From Nitrospira sp. bin75 (lineage in GTDB: Bacteria; Nitrospirota; Nitrospiria; Nitrospirales; UBA8639), in the NCBI GenBank assembly GCA_002238765.1, contig MPMZ01000020.1, positions 1 to 45,490 of the forward strand: DNA of 45,490 nucleotides, in the 5' to 3' direction. Positions within the stretch are counted from its first letter, which is position 1; the number at the start of each line of letters is the position of its first letter. Under the pieces are notes generated by a model that searched no databases, had not been told where the DNA came from, and worked only from the letters and a program-made list of their open reading frames with translations. The position numbers and the translations under genes are program-made. Positions 1 to 45,490 of the stretch are shown piece by piece.

Positions 1-104
1 AGGGAATGATGGGTGCCAAGGGAGGCTCTCTCCCTGGGGGCGAGGGGTTTAAGGACTGAGAGACGATTGTCGTGTATGTTGGCATTGGTCGTCAGATGAC
101 AACA

Positions 105-194
105 TGTACAAAAGTTGCAAATTGTTACAAATTTTACATATTGTACAATATGTACAAAACTTTACATTTTGTACAAAATATTACGAACTTTACA
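105..194. repeat. periodic TACA array, about 9.3-bp period
   Basis: TACA tetramers start at 107, 126, 135, 144, 153, 163, 172 and 191. The two missing steps are filled by TGCA at 116 and TACG at 182, so ten near-identical units follow each other at 9 or 10 bp intervals. Four units are the palindrome TGTACA (105, 142, 151, 170). The spaces are almost pure A/T. The pattern could be a cooperative operator array, an iteron-like array or a degenerated short tandem repeat. No binding protein is known to me for it. Confidence 0.75.
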
Positions 195-391
195 AAATTC
201 TGGAACTCTTAAGAACTAAAATCTTGAGAGAAGTGTGAAAATACTAAACATATGGACAAAACGCCACGAGAAACAGGCAGGATCAAAAGTTCTGGAAGTA
301 GGGGCGTACCAGGCCGCCGGCAACGGCTACGTGTCTTAACAAACTCTGTTTAATTCTGTTATTCTTTTTCGATTCCTCCCCCTCACCCTAC

Positions 392-418
392 CTTCTCCCT
401 CCAGGGGAGAGGGTTTTT
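392..418 (+). terminator. hairpin plus T-run, terminator or attenuator like
   Basis: An 8-bp stem (CTTCTCCC with GGGAGAGG, one G-T pair) closes a 5-nt loop and is followed by a short run of T at 414-418. It lies about 44 bases before the start codon at 462, so it could end upstream transcription or act as an attenuator of the PEP mutase gene. The GC-rich part also resembles a dispersed CCCTCTCCC/GGGAGAGGG repeat found again at 40193-40215, so it may be a repeat copy with no regulatory role. Confidence 0.4.
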
Positions 419-461
419 GAGAAAAGGATCGGGAGATGTTTTGCAGAATTGTTGAAACGTG

Positions 462-2096
462 ATGAACGAACTATCGACTCCTTCCAAAACCCGGCAATTC
501 AAGGGGCTCCTGCAGTCCGACCAATTGGAATTTCTCTGCGAGGCCCATAATGGGCTGAGCGCCAAGATCGTGGAGGAAGCGGGGTTTAAAGGCATCTGGG
601 CCAGCGGGCTGACGCTGTCCGCTCAATTCGGGGTGCGAGACAACAACGAAGCGAGTTGGACGCAAATCCTCGACCACCTGGAATTCATGTCCGACGCCAC
701 GCGAGTCCCCATCCTGCTCGACGGCGATACGGGCTACGGGAACTTCAACAACATGCAGCGCCTGATCCGGAAACTGGAACAGCGCCGGATCGCGGCCGTC
801 TGCATCGAAGACAAGCTCTTCCCCAAGACCAACAGTTTTTTGAAGGGTGAAACCCAGCCCATGGCCGACACCGACGAATTCTGCGGGAAAATCAAGGCCG
901 GCAAGGATGCCCAGACCGATGAGGATTTCTGCCTCATTGCCAGGGTTGAAGCCTTTATCTGCGGCTGGGGATTGGCCGAAGCCTTGCGACGGGCCGAGGC
1001 CTACCATCAGGCCGGCGCCGACGGCATCCTCATTCACAGCGCCCTGACGGTCCCCGACGAAATCCTGGCCTTCAAGCAGGAATGGGGTGATCGCTGCCCG
1101 GTGGTGATCGTGCCGACCAAGTATTACGCCACGCTCACGGACGTCTTCCGGCAGCATGGCTTTTCCCTGGTGATTTGGGCCAACCATCTCCTGCGCGCGG
1201 CCGTAACCGTCATGCAGAGAACGGCGCGCACCCTGAAAGAAAAAGAGAACCTGTTTTCGATTGAAGACAAAATTGCGCCGGTGGCAGAAATCTTCCGGCT
1301 TCAGGACGCCGCCGAACTCCAGGAGGCCGAGAAACGCTATCTCCCGCACAACGGCGCCGGCCTGGCCGGGATCGTCCTAGCCGCGTCCCGCGGGAACGAA
1401 CTCGGCGAACTGACGCAAGACAGGCCCAAAGCCATGGTGCCGATTCAGGGCCTGCCGATCCTGTCGCACATCGTCGATGCGTACAATGCCATCGGCATCA
1501 AGAATATTACCGTCGTCCGCGGCTATAAAAAGGAAGCCGTGTCCCTGCCCCACCTGACCTACGTCGACAACGACGATTTTGCCGAGACCGGGGAACTCGT
1601 CTCGCTCTTCAAGGCGCTGCAATCGAAGAACGGAGACTTTCAGGACACCATCATTTCGTATGGGGACGTGCTCTTCCACAAATACATTCCTCAGATCCTC
1701 TTTCAGGAACCCGACGATTGGGCGATCGTCGTGGACAGTGTCTGGGAAGGGAAAACTTCCTATACCCGGCTCGGGGGATTTGCGGAATGTACGGTGCCCA
1801 ATTCGAGAAAAGCGTTTAATGCCAAAATCCACCTCAAACAATTGGGGCGGGACGTGCAGCGGGAGTCCATTCACGGGGTGTGGATGGGCTTTTTGAAAGT
1901 ATCGGCAGGCGCGGCTGCGGAGTTACACGGTATTCTCGGGGACATGCTCGCCGATCCCGCCAACGGCAGAGCGGGCATGTCGCAATTATTTCAGGAATTG
2001 CTCAAACGGGACGTCCCGATACGCGTGCTCTACACGGTCGGGCACTGGCTGGACATCAACAGCCTCGACGACCTGATACAGGCCGGTCAATTTTAG
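462..2096 (+). CDS. aepX: phosphoenolpyruvate mutase fused to a nucleotidyltransferase
   Basis: The N-terminal ~290 residues match phosphoenolpyruvate mutase, which rearranges PEP to phosphonopyruvate, the C-P bond forming step of phosphonate biosynthesis. Visible motifs are [10 protein letters not shown] near residue 88 and [10 protein letters not shown] near residue 117, the second being the signature loop that separates mutases from isocitrate-lyase relatives. Residues ~302-545 are a sugar-phosphate-type nucleotidyltransferase (GIVLAASRG, then DRPKAMVPI), as in fusions proposed to make CMP-activated phosphonates. Start: GTG at 459 is directly followed by ATG at 462; I chose the ATG, and no strong ribosome site is visible for either. 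An aldo/keto reductase follows 18 bases downstream, so the two probably share a transcript. No phosphonopyruvate decarboxylase or transaminase is in the window. The mutase call is strong; the exact nucleotidyl acceptor is inference. Confidence 0.9.
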
Positions 2097-2114
2097 ATGG
2101 ATTGAGGATCAATC

Positions 2115-2957
2115 ATGCAAAACATCACTGCACACAACGGCGTAGCCGTCCCCAACTTCATGTACGGCACGGCGTGGAAACAGGAGGACACGAGCCGGTA
2201 CGTACAATTGGCCGTCCAGGCCGGCTTTCGAGCCATCGATACCGCGAACCAGCTCATCCATTACCACGAGGCCCAGGTCGGAGAGGCCCTCCTGACGTTG
2301 GCGGAGCAAGGGGTCCCGCGGGATCAACTGTTTCTGCAAACCAAATTCACGCCCGTCTCGGGGCAGGACCATCGAACGCCCTATGACCCCAAAGCCCCCA
2401 TCGCCGAACAGGTCGCGCAATCATTTGAAAGCTCGCTCGAACACTTGCACACCGACTATATCGATTCCTTTATCCTGCACGGACCATACGGACGCTGGGA
2501 ACTCGAAGAAGAAGATTGGCAAGTCTGGGGAGCGCTCGAAAAACTGTATCAGGCAGGCCGGGTCAAGATGATCGGGGTCAGCAACGTCCAGGCCATTCAA
2601 TTGCAGTTGCTGTGCGAACTGGCCAACGTCAAACCCATGATCGTGCAGAACCGTTGCTACGCGGCATTGGGGTGGGACCGCGCCGTCCGGGACATCTGCC
2701 GGGCCCATCACGTCGTGTACCAGGGGTTTTCGCTGCTCACCGTGAATCAAGGGGTTCTCCTCGACCCGGAAGTCGGCGCCATCGCCACACGGATTCAAAC
2801 AGGACCCGCCCAAGTCATCTTTCGCTTTGCCCAGCAGGTGGGCATGCTCCCCTTGACCGGCACCACCAACGCGCAGCGCATGAAAGAAAATCTGGACATC
2901 GACCGCATGGACCTCTCCCGGGACGAAATCACCCGGATCGAGACGGTCGCAGAGTAG
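2115..2957 (+). CDS. aldo/keto reductase
   Basis: A 280-residue single-domain TIM-barrel oxidoreductase of the aldo/keto reductase superfamily, expected to reduce an aldehyde or ketone with NAD(P)H in the cytoplasm. The catalytic set is visible: Asp in AIDTANQ, Tyr in HYHEAQVGEAL, Lys in LQTKFT and His in ILHGPY. The DTANQ...HY arrangement, with a few extra residues before Tyr, is a subfamily variant of the usual DTAxxY. GVSN and the C-terminal PLTGTTN match cofactor-binding segments. A GAGG ribosome site at 2104-2107 supports ATG 2115. Its position 18 bases behind the PEP mutase fusion suggests action on a phosphonate aldehyde such as phosphonoacetaldehyde, but the known reductases of that step are iron alcohol dehydrogenases, so this is only inference. 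Confidence 0.85.
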   Translation: MQNITAHNGVAVPNFMYGTAWKQEDTSRYVQLAVQAGFRAIDTANQLIHYHEAQVGEALLTLAEQGVPRDQLFLQTKFTPVSGQDHRTPYDPKAPIAEQVAQSFESSLEHLHTDYIDSFILHGPYGRWELEEEDWQVWGALEKLYQAGRVKMIGVSNVQAIQLQLLCELANVKPMIVQNRCYAALGWDRAVRDICRAHHVVYQGFSLLTVNQGVLLDPEVGAIATRIQTGPAQVIFRFAQQVGMLPLTGTTNAQRMKENLDIDRMDLSRDEITRIETVAE

Positions 2958-2991
2958 ACAGGAAACACTTCAAAAAAGGATGCGTCACCAT

Positions 2992-4080
2992 ATGAGACGG
3001 ACGTTCTTGCTTGCACTCTGTGCCGTGGTGTTCTCCGCGACCGCGACGCCGGCCCAGGAAGGACACGGCATTCCCGGCGTCCCGTTTCAGGTGTTCCTGA
3101 AGCAAGGCCAAGGAGAAACCATCCCGGAGACCGTGGCGGACGGCGCCGTCAAGACCGTGGTCGAGGCCTTCGGGATCCTGGTCCGGGACCGCTCGCAACA
3201 CCAACGATTCGACCAAGCCCTCACGAACGATCTTCTGCAAGAGGTCGTGATCGAACCAAGGGTGCTGAACCGGGACGGCAAGGAATTTCCGTTTCTCGTC
3301 GCCAGGACCAAGCAAAAAGGCAAGGTCAATCTCCTGATCAACGCCATGAGACTCAGGGAAGATGGATACCTCGGGCAGCCGGCCGCCCTCGCCCCGAGAT
3401 TGGCAAAAGAATTTCAATGGGTCATCAGTAAAGCCGCCACCAACGCCGCCCGCAGGGGGCGCCTGCTGAAACGCGACCTGAAACGCGCGCCCATTGCCAC
3501 CAACGCCGAGATCAAACAGATGGCGCCGGAGGAACGCACGGAAACCTTGCAAGCGCTATTGGACACCTACATACAAACGGTAGATGCCTATGGCAGTCTG
3601 GTGGATCAACCCTATTATGAAATGGGAACCACGACCCTGACGAAACCCGAGCAGGTGGACTCGACCATCAAACTATATGACATTCGCATCCGGCACGCCC
3701 TCCGGTTGATCGCGAGCGATCCCTACTTCTGGGACAACACCCAAAAAGCCGTTCGCAGCCTGCTGAACGGGAAAGTCTGGCACGTCCTGATGGCCAAAAT
3801 CGACGAACGGGATTGGACGACAAGAACACGCGTGGTGCCGGAAGACAAGGCCGTCACGGTTGGGGAACGCGGCAAGGTCATTCAACCCGCGAAGATTCTC
3901 GTGAATTACCACCGAGCCGTGGAGCCGAAGGAAGAATTATATCGTCAGACGCAGGGGCTTCCCATGGGTGCGTTATCCGCAGAACAACTTGCCCGGGTGA
4001 TCGCTTGGGAAATCCAGAGCCAGATCACCGAAAAATCGTTGCGGGGCCACGTGGCCCAGGACGAACAAACCGCCCCGTAG
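2992..4080 (+). CDS. exported protein of unknown function
   Basis: A 362-residue protein I do not recognise. Starting at ATG 2992 it opens with a typical Sec signal (MRRTFLLALCAVVF, cleavage likely after TPAQ near residue 19), so the mature protein should be periplasmic or secreted. The rest is hydrophilic, mixed charged and largely helical in appearance, with no transmembrane segment, heme motif or catalytic signature I can name. An upstream in-frame ATG at 2980 exists, but the AAGG at 2976-2979 is properly spaced only for 2992. It follows the aldo/keto reductase by 34 bases and may be in the same transcript. A REP-like hairpin begins immediately after its stop codon. Confidence 0.6.
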   Translation: MRRTFLLALCAVVFSATATPAQEGHGIPGVPFQVFLKQGQGETIPETVADGAVKTVVEAFGILVRDRSQHQRFDQALTNDLLQEVVIEPRVLNRDGKEFPFLVARTKQKGKVNLLINAMRLREDGYLGQPAALAPRLAKEFQWVISKAATNAARRGRLLKRDLKRAPIATNAEIKQMAPEERTETLQALLDTYIQTVDAYGSLVDQPYYEMGTTTLTKPEQVDSTIKLYDIRIRHALRLIASDPYFWDNTQKAVRSLLNGKVWHVLMAKIDERDWTTRTRVVPEDKAVTVGERGKVIQPAKILVNYHRAVEPKEELYRQTQGLPMGALSAEQLARVIAWEIQSQITEKSLRGHVAQDEQTAP

Positions 4081-4164
4081 GTCGGGTTCGCCGCAGGCGT
4101 AACCCGACAATCCCGAACCGCGACAATCAGCCCAAACCGTCGGATGACGCTCCGCTCATCCGAC
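4081..4164. repeat. pair of REP-like hairpins
   Basis: Two imperfect palindromes lie head to tail between convergent genes. The first (4081-4108) pairs GTCGGGTT with AACCCGAC. The second (4139-4164) pairs GTCGGATGA with TCATCCGAC around a short loop. The second type recurs at 17177-17204, and the first type, split by an inserted repeat, at 26902-26951. This is the look of bacterial REP/BIME elements. They may also stabilise or end the transcripts of the two convergent genes. Confidence 0.65.
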
Positions 4165-4177
4165 CTGCAGCTACATT

Positions 4178-5098
4178 TCATCGGATGCCCGCCCGGTCAC
4201 GGTACACCGACAGGTACACGGTATCGGCTTGCTTCCGGCTCCATGGAAACCGGTACAAGGTCCTGATCTGACTTGAGTACTGTCCGATATTGGCCTGCTG
4301 CCAGAGTCCCTTTTCAAAATATCGCCTGCCTTCCTGCTCCCTGAGAAATCCCGCAACCCGCTCTTCCGCAAAAAAATCCACGGCCCAACTGTTCGTCCAC
4401 GTAGGTCGACACTGCCGGACGCAGTCATCCACCCGGTAAAGCAGGGCTTGCACCTGTTCCAGGTCGGCCATCACGGTTTCGCCGGTAAGGAGAAAAAGCA
4501 CCTCATGGCCTTGGGGAACGTCGATGAAACCGATCTGGCGTTCCAACCGCCTGCAAGCCGGCTCATCCACGGCATACACGTCCGGCTCGCCGGGATCATC
4601 TTTGGGAATGAGAATGGTGCGGGGAGAATCCTGTTCACACTTCAGGTGCAACGAAGGATGGGAACATTCCCACTCGAGCCGGAGACCAAACAGCTTGACG
4701 TCCTCCAACAGGGTCGGAATCCGCTGGTTCAGGACCAGCTTCCCTTGGACCGACTCGCCCGGGACCAGACGGATACTGCGTGACCCGAACTTGCCGGGGA
4801 ACGACTCTTGCTGAATGGGACTGAGTCGAGCATCCATGCGAAACGCCCAGAGCCACCCGGCATCATTCGGGGGAAGCCACGGCAGATCCCGGAGATTCAC
4901 GGTAAGGGGGTCAGGGTTGTCATTGGTCAGATGAACGTGAATTTCGTAGACCCGTGCCATGGGCTTCTTCAGAAACACGTCCATGGCCAATGACACGAGA
5001 GGTTCCTGATCAGGCTCTGCGGCCTGGCCAAACAAGGCGGATGGAAAGCCCGGCCACCAGAGACATGTCACACAGAACACGCACAGGATTCGTTTCAT
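4178..5098 (-). CDS. exported protein of unknown function
   Basis: About 306 residues with a signal sequence (MKRILCVFCVTCLWW..., possible cleavage after GQA). No family is recognised. The mature part has beta-rich stretches and four conserved-looking cysteines in the second half (ECSHPS, KCEQ, ACRR and the CVRQC pair), so disulfides in the periplasm are possible. The segment around VYEIHVHLTNDNPDPLTV looks like an immunoglobulin-like beta sandwich, which is inference only. Start choice is uncertain: ATG 5098 gives the cleanest signal peptide, while TTG 5110 or GTG 5116 are alternatives, and a GGAG at 5117-5120 fits TTG 5110 best. The MITE copy at 5134 sits just upstream and may supply or interrupt its promoter. 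Confidence 0.55.
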   Translation of the reverse strand: MKRILCVFCVTCLWWPGFPSALFGQAAEPDQEPLVSLAMDVFLKKPMARVYEIHVHLTNDNPDPLTVNLRDLPWLPPNDAGWLWAFRMDARLSPIQQESFPGKFGSRSIRLVPGESVQGKLVLNQRIPTLLEDVKLFGLRLEWECSHPSLHLKCEQDSPRTILIPKDDPGEPDVYAVDEPACRRLERQIGFIDVPQGHEVLFLLTGETVMADLEQVQALLYRVDDCVRQCRPTWTNSWAVDFFAEERVAGFLREQEGRRYFEKGLWQQANIGQYSSQIRTLYRFPWSRKQADTVYLSVYRDRAGIR

Positions 5099-5133
5099 GG
5101 GGATAGTCAATGCCACTCCAAATTTGTCATTCT

Positions 5134-5410
5134 TGTATGTGTTCAGTCATTCGTTGACAGAATGAGGAACTGCCCACAAAGTGGAAACCAGAAAGAAGGG
5201 CTCTCTTTTCCCTCCCCTTTGTAAGGGGAGGCCGAGCTAGGCATGCCCCCGCAAAAGCGGGGGTGGGGTAGAGCCACGCGTCCATGGGGCATAGAGTTGC
5301 GCTGTTCCTGCCACATCTTTCTACCTCCCCTTGCCCCTCCTTACAAAGGAGGGGAACTGAGGCACAGAAGGAGACAGCGGAACGTGTCAATGAATGGCTG
5401 AACATTTACA
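5134..5410 (+). mobile_element. MITE-like element, copy 1
   Basis: A 277-bp element without a transposase gene. Its ends are imperfect inverted repeats of about 26 bp, beginning TGTATGTGTTCAGTCATTCG on the left and, read inward, TGTAAATGTTCAGCCATTCA on the right. It is flanked by a 5-bp direct duplication ATTCT (5129-5133 and 5411-5415). Inside are CTCCCCTTTGTAAGGGGAG-type palindromes and, only in this copy, a perfect CCCCCGC-AAAA-GCGGGGG hairpin (5246-5263). It is closely similar to copy 2 (16867-17115) and more distantly to copy 3 (14137-14379). Confidence 0.8.
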
Positions 5411-5421
5411 ATTCTGAGCTT

Positions 5422-5509
5422 ATCCTGAACGGAGAGAAGGACCTAGCGAAGACTCTCTCGCTCAACGACCGAAGGCCAGAAAAAGCAGAGCCTTCGTTTC
5501 GCTCAGGAT
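5422..5509. repeat. dispersed inverted-repeat element
   Basis: The two ends are imperfect inverted repeats: ATCCTGAACGGAGAGAAGG on the left and, as reverse complement, ATCCTGAGCGAAACGAAGG on the right. No coding content is seen in its 88 bp. A related fragment, CCTGAGCGTAGTCGAAGG, lies inside a REP-like element at 26923-26940. It directly follows the right flank of MITE copy 1. Confidence 0.5.
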
Positions 5510-5650
5510 GACAGCCCAGAGCCATTCTTTCATCCTTTCTCTACGCTATGGTACATTAAATTAAAGATGACTCGTGCAAAAATCTTCACTCCCCAAGTGG
5601 CATTTGTTTTCTTCATGAATGAACACGCTATCAAAGGATCTTCCGAATGG

Positions 5651-7360
5651 ATGGTGAAAAGTACCCTCAAGGTCATGCTTTGTGTCGCGCTGCTCTGGTC
5701 CGCAACGACGCAGGCATTCGCCGTCGAACCACCGGACGAGGCGATCGGCGAGATCGCCGGTCTCGCGGAAGCCGAGTGGATGGACGGCGCCCCCAACCGT
5801 GCGTTGCACATTCTGGAACCTGCGCTTCGAGCCCATCCGGATGACGTCAGGCTGCAAAAATTACGCGCGGACGTTCTGGCCACGGCGTCCCGTCGCCACC
5901 AGGAAGCCGTCGAAGCCTATGACGTGATCCTCAAGACGACCCCGGAGGCCTTGGAGGTCCACTGGGCCAAATGGAGCGTGTTGCTCCGGGCGGGACAACA
6001 CGATCACGCCATCGCCGAATTTCAACGGATCGCCCAACTGGATGCGAAGAATCCCATCGTGGCCCTCCGGCTGGCGCAGGAACTCCGAAAAATCGACCGC
6101 CTGGAGGAATCCCTGGAGTGGTATGAAAAAGCCGTGGCCATGATTCCGGACATGCCGGGATGGCGGATGGCACTCGCCCGGGCCAAGCTGGACGTCCTGG
6201 ATGGGCGTGGGGCGCGCGACGAAGTCGAGCACGTCCTGCGAATCGTGGACCCTGGTTCTCCCGAAGAAGCGGCCGCCCATAGCCTGAGGGAAGTGATCTA
6301 TGGCGCCACCAAAGAGCGGGGCCGGCGCTTCGAACCCATCCTGAGCCCCAGAGGCACCGCGGCGGAGCGCAAAGCCTGGTCCGCCATTCGCGCTGACGCG
6401 TGGAGACTCTTCGACGCGGGTCGCTATACAGAGGCCGAACCGGTCTATCGAAAGCTTCTGGCCCTCAAACCCGACGATTACGCCGCGACCCATGAACTCG
6501 GGATGACCTTACTGGGGCTTGACCGGTGCGAGGAAGCCATCGAGGTCTTTGCCAGCATGTCCACGATGGACCCATCGGACGAAGTCTACGCGGATGCGTT
6601 CTTTCGAGTCGGCCGCTGTTTGATGAAAATGGAAAAATGGACGGAAGCTCTTCCCTATTTTGAACTCCTCTATGAAGCCGCGCTCGATTTCGAAGAACGC
6701 ACCAAGGATGCTCCGCCCAAGGCCGACATCAGGGTGCTGAACACGGAAACCCTGGCCGTATGGGTCAAACGGGTAAAAGACCGCATTCCCGCCGACGCCA
6801 TCCCGGAGCCGGATGAGGCTATCCCCGCCGTGGCCCCCGATACCCCGGCGCCCCTGACCGAGGACGAACTCTATGAAAAGATCGCCAGAGAGGAGTTGCA
6901 CCCCCAGAAACAGATCTACACCAGAGCGTCCCTGATGGGGCGGGATGCCGATTTCAGCATGTTCCGCTTCGTCATCCCGGCCAACCGCGTCATGCGGGAC
7001 GATCGACCCACCGGCACCCATGAATTTATCCCCATCGAGCCGCACGACACGTTTCCGGATACCCAGGAAGACATTTATCTGGTGTTCGGACTCGTCACCG
7101 CCTCCTTCGCTGAGATGCCGCTCAGCGCGGAGTGTTTCATCGAAACGCCGAAGCCGAACGCGAATCAGATCCCATGGGCCCGGGACCACGTCATCATGAA
7201 TATGGGTGACCAGACCGGGTACTTTATCGTCACCCAGCCCGAATCAGGCTGGACACCCGGACTTCACCGGTGCGGGTTGTACGTCGGCAGTGAACTGTCG
7301 GCCTATACGCACGCGGACGAGATCCGGTTTCGCATCATCCAACCTCCGCAAGCTTCGTGA
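5651..7360 (+). CDS. periplasmic TPR-repeat protein
   Basis: About 569 residues. A signal peptide (MVKSTLKVMLCVALLWSATT..., cleavage near AFA) is followed by several tetratricopeptide-like repeats (for example HQEAVEAYDVILKTTPEALE, HAIAEFQRIAQLDAKNP, YTEAEPVYRKLLALKPDDYA), then an acidic proline-rich linker and a C-terminal beta-rich domain of ~140 residues. Such proteins are usually scaffolds; no partner is identified. ATG 5651 is chosen because it begins the signal sequence and has AAAGGA about 11 bases upstream; an open frame continues to 5567 but would bury the signal. The HpnM-like gene follows after 120 bases on the same strand. The sequence contains GCGGCCGC at 6269-6276, the NotI site, relevant to the restriction gene at the right edge. 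Confidence 0.75.
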   Translation: MVKSTLKVMLCVALLWSATTQAFAVEPPDEAIGEIAGLAEAEWMDGAPNRALHILEPALRAHPDDVRLQKLRADVLATASRRHQEAVEAYDVILKTTPEALEVHWAKWSVLLRAGQHDHAIAEFQRIAQLDAKNPIVALRLAQELRKIDRLEESLEWYEKAVAMIPDMPGWRMALARAKLDVLDGRGARDEVEHVLRIVDPGSPEEAAAHSLREVIYGATKERGRRFEPILSPRGTAAERKAWSAIRADAWRLFDAGRYTEAEPVYRKLLALKPDDYAATHELGMTLLGLDRCEEAIEVFASMSTMDPSDEVYADAFFRVGRCLMKMEKWTEALPYFELLYEAALDFEERTKDAPPKADIRVLNTETLAVWVKRVKDRIPADAIPEPDEAIPAVAPDTPAPLTEDELYEKIAREELHPQKQIYTRASLMGRDADFSMFRFVIPANRVMRDDRPTGTHEFIPIEPHDTFPDTQEDIYLVFGLVTASFAEMPLSAECFIETPKPNANQIPWARDHVIMNMGDQTGYFIVTQPESGWTPGLHRCGLYVGSELSAYTHADEIRFRIIQPPQAS

Positions 7361-7480
7361 CCGACGCAGCCGGACATTGTCATGTACACGCATGGTTCCC
7401 TTCGCTTGCCGGGACGAAACGCAATCTGGTAATCATCGTGCGGCGTTGACCTTGCCGATCCCATCGAACCTGACCAACGG

Positions 7481-8098
7481 ATGATTACAATCTGGAACAC
7501 ACACCTCGTGGGCGCCGTCGTCTTTCTGATGGCGTGGGGATACGGCGTCACCACCTTCGCCGGGGAAGCCACGACCGTCGTGACCGAACTCCAAGCATCG
7601 ATCATGACCATTATGAAAGACGGACGCAATCTCGGCTACACGGGTCGCTATCACACCGTCTCCCCTACGGTCGAAAAAACTCACGACCTCGCCACGATCG
7701 CACGGCTAGTCGTCGGGAGACATTGGAAAGGATTCGATGCGAGCCAGAAATCCACCTTCGTCGAGACGTTCAGAAACCTGAGCATTTCCATGTACGCGGG
7801 ACGGTTCAAGGACTATGGAGGCGAGCGGTTCGACATTCTTTCGGAAACCGCCTTGAAAAGAGGAAATCGCAAACTGGTCACGAGCCACTTTGTGAAATCC
7901 GACGGTGAGAACATCACGTTCAACTACATCCTGCACCAGGTGCATGACGAGTGGAAAATCATCAGTGTCAGCGTCAACGGCGTCAGCGATCTGGCCTTGA
8001 AACGTGCCGAGTACGGTGGCATTCTGCGAAAGGACGGCTTCCCGACCCTCATCGAACGCCTGAAATCCCAAATCGAAAAAAACGCACATGGACTCTAA
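7481..8098 (+). CDS. MlaC/HpnM-like phospholipid-binding periplasmic protein
   Basis: A 205-residue exported protein of the toluene-tolerance Ttg2D/MlaC family (PF05494). It has an N-terminal hydrophobic signal (AVVFLMAWGYGVTTFAG) and the family pattern: a segment like LATIARLVVGRHWKGFDASQ, then FVETFRNLSISMYAGRF and a C-terminal WKIISVSVNGVSDLALKRAE. MlaC shuttles phospholipids across the periplasm; the HpnM branch is linked to hopanoid synthesis. The nearby HpnN-type transporter (11462-14122) favours the HpnM reading. mlaA starts 33 bases downstream on the same strand, so the two likely form a lipid-transport unit. No mlaD, mlaE or mlaF gene is in the window. Confidence 0.85.
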   Translation: MITIWNTHLVGAVVFLMAWGYGVTTFAGEATTVVTELQASIMTIMKDGRNLGYTGRYHTVSPTVEKTHDLATIARLVVGRHWKGFDASQKSTFVETFRNLSISMYAGRFKDYGGERFDILSETALKRGNRKLVTSHFVKSDGENITFNYILHQVHDEWKIISVSVNGVSDLALKRAEYGGILRKDGFPTLIERLKSQIEKNAHGL

Positions 8099-8131
8099 CC
8101 CGCATACGCGTCCTGAATCTCCGGTGGCTTG

Positions 8132-8953
8132 ATGAGAAGCATGACGAATGCCGCCAGGCTATGCGTGGCCATCGGCTGGTTGGCCTTCACCGGGCTGACC
8201 GGATGCGCAACCACGGAGCCCGCCGATCCCGGGGTATCGGATCACGATCCGTTCGAGTCGGTCAATCGACAAATTTACCGGGTCAATGATGTTGCCGATC
8301 GCAAGATTGCCAAACCGGCGACCGAGGCCTACGTCTCGTACACGCCACGGCCCGTCCGGAACAGCATCTCCAGTTTCTTCGCTAACGTGGCGTACCCCAA
8401 CGTCATCCTGAATGATCTTCTTCAGGGAAAGTGGGCCCAGGGACTCGAGGACATGGGCCGGTTTCTCGTGAACACGACGTTCGGATTCCTGGGAATTTGG
8501 GACATGGCCACGCCTCTTGGGCTCGAAGCCCACGATGAAGACTTCGGGCAAACCTTGGGAGCGTGGGGGATGGACGAGAGTTCCTATCTGATGCTGCCGT
8601 TCATCGGACCCAGCACCGTGCGAGACGCTCCGAATTTAGGCGTCACGACCGTCACCAACATCCTGTTCTATGTGCCCAATCCGTACGTGATACCCGTCGC
8701 CCTCCTGGGCTTTATCGACTATCGGGCGGGAGTGGACGAGGCCGTCACGTTTCGAGACGAAACCGCAATTGAACCGTATCTCTTTACAAGAGAAGCGTAT
8801 CTGCAGCACCGGAAATTCCTGATCTACGACGGCGATCCTCCGGTTGACGACGACTTGTACCTGGACGATCCCTTTGACGCTCTCGACGCAGAAGAAGAAT
8901 CCTCTCAAGAAGAGACCGGCAAACCCCGGGAATCCACCGACCGGAATGATTGA
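8132..8953 (+). CDS. mlaA: MlaA (VacJ) outer-membrane lipoprotein
   Basis: A 273-residue MlaA family protein (PF04333), which removes phospholipid from the outer leaflet of the outer membrane. There is a lipoprotein signal with lipobox LTGC (Cys near residue 25). Family hallmarks follow: DPFESVNRQIYRVND, the segment RPVRNSISSFFANVAYPNVI, LEDMGRFLVNTTFGFLGIWD and LGAWGMDESSYLMLPFIGPS. The C-terminal ~35 residues are a highly acidic tail (DDDLYLDDPFDALDAEEE). ATG 8132 follows a TTG in frame at 8129; GGTGG just upstream could serve as a ribosome site. It is in tandem with the MlaC/HpnM-like gene. Confidence 0.92.
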   Translation: MRSMTNAARLCVAIGWLAFTGLTGCATTEPADPGVSDHDPFESVNRQIYRVNDVADRKIAKPATEAYVSYTPRPVRNSISSFFANVAYPNVILNDLLQGKWAQGLEDMGRFLVNTTFGFLGIWDMATPLGLEAHDEDFGQTLGAWGMDESSYLMLPFIGPSTVRDAPNLGVTTVTNILFYVPNPYVIPVALLGFIDYRAGVDEAVTFRDETAIEPYLFTREAYLQHRKFLIYDGDPPVDDDLYLDDPFDALDAEEESSQEETGKPRESTDRND

Positions 8954-9217
8954 AACCTTCCTTCTTCCAAAACGGATGCCCTTGCAGACTGATCCCCCTC
9001 CCGACTTGAGGTCGTACGCCAACGGAAAGACTGACAGGTGATGACTGTCTCAGTACACTTTGGCACACCATTCCTTGTGTTTTCCTGATTGTAAGATCAA
9101 GCTGGCCTGACGAACACGCGAGCGAGAAGCCGACGATGACCCGAGAGCAGGATATGATCCGCACCAAGGCTCGAACCGGCCAAGCCATTCGGCCACGAAC
9201 GCCGAACTTGTAAGATC

Positions 9218-11434
9218 ATGGGGTATTCGCCAGACAGCGTCAATCGGTTCCGGGAGCTTGCGTCCGAGCTTCGCGCGGACATCCTGTCCGAGAGGGCTAT
9301 TCCGGCTCTGTCAGCCGGATTCACCTCCGGTTTGGGTCTGCTCGTTGCCCAGGTTGCCTTCGGGACCTTCATCTTCTCCGGACCGCTGGCTCCCTATTCT
9401 TCCCAAGGCGTCGGTCTGGTGCTGTTCGGAAACTTCGCCGCCTGTCTGGTCATCGCCATCCTGGGCGGCTATCGTGGGGCGATTTCAGGGCTGTCGCCCG
9501 CACTGGTCATCGTGATGGCGCTCATCGGATCTACAATGGACGCCGAAGGCGACGCGTTGTTCGTCACCACGGCGGGAACATTAATAATCAGCGCGACCGC
9601 AGCAGGCGCGTGCTGCCTCATGATCGGGCATTTTCGACTCGCCAACATGGTGCGCTTCATTCCCTATCCGGTGGCGGGTGGCTTCGTGGCCGGAATCGGG
9701 GGAGCCGTGTGTCTGGCGGCCATGTCCCTGATGGGGGCCGATCCGGACTGGCAGGCGATTCCGGCGCTTCTGGAACCTTCTATTCTGTGGATATGGTTCC
9801 CGGGCGCGCTGTATGGAAGCGCCCTGTATTTCGCAATGAAGCGCTGGGGCAATGCGCTGATCTTACCGATAAGCGTCGCGCTCGCCGTTGGCGCATACCA
9901 CCTCGTCCTCGCCGCCCTCGACATCTCGATCGACACGGCGAAAGCGGCAGGCCTGCTATTCACAAGCACGGCGGACGGAAGTCTGTGGCCAACCTTGGGC
10001 CCCACCGATCTGGTGCACGTGGATTGGGCCGTCATGGCCATGCAGATCCCTAACATGCTGACGCTGATACTGGTCTCACTCATCTATGTGAGCATGAATC
10101 TCGCCGGCCTCGAAGTGGCCGCGAATCAGGAATTGGACTGGAACCGGGAGTTCTGGGCAACGGGGTTCGCGAGTGTGGTCGCCGGTCTGGGCGGCGGCAC
10201 GGCAGCAAGCATGATCGTTCCCGCCTCGCTACGCAGCAAGTTGTTAGGGGCCGCCACTCGTCTGACCGGCATTGTCGCCGCTCTCGTCATCGGTGGCACA
10301 TTGTTTCTGGGCGATGGAGTGCTGGAACTGATCCCGGTACCGCTTGTAGGAGGAATTTTGTTCTTTGCCGGTCTCGCGATGATGGACGAAGGGCTTATGA
10401 GAAGCCGCACACGGCTCCCCTGGTCGGAGTACGGCATCATTGTGCTGATCTTCGTCGTCATCATCGCCTTCGGGCTGTTCGAGGGAGTGGGGACCGGGAT
10501 GCTGGCCACGCTCGTGTTCTTCGCCGTCCGCCTCAGCCGCGTGAATCCGATCGACGCTCAATTCACCACGCGCGAACGCCAGAGCAACAAGACCCGTTCC
10601 GTACCCGAACGAGCCATTCTGCTGAAGAACGGCGAACAGGTGCGCGTCTACCGGCTGCACGGCTACATTTTCTTCGGCAGCGTCTGCCCCCTGGTCGATC
10701 ATCTCAGACAATCCATGAGCGGCGCTTCGCGTCCCGCTTGTCTGATGCTGGACTTCGCCGGCGTGTCCGGCTTCGACTTCTCGGCCGTAAACGTGCTGGG
10801 GCGGTTCCTGCAGACGGCGAACGCAGCCGGAGTACAAGTCGTTCTGAGCGCAGTGTCGGACCAGATGAGCAACGGGTTGAAACGCAACATTCCGCCGTCC
10901 GTATTCGCCAAGTTGCAACTGGAACCGGACGAGGACCGGGCCCTTGAGCTGTGTGAAGACGTCATCATCGCGGCATGGAAGGCGGACCTCAACACGGCAG
11001 ACCACCAGCGCGCTTTGCTCCTGTCGCACACCGCCGATGACCTCGAACGCCACCTGGAACGGCAGATTCGTTTCGAGGACCTGATGGAAGAACTGGGAAG
11101 CCGGCTGAAGCCCCGCCGGTACTCCACCGGCGAAACCCTCGCAGGACCGGACGCGCAAAACGAAGGGCTGCAACTGTTGATTGCGGGACGGGCTTCCGCC
11201 TTCGATTCCGCCGGCACGCGTCTCTATCAGTACAGTCCCGGCGACGCGATCTGGCCGGCCGACCCCTTGGACGAGAAGGCGAACTCGGTGATTGCAGACC
11301 AACCCTGCCGAACCATGGTACTGACGCCGGCCGTCCGGCGCCGGCTGGACGAACACGAAGAGCGGCTTGCTCTCAAGCTGTATCGATACCTGCTCACCGA
11401 GCGTTTCCGGACAGAACCGGCGTCCGGCCCCTGA
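9218..11434 (+). CDS. SulP family anion transporter with STAS and cNMP-binding-like domains
   Basis: A 738-residue inner-membrane transporter. Residues ~25-430 are the SulP transmembrane domain with many hydrophobic helices (for example FIPYPVAGGFVAGIGGAVCL and VPLVGGILFFAGLAMMDEG). Residues ~460-585 are a STAS domain with the typical LMLDFAGVSGFDFSAVNVL strand and serine loop. Residues ~605-735 resemble a cyclic-nucleotide-binding beta roll (LKPRRYSTGETL, LQLLIAGRAS, YSPGDAIW), but the usual glutamate and arginine of the phosphate cassette are not apparent. Substrate could be sulfate, bicarbonate or another anion; the sequence does not decide. It converges on the HpnN gene with 27 bases between them. 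Confidence 0.88.
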   Translation: MGYSPDSVNRFRELASELRADILSERAIPALSAGFTSGLGLLVAQVAFGTFIFSGPLAPYSSQGVGLVLFGNFAACLVIAILGGYRGAISGLSPALVIVMALIGSTMDAEGDALFVTTAGTLIISATAAGACCLMIGHFRLANMVRFIPYPVAGGFVAGIGGAVCLAAMSLMGADPDWQAIPALLEPSILWIWFPGALYGSALYFAMKRWGNALILPISVALAVGAYHLVLAALDISIDTAKAAGLLFTSTADGSLWPTLGPTDLVHVDWAVMAMQIPNMLTLILVSLIYVSMNLAGLEVAANQELDWNREFWATGFASVVAGLGGGTAASMIVPASLRSKLLGAATRLTGIVAALVIGGTLFLGDGVLELIPVPLVGGILFFAGLAMMDEGLMRSRTRLPWSEYGIIVLIFVVIIAFGLFEGVGTGMLATLVFFAVRLSRVNPIDAQFTTRERQSNKTRSVPERAILLKNGEQVRVYRLHGYIFFGSVCPLVDHLRQSMSGASRPACLMLDFAGVSGFDFSAVNVLGRFLQTANAAGVQVVLSAVSDQMSNGLKRNIPPSVFAKLQLEPDEDRALELCEDVIIAAWKADLNTADHQRALLLSHTADDLERHLERQIRFEDLMEELGSRLKPRRYSTGETLAGPDAQNEGLQLLIAGRASAFDSAGTRLYQYSPGDAIWPADPLDEKANSVIADQPCRTMVLTPAVRRRLDEHEERLALKLYRYLLTERFRTEPASGP

Positions 11435-11461
11435 CAGCCAGATTCCGGCAGATGGAACACA

Positions 11462-14122
11462 TTAGCGGTCGGGGTCCATACCCCTCTGCTCCCATTCGGC
11501 CAGAAGCGCGGGGACAATTACCAAGGCGCAGACCAGGGCCATGATCAACACCACCACCAGCAAGTTACCAAGGCTGGCCATGCCCGGGTGAGACGAAAAC
11601 CCGAGTGCTCCAAAGGAAGCCATGGTGGTCAGGGCACTGAACAGCACGGCTTGGGACGTACTGCTCCGCAAGACCTCGACCATGGAGTGTGAATCAGCTT
11701 CCCGTCTTCGCAGGATCAGATAAATGCCGAACGCAATTCCCAGGCCAAGCACCAAGGGTAAGGCAATCACGTTTGCGAGATTCAGGGGAATGCCCAACGC
11801 CAGACACGTCGCCACCGTCAACAACAGCGTCAGGACCAGCGGCAACAGGACGAAGAGCGTTTCACCCGGGCGTCGAAGCACCACGAGCAGCAACAAGGCG
11901 GATAGCAGGATAGCCAATAGGGTCGCTTGAATACAGGCGTCGACAATCGTGTGCCCGGCTTCCAGGATGCTCACGGGCGAACCGATCGCCCCCGGCGCTT
12001 TTTGCTGCACGCTCGACACGAACCGCCGGAGTGCCTGGTTTTCTTCGACGTTTTCAGCGGGAAAAACCTCAACCCTGGTCCGGCCGTCTTGAGCAGTATA
12101 ATGACTGATCAGGCTTTCAGGTAACGTCTCCAGCGTGATTTCATCCGGGGACAGCAACTTTCGCAAGCGATCAAGCCACTGCGGCAAGTCTCCTATCAGC
12201 CGCACGCGGAGGTCATGGACGAAACGGGTCGATCCTTGAGACTCGTGCAACAGGTCATCAATGGCTTGCATGAGGTTTTTCAGATTCTTGTCGAGATCAC
12301 CCTGCCGGTTTCGCGCTTCATGCGCGCCGAGGGCGGAGCGAAAGTCTTTCAGGGCCTGAAACTCTTCCTCAACGCTGAAAGGCTCGACAACCGCCCGGGG
12401 GATGAGAACAGGCTCCAGCACCAACGCCATTTCGTCGATCATGGCCAATTTTTCTTCCTGGTCGCCGGGCACGAAACTCGACAGCGTGAGGACCTGATCG
12501 ACTTCAGGCACCGACCGAAGACTCTCCGCCAAGGCATCCGCGGCAGGCAGATTGTCGGCCAACACCTGAATGACGTAGGGAGAGGTGTCCGGGTCCGCGA
12601 GTAATTCCTGAAAGGTGGAGACGCTTTCAGTCGAAGGGTCCCGAAGGTGTAAGGCATTAAAATCGAATTTCAACCGTGGCGCCACCACGACTGAGACCAA
12701 CACCACGGGGACGAGCACCCCGAGAATCACCCGCCGGTACCGGACAATCGCGCCCGGGGCCGGATTTTCCCCGGAACGGGCTTCCGTCGCGTTCGTGGGA
12801 CGCGCCACGCGGGATCGGGAAAGCGGGAACACGGTCAGCAGTGCCGGGAAGAACGTGAGGTTCGCAAAGAGGGCGATACACATGCCGACCCCGGCGATGA
12901 GCCCCATTTCCGCGAATCCCCGGTATGCCGTGGGCAGAAAGGAAAAGAAGCTCAGGGCTGCGGCCACCGCCGCCAGCGACAACGCCCCGCCAACCCCGTT
13001 GACCGCACGCCGCAAGGCGGCCTCGTGATCGCCGACCCGGGAAAACTCTTCACGATACCGCAGGCCGAACTGGATCCCGAAATCCACGCCGAGCCCGATG
13101 AACAACACCGGCACGGATGCGGAGATAAAGTTCAGCGAGCCGACGGCCACTACCACGAAGACGGCCGTCCACAGTAAGCCCACCACCAGCGTACACAGCA
13201 TCGCCCCCACGAGCCGCAGGGAGCGAAACCCCGCCAGCAATACGAATGACACCAGGACCAACGAAAGCCCCCCGGCCAACTCGACGCCCCGGACAACCGT
13301 CTCCCGCTCTTCCGCTTCGATCGGGATGGGACCCGTCAGCCGGATTCGAACACCGGACCGCTCTTCAAACTCTGCACCGTGCCGGCGAAGGAATTCCAGC
13401 GGACCCTCGGCTGCTTCCAGGCTCGAATAGTCCAGCCTTGCTTTCACGAGCAGAAACCCGCGCGACGGATCGCTTTTGCCCGTGACGTCTTCGAGCATGG
13501 TCTGTTTCCAGGACGAGGTTGGCGGCTGCCCGAGCCGTTGAGCGTCGATCGCCTCGCTCAACAGGGCGAAGGCGTCGGCAAGGACCTTCTGCTGCTCGGG
13601 TGTGGGGTCTTCTTCCAACGCCAGGGTGAGGATGGAAAAGAATCCGCGCAGACTGGGATCCTGCGCGACCGTCCCCAGGAACGGGGACCATTCGGCCAGC
13701 CGTTCATCCAATCGCCAGAGTTCATCGACGTCGAAATACAGCAGTCCGTATTGATCGAAAAACTCATCCTGCTGGGGTTGATACACCGATGCAAATAACG
13801 AAGGATGCCGCTCCAGAAGCGTTGCCAATTCGTGAACCGCGTCGCGCCTGTCCTCGGCGGAACCCTGATCCACGACGACCAGGATCAAGTCGTCGAGTTG
13901 CGGAAACGCGGCGTAGAAGTCGACTTGCAGCTTTCTGAAATGAAGATCCGGGTCCAATAAATGAACCGGGTCCGTGTCGAGTGCCAGGTTCTTGGCGACA
14001 TACACCGCGGACAGGCCCGTGGCGACGAAACCTCCGATCACGATCCAAACAGCCGCTCGCCGGCAGTGATCCACCAACCCAACCAGAAAGGCCTGGTAGC
14101 CGCGCCCTATCCGGTCAAGCAT
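11462..14122 (-). CDS. hpnN: HpnN-type RND transporter (hopanoid/lipid exporter)
   Basis: An 886-residue RND/MMPL superfamily protein with two related halves, each with one N-terminal helix, a periplasmic domain and five clustered helices. The first half opens with a long helix and LALDTDPVHLLDPDLHFRKL, characteristic of the HpnN group, and has the helix cluster LVGAMLCTLVVGLLWTAVFV to LIAGVGMCIALFANLTFFPA. The second half ends in LGNLLVVVLIMALVCALVIV. HpnN moves hopanoids toward the outer membrane. Length fits the family. The HpnM/MlaC-like and MlaA genes nearby support a lipid-trafficking role, though a SulP gene separates them. MITE copy 3 lies directly upstream of the start codon and could affect its promoter. 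Confidence 0.85.
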   Translation of the reverse strand: MLDRIGRGYQAFLVGLVDHCRRAAVWIVIGGFVATGLSAVYVAKNLALDTDPVHLLDPDLHFRKLQVDFYAAFPQLDDLILVVVDQGSAEDRRDAVHELATLLERHPSLFASVYQPQQDEFFDQYGLLYFDVDELWRLDERLAEWSPFLGTVAQDPSLRGFFSILTLALEEDPTPEQQKVLADAFALLSEAIDAQRLGQPPTSSWKQTMLEDVTGKSDPSRGFLLVKARLDYSSLEAAEGPLEFLRRHGAEFEERSGVRIRLTGPIPIEAEERETVVRGVELAGGLSLVLVSFVLLAGFRSLRLVGAMLCTLVVGLLWTAVFVVVAVGSLNFISASVPVLFIGLGVDFGIQFGLRYREEFSRVGDHEAALRRAVNGVGGALSLAAVAAALSFFSFLPTAYRGFAEMGLIAGVGMCIALFANLTFFPALLTVFPLSRSRVARPTNATEARSGENPAPGAIVRYRRVILGVLVPVVLVSVVVAPRLKFDFNALHLRDPSTESVSTFQELLADPDTSPYVIQVLADNLPAADALAESLRSVPEVDQVLTLSSFVPGDQEEKLAMIDEMALVLEPVLIPRAVVEPFSVEEEFQALKDFRSALGAHEARNRQGDLDKNLKNLMQAIDDLLHESQGSTRFVHDLRVRLIGDLPQWLDRLRKLLSPDEITLETLPESLISHYTAQDGRTRVEVFPAENVEENQALRRFVSSVQQKAPGAIGSPVSILEAGHTIVDACIQATLLAILLSALLLLVVLRRPGETLFVLLPLVLTLLLTVATCLALGIPLNLANVIALPLVLGLGIAFGIYLILRRREADSHSMVEVLRSSTSQAVLFSALTTMASFGALGFSSHPGMASLGNLLVVVLIMALVCALVIVPALLAEWEQRGMDPDR

Positions 14123-14136
14123 GGCGGCTCAACTTC

Positions 14137-14379
14137 TGCAAATGTTTATTCATTCGTTGACCATTTTCGTCTTTTTCTTCCCCTCCTTTGTAAGGACGGG
14201 AACTTTTTCCGAAGAGGGAAAAGTCGGGAGGTAGAGGCTATGCCTAAGATGACGAACCCCATGGCTGTATGGATGATGGGCTCTACCCCACCTATCCTTC
14301 CCTTACAAAGGGGAGGGGAAGAACTCGATCGGTCACACTCAGGCTAACCATTCCGTCAACGAATTACTGAACATTTACA
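14137..14379 (-). mobile_element. MITE-like element, copy 3 (diverged, inverted)
   Basis: A 243-bp relative of the elements at 5134 and 16867 in opposite orientation. Its terminal repeats read TGCAAATGTTTATTCATTCG on the left and, inward from the right, TGTAAATGTTCAGTAATTCG. The internal marker GGTGGGGTAGAGCC appears on the minus strand near 14278-14292. No clean target duplication is visible (ACTTC against AGAAT), consistent with age or rearrangement. It fills the gap between the HpnN start and the copper ATPase stop codon. Confidence 0.65.
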
Positions 14380-14406
14380 AGAATGTCAATGAATCCAAGT
14401 GAACCG

Positions 14407-16782
14407 CTACAACCTCAATCGTCTGAGCCGTAACGCATTGGCAATGACCGACACCGAACTGAACGTCATGGCGACGCTGGCGATGATGGGGCTCAGGAGA
14501 AGCCCCAGGAAAGGATAGAGGACGCCCGCGGCAATGGGCACCCCCAGAGAATTATAGCCAAACGCGAAAAAGAGATTTTGCCGGATATTCTTCATCATGG
14601 CTTTGCTTAAGGTCCGGGTACGGGCCACGCCTCGAAGATCGCCTTTCACCAGGGTAATGCCCGCGCTTTCCATCGCCACGTCGGTGCCCGTTCCCATGGC
14701 AATGCCGACGTCGGCTGCGGCCAGCGCCGGAGCATCATTGATGCCGTCTCCGGCCATGGCCACCACGTGGCCCTTCTTTTGGAATTGTTTCACGATCTGG
14801 TGTTTCTGTTCGGGAAGAACCTCGGCCTGAACGTGTTGCAACCCCAGTTGTCGACCAACGACTGCGGCGGTCTGTCGATGATCACCCGTGACCATGACGA
14901 TTTCGAGTCCTTCACGTTTCAGAGAATCAACCGCTTCGACCGTGGTGGCCTTGACCGGATCGATTACCCCGATGAGACCGGCCGGCTGCGCGTCAACCGC
15001 CACCAGCACCACAGTTTGCCCTTCTTTCCGCAACGCGTCGCTTTGTGCATTGATCTCCGTTAATTTCTGCGAAGGCACACCCATGTCCCGTTCGAGAAAT
15101 TGTCGATTGCCCAACGCCACGACCTTCCCGTCCACCTGACCTTCAACGCCTTCACCTGTTTGCGTACGAAATTCTTCGACCTCACTGAAGGGAAGCCCTC
15201 GCTCCCTTGCACCGGAAACGATCGCTGCGGCCAAGGGATGTTCGCTGACGCGCTCGACGCTGGCTGCCAATTGGAGCAAATCCGCTTCACTGAATCCCGA
15301 TGCGGGAACGACCGATCGCAAGACGGGTTTCCCCTCCGTTAACGTACCGGTCTTATCCACCACCAGCATCGTCACCTTTTCCAATCGTTCAAGCGCTTCG
15401 GCATTTTTAATGAGCACGCCCGCCGCGGCTCCCCGTCCCATGCCGACCATGATGGACATGGGGGTGGCCAACCCGAGAGCACACGGGCAGGCTATAATCA
15501 GCACGGCCACGGCGTTCACCAGCGCATAGACCAGGCGAGGCTCAGGTCCAATGCTCGCCCACACCCCAAACGTCATGGCCGCAGACAACACGACAATCGG
15601 GACAAAATACCCGGCCACGGCGTCGGCCACCCGCTGAATAGGGGCACGACTGCGTTGAGCCTCGCTTACCATCCTGACGATCTGCGCCAGCAGGGTTTCC
15701 TGGCCGACGCGTTTGGCTTCCATCAACACGGTGCCGGTTCCATTCAGGGTGCCCCCTGTCACCCAATCCCCTGTCCGTTTTTCAACCGGAATGGCTTCGC
15801 CCGTAACCATGGATTCATCCATCGAGGTTGAGCCTTCCAGCACCTCGCCATCTACCGGGACTTTTTCCCCCGGACGAACACGGAGACGCTGACCGGCTGC
15901 GACCCGTTCCAAGGGGATCTCCTCTTCCTGGTTGTCGTTCCGCACGATCCGTGCGGTTTTCGGTGCCAACCCGAGAAGGGCTTTGAGCGCACCCGTGGCT
16001 CGACGCCGAGCCCGGAGTTCCAAAACCTGGCCCAAAGCCACCAGGACGATAATCACGGCTGCGGCTTCAAAATACACGGGCACGTCACCGGCCGAGGTCC
16101 GGAAGGCTTCCGGAAACCGGCCGGGCAGAATCGTGGCCAAGACGCTCGAGAGATAGGCCGCTCCCGTGCCCATGGCAATGAGGGTAAACATGTTGAGACG
16201 GCGGGTCACGATGGAGGCCCACCCGCGCTCAAAAAACGGTAACCCCACCCAACCCACCACGGGTGTGGCCAGGACGAACTGCAACCAATTCGACCATCGA
16301 GGAGAAAGGACGTCCTGCAAGGGTTGGCCGGGAATCATCTCGGCCATGGCCAACACCAACACGGGCAACGCCAAGGCCAACCCGATCCAAAACCGGCGGG
16401 TCATGTCCGCCAGCTCGGGATTGGCCTCTTCTTCCACCGTGACCGTTCGTGGCTCGAGCGCCATGCCACAGGACGGGCAGGCTGCGGGTTTCTCCGAGAC
16501 CACGTCGGGACACATCGGGCAGATATAGTCGGTCCCCGGCTTGGCCGGCTCCTCTTCCATGGACTGGGTGTACTTGCCGCTCAGATACCCGTCAGGATCG
16601 CCGCGAAACCGTTCCTCACACCGGGGACTGCAAAAATAGTACGTCGTGCCGGCATGTTCGTACGTGCCCGCGGCGGACAACGGATCCACCGTCATGCCGC
16701 ACACCGGGTCTTTGGCCATGGGCACACTGGCCATCATGAGTTCGCGGCGTTTCGGTTTGGGGCGAGATGGGTCGGATAACAT
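14407..16782 (-). CDS. copA: Cu+-translocating P1B-type ATPase with YHS and metal-binding domains
   Basis: About 791 residues. The N-terminus has a YHS domain ([10 protein letters not shown], then CSPRC) followed by a heavy-metal-binding zinc-ribbon-like domain ([23 protein letters not shown]) in place of the usual CxxC ferredoxin-like domain. The core has all P-type ATPase hallmarks: [19 protein letters not shown] in the transport helix, DKTGTLTEG (phosphorylated Asp), HPLAAAIV and [10 protein letters not shown]. The C-terminal [13 protein letters not shown] and [17 protein letters not shown] match Cu+ exporters of group P1B-1. ATG 16782 is preferred over an upstream TTG (16818) because GAAGGG lies properly before it. 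The gene sits between two inverted MITE copies. Confidence 0.93.
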
Positions 16783-16866
16783 CGCGATTGGCCCTTCTGA
16801 ACCGATAGAAAGTCCCAAACAGGCTTATAGGAAGATCATACCGGTTCCCGATATATGTGTCATCCC

Positions 16867-17115
16867 TGTATGTGTTCAGTCATTCGTTGACAGAATGAGG
16901 AACTGCCCCCAAAGTGGGAACCAGAAAGAAGGGCTCTTTTTTCGCTCCCCTTTGTAAGGGGAGGCCAGGTGGGGTAGAGCCACGCGTCCATGGGGCATAG
17001 GGGTGCGCTGTTCCTGCCACATCTTCTACCTCCCCTTGCCCCTCCTTACAAAGGAGGGGAACTGAGGCACAGAAGGAGACAGCGGAAAGTGTCAATGAAT
17101 TAGTGAACATTTACA
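16867..17115 (+). mobile_element. MITE-like element, copy 2
   Basis: A 249-bp element almost identical to copy 1 apart from about 28 missing internal bases. The left end begins TGTATGTGTTCAGTCATTCG; the right end, read inward, begins TGTAAATGTTCACTAATTCA. The flanks ATCCC (16862-16866) and ATTCC (17116-17120) could be a 5-bp target duplication with one change. It lies 84 bp upstream of the copper ATPase start codon. Confidence 0.8.
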
Positions 17116-17176
17116 ATTCCCCGATCCCCGATTACAAACGTCGAGGACAGGCCATGATCGGGAACCAGCTTCTTCA

Positions 17177-17204
17177 GGTCGGATGACGCTACGCTCATCC
17201 GGCC
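17177..17204. repeat. REP-like hairpin
   Basis: A palindrome of the GGTCGGATGACGCT...CTCATCCGGCC type, matching the element at 4139-4164 with one arm change. It lies just past the 3' end of the cytochrome operon and may protect the transcript end. Confidence 0.6.
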
Positions 17205-17261
17205 TGCTTTTTCCGGGACCACGCCCGTAGGCGCCGAAGAAAGGGGGCTACCTCTCCTTGT

Positions 17262-19127
17262 TTACGGGGACGGAACTGCGAGCGGGGCGTTTGAGAGGAC
17301 GGGAGACACCGTTCCCACGTGATAGTTGTGACACGTCAGACACGAGTCTCCCGCTCGTTCCGACGTATGACACGTCGTGCACACGGTTTTCTGCATGGCT
17401 TGAAAGTTGCTGGAAAAGGTCAAGGGATCGGTATGCTCGAACGCTTTCATGACCTCGGCTTCAGGATTCAACGTGTGACACGTGAGACAGCCTTTGTCAT
17501 CCAGCAGGCTGAAATGGACCGCATGGGTGAAGCGCGTCACCTTCCGTTCATGGGCAACCGGACGTGCAGCGGCCCAATGAATCCGTTTCCCTTGACCGGC
17601 TTGGGCATCGACACTATGACACTTCATGCACAGCCCGGGGGCTTTGGGGTTCGATAAGTGTGTGAAGAACGCCGTGGCTGAACGTCCGTGTTGCGTTCCT
17701 GATGCTCGGGCGGTGAAATCCAGCCATGCGCACACGAAAGGATCCGCATGCCCGGTCGGACGATAGAGCAAGACGAAATCCGCATCCTGCCGATACCAGC
17801 CGCCGGTCATGACCTGCTTTTCACGTTCGCGGTCCAAGTGGATCTCCGCTTCACTCTCACGATCTTCAGGACGTACGACCCTCTTGCCGACCCCGTAAGC
17901 GGGCACCTCCATCATCAACCGGGGTAACCATTCCTGCTGCGCGGCGCGGATCACCTCAACCGGCAATTGACCGACCAATTTCGCCAGTTGCCGTGTGCCG
18001 AGGGTCGTTGTCGCCTGAAGCCGGTCCAATAGTTCCCGTTGTCCTCTCACGATCAGGTTGTACAGCAGCTTCTTGACGGCCCACATCATCCGTCCCACGG
18101 CGACGATCTCTTCATCGGTGGCATCCGACAAATCCGTGAAATCGTCGAACCTAGCCAGGAGGGCCAAATCTTCAGTCACGGCCGGGGCTCCTCCCAGCAG
18201 CAACTCCATGAACGGCGTGAGCCCTTCTTCCATGTTTTCATCAGCCGGCCATTCGCCAACGGAGATCCCATGCTCATGCAGCGTGTCCAGATCCACACCC
18301 GGCAAACGCAGGACCGCAATCCCCTTTGCTCCAGCCCGGCCAATGCCCTTGATCTGCCGGGCATGACAACTCGCGCAGGTGGTCTCAAAGGTTCCCGTTC
18401 TCATGGTTTGACCGGCATCATCAGGCTGATGGCAGTCGGTACACGTTTTGGGAGCATCTCTCTTGAATTCGCCGAGAAAGTGTTTTCCGATATGAGCAGT
18501 ATGGTCGAAGGCGATCCGGGCACGCCGTTTATAGGGGTAATTCGCAAAAGGCGGATGACCGCCGGTCAAATCCGAGAACGCCAGCGTATGGCAGGCATGG
18601 CATCGTTGCTCGTCCATCGCGGTCAGGTTGAAATGTTTGCCTCGATGCTCCTTGTGGCACGTCGCGCACGCCAAGGGCCCCTCTCCCGTCTGCGTCAAAC
18701 CCGCCCCCCAGGATGACACGGCCAGGAGAAACGACTTGTCGGTGGGCTGAGACATCAGGCTCAGACGTTCCGTGACAACAGCCAATTCCCTGGGGGAACG
18801 ACCGTGAGCTTCAGCTCCAAGTTGATGACACGTCAGACACAGCTTGCTGTTTTCCTGTCCCGTTCCCGATGCACCCAGGGCACCCACCCAGTCCGCGAGG
18901 TTTCCATGGGCGGCCGTGTGACAGTCCGTACACGCGGAGGTTCCATGTTGGAACGTGAGTTCTCCGGGAGACAAAAAGGCCGATCCTTTCGGGCCTGAAA
19001 GGAACAGCAGCGAGAGCCCGACTGTGAGCATGGAAAGCCAAAACGTCATTCGACGACGTGTGGCCCGAATGCCGAGATCGCGGCTGCCTCTCCGCTCCTC
19101 ATGACCTCCGCTGTCCGGCTCACGCAC
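17262..19127 (-). CDS. decaheme c-type cytochrome
   Basis: A 621-residue exported multiheme cytochrome. Ten CxxCH sites are visible, starting near residues 66, 97, 154, 176, 229, 251, 500, 547, 583 and 596. Thus six hemes precede and four follow a heme-free segment of about 244 residues (256-499), which looks helical at first and then beta-like. The signal anchor MTFWLSMLTVGLSLLFL is preceded by an Arg-rich extension when the GTG at 19127 is used; that start is 3 bases past the upstream stop codon, favouring coupled translation. ATG 19049 is the alternative. Last gene of a six-gene cytochrome operon. It is expected in the periplasm or at the outer membrane as an electron carrier; no enzymatic activity can be inferred. 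Confidence 0.88.
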   Translation of the reverse strand: MREPDSGGHEERRGSRDLGIRATRRRMTFWLSMLTVGLSLLFLSGPKGSAFLSPGELTFQHGTSACTDCHTAAHGNLADWVGALGASGTGQENSKLCLTCHQLGAEAHGRSPRELAVVTERLSLMSQPTDKSFLLAVSSWGAGLTQTGEGPLACATCHKEHRGKHFNLTAMDEQRCHACHTLAFSDLTGGHPPFANYPYKRRARIAFDHTAHIGKHFLGEFKRDAPKTCTDCHQPDDAGQTMRTGTFETTCASCHARQIKGIGRAGAKGIAVLRLPGVDLDTLHEHGISVGEWPADENMEEGLTPFMELLLGGAPAVTEDLALLARFDDFTDLSDATDEEIVAVGRMMWAVKKLLYNLIVRGQRELLDRLQATTTLGTRQLAKLVGQLPVEVIRAAQQEWLPRLMMEVPAYGVGKRVVRPEDRESEAEIHLDREREKQVMTGGWYRQDADFVLLYRPTGHADPFVCAWLDFTARASGTQHGRSATAFFTHLSNPKAPGLCMKCHSVDAQAGQGKRIHWAAARPVAHERKVTRFTHAVHFSLLDDKGCLTCHTLNPEAEVMKAFEHTDPLTFSSNFQAMQKTVCTTCHTSERAGDSCLTCHNYHVGTVSPVLSNAPLAVPSP

Positions 19128-19130
19128 GAG

Positions 19131-19955
19131 TTAATGCCCCCCCACCGTATAAGCCGATACCACGACCGCGTGAACCAATGCGAGAATCAGCAGGCTGTAG
19201 GACAATGGGATATGGATGAATAACCAGTACTTGAGCGTCCCCTGGAGGGCTTCCTGGAAATCGAGGTCGTCCTTCATGCGAATCAAGTCCCCCAACTCTT
19301 CCAGGCTTCCCCGCTCTTTCTCGCTCAGGAAACGATCCAGGGCACTCAGTTCGGTCAGGAGCGCTTGACGGAAGCCGGTGGACGCGAAGAGATGGCCCCA
19401 ATAATTGCGAGGACCTTCGATGAACGACGCCAGTCGCCGATCATAAAAATCTGCAAGCATCATTGAACGGGACTCGGAAACAGTCCGCTCCACGACAGCC
19501 TCAACCTTCTCGCGGAGGTTGTTTCGCATCGTGGGAATTCGCTCGAAGATCACCTTTTCCCCATGTGTCGCGAGTCGCCGGGGCAGCATTCTTGATAGGA
19601 CAAGCCCCACAAGCCCGCTGACGGCAACAGCCGCGTACAATAGCGCAAGCGTCAATTCCAAGGGACCGTTGGGGACACGCAGGCCAATATGCAGGATAAA
19701 CACTCCGATGGTCAGCAGGCCTGCAGAGACGTGAATCCTGAACCAATCGAGGGGTCTATCCGACGACAGGAAAGCGAGGCGCTTCAGATAATTGCACGTG
19801 ACCAGTATGAGGACCAGACCAAAGAGCAGCCATCCCGAGAGGAACGGCGCCCGGTACGGCGACATGAGGGATGCCGCGTAGACGCCGGCGAGAAGAAGCA
19901 TGAGCAGGCTCCAGATCGAGAGCGTACCCCAATGTCGTGCCACGAACGCCATCAT
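19131..19955 (-). CDS. membrane protein with diheme cytochrome b pattern
   Basis: A 274-residue integral membrane protein. Four hydrophobic helices lie in residues ~8-120 and one at ~243-271, with a charged soluble loop of about 115 residues between them. Two helices carry His pairs with identical spacing: H75/H89 and H248/H262, both His-x13-His, the arrangement that ligates two stacked b hemes in respiratory cytochromes b. I do not recognise a named family. Its start overlaps the tetraheme cytochrome stop by 4 bases (ATGA), and the decaheme gene follows after 3 bases. The likely role is to move electrons across the inner membrane between quinone or ferredoxin and the periplasmic hemes. Heme binding is inferred from the spacing. 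Confidence 0.7.
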   Translation of the reverse strand: MMAFVARHWGTLSIWSLLMLLLAGVYAASLMSPYRAPFLSGWLLFGLVLILVTCNYLKRLAFLSSDRPLDWFRIHVSAGLLTIGVFILHIGLRVPNGPLELTLALLYAAVAVSGLVGLVLSRMLPRRLATHGEKVIFERIPTMRNNLREKVEAVVERTVSESRSMMLADFYDRRLASFIEGPRNYWGHLFASTGFRQALLTELSALDRFLSEKERGSLEELGDLIRMKDDLDFQEALQGTLKYWLFIHIPLSYSLLILALVHAVVVSAYTVGGH

Positions 19956-21061
19956 CGGTCCGGCATCGCGGCAAGGGATGGACTATCTTGTGCGGTCACT
20001 CGTTCGGGCGGCCCTCCCGGCTTGCCTTTATATTGCTCCGGCTGTGGGAGGATTGGGTCCAGGGCGGTCATTTGGCTGCCGTGACGGGTGTTGGCCAGCT
20101 CTCGAGTCGCCGAGGCAATCGTCTCGGCCGCCTCCACCAGGGCGGCTTCATGACCGATCTTCAATTCGACCCCCTTGATGATCTTCAGGATTTCCTTGAT
20201 TTCCTGGATAGGGTTTGCCGCATCGATGGCCTGAAGCGTGTCCACGACACGTCGGACGTGCTTCGTCGTCGCGGTGACATACGTCCCTTCGCTCGTCGCC
20301 TTGGCCAAGGCACGAAGACCGTACTCCAGGTCGAGGGCTTTTCCCACCACGTAGAGCATGCGCTTACGCTCCGGGGACACCTCTTCATTTTTTTTGCCTT
20401 CAGAACGGAGAAACTTGTGGCGAATTTCACCCAGCGACCACGACACCAATTCAAAATCGTCACTCCGGGTTCGGTGCTCTCCGACGTTCACCAATTGTTC
20501 ATCGGACACGATGTGACATTGATAGCAGTTTGCCGCAAGACGATAGAGATCCCCGGGCCGGATCATGCCCGCTTGCTTGATTGCGGTCAGACGTTTGGCC
20601 TTATGCTCGGGCGTCTCGTGTTCACGGGTCACGTTCTTCCCGCCATACTCGCCATGAATCTTGAGCCAGTCCTTTGCCGGACCGTGGCACGATTCGCAGG
20701 AAATGCCGGCGATGGCTTTCACCTTGTTCCGCTTTTTCCCGGAGGTGAAGTGGCAGGTTACACAGGCTTCGGCCTTTTTCACGCGCTTGATTCCCATGTT
20801 GCCGGCAATCTCCTTGGCCTGTTTCTTGCGCGTGAACACTTTGAAGGTTTTGGAGTGCCCGGTCTCCCGCCAGACGTGCATTTCCGCTTTGTGGCATTCA
20901 CCGCATTCATCCGGACCTGCAATTTTCGAGGGATCATTCCCCAGAAAACCAGAAAAGTCCTTGGCCTCAGGCTTCACCTCGCTAGTCGAGAAGACCAGGA
21001 ATCCCAGCAAGATACTTAGCCATACCGGAACCGTTCGGATTGCGCCGTTCACAAGGTTCAT
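19952..21061 (-). CDS. tetraheme cytochrome c554-type protein
   Basis: A 369-residue exported cytochrome with an N-terminal hydrophobic segment (VPVWLSILLGFLVF). Four CxxCH sites occur near residues 53 (CGECH), 100 (CVTCH), 122 (CESCH) and 179 (CYQCH). The pattern CGECHKAEMHVWRETGHS...GISCESCHGP is that of the cytochrome c554/NrfA-like fold family, where such proteins are electron shuttles. The C-terminal ~150 residues lack heme and look helical, with a long charged segment. A GAGAGGTGA ribosome site precedes ATG 21061. The stop overlaps the next gene by 4 bases. Fourth gene of the cytochrome operon. Confidence 0.88.
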   Translation of the reverse strand: MNLVNGAIRTVPVWLSILLGFLVFSTSEVKPEAKDFSGFLGNDPSKIAGPDECGECHKAEMHVWRETGHSKTFKVFTRKKQAKEIAGNMGIKRVKKAEACVTCHFTSGKKRNKVKAIAGISCESCHGPAKDWLKIHGEYGGKNVTREHETPEHKAKRLTAIKQAGMIRPGDLYRLAANCYQCHIVSDEQLVNVGEHRTRSDDFELVSWSLGEIRHKFLRSEGKKNEEVSPERKRMLYVVGKALDLEYGLRALAKATSEGTYVTATTKHVRRVVDTLQAIDAANPIQEIKEILKIIKGVELKIGHEAALVEAAETIASATRELANTRHGSQMTALDPILPQPEQYKGKPGGPPERVTAQDSPSLAAMPDR

Positions 21062-21131
21062 GGGTCTGTCACCTCTCGAAGTGGTCAGGCATGGGGTTTA
21101 CGTTCATCACGGTGCATGCAAGTAACGATTC

Positions 21132-21599
21132 CTACGCGTCCAAAATCAGATTGCCCGTTGGAATGGAACTACACATCAAGCACAAACCGGCTGCCGGTCT
21201 CTCTTCAAGTGGTGCCACATGAGAGACGGCTCCGGACTTGATGGCCGTGAGACACCTGCCACAATTGCCTGCACGACATCCGAAACGCAGGTTGATGTCG
21301 TTTCTTTTGGCAAGTTCCAACAATGAGCCTACGCTCGGGTCCCATGTACACGTCCTGCAGGATTTGGCAAAGACGACTTCAACGCCGGGGAACGTGGCCG
21401 CGACTGCTGGTTCCGGACGCTCGTGCCCGGGATACTGCGCGTTTGCTGCCTGCACGCGGGGACGGAACCCTTCAAGGACCAGCCGGCGTTGTTGTTTTCT
21501 ATATCCGGCCTGACGCCATAGCGAGAGGAGCAACAGCGGTATCCGAATCAGGGCCATTCCGACAAGCCCGCCGCCGATTCCTTGCATCACCAACTCCAT
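21132..21599 (-). CDS. membrane-anchored 2Fe-2S ferredoxin
   Basis: A 155-residue protein. Residues ~5-28 form one transmembrane helix (IGGGLVGMALIRIPLLLLSL) followed by RQAGYRKQQRR, so by the positive-inside rule the C-terminal domain should face the cytoplasm. That domain (~72-155) is a plant-type 2Fe-2S ferredoxin: C108, C113 and C116 in FGCRAGNCGRC and C143 in CLMC, the usual C-x4-C-x2-C...C ligand set. An extra CRTC pair (81-84) precedes it. ATG 21599 is chosen because GGAGGG lies just upstream; an open frame reaching 21671 would overlap the porin gene. It is unusual to find such a protein between an outer-membrane barrel and periplasmic cytochromes. Confidence 0.85.
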   Translation of the reverse strand: MELVMQGIGGGLVGMALIRIPLLLLSLWRQAGYRKQQRRLVLEGFRPRVQAANAQYPGHERPEPAVAATFPGVEVVFAKSCRTCTWDPSVGSLLELAKRNDINLRFGCRAGNCGRCLTAIKSGAVSHVAPLEERPAAGLCLMCSSIPTGNLILDA

Positions 21600-21652
21600 A
21601 CTTGCCCTCCTGTCACAGTCTTGTCTTCCGCTGATTTCAACAGGTTGCCCCC

Positions 21653-23074
21653 TCAAAATTTCGTGAGCCATTCAAGCCGCGCGCCATAGGCCGGATCGCG
21701 TTCTTCCTGAACCGCTCCGAAGGCATCGAGTCGGGCAATAAAGTGGCGGCCGACGGCTTGTTGATACCGCAGGCCCGCGGCAAAGGCTCCACTCCGGTCC
21801 TCACGATTGTTCGTATTCTTTCGACCTCCCAACTCGACGATGAACTGTTTGCGGGTCCGATCGAGAAATTTCTGATACCCGAGACTACCTCCCACGGCAT
21901 TGTCGGCCCCGTTGCCCAGCGCGGCCCCATACCGGCCCAATCCCACCGCGGCAAACAGGATCCCGGTTCGACCAAGCGGCCCGCCGGTTTCAGGACCACG
22001 GATGGCCGAGGAAAATTCCCCGATCCCCCAAAACGTATTGAGATAGAGAAAGTCTTGGGTATGCTGCGGGGTCCAGGAAATTTCATTGAACACCAGTGTG
22101 CCGCGACTGGTTTGCGGCGTCTCTCGCTCCATCGGAAACGAAGTATTGAGGGTCGACGTCGTATTGAACGGTCCAATGCGCTGTACTCCCCGAATCCCGG
22201 CAAACAACGCATTGTCCGTGTTCTCCCCGGCTTCGAGGTAGACCAAGTCCAGGTCGATCGTCGTGGTTGGAAAGTCCGTTTCCGTAAACAGGCCGAAAAG
22301 CTGGGCATCAGGATCGAGCCGGTTGTCGTCGCGGTACACGTTGTCCCAGGCATAGAAGACGCTGATCCGTACGTTTGACGTGCCCGGCAGTTGAAGGTTG
22401 TTCCGGACCAGGGAAACGGCGTCGGGATTGCCCAGGCCTCCGCTGTTGATCAGGATGCCGTCCTGAAAGAGCACGGCTTGCCGGCCGACCGAAAAGCCAA
22501 TGTCGAGCATCCTGGTATCTCCAGTGTCGAGCTTAGGAAAAATCTCCCCCAAATCCCCTTCAAAGAATAAAGTCCTGACCACCGCGTTGAATTCGTCCCG
22601 AAAATCTCCATCAGGCTCGAACGACACGCTGGTAAACCGGTTGTCCCGATCCAGAGGTCGCAATCCGATCAACAGACGATCCGAAGCCGACAATTTGAGA
22701 TTGGCGAAAAGGTCGAGACGGTGCGCCCATTCGGAAACGCGCGTCGCGCCGTTGTCGACGGTCTGCACGGCCATCCGGTGCGTCCCGAACACCCAGAGGG
22801 AGGGACGCCACACCGCGCCGGTCGGCAGTTCGACTTCCGGCCCGAGCGGGCCGGTCCCGAGAAACGGCTCCCCCAATTCCAAGATCAGCGACGGCCGGTC
22901 CGGCACCTCCTCCACTTGCAGCGGGATGGGCATATCCGACAACCGACTGCCGGACTCCGTCTCCCTGGATTGTTCTCCTTCTTTGTCCCGGCTCCCCTCG
23001 CCGGCCCATGCCGGCGCACAGCCAAACAGCAACGCCAACGCCACGCCGACGAAAAAACCGGCTCGTATCTTCAT
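21653..23074 (-). CDS. outer-membrane beta-barrel protein (putative porin partner of cytochromes)
   Basis: A 473-residue protein with a signal peptide (MKIRAGFFVGVALALLFGC..., cleavage near AWA) and alternating amphipathic strands through the rest (for example FGTHRMAVQT, HRLDLFANLKLSASDRLLIG, SNVRISVFYAW, RHFIARLDAFGAV). It ends in a terminal phenylalanine (LEWLTKF), the C-terminal signature of BAM-inserted barrels. No specific family is recognised. Its ATG overlaps the pentaheme cytochrome stop by 4 bases. That tight coupling to a multiheme cytochrome is the usual layout of porin-cytochrome conduits that carry electrons through the outer membrane; the conduit role is inference. Confidence 0.75.
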   Translation of the reverse strand: MKIRAGFFVGVALALLFGCAPAWAGEGSRDKEGEQSRETESGSRLSDMPIPLQVEEVPDRPSLILELGEPFLGTGPLGPEVELPTGAVWRPSLWVFGTHRMAVQTVDNGATRVSEWAHRLDLFANLKLSASDRLLIGLRPLDRDNRFTSVSFEPDGDFRDEFNAVVRTLFFEGDLGEIFPKLDTGDTRMLDIGFSVGRQAVLFQDGILINSGGLGNPDAVSLVRNNLQLPGTSNVRISVFYAWDNVYRDDNRLDPDAQLFGLFTETDFPTTTIDLDLVYLEAGENTDNALFAGIRGVQRIGPFNTTSTLNTSFPMERETPQTSRGTLVFNEISWTPQHTQDFLYLNTFWGIGEFSSAIRGPETGGPLGRTGILFAAVGLGRYGAALGNGADNAVGGSLGYQKFLDRTRKQFIVELGGRKNTNNREDRSGAFAAGLRYQQAVGRHFIARLDAFGAVQEERDPAYGARLEWLTKF

Positions 23075-24870
23075 TGGACGGCGTTATCGTCCTTTGAGGA
23101 AACGTCAAACGTTACATTGCGCTCCCATAACGTCACGTGTCCCGCCAACACCCCCTCGGCCACGCCGCGGGGACTCATGCCATAGTCGAATCCAACCTCC
23201 TTGATGTCATCGATCAAATTGACCGGCACCATGCCGAGGATCAGCTTGATGTTGGCGGCATAGGGGCCGTTGCCCGTCAATCGGGAGCCCGGGATTTCGT
23301 ACACCGCCCAGCGACTCCCATTCGGTTCGATGTTCTTCCTGTGCTTGCGCACGTTCACCGGACGTCCCAGCAGGATGCTCGACTGCGTCAACGGCCGCAG
23401 GAACGGCAGCGGATCAAACGAAGGATTGACCGGGATGATCCGTTCACTCTCGCTGCCGCGGAAATTCCGGGTGACGAATTTCGATTGCAGGTTGAACAGG
23501 TAGGGATCCGGCGGCAACTCACCATTGTGAACGTACAGCGAATGCAAATCACGGAGATCGCCGTTGGGGTCCAAGTCGCCGGACTTGAACACGACCGCTC
23601 CATCGCGGTCCGTCACCGTGACCTGCAAATAGACGAGGCGTTCCGCATCAAAGCCGCTCGGCACACCATGGCCAGTGGTGCCGTTCTTCACTTGCGCCTT
23701 GAAACGGATTCCCTGCTCATCGGCTTGTTTTATCGCCACCGCGCCGAGCACAAACCCTTGCTGCAACAACAGCTTTCGCTGAGCCATGTATTTGTCCAGC
23801 AACGCAAATTGCTGCTCCAGAATGTCACGGGCGTCATATCGATCATCAACGGAATCCCAACGTTCGGGGAACACCGTGTCACCAGGGACTTTGTCCTCAA
23901 ACTCATCGGTCCCCCACCCTGCTTCATAGTCAAACGTCAGCCACTCCTTGATGGTGGCCAACTTTGCAGCTTCCGGATTGTGCGGAAAGATGCCCGGATG
24001 GATCACCGAATGATCCGGCCCGGGAAACATATGGTTGGTGCGCTTTCGCGGCTTGGTCTCCACGTCTCCGACTATAGCGGCAGGCGCCAGGGCGTATCCC
24101 GACGGTCGACCGGGTTCCGTTCCCATATGGCAGTCCTGACAAGTGATCCCCTGTTTGGCGGCCGGCGAAGTCTTATACTCGCTGAAGGTTTCCTCAAGAC
24201 GAAATCCATTGAGCAGATTGACGTCGTGACACTGACCACAAAATCCGGGGGTGACGAGTGTGAAAAATTTCTTCGCATCGGTATGGATGGCGCGGCCCGG
24301 TTTGCCCCGTTCGGTATTGACCCGATACTCGTCGCTTTCGATCACGCGCCGGAGTTCCGTGTTACCAGTCGGCCCGTAAACCGGGTCGAACACGTCGCCT
24401 TCCACGCTCTTCACCCGCCCGCTTTCTTTCCCATAGGCTTGGTTGACCCGGTGACAGACGATGCAGGTAATGCCCTCACGAGAAACCGGATGCCGGTCAA
24501 CGTTGCTGATGAATAAGGGCTCTCCGAGATTCATCCCCACGCGGGTGTGGCAACGGATACAAAAATCGCCGTTGGTGCCGTTGGTCCGCTTGAGTATGGT
24601 GCCATGCATCGCATTGAACACGGGACTCATCTGAGCATAGGCGTGCGGGGATACCGACCATTCCCGGAAATGATCCTCGTGGCACGTTTTACAGGAGGCT
24701 GCGGAGGGAAATCGATTGTCCACAAAGGATGCCCCGTGGGCGGCGCCTGCAGAGACTTCTTTCTCGTCCTGACGGTCGTCGCTTGGCCGGGCTTCCGCAT
24801 GCGATAGGATTGCTGAGGCAACCAGTGCGACCAATGGAAGAACAAGACTTCCGAATTTGAGGAGTGGCAT
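23071..24870 (-). CDS. pentaheme c-type cytochrome, first gene of the cytochrome operon
   Basis: A 599-residue exported cytochrome. The signal peptide is MPLLKFGSLVLPLVALVAS..., with cleavage near HAEA. Five CxxCH sites start near residues 60 (CKTCH), 104 (CIRCH), 136 (CIVCH), 211 (CGQCH) and 244 (CQDCH). The first part resembles the c554 fold (SCKTCHEDHFREWSVSPH...GITCIVCHRV). The C-terminal ~350 residues have no heme and look beta-rich, with GHGVPSGFDAERLVYLQVTV as a marker seen in other multiheme cytochromes. ATG 24870 begins the signal; an in-frame extension to TTG 25002 would read through an 8-bp tandem repeat and lacks a ribosome site, so it is rejected. Overlaps the porin gene by 4 bases. 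Confidence 0.87.
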   Translation of the reverse strand: MPLLKFGSLVLPLVALVASAILSHAEARPSDDRQDEKEVSAGAAHGASFVDNRFPSAASCKTCHEDHFREWSVSPHAYAQMSPVFNAMHGTILKRTNGTNGDFCIRCHTRVGMNLGEPLFISNVDRHPVSREGITCIVCHRVNQAYGKESGRVKSVEGDVFDPVYGPTGNTELRRVIESDEYRVNTERGKPGRAIHTDAKKFFTLVTPGFCGQCHDVNLLNGFRLEETFSEYKTSPAAKQGITCQDCHMGTEPGRPSGYALAPAAIVGDVETKPRKRTNHMFPGPDHSVIHPGIFPHNPEAAKLATIKEWLTFDYEAGWGTDEFEDKVPGDTVFPERWDSVDDRYDARDILEQQFALLDKYMAQRKLLLQQGFVLGAVAIKQADEQGIRFKAQVKNGTTGHGVPSGFDAERLVYLQVTVTDRDGAVVFKSGDLDPNGDLRDLHSLYVHNGELPPDPYLFNLQSKFVTRNFRGSESERIIPVNPSFDPLPFLRPLTQSSILLGRPVNVRKHRKNIEPNGSRWAVYEIPGSRLTGNGPYAANIKLILGMVPVNLIDDIKEVGFDYGMSPRGVAEGVLAGHVTLWERNVTFDVSSKDDNAVQ

Positions 24871-25309
24871 CAACGCCCCCAACAAAGGTAGTTGGGTAGT
24901 TGGGTAGTTGGGTAGTTGGGTAGTTGGGTAGTTGGGTAGTTGGGTAGTTGGTGCACAATCGTCCTGACATTTTTCCGAACTATACCGAACTTCATGAAAC
25001 AAGATTGACAGCTTTCAACTACATTGCATGTCGTGAGGAAAATCTGTTGGCAAACAAGCCTTGCAAGTCCAGAGGCTCTGCGTAGCAGGCAAATTTTCGC
25101 GGATTATAATGGTTTCAAAGTACCTGTCAATACGTAGATATCAGAACGGTCATTCCAGGGCAAAATAGACCAATGAGTTCAGGAATGGCCATAATAAAAA
25201 GTTGAAAATGTCGCATTCTTGCTCATTGGCAAACCTTGTTCTTACACAGTAGAATAGTGATTGTTTCCTTGGATCAGAGCCACAGTCGTCACCTGAAAAG
25301 GAGTCGTCC
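24871..25309. other. divergent intergenic region: cytochrome operon and glutathione peroxidase promoters
   Basis: No gene is seen. The left part is the leader of the cytochrome operon with the 8-bp tandem repeat at 24887-24950. The right part is AT-rich and should contain promoters for both directions, but I cannot assign hexamers with confidence; a lone TATAAT occurs at 25105-25110 on the plus strand without a good -35. AAGGAG before 25310 is the ribosome site of the peroxidase gene. Confidence 0.55.
24887..24950. repeat. tandem repeat, 8 perfect copies of an 8-bp unit (GGTAGTTG)
   Basis: Eight uninterrupted copies of GGTAGTTG (CAACTACC on the gene strand) lie 17 to 80 bases before the start codon of the pentaheme cytochrome gene at 24870. 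Perfect short units of this kind are prone to slipped-strand changes in number, so the array could tune or switch expression of the cytochrome operon. Confidence 0.95.
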
Positions 25310-25915
25310 ATGAAACGATCTTCAAATCTCGCCTTGCTGATCGGCTGCATGACCGGCGTGTTGTTGACCATCACGTTCGGAGCCTGTAACCCAGGGTACT
25401 CGGCCGAAACCTCCGCCGGCGGCGATGCTACGGTCCCAGTGCATGCTTTCACGTTGAACGATATCGACGGGAATCCGCTCGGCCTGGACACCTTTACGGG
25501 AAAAGTCCTGCTCCTGGTGAATACCGCCAGTATGTGCGGCAATACGCCCCAATACGAAGGGTTGCAAACGTTGTATGAACAGTATCGGGAACGGGGTTTG
25601 GAAATTCTGGCGTTTCCGGCCAATAATTTCGGAAAGCAGGAACCCGGCACGAACGAGGAGATCAAATCCTTTTGTTACACCAAATACGCTTTGGAGTTTC
25701 CCTTATTCAGCAAAATCAGCGTCAAGGGAGAGGATATGCATCCCCTCTACCACTACCTGACCACGCAAAGCCCGTTCCCCGGCGAGATCGAGTGGAACTT
25801 TCAGAAATTTCTGGTGAATCGGGAAGGAGAGATCATTGCCCGTTATCGACCCGGGCTGAAACCGCTCTCGGCCCAAATCGTTCAGGACATTGAACGCGCG
25901 CTTGACAAGAGTTGA
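25310..25915 (+). CDS. exported glutathione peroxidase-like thiol peroxidase
   Basis: A 201-residue peroxidase of the glutathione peroxidase family (PF00255), reducing hydroperoxides, probably with thioredoxin-like partners. Catalytic residues are visible: Cys76 in NTASMCGNTPQY (cysteine, not selenocysteine), Gln110 in FPANNFGKQEPG, and Trp162-Asn163 in EWNFQKFLV. The common cysteine of FPCNQF is alanine here. An N-terminal hydrophobic segment ends in FGAC (Cys26), a weak lipobox, so the protein is exported and perhaps lipidated, unlike the usual cytoplasmic enzyme. AAGGAG precedes ATG 25310. It is transcribed away from the cytochrome operon, where periplasmic peroxide defence would make sense. 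Confidence 0.9.
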   Translation: MKRSSNLALLIGCMTGVLLTITFGACNPGYSAETSAGGDATVPVHAFTLNDIDGNPLGLDTFTGKVLLLVNTASMCGNTPQYEGLQTLYEQYRERGLEILAFPANNFGKQEPGTNEEIKSFCYTKYALEFPLFSKISVKGEDMHPLYHYLTTQSPFPGEIEWNFQKFLVNREGEIIARYRPGLKPLSAQIVQDIERALDKS

Positions 25916-25921
25916 ACGTCG

Positions 25922-26260
25922 TCAGACTTCAAACTGCACGACCATTTCCTGTTCGATCATCCAATCCTGCAGCACGAGGCCAAGTCCATCAGGACCGCCT
26001 CCCGTCACGTGCCGATAGTAAAACTCGACGAGACCTTGAAACACCTGAAGGTTCAACGGCCCTTCATACCCTTGTGGGGACGTCATGCCTAGCGGCGCGT
26101 CCCCCTCCGGGTCAGCCCGCACGTCCGCATACACGTCAACGAACTCCTGTCCTTCGATTTTCAGATCAAAGAAGACGCGTGAACAGATCTGCGTCTCATG
26201 ACTTCCGGCTTCAGCAGTATTCACGAGGCAGCGTCGGAACGTGACCGTCACGATTGCCAT
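25922..26260 (-). CDS. small protein of unknown function
   Basis: About 112 residues from ATG 26260 (MAIVTVTFRRCLVNTAEAG...). Not recognised. It looks like a compact beta-rich soluble protein without signal or membrane segment (CSRVFFDLKIEGQEFVDVYADV, then NLQVFQGLVEFYYRHVTG, then MVVQFEV at the end). An open frame extends to 26338, but that would overlap the nucleotidase gene. It lies 53 bases downstream of the nucleotidase on the same strand and converges with the peroxidase gene 6 bases away. The coding call rests on the tidy placement and plausible sequence. Confidence 0.6.
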   Translation of the reverse strand: MAIVTVTFRRCLVNTAEAGSHETQICSRVFFDLKIEGQEFVDVYADVRADPEGDAPLGMTSPQGYEGPLNLQVFQGLVEFYYRHVTGGGPDGLGLVLQDWMIEQEMVVQFEV

Positions 26261-26313
26261 GGAAAGGGGTTCTGACCTTGGGCGAAGGATCTGGTTCCTT
26301 GATGAGGCTTGGT

Positions 26314-26859
26314 TTAATTCATGCCGAGTTTCCGCCACAACTCATCCCAGCCGGATACCCTGGTTGCGCCCGGGGCTGAAAACGTCCGGTTCCAGGGTTG
26401 ATCCATCAGAAAGACGCGGACGCCCTGCTCCAAATAATCACTCACGTGCTCCGGATGATCGTCCACCGCCAGGACAAGGCCCTCCGCCACGTCGGGCTTG
26501 TCCTTGGTGTGATGAAGTTCATCGAACGGGATGCCGTGTTCTTCCAGCCAAGTCAGGGTTTGCGGTCGAGCCGTCGGTCGACGCGCCGTGATCAGGACGA
26601 TCCGATACCCTTCCTGAAGTTGTTGCAGCACCCGGCGGGCGCCGGGAACCAATGGAAGCATTGGAATGCTCCGCTCGTGAAAGTAATCGAATATCTGTTC
26701 AATCAGATCCGGATCCAAATTACTGGTATCGAGGCCTCCGGCGCTGGCATACGTCTCTGAAGGCCACGGGCTGCCGGTCAATTCATGAAAAATGCGCTGA
26801 ACTTCCTGTTCGGCCTGAGCCACGACGTTATCGATATCAACGGCAAACCCCGGTCGCAT
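26314..26859 (-). CDS. HAD-family 5'-nucleotidase-like protein
   Basis: A 181-residue haloacid dehalogenase superfamily phosphatase resembling the NT5C group of 5'(3')-deoxyribonucleotidases (PF06941). Motif I is AVDIDNVV (nucleophile Asp8, acid Asp10), motif II is IVLITARRP, motif III is likely the lysine in HHTKDKPDV, and motif IV is LAVDDHPEH. Size and motif spacing fit. The substrate is likely a nucleoside monophosphate, but HAD specificity cannot be read from sequence. It is followed on the same strand by the small unknown gene at 26260. Confidence 0.8.
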   Translation of the reverse strand: MRPGFAVDIDNVVAQAEQEVQRIFHELTGSPWPSETYASAGGLDTSNLDPDLIEQIFDYFHERSIPMLPLVPGARRVLQQLQEGYRIVLITARRPTARPQTLTWLEEHGIPFDELHHTKDKPDVAEGLVLAVDDHPEHVSDYLEQGVRVFLMDQPWNRTFSAPGATRVSGWDELWRKLGMN

Positions 26860-26901
26860 ATGCGTTCAACTCCTATTGTTGATGCAAAAAAAATACCAAC
26901 T

Positions 26902-26951
26902 GTCGGGTGACGCTGCACCTGTCCTGAGCGTAGTCGAAGGGATAACCCGAC
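26902..26951. repeat. REP-like hairpin with inserted dispersed repeat
   Basis: The outer arms GTCGGGT (26902-26908) and ACCCGAC (26945-26951) form a palindrome like that at 4081-4108. The loop carries CCTGAGCGTAGTCGAAGG, related to the ends of the inverted-repeat element at 5422-5509, so one repeat seems to sit inside another. It lies in the gap between the PF09818 ATPase and nucleotidase genes. Confidence 0.5.
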
Positions 26952-27023
26952 CTACCCTTCTTTCAGGAAAGTTTGTCATTGAAACGGGTATGGCAAAACA
27001 TACTACTTATAACACGGAAGTGT

Positions 27024-28769
27024 CTATTCCTTGATCCGAAGCGTGCGCAGCCGGTTGAGGGCCGCGGCAATTTCAAAAGCACGAGGCCGGGCGAAATTCC
27101 CCGGATGTCGCTCGCCCTGGTGATAGGGATCGAGGACGTCCAGACCGGCGTCGTCAAACAGGGCGATCATGTCTTGTACGATCGCTTGCAAGCCTCCCCC
27201 CATCACACGGCGGGACGCGAGATGGAGCGCATACCCGATCGCCCGGGTCTGGCTGGCGTCCACGAGTTGTTCCACCCCACTCAGATCAATCACCTCATGC
27301 CCAAAGGCTATGGCCTCCACGGACCGGGCCTCGATTTTTACGTCGCGTTTTCCACGGGAAGGATCGAGACTCTCCCATGCGGGAACCCTGGACCCAACCC
27401 CGGCTAACGGCGACGTCGTTTCGATTTCCCGTTTGGTCCGGAGCTCTCGTGCGATGCGTTGCGCTGCTTCCGTCACGTCGAACGGCCGATAATCCTGCAT
27501 CGCCATCACCGTGTCGGCCACGTCGAAATAATCGCCGCAGCCTCCCATCACCAATACCGTGGACACCCCGTGCCGTTCATACAATTCACGAACGCGATCC
27601 ACGAACGGCGTGATGGGTTCGTGCTCTTTGTGAACCAGCGCCTGCATGCGGACATCCCGCACCATGAAATTTGTCGCGGACGTATCCTCGTCCAATAACA
27701 GCGTCGTGGCTCCGACTTCGACGGCTTCGAGAATCGAAGCGGCTTGACTGGTACTCCCGCTTGCATTGTCCGTTGAAAATTGCGCGGTCTCCTGCCCGTA
27801 CGGAAGATTCTTGATGAACCCGCTGATGTCTACCCGTTCGATGGAACGTCCATCTTCGGCTCTGATTTTGACGGCCCGTTCCGTGGTCACCACGTACTCC
27901 CGCCCGTCTGCCGGCACGTGAGAATACACCCCGCGCTCCAACGCTCGCAGGACCGTGGACTTGCCATGATACCCGCCTCCCACGATCAACGTGACACCTT
28001 TAAGGATCCCGCAACCTTCTAACGAATGCGTGAGCCTGCCGTCCTGTGCAACCGGATGCAGAAGGGGAATCGACACGCGCAGCGAATCGGGGGTGCGAAA
28101 CGGTTGCGCCCGTTCAGGTGATAGATGCCGATCTGAGGCCCCGCTGCTCCTTGGAAGAATCGCCCCGTCGGCGATGAAGGCCACCAAGCCCAACGCGTCG
28201 AGTTGGCCGCGAATCGACTCCTGATTATCGACACAATCCACAAAGGCGCGTGCGCGTTCCTCATCAACGGATCTCCATTTCATGGCCCGGTCCGCAATCT
28301 CCACTATTTCCTGACAGAGCATGGCCTCGGCTTGCCGGCCCTGGATCGTGCGACCGTGTGCCGGCAGACCTAACGACAGGCGCGCTTCGACCCACTGTGA
28401 CGTCACCACCATCGCCGTTCGTTCCAACACCTCCTGGCCGCCCACGTCAATCGCCATGAGCCCGCTTTTCCCGATCCCGCGGTTGCCGCGGCACACGTGA
28501 CGAATCGCCTCATGGACTTCACGGATCAAGAAATCCTGCAACGCCACTCGCCTGACGCGGCCTGAAAACAGATCGGGCGGGAGTTCGGCGACGGTTGCGG
28601 GAACCCGCACTCGAATTTTCGAAGGAGACGCAAAGGGATCGCCCTGCACGTGGTCGATGAACAGGGTGAACCGGGGAAAAGCGTAGGCGCCTTGCAGATC
28701 CTTGTACGCTTTATACCCCCGGCCATCGATCCGGACGAGGATGTTTCTCAGGTCATCGACGGTACGCAT
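27024..28769 (-). CDS. predicted ATPase of the ABC class (PF09818)
   Basis: A 581-residue soluble P-loop protein matching the uncharacterised 'predicted ATPase of the ABC class' family. A Walker A motif GGGYHGKST lies near residue 265, a Q-loop-like stretch and NASGSTSQAASILEA signature follow, and the Walker B is TTLLLDEDTSATNFM. The N-terminal ~240 residues (IDGRGYKAYKDLQGAY, FIDHVQGDPFASPSKI) are also typical. No transmembrane part exists, so it is not a transporter subunit. The biological role of this family is not established. It is the last gene of a four-gene run, 13 bases after the dehydrogenase. Confidence 0.85.
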   Translation of the reverse strand: MRTVDDLRNILVRIDGRGYKAYKDLQGAYAFPRFTLFIDHVQGDPFASPSKIRVRVPATVAELPPDLFSGRVRRVALQDFLIREVHEAIRHVCRGNRGIGKSGLMAIDVGGQEVLERTAMVVTSQWVEARLSLGLPAHGRTIQGRQAEAMLCQEIVEIADRAMKWRSVDEERARAFVDCVDNQESIRGQLDALGLVAFIADGAILPRSSGASDRHLSPERAQPFRTPDSLRVSIPLLHPVAQDGRLTHSLEGCGILKGVTLIVGGGYHGKSTVLRALERGVYSHVPADGREYVVTTERAVKIRAEDGRSIERVDISGFIKNLPYGQETAQFSTDNASGSTSQAASILEAVEVGATTLLLDEDTSATNFMVRDVRMQALVHKEHEPITPFVDRVRELYERHGVSTVLVMGGCGDYFDVADTVMAMQDYRPFDVTEAAQRIARELRTKREIETTSPLAGVGSRVPAWESLDPSRGKRDVKIEARSVEAIAFGHEVIDLSGVEQLVDASQTRAIGYALHLASRRVMGGGLQAIVQDMIALFDDAGLDVLDPYHQGERHPGNFARPRAFEIAAALNRLRTLRIKE

Positions 28770-28782
28770 CGGGAAGCGGATG

Positions 28783-29718
28783 CTATTGGGAAGGCTCGGC
28801 CCGTCCGGCGCTCACGCGCACGTTCGACAATTCCTCCAACGCGAGCATCAAGGCCTGCGTACCGGAGCGTCCGTGCCCATGAGCTTGAACGGCAAGATAG
28901 AGTTGATGGACCAATGCCAGCCCGGGCAGAACAAGCCTCATGCGCCGGCTTTCTTCCAGGGCCATGCCCATATCCTTCACGAAATGTTCGACAAAGAACC
29001 CGGGATCGAAGTTTCGAGCCAGGATTCGAGGCGCCAGGTTGTCCAGCGCCCAACACGCCGCGGCACCGCCCCTGATGGATTGCAGCATGGTTTCCAAATC
29101 CAACCCCGCGCGGGAGCCATACAACAACGACTCACAGACCCCGATCATCGTTCCGGCGATCACGATCTGGTTGCAGAGCTTGGCGTGCTGGCCGGCGCCC
29201 GTGGCACCCTGATGGACAATGGTTTGACCCAGGGATTCAAACAGCGGCCGGATCGCTTCCATGACGCCGGTTTCTCCGCCCACCATGATGGACAACGACG
29301 CGTTGCGCGCCCCGACGTCGCCACCCGATACCGGTGCATCCAGGAAATGCGCGCCACGAGCCTTGATGGTCTCGGCGATGGTTCCGGCCAGACTGGGAGG
29401 CGCGGTCGTCATATCCACGAACACCATTCCCACTCGCGCCTGCTGAACGAGGCCTGCTTCGCCCAGGTACACGTCGGACACGTCCATGGGGAACCCCACC
29501 ATCGTGAAGACCACGTCGGATTCGGCGGCGACCTGTGCCGGCGACTCTGCCCATCGCGCCCCTTGTTGAAGGAGTCCTTCGGCTTTTGATCGCGTTCGTG
29601 AAGAAACCGTGAGCGCATGGCCTTTGGACAGGAGGTGCCCGGCCATGGCCGCCCCCATCACACCCGTCCCGATCCATCCAAGACGTAGCGGAGAAGGAAG
29701 TATGAATGGTCCGGACAT
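28783..29718 (-). CDS. NAD(P)-dependent beta-hydroxyacid dehydrogenase
   Basis: A 311-residue member of the 3-hydroxyisobutyrate dehydrogenase family. It has an N-terminal Rossmann motif [17 protein letters not shown], the substrate loop [18 protein letters not shown] and the catalytic-lysine helix [12 protein letters not shown], followed by the all-helical C-terminal domain. It likely oxidises a beta-hydroxyacid or reduces a semialdehyde (glyoxylate or succinate semialdehyde reductases share this fold); specificity cannot be resolved. It sits 10 bases downstream of agmatine deiminase, so it may handle a product of polyamine or GABA metabolism, which is inference. Confidence 0.88.
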
Positions 29719-29728
29719 GAAGTAACGT

Positions 29729-30859
29729 TTACCCGGCCGGCAAGGCCGGTTGTTGTTGAGTCAGGCAATGCAACGTCCCGAACCCCCACGCCAAATCGAC
29801 CGCGTGGATTCCGATTACCGGGCGGTCCTGAAACACTTCACTCAAAATGCCCAAGGCTATCCGGTCATTGGGATCGTTGAACGTCGGAACCAGGACCACC
29901 GCATTCGCAATATAAAAATTGGCATAGCTCGCCGGGAGCCGGCGGCCGTCAAAGTACAGCGGGGCCGGCATGGGCAACGGAATCACTTCGATTTTCGCTC
30001 CGTTCTCCAACGCCGCGTTCTCCAGGCGCTCCCGGTTTTCGGCCAACGCGCGATAGTTGGCGTCACCGCTGTTTCGTTCCTGACACAACACCACGGTCAT
30101 CGGATTCACGAAGCGACACACGTCATCCACGTGCCCGTGGGTATCGTCCCCGGCAATGCCTTTGCTCAACCAGACGACGTTGGTGACGCCCAGGGATTCC
30201 CTGAACACCGACTCATAGTCCGAGGCCAGAAACCCCGGATTACGGACCTGGACAACGCGATCCAGCAGACATTCTTCGGTAGTCAAGAGGGTCCCGGTCC
30301 CGTTCACGTCGATGCTGCCCCCTTCCAGGACCACCTTACGCCCCTTGTGGACGACGGGGAAGGCACGGCATTTCAACCGCGCAGCCAGTTTCACCGGCAC
30401 CAGATCGTCGTTTTTCCAATCCGGATAACGGGCCCACGCGGTAAACCGGAACCGCGCGATGGCGGCTTCCGAAGGCGGACGATTCCGTGTCACAAAAATC
30501 GGACCGAAGTCGCGAGTCCACCCGCGATCCGTTACAATCCGAAAAAAATCGACAGCGGACAGATCGGCTCCGGCCCGTGTCAACACGCTCCGCGCACGAC
30601 CCTCATGGCTCCGGGACTGCACGAGGATACGGACCCGTTCTCCTTCCGCCAACTTCCGGACTATCTCTCCATAAACCCAATGAATCGCGGCCAGTTTCCC
30701 GGGCCAATCAGAAGCATTATGAGGCCACCCCAGCCAGGTCGCCTCGTGCGGCTCCCATTCCGCGGGCATGCGAAAGCCAGATCGGGCAGGGACGTGGTCC
30801 GGAGCCTTTTTTCTAGTCGCTCTGGTCAAAGAACCGCTTCGTGAGGCCGCCATATGCAT
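29729..30859 (-). CDS. aguA: agmatine deiminase
   Basis: Hydrolyses agmatine to N-carbamoylputrescine and ammonia, in the peptidylarginine-deiminase-like family (PF04371). Family motifs are plain: [40 protein letters not shown] and the C-terminal catalytic Cys in [12 protein letters not shown]. The start is uncertain. ATG 30859 and ATG 30853 overlap the end of aguB by ~40-47 bases, TTG 30829 overlaps by 17 bases and gives a more usual N-terminus, and ATG 30769 would cut into the conserved start. No clear ribosome site helps. With aguB directly upstream, the pair converts agmatine to putrescine. Second gene of a four-gene operon. Confidence 0.93.
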
Positions 30860-31712
30860 CAACCCGACGATCCCGGAGAAAAGGCCAGTTGCGCCGGACT
30901 TCCTCAACCCGGCTCACGTTCACTTCGGCGAACACAATCTCTTCCTTGTCGACCGACGCTTCAGCCAGGATCGCGCCGAATGGGTCGCACACGAACGAAC
31001 TCCCCCAAAATTCGATCCCGTCTCCCCCCGCATCGGGTTTCTCATGGCCCACCCGATTCACCGCGGCGACAAACACGCCATTCGCAATCGCGTGACTGCG
31101 CTGAATCGTTTGCCAGGCACTTCGTTGCGAGTCGCCTTCCTGTGCTTTTTCCGATGGATGCCAACCGATGGCGGTGGGATAGAACAACATCTCGGCACCC
31201 TGAAGCGTCGTGAGCCGCGCGGCTTCGGGATACCATTGGTCCCAACAGATGAGGGTGCCGATTTTGCCCGCACTCGTTTGAATCGCCTGAAAGCCCCTGT
31301 CGCCCGGAGTAAAATAAAATTTCTCGTAGTAAGCCGGATCATCGGGAACGTGCATCTTGCGATAGAGACCGGCAATGGATCCGTCGCCGTCAACCACGAC
31401 CACCGAGTTGTGGTACATCCCGGCCGTCCGTCGTTCAAAAACCGGGACGATAATCACCACGTTGTGCTTGCCCGCCACTTTGCCCAACTCCTCGGTCGAG
31501 GGACCGGGCACCGGCTCGGCCAAATCAAACAACGCCGGATCTTCCGTCTGACAAAAATATGGCGAACGAAACAGTTCCGGCAAGCAGACGACCTTGGCTC
31601 CACGCCGTGCGGCTTCCTCAACTTTTGCCAGGGCAGAGCCGAGGTTCTCGTGAGGCACGGCCCCACACGCCATCTGGACCAAAGCTACCGTCAAATTGTT
31701 TCCGGGGTTCAT
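30813..31712 (-). CDS. aguB: N-carbamoylputrescine amidase
   Basis: A 299-residue carbon-nitrogen hydrolase (PF00795) that turns N-carbamoylputrescine into putrescine, CO2 and ammonia. The nitrilase triad is visible: Glu46 (CLPELF), Lys119 (YRKMHVPDDP) and Cys156 (LICWDQWYPEAAR). The stretches HVPDDPAYYEKFYFTPGD and WGSSFVCDPFG are characteristic of AguB. It is the first gene of the operon aguB-aguA-dehydrogenase-ATPase, followed by aguA with overlap. No arginine decarboxylase is in the window, so agmatine comes from elsewhere. Confidence 0.93.
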   Translation of the reverse strand: MNPGNNLTVALVQMACGAVPHENLGSALAKVEEAARRGAKVVCLPELFRSPYFCQTEDPALFDLAEPVPGPSTEELGKVAGKHNVVIIVPVFERRTAGMYHNSVVVVDGDGSIAGLYRKMHVPDDPAYYEKFYFTPGDRGFQAIQTSAGKIGTLICWDQWYPEAARLTTLQGAEMLFYPTAIGWHPSEKAQEGDSQRSAWQTIQRSHAIANGVFVAAVNRVGHEKPDAGGDGIEFWGSSFVCDPFGAILAEASVDKEEIVFAEVNVSRVEEVRRNWPFLRDRRVDAYGGLTKRFFDQSD

Positions 31713-31864
31713 GAGATGAGACTACCGAAACCTCCGCTATCCTACAACATTCCTCTGCAGCACTTGATGGAAGACGCTATCTCTAAAGGGAGAATGGTTA
31801 CGAAAAAATATCCTGCTTTCCCGTTTACTTGGGAGGTGCTTCAGTTTTCAAAAACACTGGCAAA

Positions 31865-34800
31865 TTAAAACCTCCGCTCTTCCCGAATTTTTGCATCCTC
31901 AATCAGACCACTTAAATAATCGATATATTTCCCCAGCCACGATTGGATCTTCGCTGAAGAAAATTCTTTCAACCATTGCCTTGCGGCATCACGTTTTCTC
32001 GACAGGTAATCACTTTCAGGCCCGCTCCATCCACCCGTATAAAAATGTCCTAACAGATTGTATGCTACACGGTCATCATCACAAAATTCTTCGATAAATA
32101 AACTCGTCAGCCCGCCACCTGTTTCTTGATCCAGGGTTTTGGGTAAGATTTCCAGAATCAGCCATTGCCGTTTCTCCGTATCTTCCTTGAGCCATCTCAA
32201 CACCTTTTCCGCCGGCAGGTATTTGACCGGGCTTTGTTTCGACATATCTTCAAAGCCGATAGGAGCAAGCCAGTGAATCACTGTACGACGGTCATCTGGT
32301 TTTGATACTAGAATCTCCGATATAACCTTCCATGCTTCGCACGGACAATCAAAAACGATCTTATCCGCGATTTCCGCAACAAAACTTGTGTCACCATGAT
32401 GAGAAATTCGTCTCATATTTCTCAATATTTCGTTCAGCAAATTCACGCTTCGCGTTGGATGTTTTTTTATGAACTCTTTCGCTATCTCATTCCAGTAATA
32501 CATAGTCATGAGGTCAGCAGTCTCGGAAAGCATAGTGAGAACTTCAAATACCAATGCTTCAGGAAAATCGTCAGGGGAGCCTTGCCAAAAGTAATAATTG
32601 TATATAAGCCATGTGCAGACTTTGAAAGTAGTCTGATCGGGATGTTCCAGCAGTGTGGTAATGATCTCCTGAAATAACTGGTCCGATATCTTGTCTTTGT
32701 CTTGTTGGAATACGAATCCGGCAAAAGCCGTTGAATCAATTTCCTCTTCCCTTAACAGGATTAACATCTCATGCAACAGTGATTCGGTGAAACCGAAAGA
32801 CCCGATACAAGCAATGGTGATTTTTCGTGTTTTTTGATTGTGCAACAAACGGTGCAATAACGTTTCCCAACGCTTTTCGTCCTGAGCACGTAGACCGCTG
32901 AAGTACCCACTTACGAAGGACGCATTGTTATCGGCATGACCCGATTCGATATGTCTCAATAATTCCTCCTCAAATTTTGATTCAGCCAGTTTCCCGCATT
33001 CCATTCCCAACTCCGGCAGTCGATACCCTGATGCTCTAACCAGTTTGGGCAGGTATTCTGAAAATGTGGTTAAATCTCTCATGTATTCCCCGGCCAAGGT
33101 CCGCACTCGTTTGCCGGACAGTTCTGATTCCTTACGTTCTCCTCCATCAAACAAATGACCCTCTTGCCAAGTGCTGTGCAGGACGTAACGTTCCGTTCGC
33201 TCCCAGAGTGACGTACCCGTCAACACCTTATCCAATTGTCTGATTCTGCCAAGTATTGTGTCGGCATCCTCCGAATCACCACTTCTCCGCCAGAGTGTGC
33301 GGGTGACAAACCGGGTAAGCGGTTCTCGATTTATCTCTTTGTCTTCGGCAAGTTCAAACAGGATATCCATGACTTCACTTGCCATCGCTTCGATTCGCAC
33401 AAGACCTTCGCTGGCGGTGGCGAGTACATCCGGAACTCGATTCTGATCTGCTGCATTAAACCCCTTCATTTCAACACGCAGGAAGCGTAATACCTCTCGC
33501 CAGTAATCAAAGACTTCACCGTATGTCTTCGGACGCCAGAATTCGATGGTTGGTTTCAGTCCTTGGTACTCAGCGCCGATTACCCTGAAACCACCATCGG
33601 TTTTCAGCCATTGTTGACACATTTCCAATCCAAGGGCGCGGCGACCGGCATCATTGCTCATGACCAGATCTTTCAGAATAGGAAGCCGTTTTGAGGGCGC
33701 AGCCTGAGTCGCTGCCCACCCCAGCCCGACGTTGAACAAACTGAGCAAGAGCCCTTTGGAGTTATTCGAATATCCTGCATTCTCTGCCAGCGCCATCGGT
33801 ATTAACACGTTTACCGCTCGTGTAAAGAACTCATCCCATGCGGCTATCTTTTCCAAAGCCCCGACAACATCCTGGCGACCCGCATGCCAGGCATAGAGTT
33901 GTTCATGCGGCCATGTTTTGATGGTTCTTTCCAGTAACGCCAGCGTGCCCGCCGGATCTGCTTCCGACAGGTAGTTCAGAAATCGCAAGCCTGTTTCCGA
34001 GACCAGAAAATTGCGGTCAGAGAAGGGGCCCGTTGGGGATAGTATCTCCTTTACCACGGTCTGGGCTGGCGATGCTCCATGGGCATAAATAAACAATTTT
34101 AAGAACCAGCGTTTCATGCCGGGTGGAATTCGTTCCATGAATGCCTGAAATGAAAATCCGTGGCCGTAGTTTTTCCAAAAATCCACCCACAGGTGAATGT
34201 GCAAGGCCTTTGGCACGATAAATAACGTATGGCTCCCTTGTAATATCCGTTTATCCCGGTAGTGTTGAACAATCTCTTGAAATTTTGCCCAAGTGATGGC
34301 ATGGTCGGCTTCTTTGACAAGATTGCATATGAATTCACCTTCTTCACTGACCGGCGATTCAAAACCGAAGCGGTGAAAAAGGGCTATGTGGCGTAAGACG
34401 ATCCGGTGTTGCTCGGCATCCCGGCTGTCCATTGCTTTATGTCCGACGATAAAACGATCCCATATAGGAACGTCGGCAGGAGTTTTCAGGACGTGGTCGG
34501 GATTGCTTTTCAGATTTTCGCCGACGAGGTGGGCGACGCGCGGGGAGCCGCTGCACCACCCTGCCCAATTATGCAGATCGACATTTTGTTGAAGATAACC
34601 GAACAGGATATTTTTGATTTGCTCGTCTGCAAGCGGGGGGCAGTGATACATCCGCATTGCACTATCGTAGGTTTCGTCCGGGCCATGATCGATCGTGATT
34701 AATTTAATCCCTCTAAGACCTTTCAAGGCCGACCAGATGGAAGTTCTGTCACGATTATCGCAGTCATCAATGACTAACGTGACGGAATAGTGTCGGTCAG

Positions 34801-35950
34801 GTTTGAGCAGTTCCTTAAACAATTTACTTTTTTGAAATTCTTCCCCGCTCGGCTCATAGACTATTGAGGGGGCGATATGATCGTCAGACACCGATTCAAG
34901 CACGAGACGGGTCTTTCCGATACCCGGTTCACCGATGACGCGGATGTGTTGAACAGCATTTTCGTGGAGAGCCGCTCTTATTTCCTTGATCAATTTCTCC
35001 TGTTCACTGCCGAGTTGCAGCACACCCTCCATTTGAGGGCTACCTTTCCAGACCTCAATGGACCGGAAACCACCGTCGTCGAGACCGATCAGGTCAAGAC
35101 AAAGAGAAGGGTATTTGTCCAATTCGCCGGCTATCTGACCCTGCCCGTACACGGCGACTTTTGGCTGGGCATAACCACAGGCCTGAAATAATTCGGTCAA
35201 TCGAGTGACCACCTCATCGTGTTGAGGAGGCAGCAAATCGTGACCCAACGTGATGAGGGCATACGTCCCGTTCTGCTCAAGACAGGTTTTTACTGCATGA
35301 CCCAGACGTTCCCTTGACGGGGCGGCATTCGATTTGCCGAATAATTCTTTTTTCAAGTCGCCGGTTTGCCAGGGTTTGAACCCTGATCCTGTTTTGATCT
35401 GATAATAGGTGCTACCTTTGGCTAATAGGGAATCTGATGTCGGTGAATTGTCCACCTTTGCATCGATACCGCCATCCGGTGCGTTGGTGTTTAATGACAA
35501 CACCACGTCTTTTGGGCTAAGCCTGTTGGCGATGGCTTCACATCGTAATAACCTGAGAAACAGGCTGGTGCCTTGTTTCGAGTCCAACTGGCCCAGTTCG
35601 TTCGGGAGAGGGGCAAATATCGAGGGTACGGTAGTAAGACGCCGATTTATTGAGCTTGGCTTCGGCAGGATTTGCACGGCTTGTACGTTCACGTTCACGC
35701 GCAGACCGGCTTTTGGGGCTAGTGACACAAGCGCATCAAGACTGAATTTGTCGACTCGACCTTTAAGCAAGTCGTTCAGACGCGGCTGGGTAATGCCAAG
35801 TGATTCAGCTTTTTGGGCCTGCGTCCTGATACGTTGTTGGACGTGCTCCCGTAAGGCCGTCATCAGCGCAGACCGTTCTTTGGTACCAGCGGATGATTTA
35901 CGCCTCGTTTCGGCTGGACGTTGTTTTTTTATGGTTGCCTTTTTTCCCAT
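31865..35950 (-). CDS. HTH-nuclease-STAND NTPase, candidate antiviral protein
   Basis: A 1361-residue protein. A basic N-terminal tail leads to a helix-turn-helix of the HigA/XRE antitoxin-like type (residues ~30-90: AESLGITQPRLNDLLKGRVDKFS). Residues ~125-290 look like a PD-(D/E)xK nuclease with GGIDAKV (Asp163) and YYQIKTG (Gln184, Lys186). A P-loop NTPase follows: Walker A GEPGIGKT (340-347), Walker B TLVIDDCDN (Asp395-396), then KLITIDHGP. The remaining ~900 residues are helical, with no named domain, like the sensor arrays of STAND proteins. The order effector-NTPase-long sensor is that of Avs-type defence proteins; the fused HTH is not usual there. The gene is more AT-rich than its neighbours and diverges from an AbiE pair. 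The defence role is inference. Confidence 0.75.
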   Translation of the reverse strand: MGKKATIKKQRPAETRRKSSAGTKERSALMTALREHVQQRIRTQAQKAESLGITQPRLNDLLKGRVDKFSLDALVSLAPKAGLRVNVNVQAVQILPKPSSINRRLTTVPSIFAPLPNELGQLDSKQGTSLFLRLLRCEAIANRLSPKDVVLSLNTNAPDGGIDAKVDNSPTSDSLLAKGSTYYQIKTGSGFKPWQTGDLKKELFGKSNAAPSRERLGHAVKTCLEQNGTYALITLGHDLLPPQHDEVVTRLTELFQACGYAQPKVAVYGQGQIAGELDKYPSLCLDLIGLDDGGFRSIEVWKGSPQMEGVLQLGSEQEKLIKEIRAALHENAVQHIRVIGEPGIGKTRLVLESVSDDHIAPSIVYEPSGEEFQKSKLFKELLKPDRHYSVTLVIDDCDNRDRTSIWSALKGLRGIKLITIDHGPDETYDSAMRMYHCPPLADEQIKNILFGYLQQNVDLHNWAGWCSGSPRVAHLVGENLKSNPDHVLKTPADVPIWDRFIVGHKAMDSRDAEQHRIVLRHIALFHRFGFESPVSEEGEFICNLVKEADHAITWAKFQEIVQHYRDKRILQGSHTLFIVPKALHIHLWVDFWKNYGHGFSFQAFMERIPPGMKRWFLKLFIYAHGASPAQTVVKEILSPTGPFSDRNFLVSETGLRFLNYLSEADPAGTLALLERTIKTWPHEQLYAWHAGRQDVVGALEKIAAWDEFFTRAVNVLIPMALAENAGYSNNSKGLLLSLFNVGLGWAATQAAPSKRLPILKDLVMSNDAGRRALGLEMCQQWLKTDGGFRVIGAEYQGLKPTIEFWRPKTYGEVFDYWREVLRFLRVEMKGFNAADQNRVPDVLATASEGLVRIEAMASEVMDILFELAEDKEINREPLTRFVTRTLWRRSGDSEDADTILGRIRQLDKVLTGTSLWERTERYVLHSTWQEGHLFDGGERKESELSGKRVRTLAGEYMRDLTTFSEYLPKLVRASGYRLPELGMECGKLAESKFEEELLRHIESGHADNNASFVSGYFSGLRAQDEKRWETLLHRLLHNQKTRKITIACIGSFGFTESLLHEMLILLREEEIDSTAFAGFVFQQDKDKISDQLFQEIITTLLEHPDQTTFKVCTWLIYNYYFWQGSPDDFPEALVFEVLTMLSETADLMTMYYWNEIAKEFIKKHPTRSVNLLNEILRNMRRISHHGDTSFVAEIADKIVFDCPCEAWKVISEILVSKPDDRRTVIHWLAPIGFEDMSKQSPVKYLPAEKVLRWLKEDTEKRQWLILEILPKTLDQETGGGLTSLFIEEFCDDDRVAYNLLGHFYTGGWSGPESDYLSRKRDAARQWLKEFSSAKIQSWLGKYIDYLSGLIEDAKIREERRF

Positions 35951-35955
35951 TTCCG

Positions 35956-35983
35956 CTATTTATATCAATATCGATATAAATAG
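35956..35983 (-). promoter_or_regulatory. palindromic operator over the STAND gene promoter
   Basis: Perfect 11-bp arms CTATTTATATC and GATATAAATAG enclose a 6-bp spacer, ending 5 bases before the start codon. On the minus strand a TTGCAC (35983-35988) and TATAAA (35959-35964), 18 bp apart, could be -35 and -10, so the palindrome would cover the -10 and the spacer. The start of transcription would then fall within a few bases of the ATG, a nearly leaderless message. The HTH at the protein's own N-terminus is the natural candidate repressor (inference). Confidence 0.6.
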
Positions 35984-36114
35984 TGCAAGCAATTTCAATG
36001 AATATAAAGCGTTGTTCATCATCTCAGCTTTGATTATACTATTTCAAATATAAACAACATATTATGGTTTCATATCACCAAAACTTGGAGATTCCCCTAC
36101 ACCATTATTTCACT

Positions 36115-36132
36115 GTTGAAAATATTTTCAAC
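36115..36132 (+). promoter_or_regulatory. 18-bp perfect palindrome upstream of abiEi
   Basis: GTTGAAAATATTTTCAAC is perfectly self-complementary and lies 23 bases before ATG 36156. AbiEi-type antitoxins are known to bind inverted repeats at their own promoter and repress it, so this is a plausible autoregulatory operator. Confidence 0.6.
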
Positions 36133-36155
36133 GTTTATTGAATATAGCGATTTCG

Positions 36156-37214
36156 ATGATAAAAGAAGAGATAAGAATAGAAGAGGCGAGACAGGCGATT
36201 TTATCGACCTTACTGCGAATCCCGGAATTGACGGACATTCAGGTCGATCCGGAAACCTTGACGGAAAAATCCAGAGCCGACCTACTCGTCTCGTTTCGAA
36301 AGCAGAACGATCGGAAAACCTTGTTGGTTGAAGTCGGTTCGTCCGGCCAGCCACGTCTGGCACGTGCTGCCGTGAATTCATTACTTGTGCTTCGGTCAAA
36401 CCGGCCCGGCTCCCATGGTGTATTTGTCGCGCCGTATATCTCCGATGCCTCCGCAAAGATTTGTCAGGATAAGGGAATTAGTTATATCGACTTCGTTGGC
36501 AATTGCTGGTTGCACTTTGATTCGATCTTTATGGAGATAAAAGGGAATCCCAATCGTTTTAGCAGAAAAAGTGAACTGAAATCGTTGTTCAACCCCAAGG
36601 CCGAGCGGATACTGCGTGCCCTGTTGCATGAACCGGGACGTCAATGGTTGACAGCGGAACTCGCCAAAGCAGTAAACGTCAGTCCGGCTCAGATTTCCAA
36701 CGTTCGTAAGCTCCTCCTGGAGCGTGAGTGGATACAGGATCAAAAACGGGGCATCAAGTTGATCGAACCCCTGCAACTGCTTGACTCATGGCTGGCCAAC
36801 TATGCATCGAAGCGGAATGCCGTTTACGAGTTTTATGACATGGGCTCGGCAGGTGAGATTGAAGCAACGATCGCGAACTTTTGCAATCAAAGACAGACCA
36901 GATATGCCTTCACCGGTTTTTCAGGCGCGTCACGTTATGCTCCGTTTACAACGTACAAAACCGTTACGGCTTACATGGATAACGTGAAGGCAAACAATCT
37001 CGGGAATTTGCCTTTTAAACCCGTGACCTCCGGTGCGAACGTTAGAATTATTTCTCCCTATGACGAGGGGGTTTATTATGGGACGCGCTCCATAGCAGGG
37101 CAAACCGTTGCATCTGCCATACAGTGTTATCTTGATCTGAAAAATGAAAAAGCAAGGGGTGAAGAAGCGGCCGGGGCTTTATTGGAGCAAGTGATAAAAC
37201 CCTCATGGCAGTGA
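36156..37214 (+). CDS. AbiEi-family antitoxin / transcriptional regulator
   Basis: About 352 residues from ATG 36156 (TTG 36138 is an in-frame alternative; no good ribosome site is visible for either). The N-terminal part (RADLLVSFRKQNDRKTLLVEV, then SYIDFVGNCWLHFD) matches the AbiEi_2-like module with a PD-(D/E)xK-like fold. Residues ~150-215 are a winged helix (LTAELAKAVNVSPAQISNVRKLLLE). It should neutralise the toxin encoded downstream and repress the operon. The next gene starts 10 bases before this stop codon, so the two are translated together. Type IV toxin-antitoxin systems of this kind can cause abortive infection. Confidence 0.82.
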   Translation: MIKEEIRIEEARQAILSTLLRIPELTDIQVDPETLTEKSRADLLVSFRKQNDRKTLLVEVGSSGQPRLARAAVNSLLVLRSNRPGSHGVFVAPYISDASAKICQDKGISYIDFVGNCWLHFDSIFMEIKGNPNRFSRKSELKSLFNPKAERILRALLHEPGRQWLTAELAKAVNVSPAQISNVRKLLLEREWIQDQKRGIKLIEPLQLLDSWLANYASKRNAVYEFYDMGSAGEIEATIANFCNQRQTRYAFTGFSGASRYAPFTTYKTVTAYMDNVKANNLGNLPFKPVTSGANVRIISPYDEGVYYGTRSIAGQTVASAIQCYLDLKNEKARGEEAAGALLEQVIKPSWQ

Positions 37215-38032
37215 CAAAAGATGATTGTCCGAAATTGGCGGTGAAGGCGGCCGAGTCGGTGCTTCTCGAACTCGTTCACATCCTCGGGGAATATCTTGAT
37301 AGCATTGTCGTCATAGGAGGCATGGTACCCAGATATCTGATCACGGAGCCGGAGGAGCCCCACGTCGGGACAACTGACGTTGATCTCGCTTTGGATCATC
37401 GCCGGTTTGATGAACCGGGCTATCAAACGTTACACACGTTGCTGACTCATCACCATTATCAAGTAGACAGGGATCAGCCATTTATTTATCGACGCGAAAT
37501 TGTGAGAGATGGCAATGCCGTTAGCGTTCAGGTAGATTTGCTTTCAGGTGAATACGGCGGCACAAGTAAAGATCATAGAACGCAATCGATACAGGACGTG
37601 CGTCCACGTAAAGCACGAGGCGCCGACCTTGCGTTTGAGGAACCCGTCCACGTCAAGATAACGGGAGAGTTACCTGGTGGCGCAAAAGATACGGTGACTA
37701 TTCCCGTTGCCGGCATTGTGCCTTTCATCGTGATGAAGGCCATGGCCATGCGTGACCGCCTGAAACCGAAAGATCCGTATGACGTCTATTATTGCCTGCG
37801 ATATTTCCCTGGAGGAATGGACAAAATTGTGGGGCACGTGACATTGCTAAGAGAGAATGCACTGGTAAAGGAAGCGCTGGAAATTCTCAGAGAGAAATTC
37901 GACTCCCCGGAACACGTGGGTCCTTCCCATATCGCCGAATTTCTGGAACTTTCAGATCCGGATGAGGCCGACCAGACAAAACGGGATGCCTATGAAAGAG
38001 TGCTGTACCTGACAGAGAATAGTAAGAAGTAG
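37205..38032 (+). CDS. AbiEii-like nucleotidyltransferase toxin
   Basis: A 275-residue nucleotidyltransferase-fold protein. The signature is VVIGGMVPRYL (GG of the NTase loop), then GTTDVDLAL (the D-x-D metal pair) and a third acidic residue in SVQVDLL. A helical C-terminal half contains IVPFIVMKAMAMRDRLKPKDPYDVYY, typical of AbiEii-type proteins, with a lysine and aspartates near the active site. Overlap with the AbiEi gene by 10 bases supports a toxin-antitoxin pair. NTase toxins of this class modify tRNA or similar targets; the target here is unknown. The gene ends 10 bases before the convergent YihY gene. Confidence 0.85.
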   Translation: MAVTKDDCPKLAVKAAESVLLELVHILGEYLDSIVVIGGMVPRYLITEPEEPHVGTTDVDLALDHRRFDEPGYQTLHTLLTHHHYQVDRDQPFIYRREIVRDGNAVSVQVDLLSGEYGGTSKDHRTQSIQDVRPRKARGADLAFEEPVHVKITGELPGGAKDTVTIPVAGIVPFIVMKAMAMRDRLKPKDPYDVYYCLRYFPGGMDKIVGHVTLLRENALVKEALEILREKFDSPEHVGPSHIAEFLELSDPDEADQTKRDAYERVLYLTENSKK

Positions 38033-38042
38033 GATGCCTCCG

Positions 38043-39416
38043 TCACGAGACGGGCTGATCCGCGAAGACGGAAGACGGTTCGGGAGAAAGCAGGGCGGCG
38101 GGTTCTTGGGCGGCAAGTATCGCCAGCGTCACGCCGGCCAAGGCCTTGTGGACGGCTTGATCGCGTTGGCTCAGCAGGGATCCAATGATGTCGGTGCTCT
38201 CCTGCACCATGTCGGTGGGCGTCTGGTCTTTATGCGCGACGAGTTGCAGCACTTCCAGCACGGTGATCTGTTCCGGTGGGCGTCCCAAGGTGATGCCTTT
38301 GGGTTCGGCCGTTCGATACACCAAGCCGTGATTCACGAAATTTTCGACGAGGGCTTCCAGCGCGGAAAGAGGCACCCCTAATTTCGCAGCCAATTGCTGA
38401 ACCTGATAGGGTGGCTCACCGGCCGTATACTGCCGTGTGACGTGGACCAGCATGGTCAGGGCCAGATGTTCCTGGAAGGCCGCGGTGTGCTGTTTCCATC
38501 GGAGGCGGGTCAGATAGGCGGTGGGATGTTGATGATAATACGCCACTTGCGCGCCGACCAGGACGATCAGCCAGCCGACGTAGAGCCAGATGAGGAACAA
38601 AATCAAAATGGCAAAACTGGAATAAATGGCACTGTAGCGCGTCGCTCCGGCGACGAAAGACGCAAACAGCATCCCGACGACTTTCCACAAGATCCCGCCC
38701 GTCACTCCACCCACCAGGGCTGACGCGACGCTCACTTGCGTATGAGGAACGAACTTGTACAAAAACGTGAACCCGAGACAAATCAACACAAACGGCATCA
38801 GGGCCGTCATCCAGAGCACGGCGATCCCCACGGGTTCGATTCGCAATATCGTTTGCACGAGCCAATGGCTTTGGGCCGAGGCGATGGTGGCCACGGCCGT
38901 AAAAACCAGCACGGGTCCCACCAGGACCACACTCAAATAGTCGGTAAATTTTCTGGTCAGAGGTCGCGCGTCGCGCACCCGCCAGATATAATTGAGGGCT
39001 TCTTCGATTTTGTCGATCAGTGAATACGTGGTATAAAACAACCCTGCCAAGCCAACGGCTCCCAGGGCACCGACTTTGAGGTTGTTGACGAATTCGACAA
39101 TGTGACCGGCGATTTCCGACCCTTTTTCCCCCAACGGTTCCAGGCCTTGGACAAGCAACGGTTCGAACTGTTGATGCACGCCGAAGGCTTTCAACACGGA
39201 GAACGTCACCGCCAGAAAAGGAACAAGAGACAATAGCGTGGTCGAAACAAGACTCGTCGCCCGGATGCTGAGCACGCCATCACGAAAATCCGAGATCGCC
39301 ACCACGATCAACCGCAGGGGTTTAATGTAGAAAGCTGACAAGCCCTGAAGCGTTGCGGAGTTTTGAAGCCACAAATCCCGGCGAAAAAATTTCTCGATTC
39401 GATGCAAGACGTTCAC
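38043..39416 (-). CDS. YihY/BrkB family membrane protein
   Basis: A 457-residue inner-membrane protein of the YihY/BrkB family (PF03631), once mislabelled RNase BN. About six hydrophobic helices fall in residues ~45-290 (for example TTLLSLVPFLAVTFSVLKAF, GAVGLAGLFYTTYSLIDKIE and SSFAILILFLIWLYVGWLIV with VGAQVAYY). The cytoplasmic C-terminal ~150 residues resemble a winged helix (YQVQQLAAKLGVPLSALEAL), as in longer family members. Start codon is GTG with AAGGA seven to eight bases upstream. Function of the family is not established. It borders the defence island. Confidence 0.88.
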   Translation of the reverse strand: MNVLHRIEKFFRRDLWLQNSATLQGLSAFYIKPLRLIVVAISDFRDGVLSIRATSLVSTTLLSLVPFLAVTFSVLKAFGVHQQFEPLLVQGLEPLGEKGSEIAGHIVEFVNNLKVGALGAVGLAGLFYTTYSLIDKIEEALNYIWRVRDARPLTRKFTDYLSVVLVGPVLVFTAVATIASAQSHWLVQTILRIEPVGIAVLWMTALMPFVLICLGFTFLYKFVPHTQVSVASALVGGVTGGILWKVVGMLFASFVAGATRYSAIYSSFAILILFLIWLYVGWLIVLVGAQVAYYHQHPTAYLTRLRWKQHTAAFQEHLALTMLVHVTRQYTAGEPPYQVQQLAAKLGVPLSALEALVENFVNHGLVYRTAEPKGITLGRPPEQITVLEVLQLVAHKDQTPTDMVQESTDIIGSLLSQRDQAVHKALAGVTLAILAAQEPAALLSPEPSSVFADQPVS

Positions 39417-39576
39417 GGATATTCCTTCATGACTCGTGATTCCAACAACACTGGTTCACCAGACACCCTGATACTACGTAGGCTACAGCGGACGTCCCCA
39501 AAAGTCCAGACCGACTCCACCTTTCACGAATTCTGCGCCAGTTGGCGTACCGGCCTGGTTTTCTGATGAGCCCGCA

Positions 39577-40134
39577 ATGATGAAACCATTTTTACCCCAA
39601 GGGATGGCATGGCTTTGCTTGTTTCTCGTCCTGACGGCTTGCGAAGACAATGTGCCCGTGCCTCCTGCCTCAACCCCTGAGCCCAACGTGTTCAGCGAGA
39701 GTGACGATGCCGAGAAGGAACGCGTCCTTCTCGAAGCGCTGCGCGAGGCTGAGGCCACGGGACAACAGAGCAGCGATCTTGCCGCGGCGTTGCATGACGT
39801 CGGTGAACTGTATCGTGTCCGAGGGGATGTGACGACGGCCGAGCCTTATTTCTGGCGTGCACTCCCCGTGTGGGCGGCTTCGGTCGGGGCCACGGACCCC
39901 CGCATGGCCATGAGTTTGAGCAGCCTGGCTTTAGTGTTCGAAACCAGGAAAGACTATGCGAAAGCCATCCCTCTGGTGGAACAGGCGCTAAACATCCGAG
40001 AGATGGCCTATGGCGTCGATCATCCCCGGCTCATTCCCAGTCTCGAACAGTATGCCGGGTTACTTCGGCTTGTGAATCGGATTGAGGAAGCGGAACGGAT
40101 AGATGCTCGGCTGACGCATATTGCGGCGTCGTGA
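39577..40134 (+). CDS. TPR-containing lipoprotein
   Basis: A 185-residue protein with a lipoprotein signal (MAWLCLFLVLTAC, lipobox LTAC, Cys near residue 22). After a proline-rich linker come two to three kinesin-light-chain-like TPR units (AALHDVGELYRVRGDVTTAE, MSLSSLALVFETRKDYAKAI, LEQYAGLLRLVNRIEEAE). Likely an outer-membrane-attached scaffold of unknown partner. Two ATGs (39577, 39580) are adjacent; either may serve. Convergent with the Pal gene, with a perfect hairpin between them. Confidence 0.75.
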   Translation: MMKPFLPQGMAWLCLFLVLTACEDNVPVPPASTPEPNVFSESDDAEKERVLLEALREAEATGQQSSDLAAALHDVGELYRVRGDVTTAEPYFWRALPVWAASVGATDPRMAMSLSSLALVFETRKDYAKAIPLVEQALNIREMAYGVDHPRLIPSLEQYAGLLRLVNRIEEAERIDARLTHIAAS

Positions 40135-40192
40135 TGAACGGATGAGTCTGCGGAGAGGATAGGGATCCAGGGCTTTTGCCCCCTCACCCCAG

Positions 40193-40215
40193 CCCTCTCC
40201 CACAAGGGGAGAGGG
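40193..40215. terminator. perfect GC-rich hairpin between convergent genes
   Basis: Arms CCCTCTCCC (40193-40201) and GGGAGAGGG (40207-40215) pair perfectly around 5 bases. It lies between the 3' ends of the TPR lipoprotein and Pal genes and could terminate in both directions, but no T-run follows. The same core occurs as a degenerate copy at 392-412, so it may be a dispersed repeat. Confidence 0.45.
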
Positions 40216-40246
40216 AATTGGAGGGCGAAATTGTCAGTGAATATCG

Positions 40247-41068
40247 CTACTCGTGTGACGCCGTATTCACGTCGATGGAAAAATGCGCTCGACGATTGGA
40301 CCGGAAACATGGTGCGCTGAACACGTGGCAGACCGGCCTGTCCTTTCCGTAAGAGACCACCATCATTTGATAGGGAGGAACCCCTAAATGCGACAAATAC
40401 TGTTTGGCCGTCTCAGCCCGTCTTTCGCCGAGGACGTAATTGTACGCCTGCGTTCCCCGCTCGTCGCAATGCCCTTCAATGGTCAGGCGGGCATGCGGAT
40501 GGGCCTTGAGCCACTCGGCATTGGCTTCCAAAATCCGGTGGGACTGCTCCGAGAGTCGCCAACTGTCATACGCAAAATAGACATCCCGAAGAGTCCGTGC
40601 GCCGGTTCTCCGAGCAGACCCCTGAGCGGCAGAAGTCTCGGACGAGGGCCCGGAAGCCGCCAACGTGTCCCGGTTCAGCATCCCGCCCATACCATTGCCG
40701 GTTCCGACCCCCAACGCCGCACCGGAAGAACCCGCTATTCCGCTTCTTGTCGAGGCAGGAAAAATGGACGAAGCTCCTTCTGGTCTTCCTCCGACAATCG
40801 CGATCTTGCCCTGACCGTCGTTAAGATCGGCGGCTGATAACGCTTCTACTGTCTCGGAGTCATTCCCATCTGCCACTAAGGACTCCTCAAACGGGACAGA
40901 GGAATCACCATACAGGTCTTCGTCATGATCCGTCCCTTCATGGTTGACCTCGCTTGAGATCAGATCCTCCCCCCCACTGACGCCGCGAATCGACTTCTTT
41001 CCACAAGCCGACACCAGCAACAGCAAACACGACAACGTGATCACAATGATTGGTTGATGTGTTTTCAT
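40247..41068 (-). CDS. pal: Pal/OmpA-family peptidoglycan-associated lipoprotein
   Basis: A 273-residue lipoprotein (lipobox VSAC, Cys22). A long low-complexity linker of ~130 residues rich in Gly, Ser and acids precedes a C-terminal OmpA-like peptidoglycan-binding domain (~165-270): VYFAYDSWRLSEQSHRILEA, LTIEGHCDERGTQAYNYVLG, RRAETAKQYLSHLGV. Typical Pal has a short linker, so this one is extended. The last part carries two unusual cysteines (PVCHVFSAPC). TolB or TolA genes are not adjacent. AGGAGG sits just before the ATG. The name pal is based on domain and lipobox; another OmpA-type lipoprotein is possible. Confidence 0.8.
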   Translation of the reverse strand: MKTHQPIIVITLSCLLLLVSACGKKSIRGVSGGEDLISSEVNHEGTDHDEDLYGDSSVPFEESLVADGNDSETVEALSAADLNDGQGKIAIVGGRPEGASSIFPASTRSGIAGSSGAALGVGTGNGMGGMLNRDTLAASGPSSETSAAQGSARRTGARTLRDVYFAYDSWRLSEQSHRILEANAEWLKAHPHARLTIEGHCDERGTQAYNYVLGERRAETAKQYLSHLGVPPYQMMVVSYGKDRPVCHVFSAPCFRSNRRAHFSIDVNTASHE

Positions 41069-41393
41069 GGTATACCCTCCTTCTTACTAACCGGATGCTG
41101 CCTGTTCCATATCTGCCCTTAACGGCAGGTTGTTTTCCGGACACGAGACTTTCGTCTCTACTCATAAGAAGGTGCTTGCAAGAACGGGGCCAATTTTCCG
41201 CAATGCGGCAGCTGTTGTTGTTTCAACACGCCTCGAACGGACCAATCACCAATGTCTAAAAGGCTTGCCAGTATTGGCCAAAAGCCTTTTCAAGAGGGAG
41301 ATATGACCAAGAGAGAAAGAATACCCGAGAAGGAGGTTTCGACAACAACGGCGGGGATAGCTGATGTTTTTTTTCAACAAGCGTGGCTTTTAG
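41069..41393. other. intergenic region: Pal leader and upstream terminator
   Basis: No gene is supported. On the minus strand, the ~140 bases before the Pal ATG can fold into at least two short hairpins (GAGAC-GAAA-GTCTC near 41145-41160 and CTGCC...GGCAG near 41115-41135). Further upstream, 41258-41290 is a terminator-like stem-loop for the preceding operon. The GC-poor stretch 41290-41393 shows a plus-strand open frame with a ribosome-like site, judged not real. Confidence 0.5.
41258..41290 (-). terminator. stem-loop terminator of the amgK-murU-cyclase operon
   Basis: Arms AAAAGGCTT (41258-41266) and AAGCCTTTT (41282-41290) pair over 9 bp, with an inner GCCA/TGGC stem. Both strands show A-rich 5' and T-rich 3' sides. 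On the minus strand it lies about 100 bases past the cyclase stop codon and before the Pal gene, so it probably ends that transcript. Confidence 0.6.
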
Positions 41394-42479
41394 TCAACGC
41401 TGTGAATCACGCTTCTTTGACGATGCGAACCGTTCAAGCGCCTGCGCGTTCATTTTCTCGGACACGAATTGCCAGCAATGCCCGCCTTTTTCTTTTGCGC
41501 GGTACATCGCCCGGTCGGCCTGCGCCAGCAAGGCATCAGGATCGGTCGCATCGGCGGGAAACAACGCGATGCCCACGCTGGCCGTGACCGGGATCGTCTG
41601 ATCTCCCACGGTGGCAGGTCGGCAGACGGCTTCCAGGATCTTCTGCGCCACGTACACGGCGTCCTGCTCCCGGTTCAAATCCTGCAACACCATGGTAAAC
41701 TCATCGCCGCTGAGCCGGGCGATGGTATCCGTCCGACGCACGCAACACACCAGACGGTCCGCCACGATTTTGAGCAACGCGTCCCCCGTCTCATGCCCCA
41801 GGGAATCATTAATCGATTTGAAATGATCCAGGTCTACGAAGAGGACCCCGACTCCCCGACCGTGTCGTTCGGCCTGGGCCAATGCTTGCCTGAGACAGTC
41901 CGAGAACAGAATCCGATTGGGTAAATCGGTCAAGGGATCGTGATGCGCCAAGTGTAATATTCGCGCTTCCGTCTCTTTGCGAACCCTGGCCAGGGACAGC
42001 ATGATCGTCATGTGCCGTGCAAAGCCTTCAACCCATTGAATCGTGAATGGATCGAACGCGTCCCGATGCGCGCCACAGATGGCCAGGACACCGAGCACCG
42101 AGTCCCGCGTACGGAGTGGAGTCACGAGTTGCGCCGGGTAAGGTCTTCCGCCCACGAGACACGGCGCCCCGTCAGCCCGGTCACCTTCCTCTTGGAGATG
42201 AAGCGTCTTGTGCGTATCAAGTACGGATTCCACGTCACGCCGTTCCTCGTCGGTCAACCCGTCACGTGACGGATCCGAATGTACATCACCTGCCCGTGGA
42301 TACACGGAGAGCTCTCCGTCAGCCCCCCGGATCGCCACCCACACCAAAGGAAACGAAAAGCGTTGCGTCAATTGTCGGCACAGGCGCGACAGGCTTTCTG
42401 AAAGGGAATTTCCCTCGAGAAGTCGTTCGCCCAGATCCTGGAGCAGCGGGAGCAGTTCTTCCGGGATTGACGTCTTCAT
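41394..42479 (-). CDS. GAF-like sensor diguanylate cyclase
   Basis: A 361-residue cytoplasmic protein. Residues ~20-165 look like a GAF sensor domain (FPLVWVAIRGADGELSVY, LVTPLRTRDSVLGVLAICG). Residues ~175-345 are a GGDEF domain: HHDPLTDLPNR, FVDLDHFKSINDSLGHETGD and the active-site loop ARLSGDEF (257-261, Ser in the first Gly position, a variant known to be active). An inhibitory-site RxxD (RRTD, 248-251) is present five residues earlier, so product inhibition by c-di-GMP is expected. It starts 9 bases after the murU stop codon, so cyclic-di-GMP synthesis is transcriptionally tied to cell-wall recycling. Confidence 0.9.
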   Translation of the reverse strand: MKTSIPEELLPLLQDLGERLLEGNSLSESLSRLCRQLTQRFSFPLVWVAIRGADGELSVYPRAGDVHSDPSRDGLTDEERRDVESVLDTHKTLHLQEEGDRADGAPCLVGGRPYPAQLVTPLRTRDSVLGVLAICGAHRDAFDPFTIQWVEGFARHMTIMLSLARVRKETEARILHLAHHDPLTDLPNRILFSDCLRQALAQAERHGRGVGVLFVDLDHFKSINDSLGHETGDALLKIVADRLVCCVRRTDTIARLSGDEFTMVLQDLNREQDAVYVAQKILEAVCRPATVGDQTIPVTASVGIALFPADATDPDALLAQADRAMYRAKEKGGHCWQFVSEKMNAQALERFASSKKRDSQR

Positions 42480-42488
42480 TGCCGGATC

Positions 42489-43223
42489 TCATTCGGGAAC
42501 GTTGAGGATTCCCGTGTCGACGTCGCGTTGGACCTGCGCATAGCGTTCTGGCGTTCCGACGTCTGACCAGTACCCGGAAAACACGTACCCGGCGACCATG
42601 GCTCCCCGTTCCAGCCACCATACGTAAGCGTCGATGATCGAAGAAAATGCCCCTTGAGGGACGTGACGCAGCATCAACGGATCGAGCACGTGAACGCCGG
42701 CAAACATGCGACGGCACGGGGGCGCGTCGTTCTCTCGAGCCGCACGCCCTTTCCCCTGAATTCGCATGACCCGGTCGTCTCCATCCGTCTCGATCACACT
42801 CCAGTGTTCAACGTCAGGATCATCACGGAGCACCATGGTGGCAAGCGCTTCTTTTTTCCGGTGACATGCAACCAGGCGGGAGACATCGAGTTCCGCGATC
42901 GTGTCTCCGTTCAACACAAGAAAGGGCCCGCCCTCAAAAAACTCCTCGACACGCTTGATGCCGCCTCCCGTTCCCAGCAACACAGGTTCATGTGAATACG
43001 AAAGGTTCATGTGCCATTGCGAGCCATCACCCAACGTCTGTCTGATCTGCTCGCCGAGGTAGTGAAGGTTGATCATCACGTTCTCGACACCATGACGACG
43101 CAGCAGGAGGAGATTCCACACCAGGAGCGGATAGGGTCCCAGGGGCAGGAGCGGTTTCGGAACGGACTCCGTCAACGGACGGAGTCGGATGCCGCGACCC
43201 GCTGCCAGGACCATGGCTTTCAT
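42489..43223 (-). CDS. murU: MurU-like nucleotidyltransferase
   Basis: About 244 residues. A sugar-phosphate nucleotidyltransferase (PF00483) with MVLAAGRGIRLRPLTESVPKPLLPLG at the N-terminus (uridylyl/guanylyl transfer signature), LLGTGGGIK and LVLNGDT (metal Asp). In the pair with an AmgK-like kinase it matches MurU, which makes UDP-MurNAc from MurNAc-1-phosphate in peptidoglycan recycling; mannose-1-phosphate guanylyltransferase is the alternative reading of similar sequences. ATG 43223 has GAGG about 8 bases upstream and lies 10 bases after the kinase stop codon. Confidence 0.8.
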   Translation of the reverse strand: MKAMVLAAGRGIRLRPLTESVPKPLLPLGPYPLLVWNLLLLRRHGVENVMINLHYLGEQIRQTLGDGSQWHMNLSYSHEPVLLGTGGGIKRVEEFFEGGPFLVLNGDTIAELDVSRLVACHRKKEALATMVLRDDPDVEHWSVIETDGDDRVMRIQGKGRAARENDAPPCRRMFAGVHVLDPLMLRHVPQGAFSSIIDAYVWWLERGAMVAGYVFSGYWSDVGTPERYAQVQRDVDTGILNVPE

Positions 43224-43233
43224 GGGATCATCC

Positions 43234-44349
43234 TCACCGCCATTCAGGAACATAGGGCGTCAGGTGCAGAAGGAGCGGTTCCAATTCGGGATATCTTTCC
43301 AGGTTTCGCCGCACGTAGCCCAATGTCCGGGGGATATCCGCAAGAAACTTGGGGTTCCCCTTGACCCGATCAATATACACGAATCGGCCGGCGGCTTTCA
43401 GATTGCGTTGAATACTCGTGAAATCAAAGAGCCGCCGGAACGCCGCACGATCCGTCAACAGCAGGCGCTCCTGATCATCCGATTCCAGCCCTGCACACAT
43501 CCCGGTAACGTATCGGTCAATCATCTCATCGACAAACGCTTCATCCAATGCCACGTAGGAATCCCGGAGAAGCGAGGCCAGGTCATAGGTTGCCGGTCCC
43601 AATAACGCATCCTGAAAATCAATGACCCCCAGTCGATCACCGTCCACCATCAAATTCCGTGAGTGATAATCGCGATGCGTGAACACCCGGGCTTGGCCGG
43701 CAATCCATTCGGCGATGGTGGAAAACCCCTTGCGAATCACCTGTTCGTCATCCGCACATATCGGCTGTTTGTCGCGCCTGGCCCAAATGCCGTATTCCAA
43801 GAAATGCTCGAACTCCCACGTCAAGAGCGGCTCATCAAACGAGCGGGAGAAAGCCTGACAGTCATCGGCACCGCATGCCGTCAGTCGAAGATGGATCCGA
43901 ACCAACGTATCGATGGCCAATGGATAGTATTTCCGAACGGCAGGTGCCCCATCCCTGCTACACGCATGAAACAGAGTCAGGTCACCGAAATCCTGGAGAT
44001 ACAGGAGCCCGGCGGCTTCATCATAGAAATGCAGTTCCGGAACCGGAATCCCGGACCGGGCCAATGGCCGCAGGACATTCAGAAACGGCAGTTCCCGGAC
44101 GTCCGCAGCAGCACCGCTCACGGCCTCTTCCGAGACCTTGAATCCCTCAGTGTCCGCCAACTGCATCAGGATCAGCGAGGGAAGGGGGGCGTTTTTCAAC
44201 GTGAGTCGATAATAGCGCCGATTCGACGCGTCCCCGCGCAACGGCACGACGTTCACCAACTCGGCTCGAAAGGGCAGCCGGGTCCGTAGCGTCGTCTCCA
44301 ACAGCACCGAGTCAGGTCCGGGAGGTGAAGAAACGGCTTCAGGTCCCAT
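43234..44349 (-). CDS. amgK: AmgK-like anomeric sugar kinase (APH fold)
   Basis: A 371-residue aminoglycoside-phosphotransferase-fold kinase (PF01636). The catalytic loop is THRDYHSRNLMV (Asp227) and the metal loop is VIDFQDALLGPATYDLASLL (Asp244). The N-terminus has LRGDASNRRYYRL, characteristic of the AmgK group. AmgK phosphorylates MurNAc or GlcNAc at C1, feeding MurU downstream. With murU and the cyclase it makes a three-gene operon. A direct role in antibiotic resistance is not implied by the fold. Confidence 0.82.
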   Translation of the reverse strand: MGPEAVSSPPGPDSVLLETTLRTRLPFRAELVNVVPLRGDASNRRYYRLTLKNAPLPSLILMQLADTEGFKVSEEAVSGAAADVRELPFLNVLRPLARSGIPVPELHFYDEAAGLLYLQDFGDLTLFHACSRDGAPAVRKYYPLAIDTLVRIHLRLTACGADDCQAFSRSFDEPLLTWEFEHFLEYGIWARRDKQPICADDEQVIRKGFSTIAEWIAGQARVFTHRDYHSRNLMVDGDRLGVIDFQDALLGPATYDLASLLRDSYVALDEAFVDEMIDRYVTGMCAGLESDDQERLLLTDRAAFRRLFDFTSIQRNLKAAGRFVYIDRVKGNPKFLADIPRTLGYVRRNLERYPELEPLLLHLTPYVPEWR

Positions 44350-44586
44350 ACCGGCAAATTATAAGGTGTCTCGCCCGCCCTGTCACTTTGCAATGTCGGA
44401 ATAACCAAAGGTAAGCTATACTTCCATGAAGATCCTGTGAAATGGTGAACCCTTTCGTGACAAGCCCATTAACCGAACTGGCTACCCCGGGTCGAGAGCA
44501 AGCAGACAGAGACATTCAAGCGTAGCACCACACACAAAATGTAGGGCAGCGGCCGAAAAGTGACTGCAATTCTGGCTACTGGAAAC

Positions 44587-45490
44587 ATGGAAGAAAAAAG
44601 AACCTCAAAAACGTCCACGCCCTTACAACCACTGGCTGAAGTATTTGGGCACCTCATAGACGATACATCAGCCAAGGGGACACGATATCGCTCGAATCGT
44701 CTTTGTCCATTCAATAACAAAGTCCCTAATTGTACTAAGGACAAGGCAAAAGATCCTTTAGGCGTATGCAGTATCTTTCACGAGTCTGACCCGGTTATCA
44801 CCTGTCCCATCCGTTTCCGCGAAGACTGGCTCATTACGGATGACGCCGCGTCATTCTTTTTCAAAAGCACCGCATCATGGAGTTCTTTGACGGAAGTGCG
44901 TCTGAACGATGTTCGTGGAAAGTCTGCAGGAAACATTGATGTTGTCCTTGTTGCATATGATGACAAGGGTAAAATCTGCGACTTTGGGGCAATTGAATTG
45001 CAGGCCGTCTATATTTCAGGAAATGTCCGTGAACCCTTCGCATATTACATGAAGAATCCAAAGATTCACGCTCAAATGGATTGGGCAACCCAACCCAACT
45101 ATCCAAGGCCGGATTACCTGTCGTCTTCTCGCAAGCGGTTGGCTCCTCAACTCTTGTTTAAAGGAGGGATTCTTCATTCTTGGGGCAAAAAAATAGCTGT
45201 GGCATTAGACAAAAACTTCTTTCAGACTCTTCCAAAATTGCAGAAAGTCAGTAAATCGAAAGCGCAAATTGCATGGCTGATATATGAGCTTGCATTGGTG
45301 AATAATAATGGTCATGAGAGTTTCTCCCTGACAAAAGTTGATGAAGTTTATACTGAATTTGAGCCGGCACTTTCGTCGTTCACGACACCTGCCCCAGGGA
45401 ACGTTCACGATTTCATGCAGTTGCTTCAGGAAAAACTTGACGAGCAACTTGAAGTGCCTCCCACAACCAAGATCATTGAAAAACCTTTCT
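44587..45490 (+). CDS. NotI-family type II restriction endonuclease (partial, cut by window end)
   Basis: The frame from ATG 44587 stays open to the last base, giving 301 codons; GTG 44560 is an alternative start. The protein shows the NotI hallmarks (PF12183): four cysteines C40 (LCPFNNK), C49 (NCTKDK), C61 (GVCSIF) and C73 (ITCPIRFRE), the set that binds iron in NotI, then KSAGNIDVVLVAYDD (Asp118) and GAIELQAVYISGNVREPF with Glu137-x-Gln139, the ExQ variant of the PD-(D/E)xK site. NotI itself is 383 residues, so ~80 residues lie beyond the edge. The gene is AT-richer than its neighbours. The cleavage site cannot be read from sequence; a partner methyltransferase is expected next to it but is not in the window. 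Confidence 0.88.
   Translation, partial: MEEKRTSKTSTPLQPLAEVFGHLIDDTSAKGTRYRSNRLCPFNNKVPNCTKDKAKDPLGVCSIFHESDPVITCPIRFREDWLITDDAASFFFKSTASWSSLTEVRLNDVRGKSAGNIDVVLVAYDDKGKICDFGAIELQAVYISGNVREPFAYYMKNPKIHAQMDWATQPNYPRPDYLSSSRKRLAPQLLFKGGILHSWGKKIAVALDKNFFQTLPKLQKVSKSKAQIAWLIYELALVNNNGHESFSLTKVDEVYTEFEPALSSFTTPAPGNVHDFMQLLQEKLDEQLEVPPTTKIIEKPF

Follow-up and report, generated by a model that had tools for sequence, protein, structure and literature searches.

The closest described system to the locus studied here is PCC4, predicted by He et al. (2017), which combines a porin, cytochromes with four, five and ten hemes, and a five-helix inner-membrane protein carrying an SGXXG motif and two WX3HX13H motifs (PMC5566968). 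A redox gene lies upstream of the tetraheme gene, and subgroup II adds a gene with PF13247 upstream of the inner-membrane protein; one PCC4 record has PF13247 and the inner-membrane protein annotated as a single gene (PMC5566968). The listed hosts are Proteobacteria and Planctomycetes, PCC4 occurs in iron oxidisers, and the model proposed for it is electron uptake to quinone (PMC5566968). A 2026 cave metagenome paper names PCC4 in passing only, and we found no experimental test of PCC4 in the literature searched. For the pentaheme component, the cytochrome c552 of T. tepidum, ExtKL and cable-bacteria cytochromes have been grouped as one family (PMC11976967); the c552 of PDB entry 5ze8 is termed low-potential in the title of a paper cited there.

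The window analysed here, a stretch of 45,490 nucleotides from Nitrospira sp. bin75 (contig MPMZ01000020.1), carries on its minus strand a run of six genes, A-B-C-D-E-F, from 24870 down to 17262, with all frames open (Table 1). CxxCH motifs number 5 in A, 4 in D, 10 in F and 0 in B, C and E (19 in total), and the intergenic spacings calculated from the coordinates are -4, 53, 70, -4 and 3 bases, in agreement with the gene number, motif total and spacings of an initial annotation made from the sequence alone. That annotation had not recognised the combination as a described system; PCC4 already predicts it (He et al., 2017; PMC5566968). The four-, five- and ten-heme cytochromes of PCC4 have their counterparts in D, A and F. 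E has five helices, with SGXXG on helix 4 and WX3HX13H on helices 3 and 5, and the redox gene C immediately precedes the tetraheme gene D. The PF13247 gene of subgroup II was not found in the window and is lacking in subgroup I too; it is present at locus L016, from another family of the same order, and fused at L047, also from another family. We therefore call the operon PCC4-like on the described features and not by sequence homology to published members. With a probability of about 0.72, we consider that this porin-cytochrome operon would encode a redox chain across both membranes.

Table 1. Features of the operon and its surroundings, in window coordinates.
Feature	Position	Strand	Remarks
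Cassette, promoter and six genes	16863..25222		about 8.36 kb; breakpoints from blastn for G010 and G003; G006 and G011 have a similar gap
Sigma-70-type promoter, TTGACA-16-TATAAT	25103..25130	-	12/12 matches to consensus
Perfect 8-bp tandem repeat (8.1 copies) immediately preceding A, 5' leader	24887..24951		absent in congeners
A, pentaheme cytochrome c	23071..24870	-	599 aa; 5 CxxCH; Cytochrome_C554 match
B, probable outer-membrane beta-barrel (porin)	21653..23074	-	473 aa; signal peptide; C-terminal K-F
C, N-terminal membrane helix and 2Fe-2S domain (Fer2)	21132..21599	-	155 aa; PF00111, E 5e-8
D, tetraheme cytochrome, c554 family	19952..21061	-	369 aa; 4 CxxCH; PF13435, E 1e-14
E, predicted five-helix inner-membrane diheme b protein	19131..19955	-	274 aa; 15-sequence alignment, structure model
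F, inner-membrane-anchored periplasmic decaheme cytochrome	17262..19127	-	621 aa; 10 CxxCH; N-terminal helix

Seven promoter-like sites were found in the search, compared with 3.3 expected in shuffled sequence. A TTGACA element with a -10 element resembling TATACT, TATATT or TATAGA occupies the same place upstream of A in four congeners (L012, L013, L014, L072). The leader repeat may be prone to slippage or may have arisen in assembly. A glutathione-peroxidase-like gene neighbours the operon at 25310-25915. Elsewhere in the same genome (L070:1330-6159), a 1154-aa twin-arginine-type molybdoenzyme is followed by a 429-aa 4Fe-4S protein; we take this pair, by recognition, to be like NxrA/NxrB of the Nitrospira-type periplasmic nitrite oxidoreductase, and a search with the nitrate-reductase alpha model stayed below its cut-off.

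The two His-x13-His pairs pointed out in the initial annotation are present in E, where the motifs read W71-x3-H75-x13-H89, SG113-xx-G117 and W244-x3-H248-x13-H262. Across 15 E relatives, down to 21% identity, H75, H89, H248 and H262 were the only invariant histidines, and W71, W244 and S113-G114-xx-G117 were also conserved. In the structure model of E (pLDDT 71), five long helices cross the membrane (2-30, 35-59, 68-90, 98-128 and the end of 212-272), and a loop that is itself helical connects helices 4 and 5. Inspection of the positive charges at the helix ends suggests that this loop and the N-terminus lie on the cytoplasmic side, and the N-terminus is also placed there because a 4Fe-4S protein is fused to it in L047. 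E gave no PDB fold match below 0.001, no PDB sequence match and no confident Pfam match; its relatives showed weak Pfam matches to b561 and hydrogenase cytochrome b.

C begins with a hydrophobic helix that is followed by a Fer2 domain, and the charged stretch that we noted by inspection after the helix leads us to predict a cytoplasmic 2Fe-2S domain. In the L016 orthologue, FAD- and NAD-binding domains stand between the helix and Fer2, making it an NAD(P)H-flavin-2Fe-2S reductase. All operon-bearing congeners have the short C without flavin and NAD(P)H domains, and the C of the window looks like an internally shortened form that the genus has in common. A search run without a positive control found no close copy of the missing domains elsewhere in the genome or genus.

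The relatives of E have cytoplasmic-type redox proteins at a second position. A cNMP/4Fe-4S protein is encoded directly before E in L016, and a protein of the FAD-NAD(P)H/cNMP/4Fe-4S type occupies this position in L017, L018, L045, L046 and L048. L047 encodes a single 828-aa protein in which E is fused to the 4Fe-4S part. As judged from gene order and fusion, E is constantly linked to a redox protein of cytoplasmic type, and we regard this as the main new result of our analysis. In several families, FHA and cyclic-nucleotide-binding domains accompany the module of b protein and decaheme cytochrome (for example, L047:7150-8199 and L017:10019-11731), which may point to a control of electron flow by signals.

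In the chain that we propose, the cytoplasmic 2Fe-2S centres of C would exchange electrons with the inner face of E; through this diheme b protein, electrons would cross the inner membrane and reach the anchored decaheme cytochrome F. The tetraheme cytochrome D would bridge the periplasm, and the pentaheme cytochrome A, at or in the barrel B, would pass electrons through the outer membrane. We infer the protein-protein contacts, the barrel fold and the heme loading. The cytoplasmic pool, rather than quinone, is probably the partner of E. A low-potential cytoplasmic donor and an inside-negative membrane potential favour outward electron flow. Nitrite, Mn(II) and Fe(II) donate electrons at potentials too high for ferredoxin or NAD(P)H to be reduced unless energy is supplied. 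For Mn(II) the gap is near 1 volt (PMC9040806). No energy-coupling subunit was recognised. Because the inside-negative membrane potential and the redox potentials favour the outward direction, we lean slightly towards NAD(P)H or ferredoxin as the donor, with the acceptor outside the cell or in the periplasm, and hold this to be likelier than uptake. The opposite direction, from outside to the cytoplasmic pool, had been proposed in the initial annotation and is unsupported: it would run uphill to ferredoxin or NAD(P)H.

An alternative is the uptake proposed by He et al., in which the same complex would work inward and be linked to quinone: electrons from an outside donor such as Fe(II) would pass through the porin and the five-, four- and ten-heme cytochromes and reach quinone at E. 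This is the 2017 model, and PCC4 is found in iron oxidisers (PMC5566968). The nitrite-oxidoreductase-like pair in the host genus also speaks for it, as it suggests an organism that probably lives by oxidising high-potential donors. So does the weak resemblance of E relatives to b561 and hydrogenase cytochrome b, some of which use quinones. However, the flavin and Fe-S proteins that stand beside E or are fused to it in relatives would be needless for a purely quinone-reactive b protein, and we regard the inward, quinone-linked working of the complex as rather unlikely.

The inner part of the proposed outward chain is also found apart from the outer part. Outside the genus it consists of an Fe-S/flavin protein, E and a multiheme cytochrome, often with D; a multiheme cytochrome directly follows E at all E loci read except L048. 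This inner part stands beside other outer-membrane-type genes in L045 and L046, and none were seen nearby in L017, L050 and L051. D scored 46 bits with the CycA c554 model, below the cut-off. Relatives of F carry an 8-Cys segment before the membrane helix in L012-L016, a domain that F of the window and of G004 lacks, and an FHA-type domain in L017 and L045. In the decaheme protein of L012 (L012:5743-7830, residues 20-90), a four-cysteine motif (W.C...C..GP...G.C...C.P) occurs twice before the helix and is lost in the window; these repeats had no Pfam match and possibly bind metal or Fe-S.

A has a Sec-type signal, a five-heme region and a C-terminal non-heme domain of 340 aa. Its match to the pentaheme c552 5ze8 (E 4e-16) covers the region of the five hemes and, in part, the C-terminal domain, and the ExtKL model matched it weakly, well below the cut-off. 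A is remote from the family of T. tepidum c552, ExtKL and the cable-bacteria cytochromes, and differs from it in being paired with a probable barrel gene. Five hemes, against ten in MtrA, is short for crossing the outer membrane. B adjoins A wherever both are readable, and the pair recurs in L047. The C-terminal Phe of B pointed out in the initial annotation was found (ARLEWLTKF), with the final K-F invariant among relatives. B matched no Pfam family, including any porin model, and no PDB sequence; the periodicity of its hydrophobicity was not above that of shuffles (z 0.9), and AlphaFold, run on a shallow alignment of six close sequences, gave a pLDDT of 28. A home-made and no more than suggestive barrel score, driven mainly by the C-terminal motif in B and calibrated on a small set, was intermediate for eight B relatives (0.38-0.50), compared with at most 0.29 for 33 non-barrel proteins and at least 0.54 for ten E. 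coli barrel proteins. B is likely to be an outer-membrane beta-barrel.

These properties of A also bear on a second alternative, that A is a periplasmic or surface reductase, for example of metals, nitrite, hydroxylamine or peroxide, and B the porin for its substrate. The relationship of A to the low-potential c552 5ze8 and, weakly, to ExtKL, its large non-heme domain and the glutathione-peroxidase-like gene adjoining the operon are all compatible with such an enzyme. We nevertheless judge it improbable, as A and B always neighbour each other and the full trans-membrane electron chain accompanies them in the majority of genomes, and He et al. assign porin-cytochrome pairs to extracellular transfer (PMC5566968).

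The order A-B-C-D-E-F was intact in three congeners (L012, L013, L014), with protein identities of 54-83%, and was kept in L016 with one gene added; parts of the operon lie on broken contigs in two further congeners. Of 396 Nitrospirota genomes searched with profiles, 9 contained A and about 15 a full-length relative of E, and plasmid searches with A and E revealed no PCC4 cluster. Among 14 congeners, A and E were present together in 6 and jointly absent in 8, including two single-contig genomes; the chance of this co-occurrence is 1/3003 if the two were placed independently and relatedness is ignored. In four of the eight congeners lacking the block (G010, G003, G006, G011), it is missing at the same locus with the flanking genes joined. 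The blastn breakpoints lie at window positions 16862/25223 for G010 and 16854/25219 for G003, and are 41-45 bases apart in those genomes. Promoter and six genes come and go, by this comparison, as a single block. Values of dN/dS against the window were 0.13-0.34 for all six genes, short C included, which indicates purifying selection on each of them. We conclude that the six genes are a real, well-conserved unit that is functional by sequence criteria. A trans-envelope electron conduit that includes a diheme b protein and a cytoplasmic ferredoxin, as the initial annotation proposed, is well supported as a prediction from gene order, co-occurrence, the cassette and the relatives.

Some copies depart from this pattern. 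In G004 (MEX2-MAG12), A and D are split by frameshifts (L071:9433-11681, L019:1718-2816), through assembly error or decay. Between G004 (L019:1180-1647) and the window, C has a dS of 0.14, compared with 0.50 and 0.63 for the neighbouring B and E, which suggests recombination inside the operon. G015 keeps A-B alone, without the inner-membrane part, near a transposase-like gene. A functionless grouping, decayed or generated by assembly, would account for those frameshifts, for the A-B remnant and for the domains that C (FAD/NAD) and F (8-Cys) lack relative to L016, but it is largely refuted by the six open frames, the retained promoter, dN/dS well below 1 even in C, and the sharing of the short C by all operon-bearing congeners, and we give it hardly any weight.

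For PCC4, the relatives provide the inner-membrane subunit with a cytoplasmic partner and so change the predicted electron source, and they show the operon as a cassette that is either present or absent within a genus carrying nitrite-oxidoreductase-like genes. If the proposed chain is correct, minerals could receive electrons from NAD(P)H or ferredoxin that bypass the quinone pool. In outline, a route from NAD(P)H to the outside without quinone is known from the NOX and ferric reductases of eukaryotes; to our knowledge, such a bypass is not established for Gram-negative surface electron transfer. Tentatively, and with somewhat less than even confidence, we extend the proposal to a quinone-independent line in several Nitrospirota families, leading from the cytoplasmic Fe-S/NAD(P)H pool to the surface via a NOX-like b protein; the modules on the cytoplasmic side (flavin, cNMP, FHA, 4Fe-4S) and those of the outer membrane would be exchangeable. 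PCC4 would then be a signal-gated, NAD(P)H- or ferredoxin-driven electron exporter, not an iron oxidase.

Several known systems resemble the operon in part. MtrAB, MtoAB and PioAB have a porin beside a periplasmic multiheme cytochrome, as is probable here; they were rejected, as the DmsE/MtrA model scored 31 and 24 bits against a cut-off of 192 and B matched no porin model. The number of hemes and the models also led us to reject PCC_1 of Manganitrophus, which has a dodecaheme cytochrome. PCC3 (He et al., 2017) has an inner-membrane protein with the same motifs, a porin and multiheme cytochromes, but its very high heme counts and extracellular cytochrome set it apart from the window, where the maximum is 10. 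NOX and ferric reductases share with E the two HX13H pairs on helices 3 and 5 and, in the relatives, the cytoplasmic flavin/NAD(P)H partner; here, in contrast, the subunits are separate and electrons would be passed to cytochromes c. PF01794 gave no significant match on E and weak matches in 3 of the 15 relatives (E 0.06 at best). PCC4 is the closest: like it, the window has no large extracellular cytochrome, whereas the host belongs to Nitrospirota and the redox gene is reduced to a membrane helix and a 2Fe-2S domain. To PCC4 our analysis adds Nitrospirota as hosts, a shortened variant with ferredoxin alone, and the evidence from relatives for a direct cytoplasmic link.
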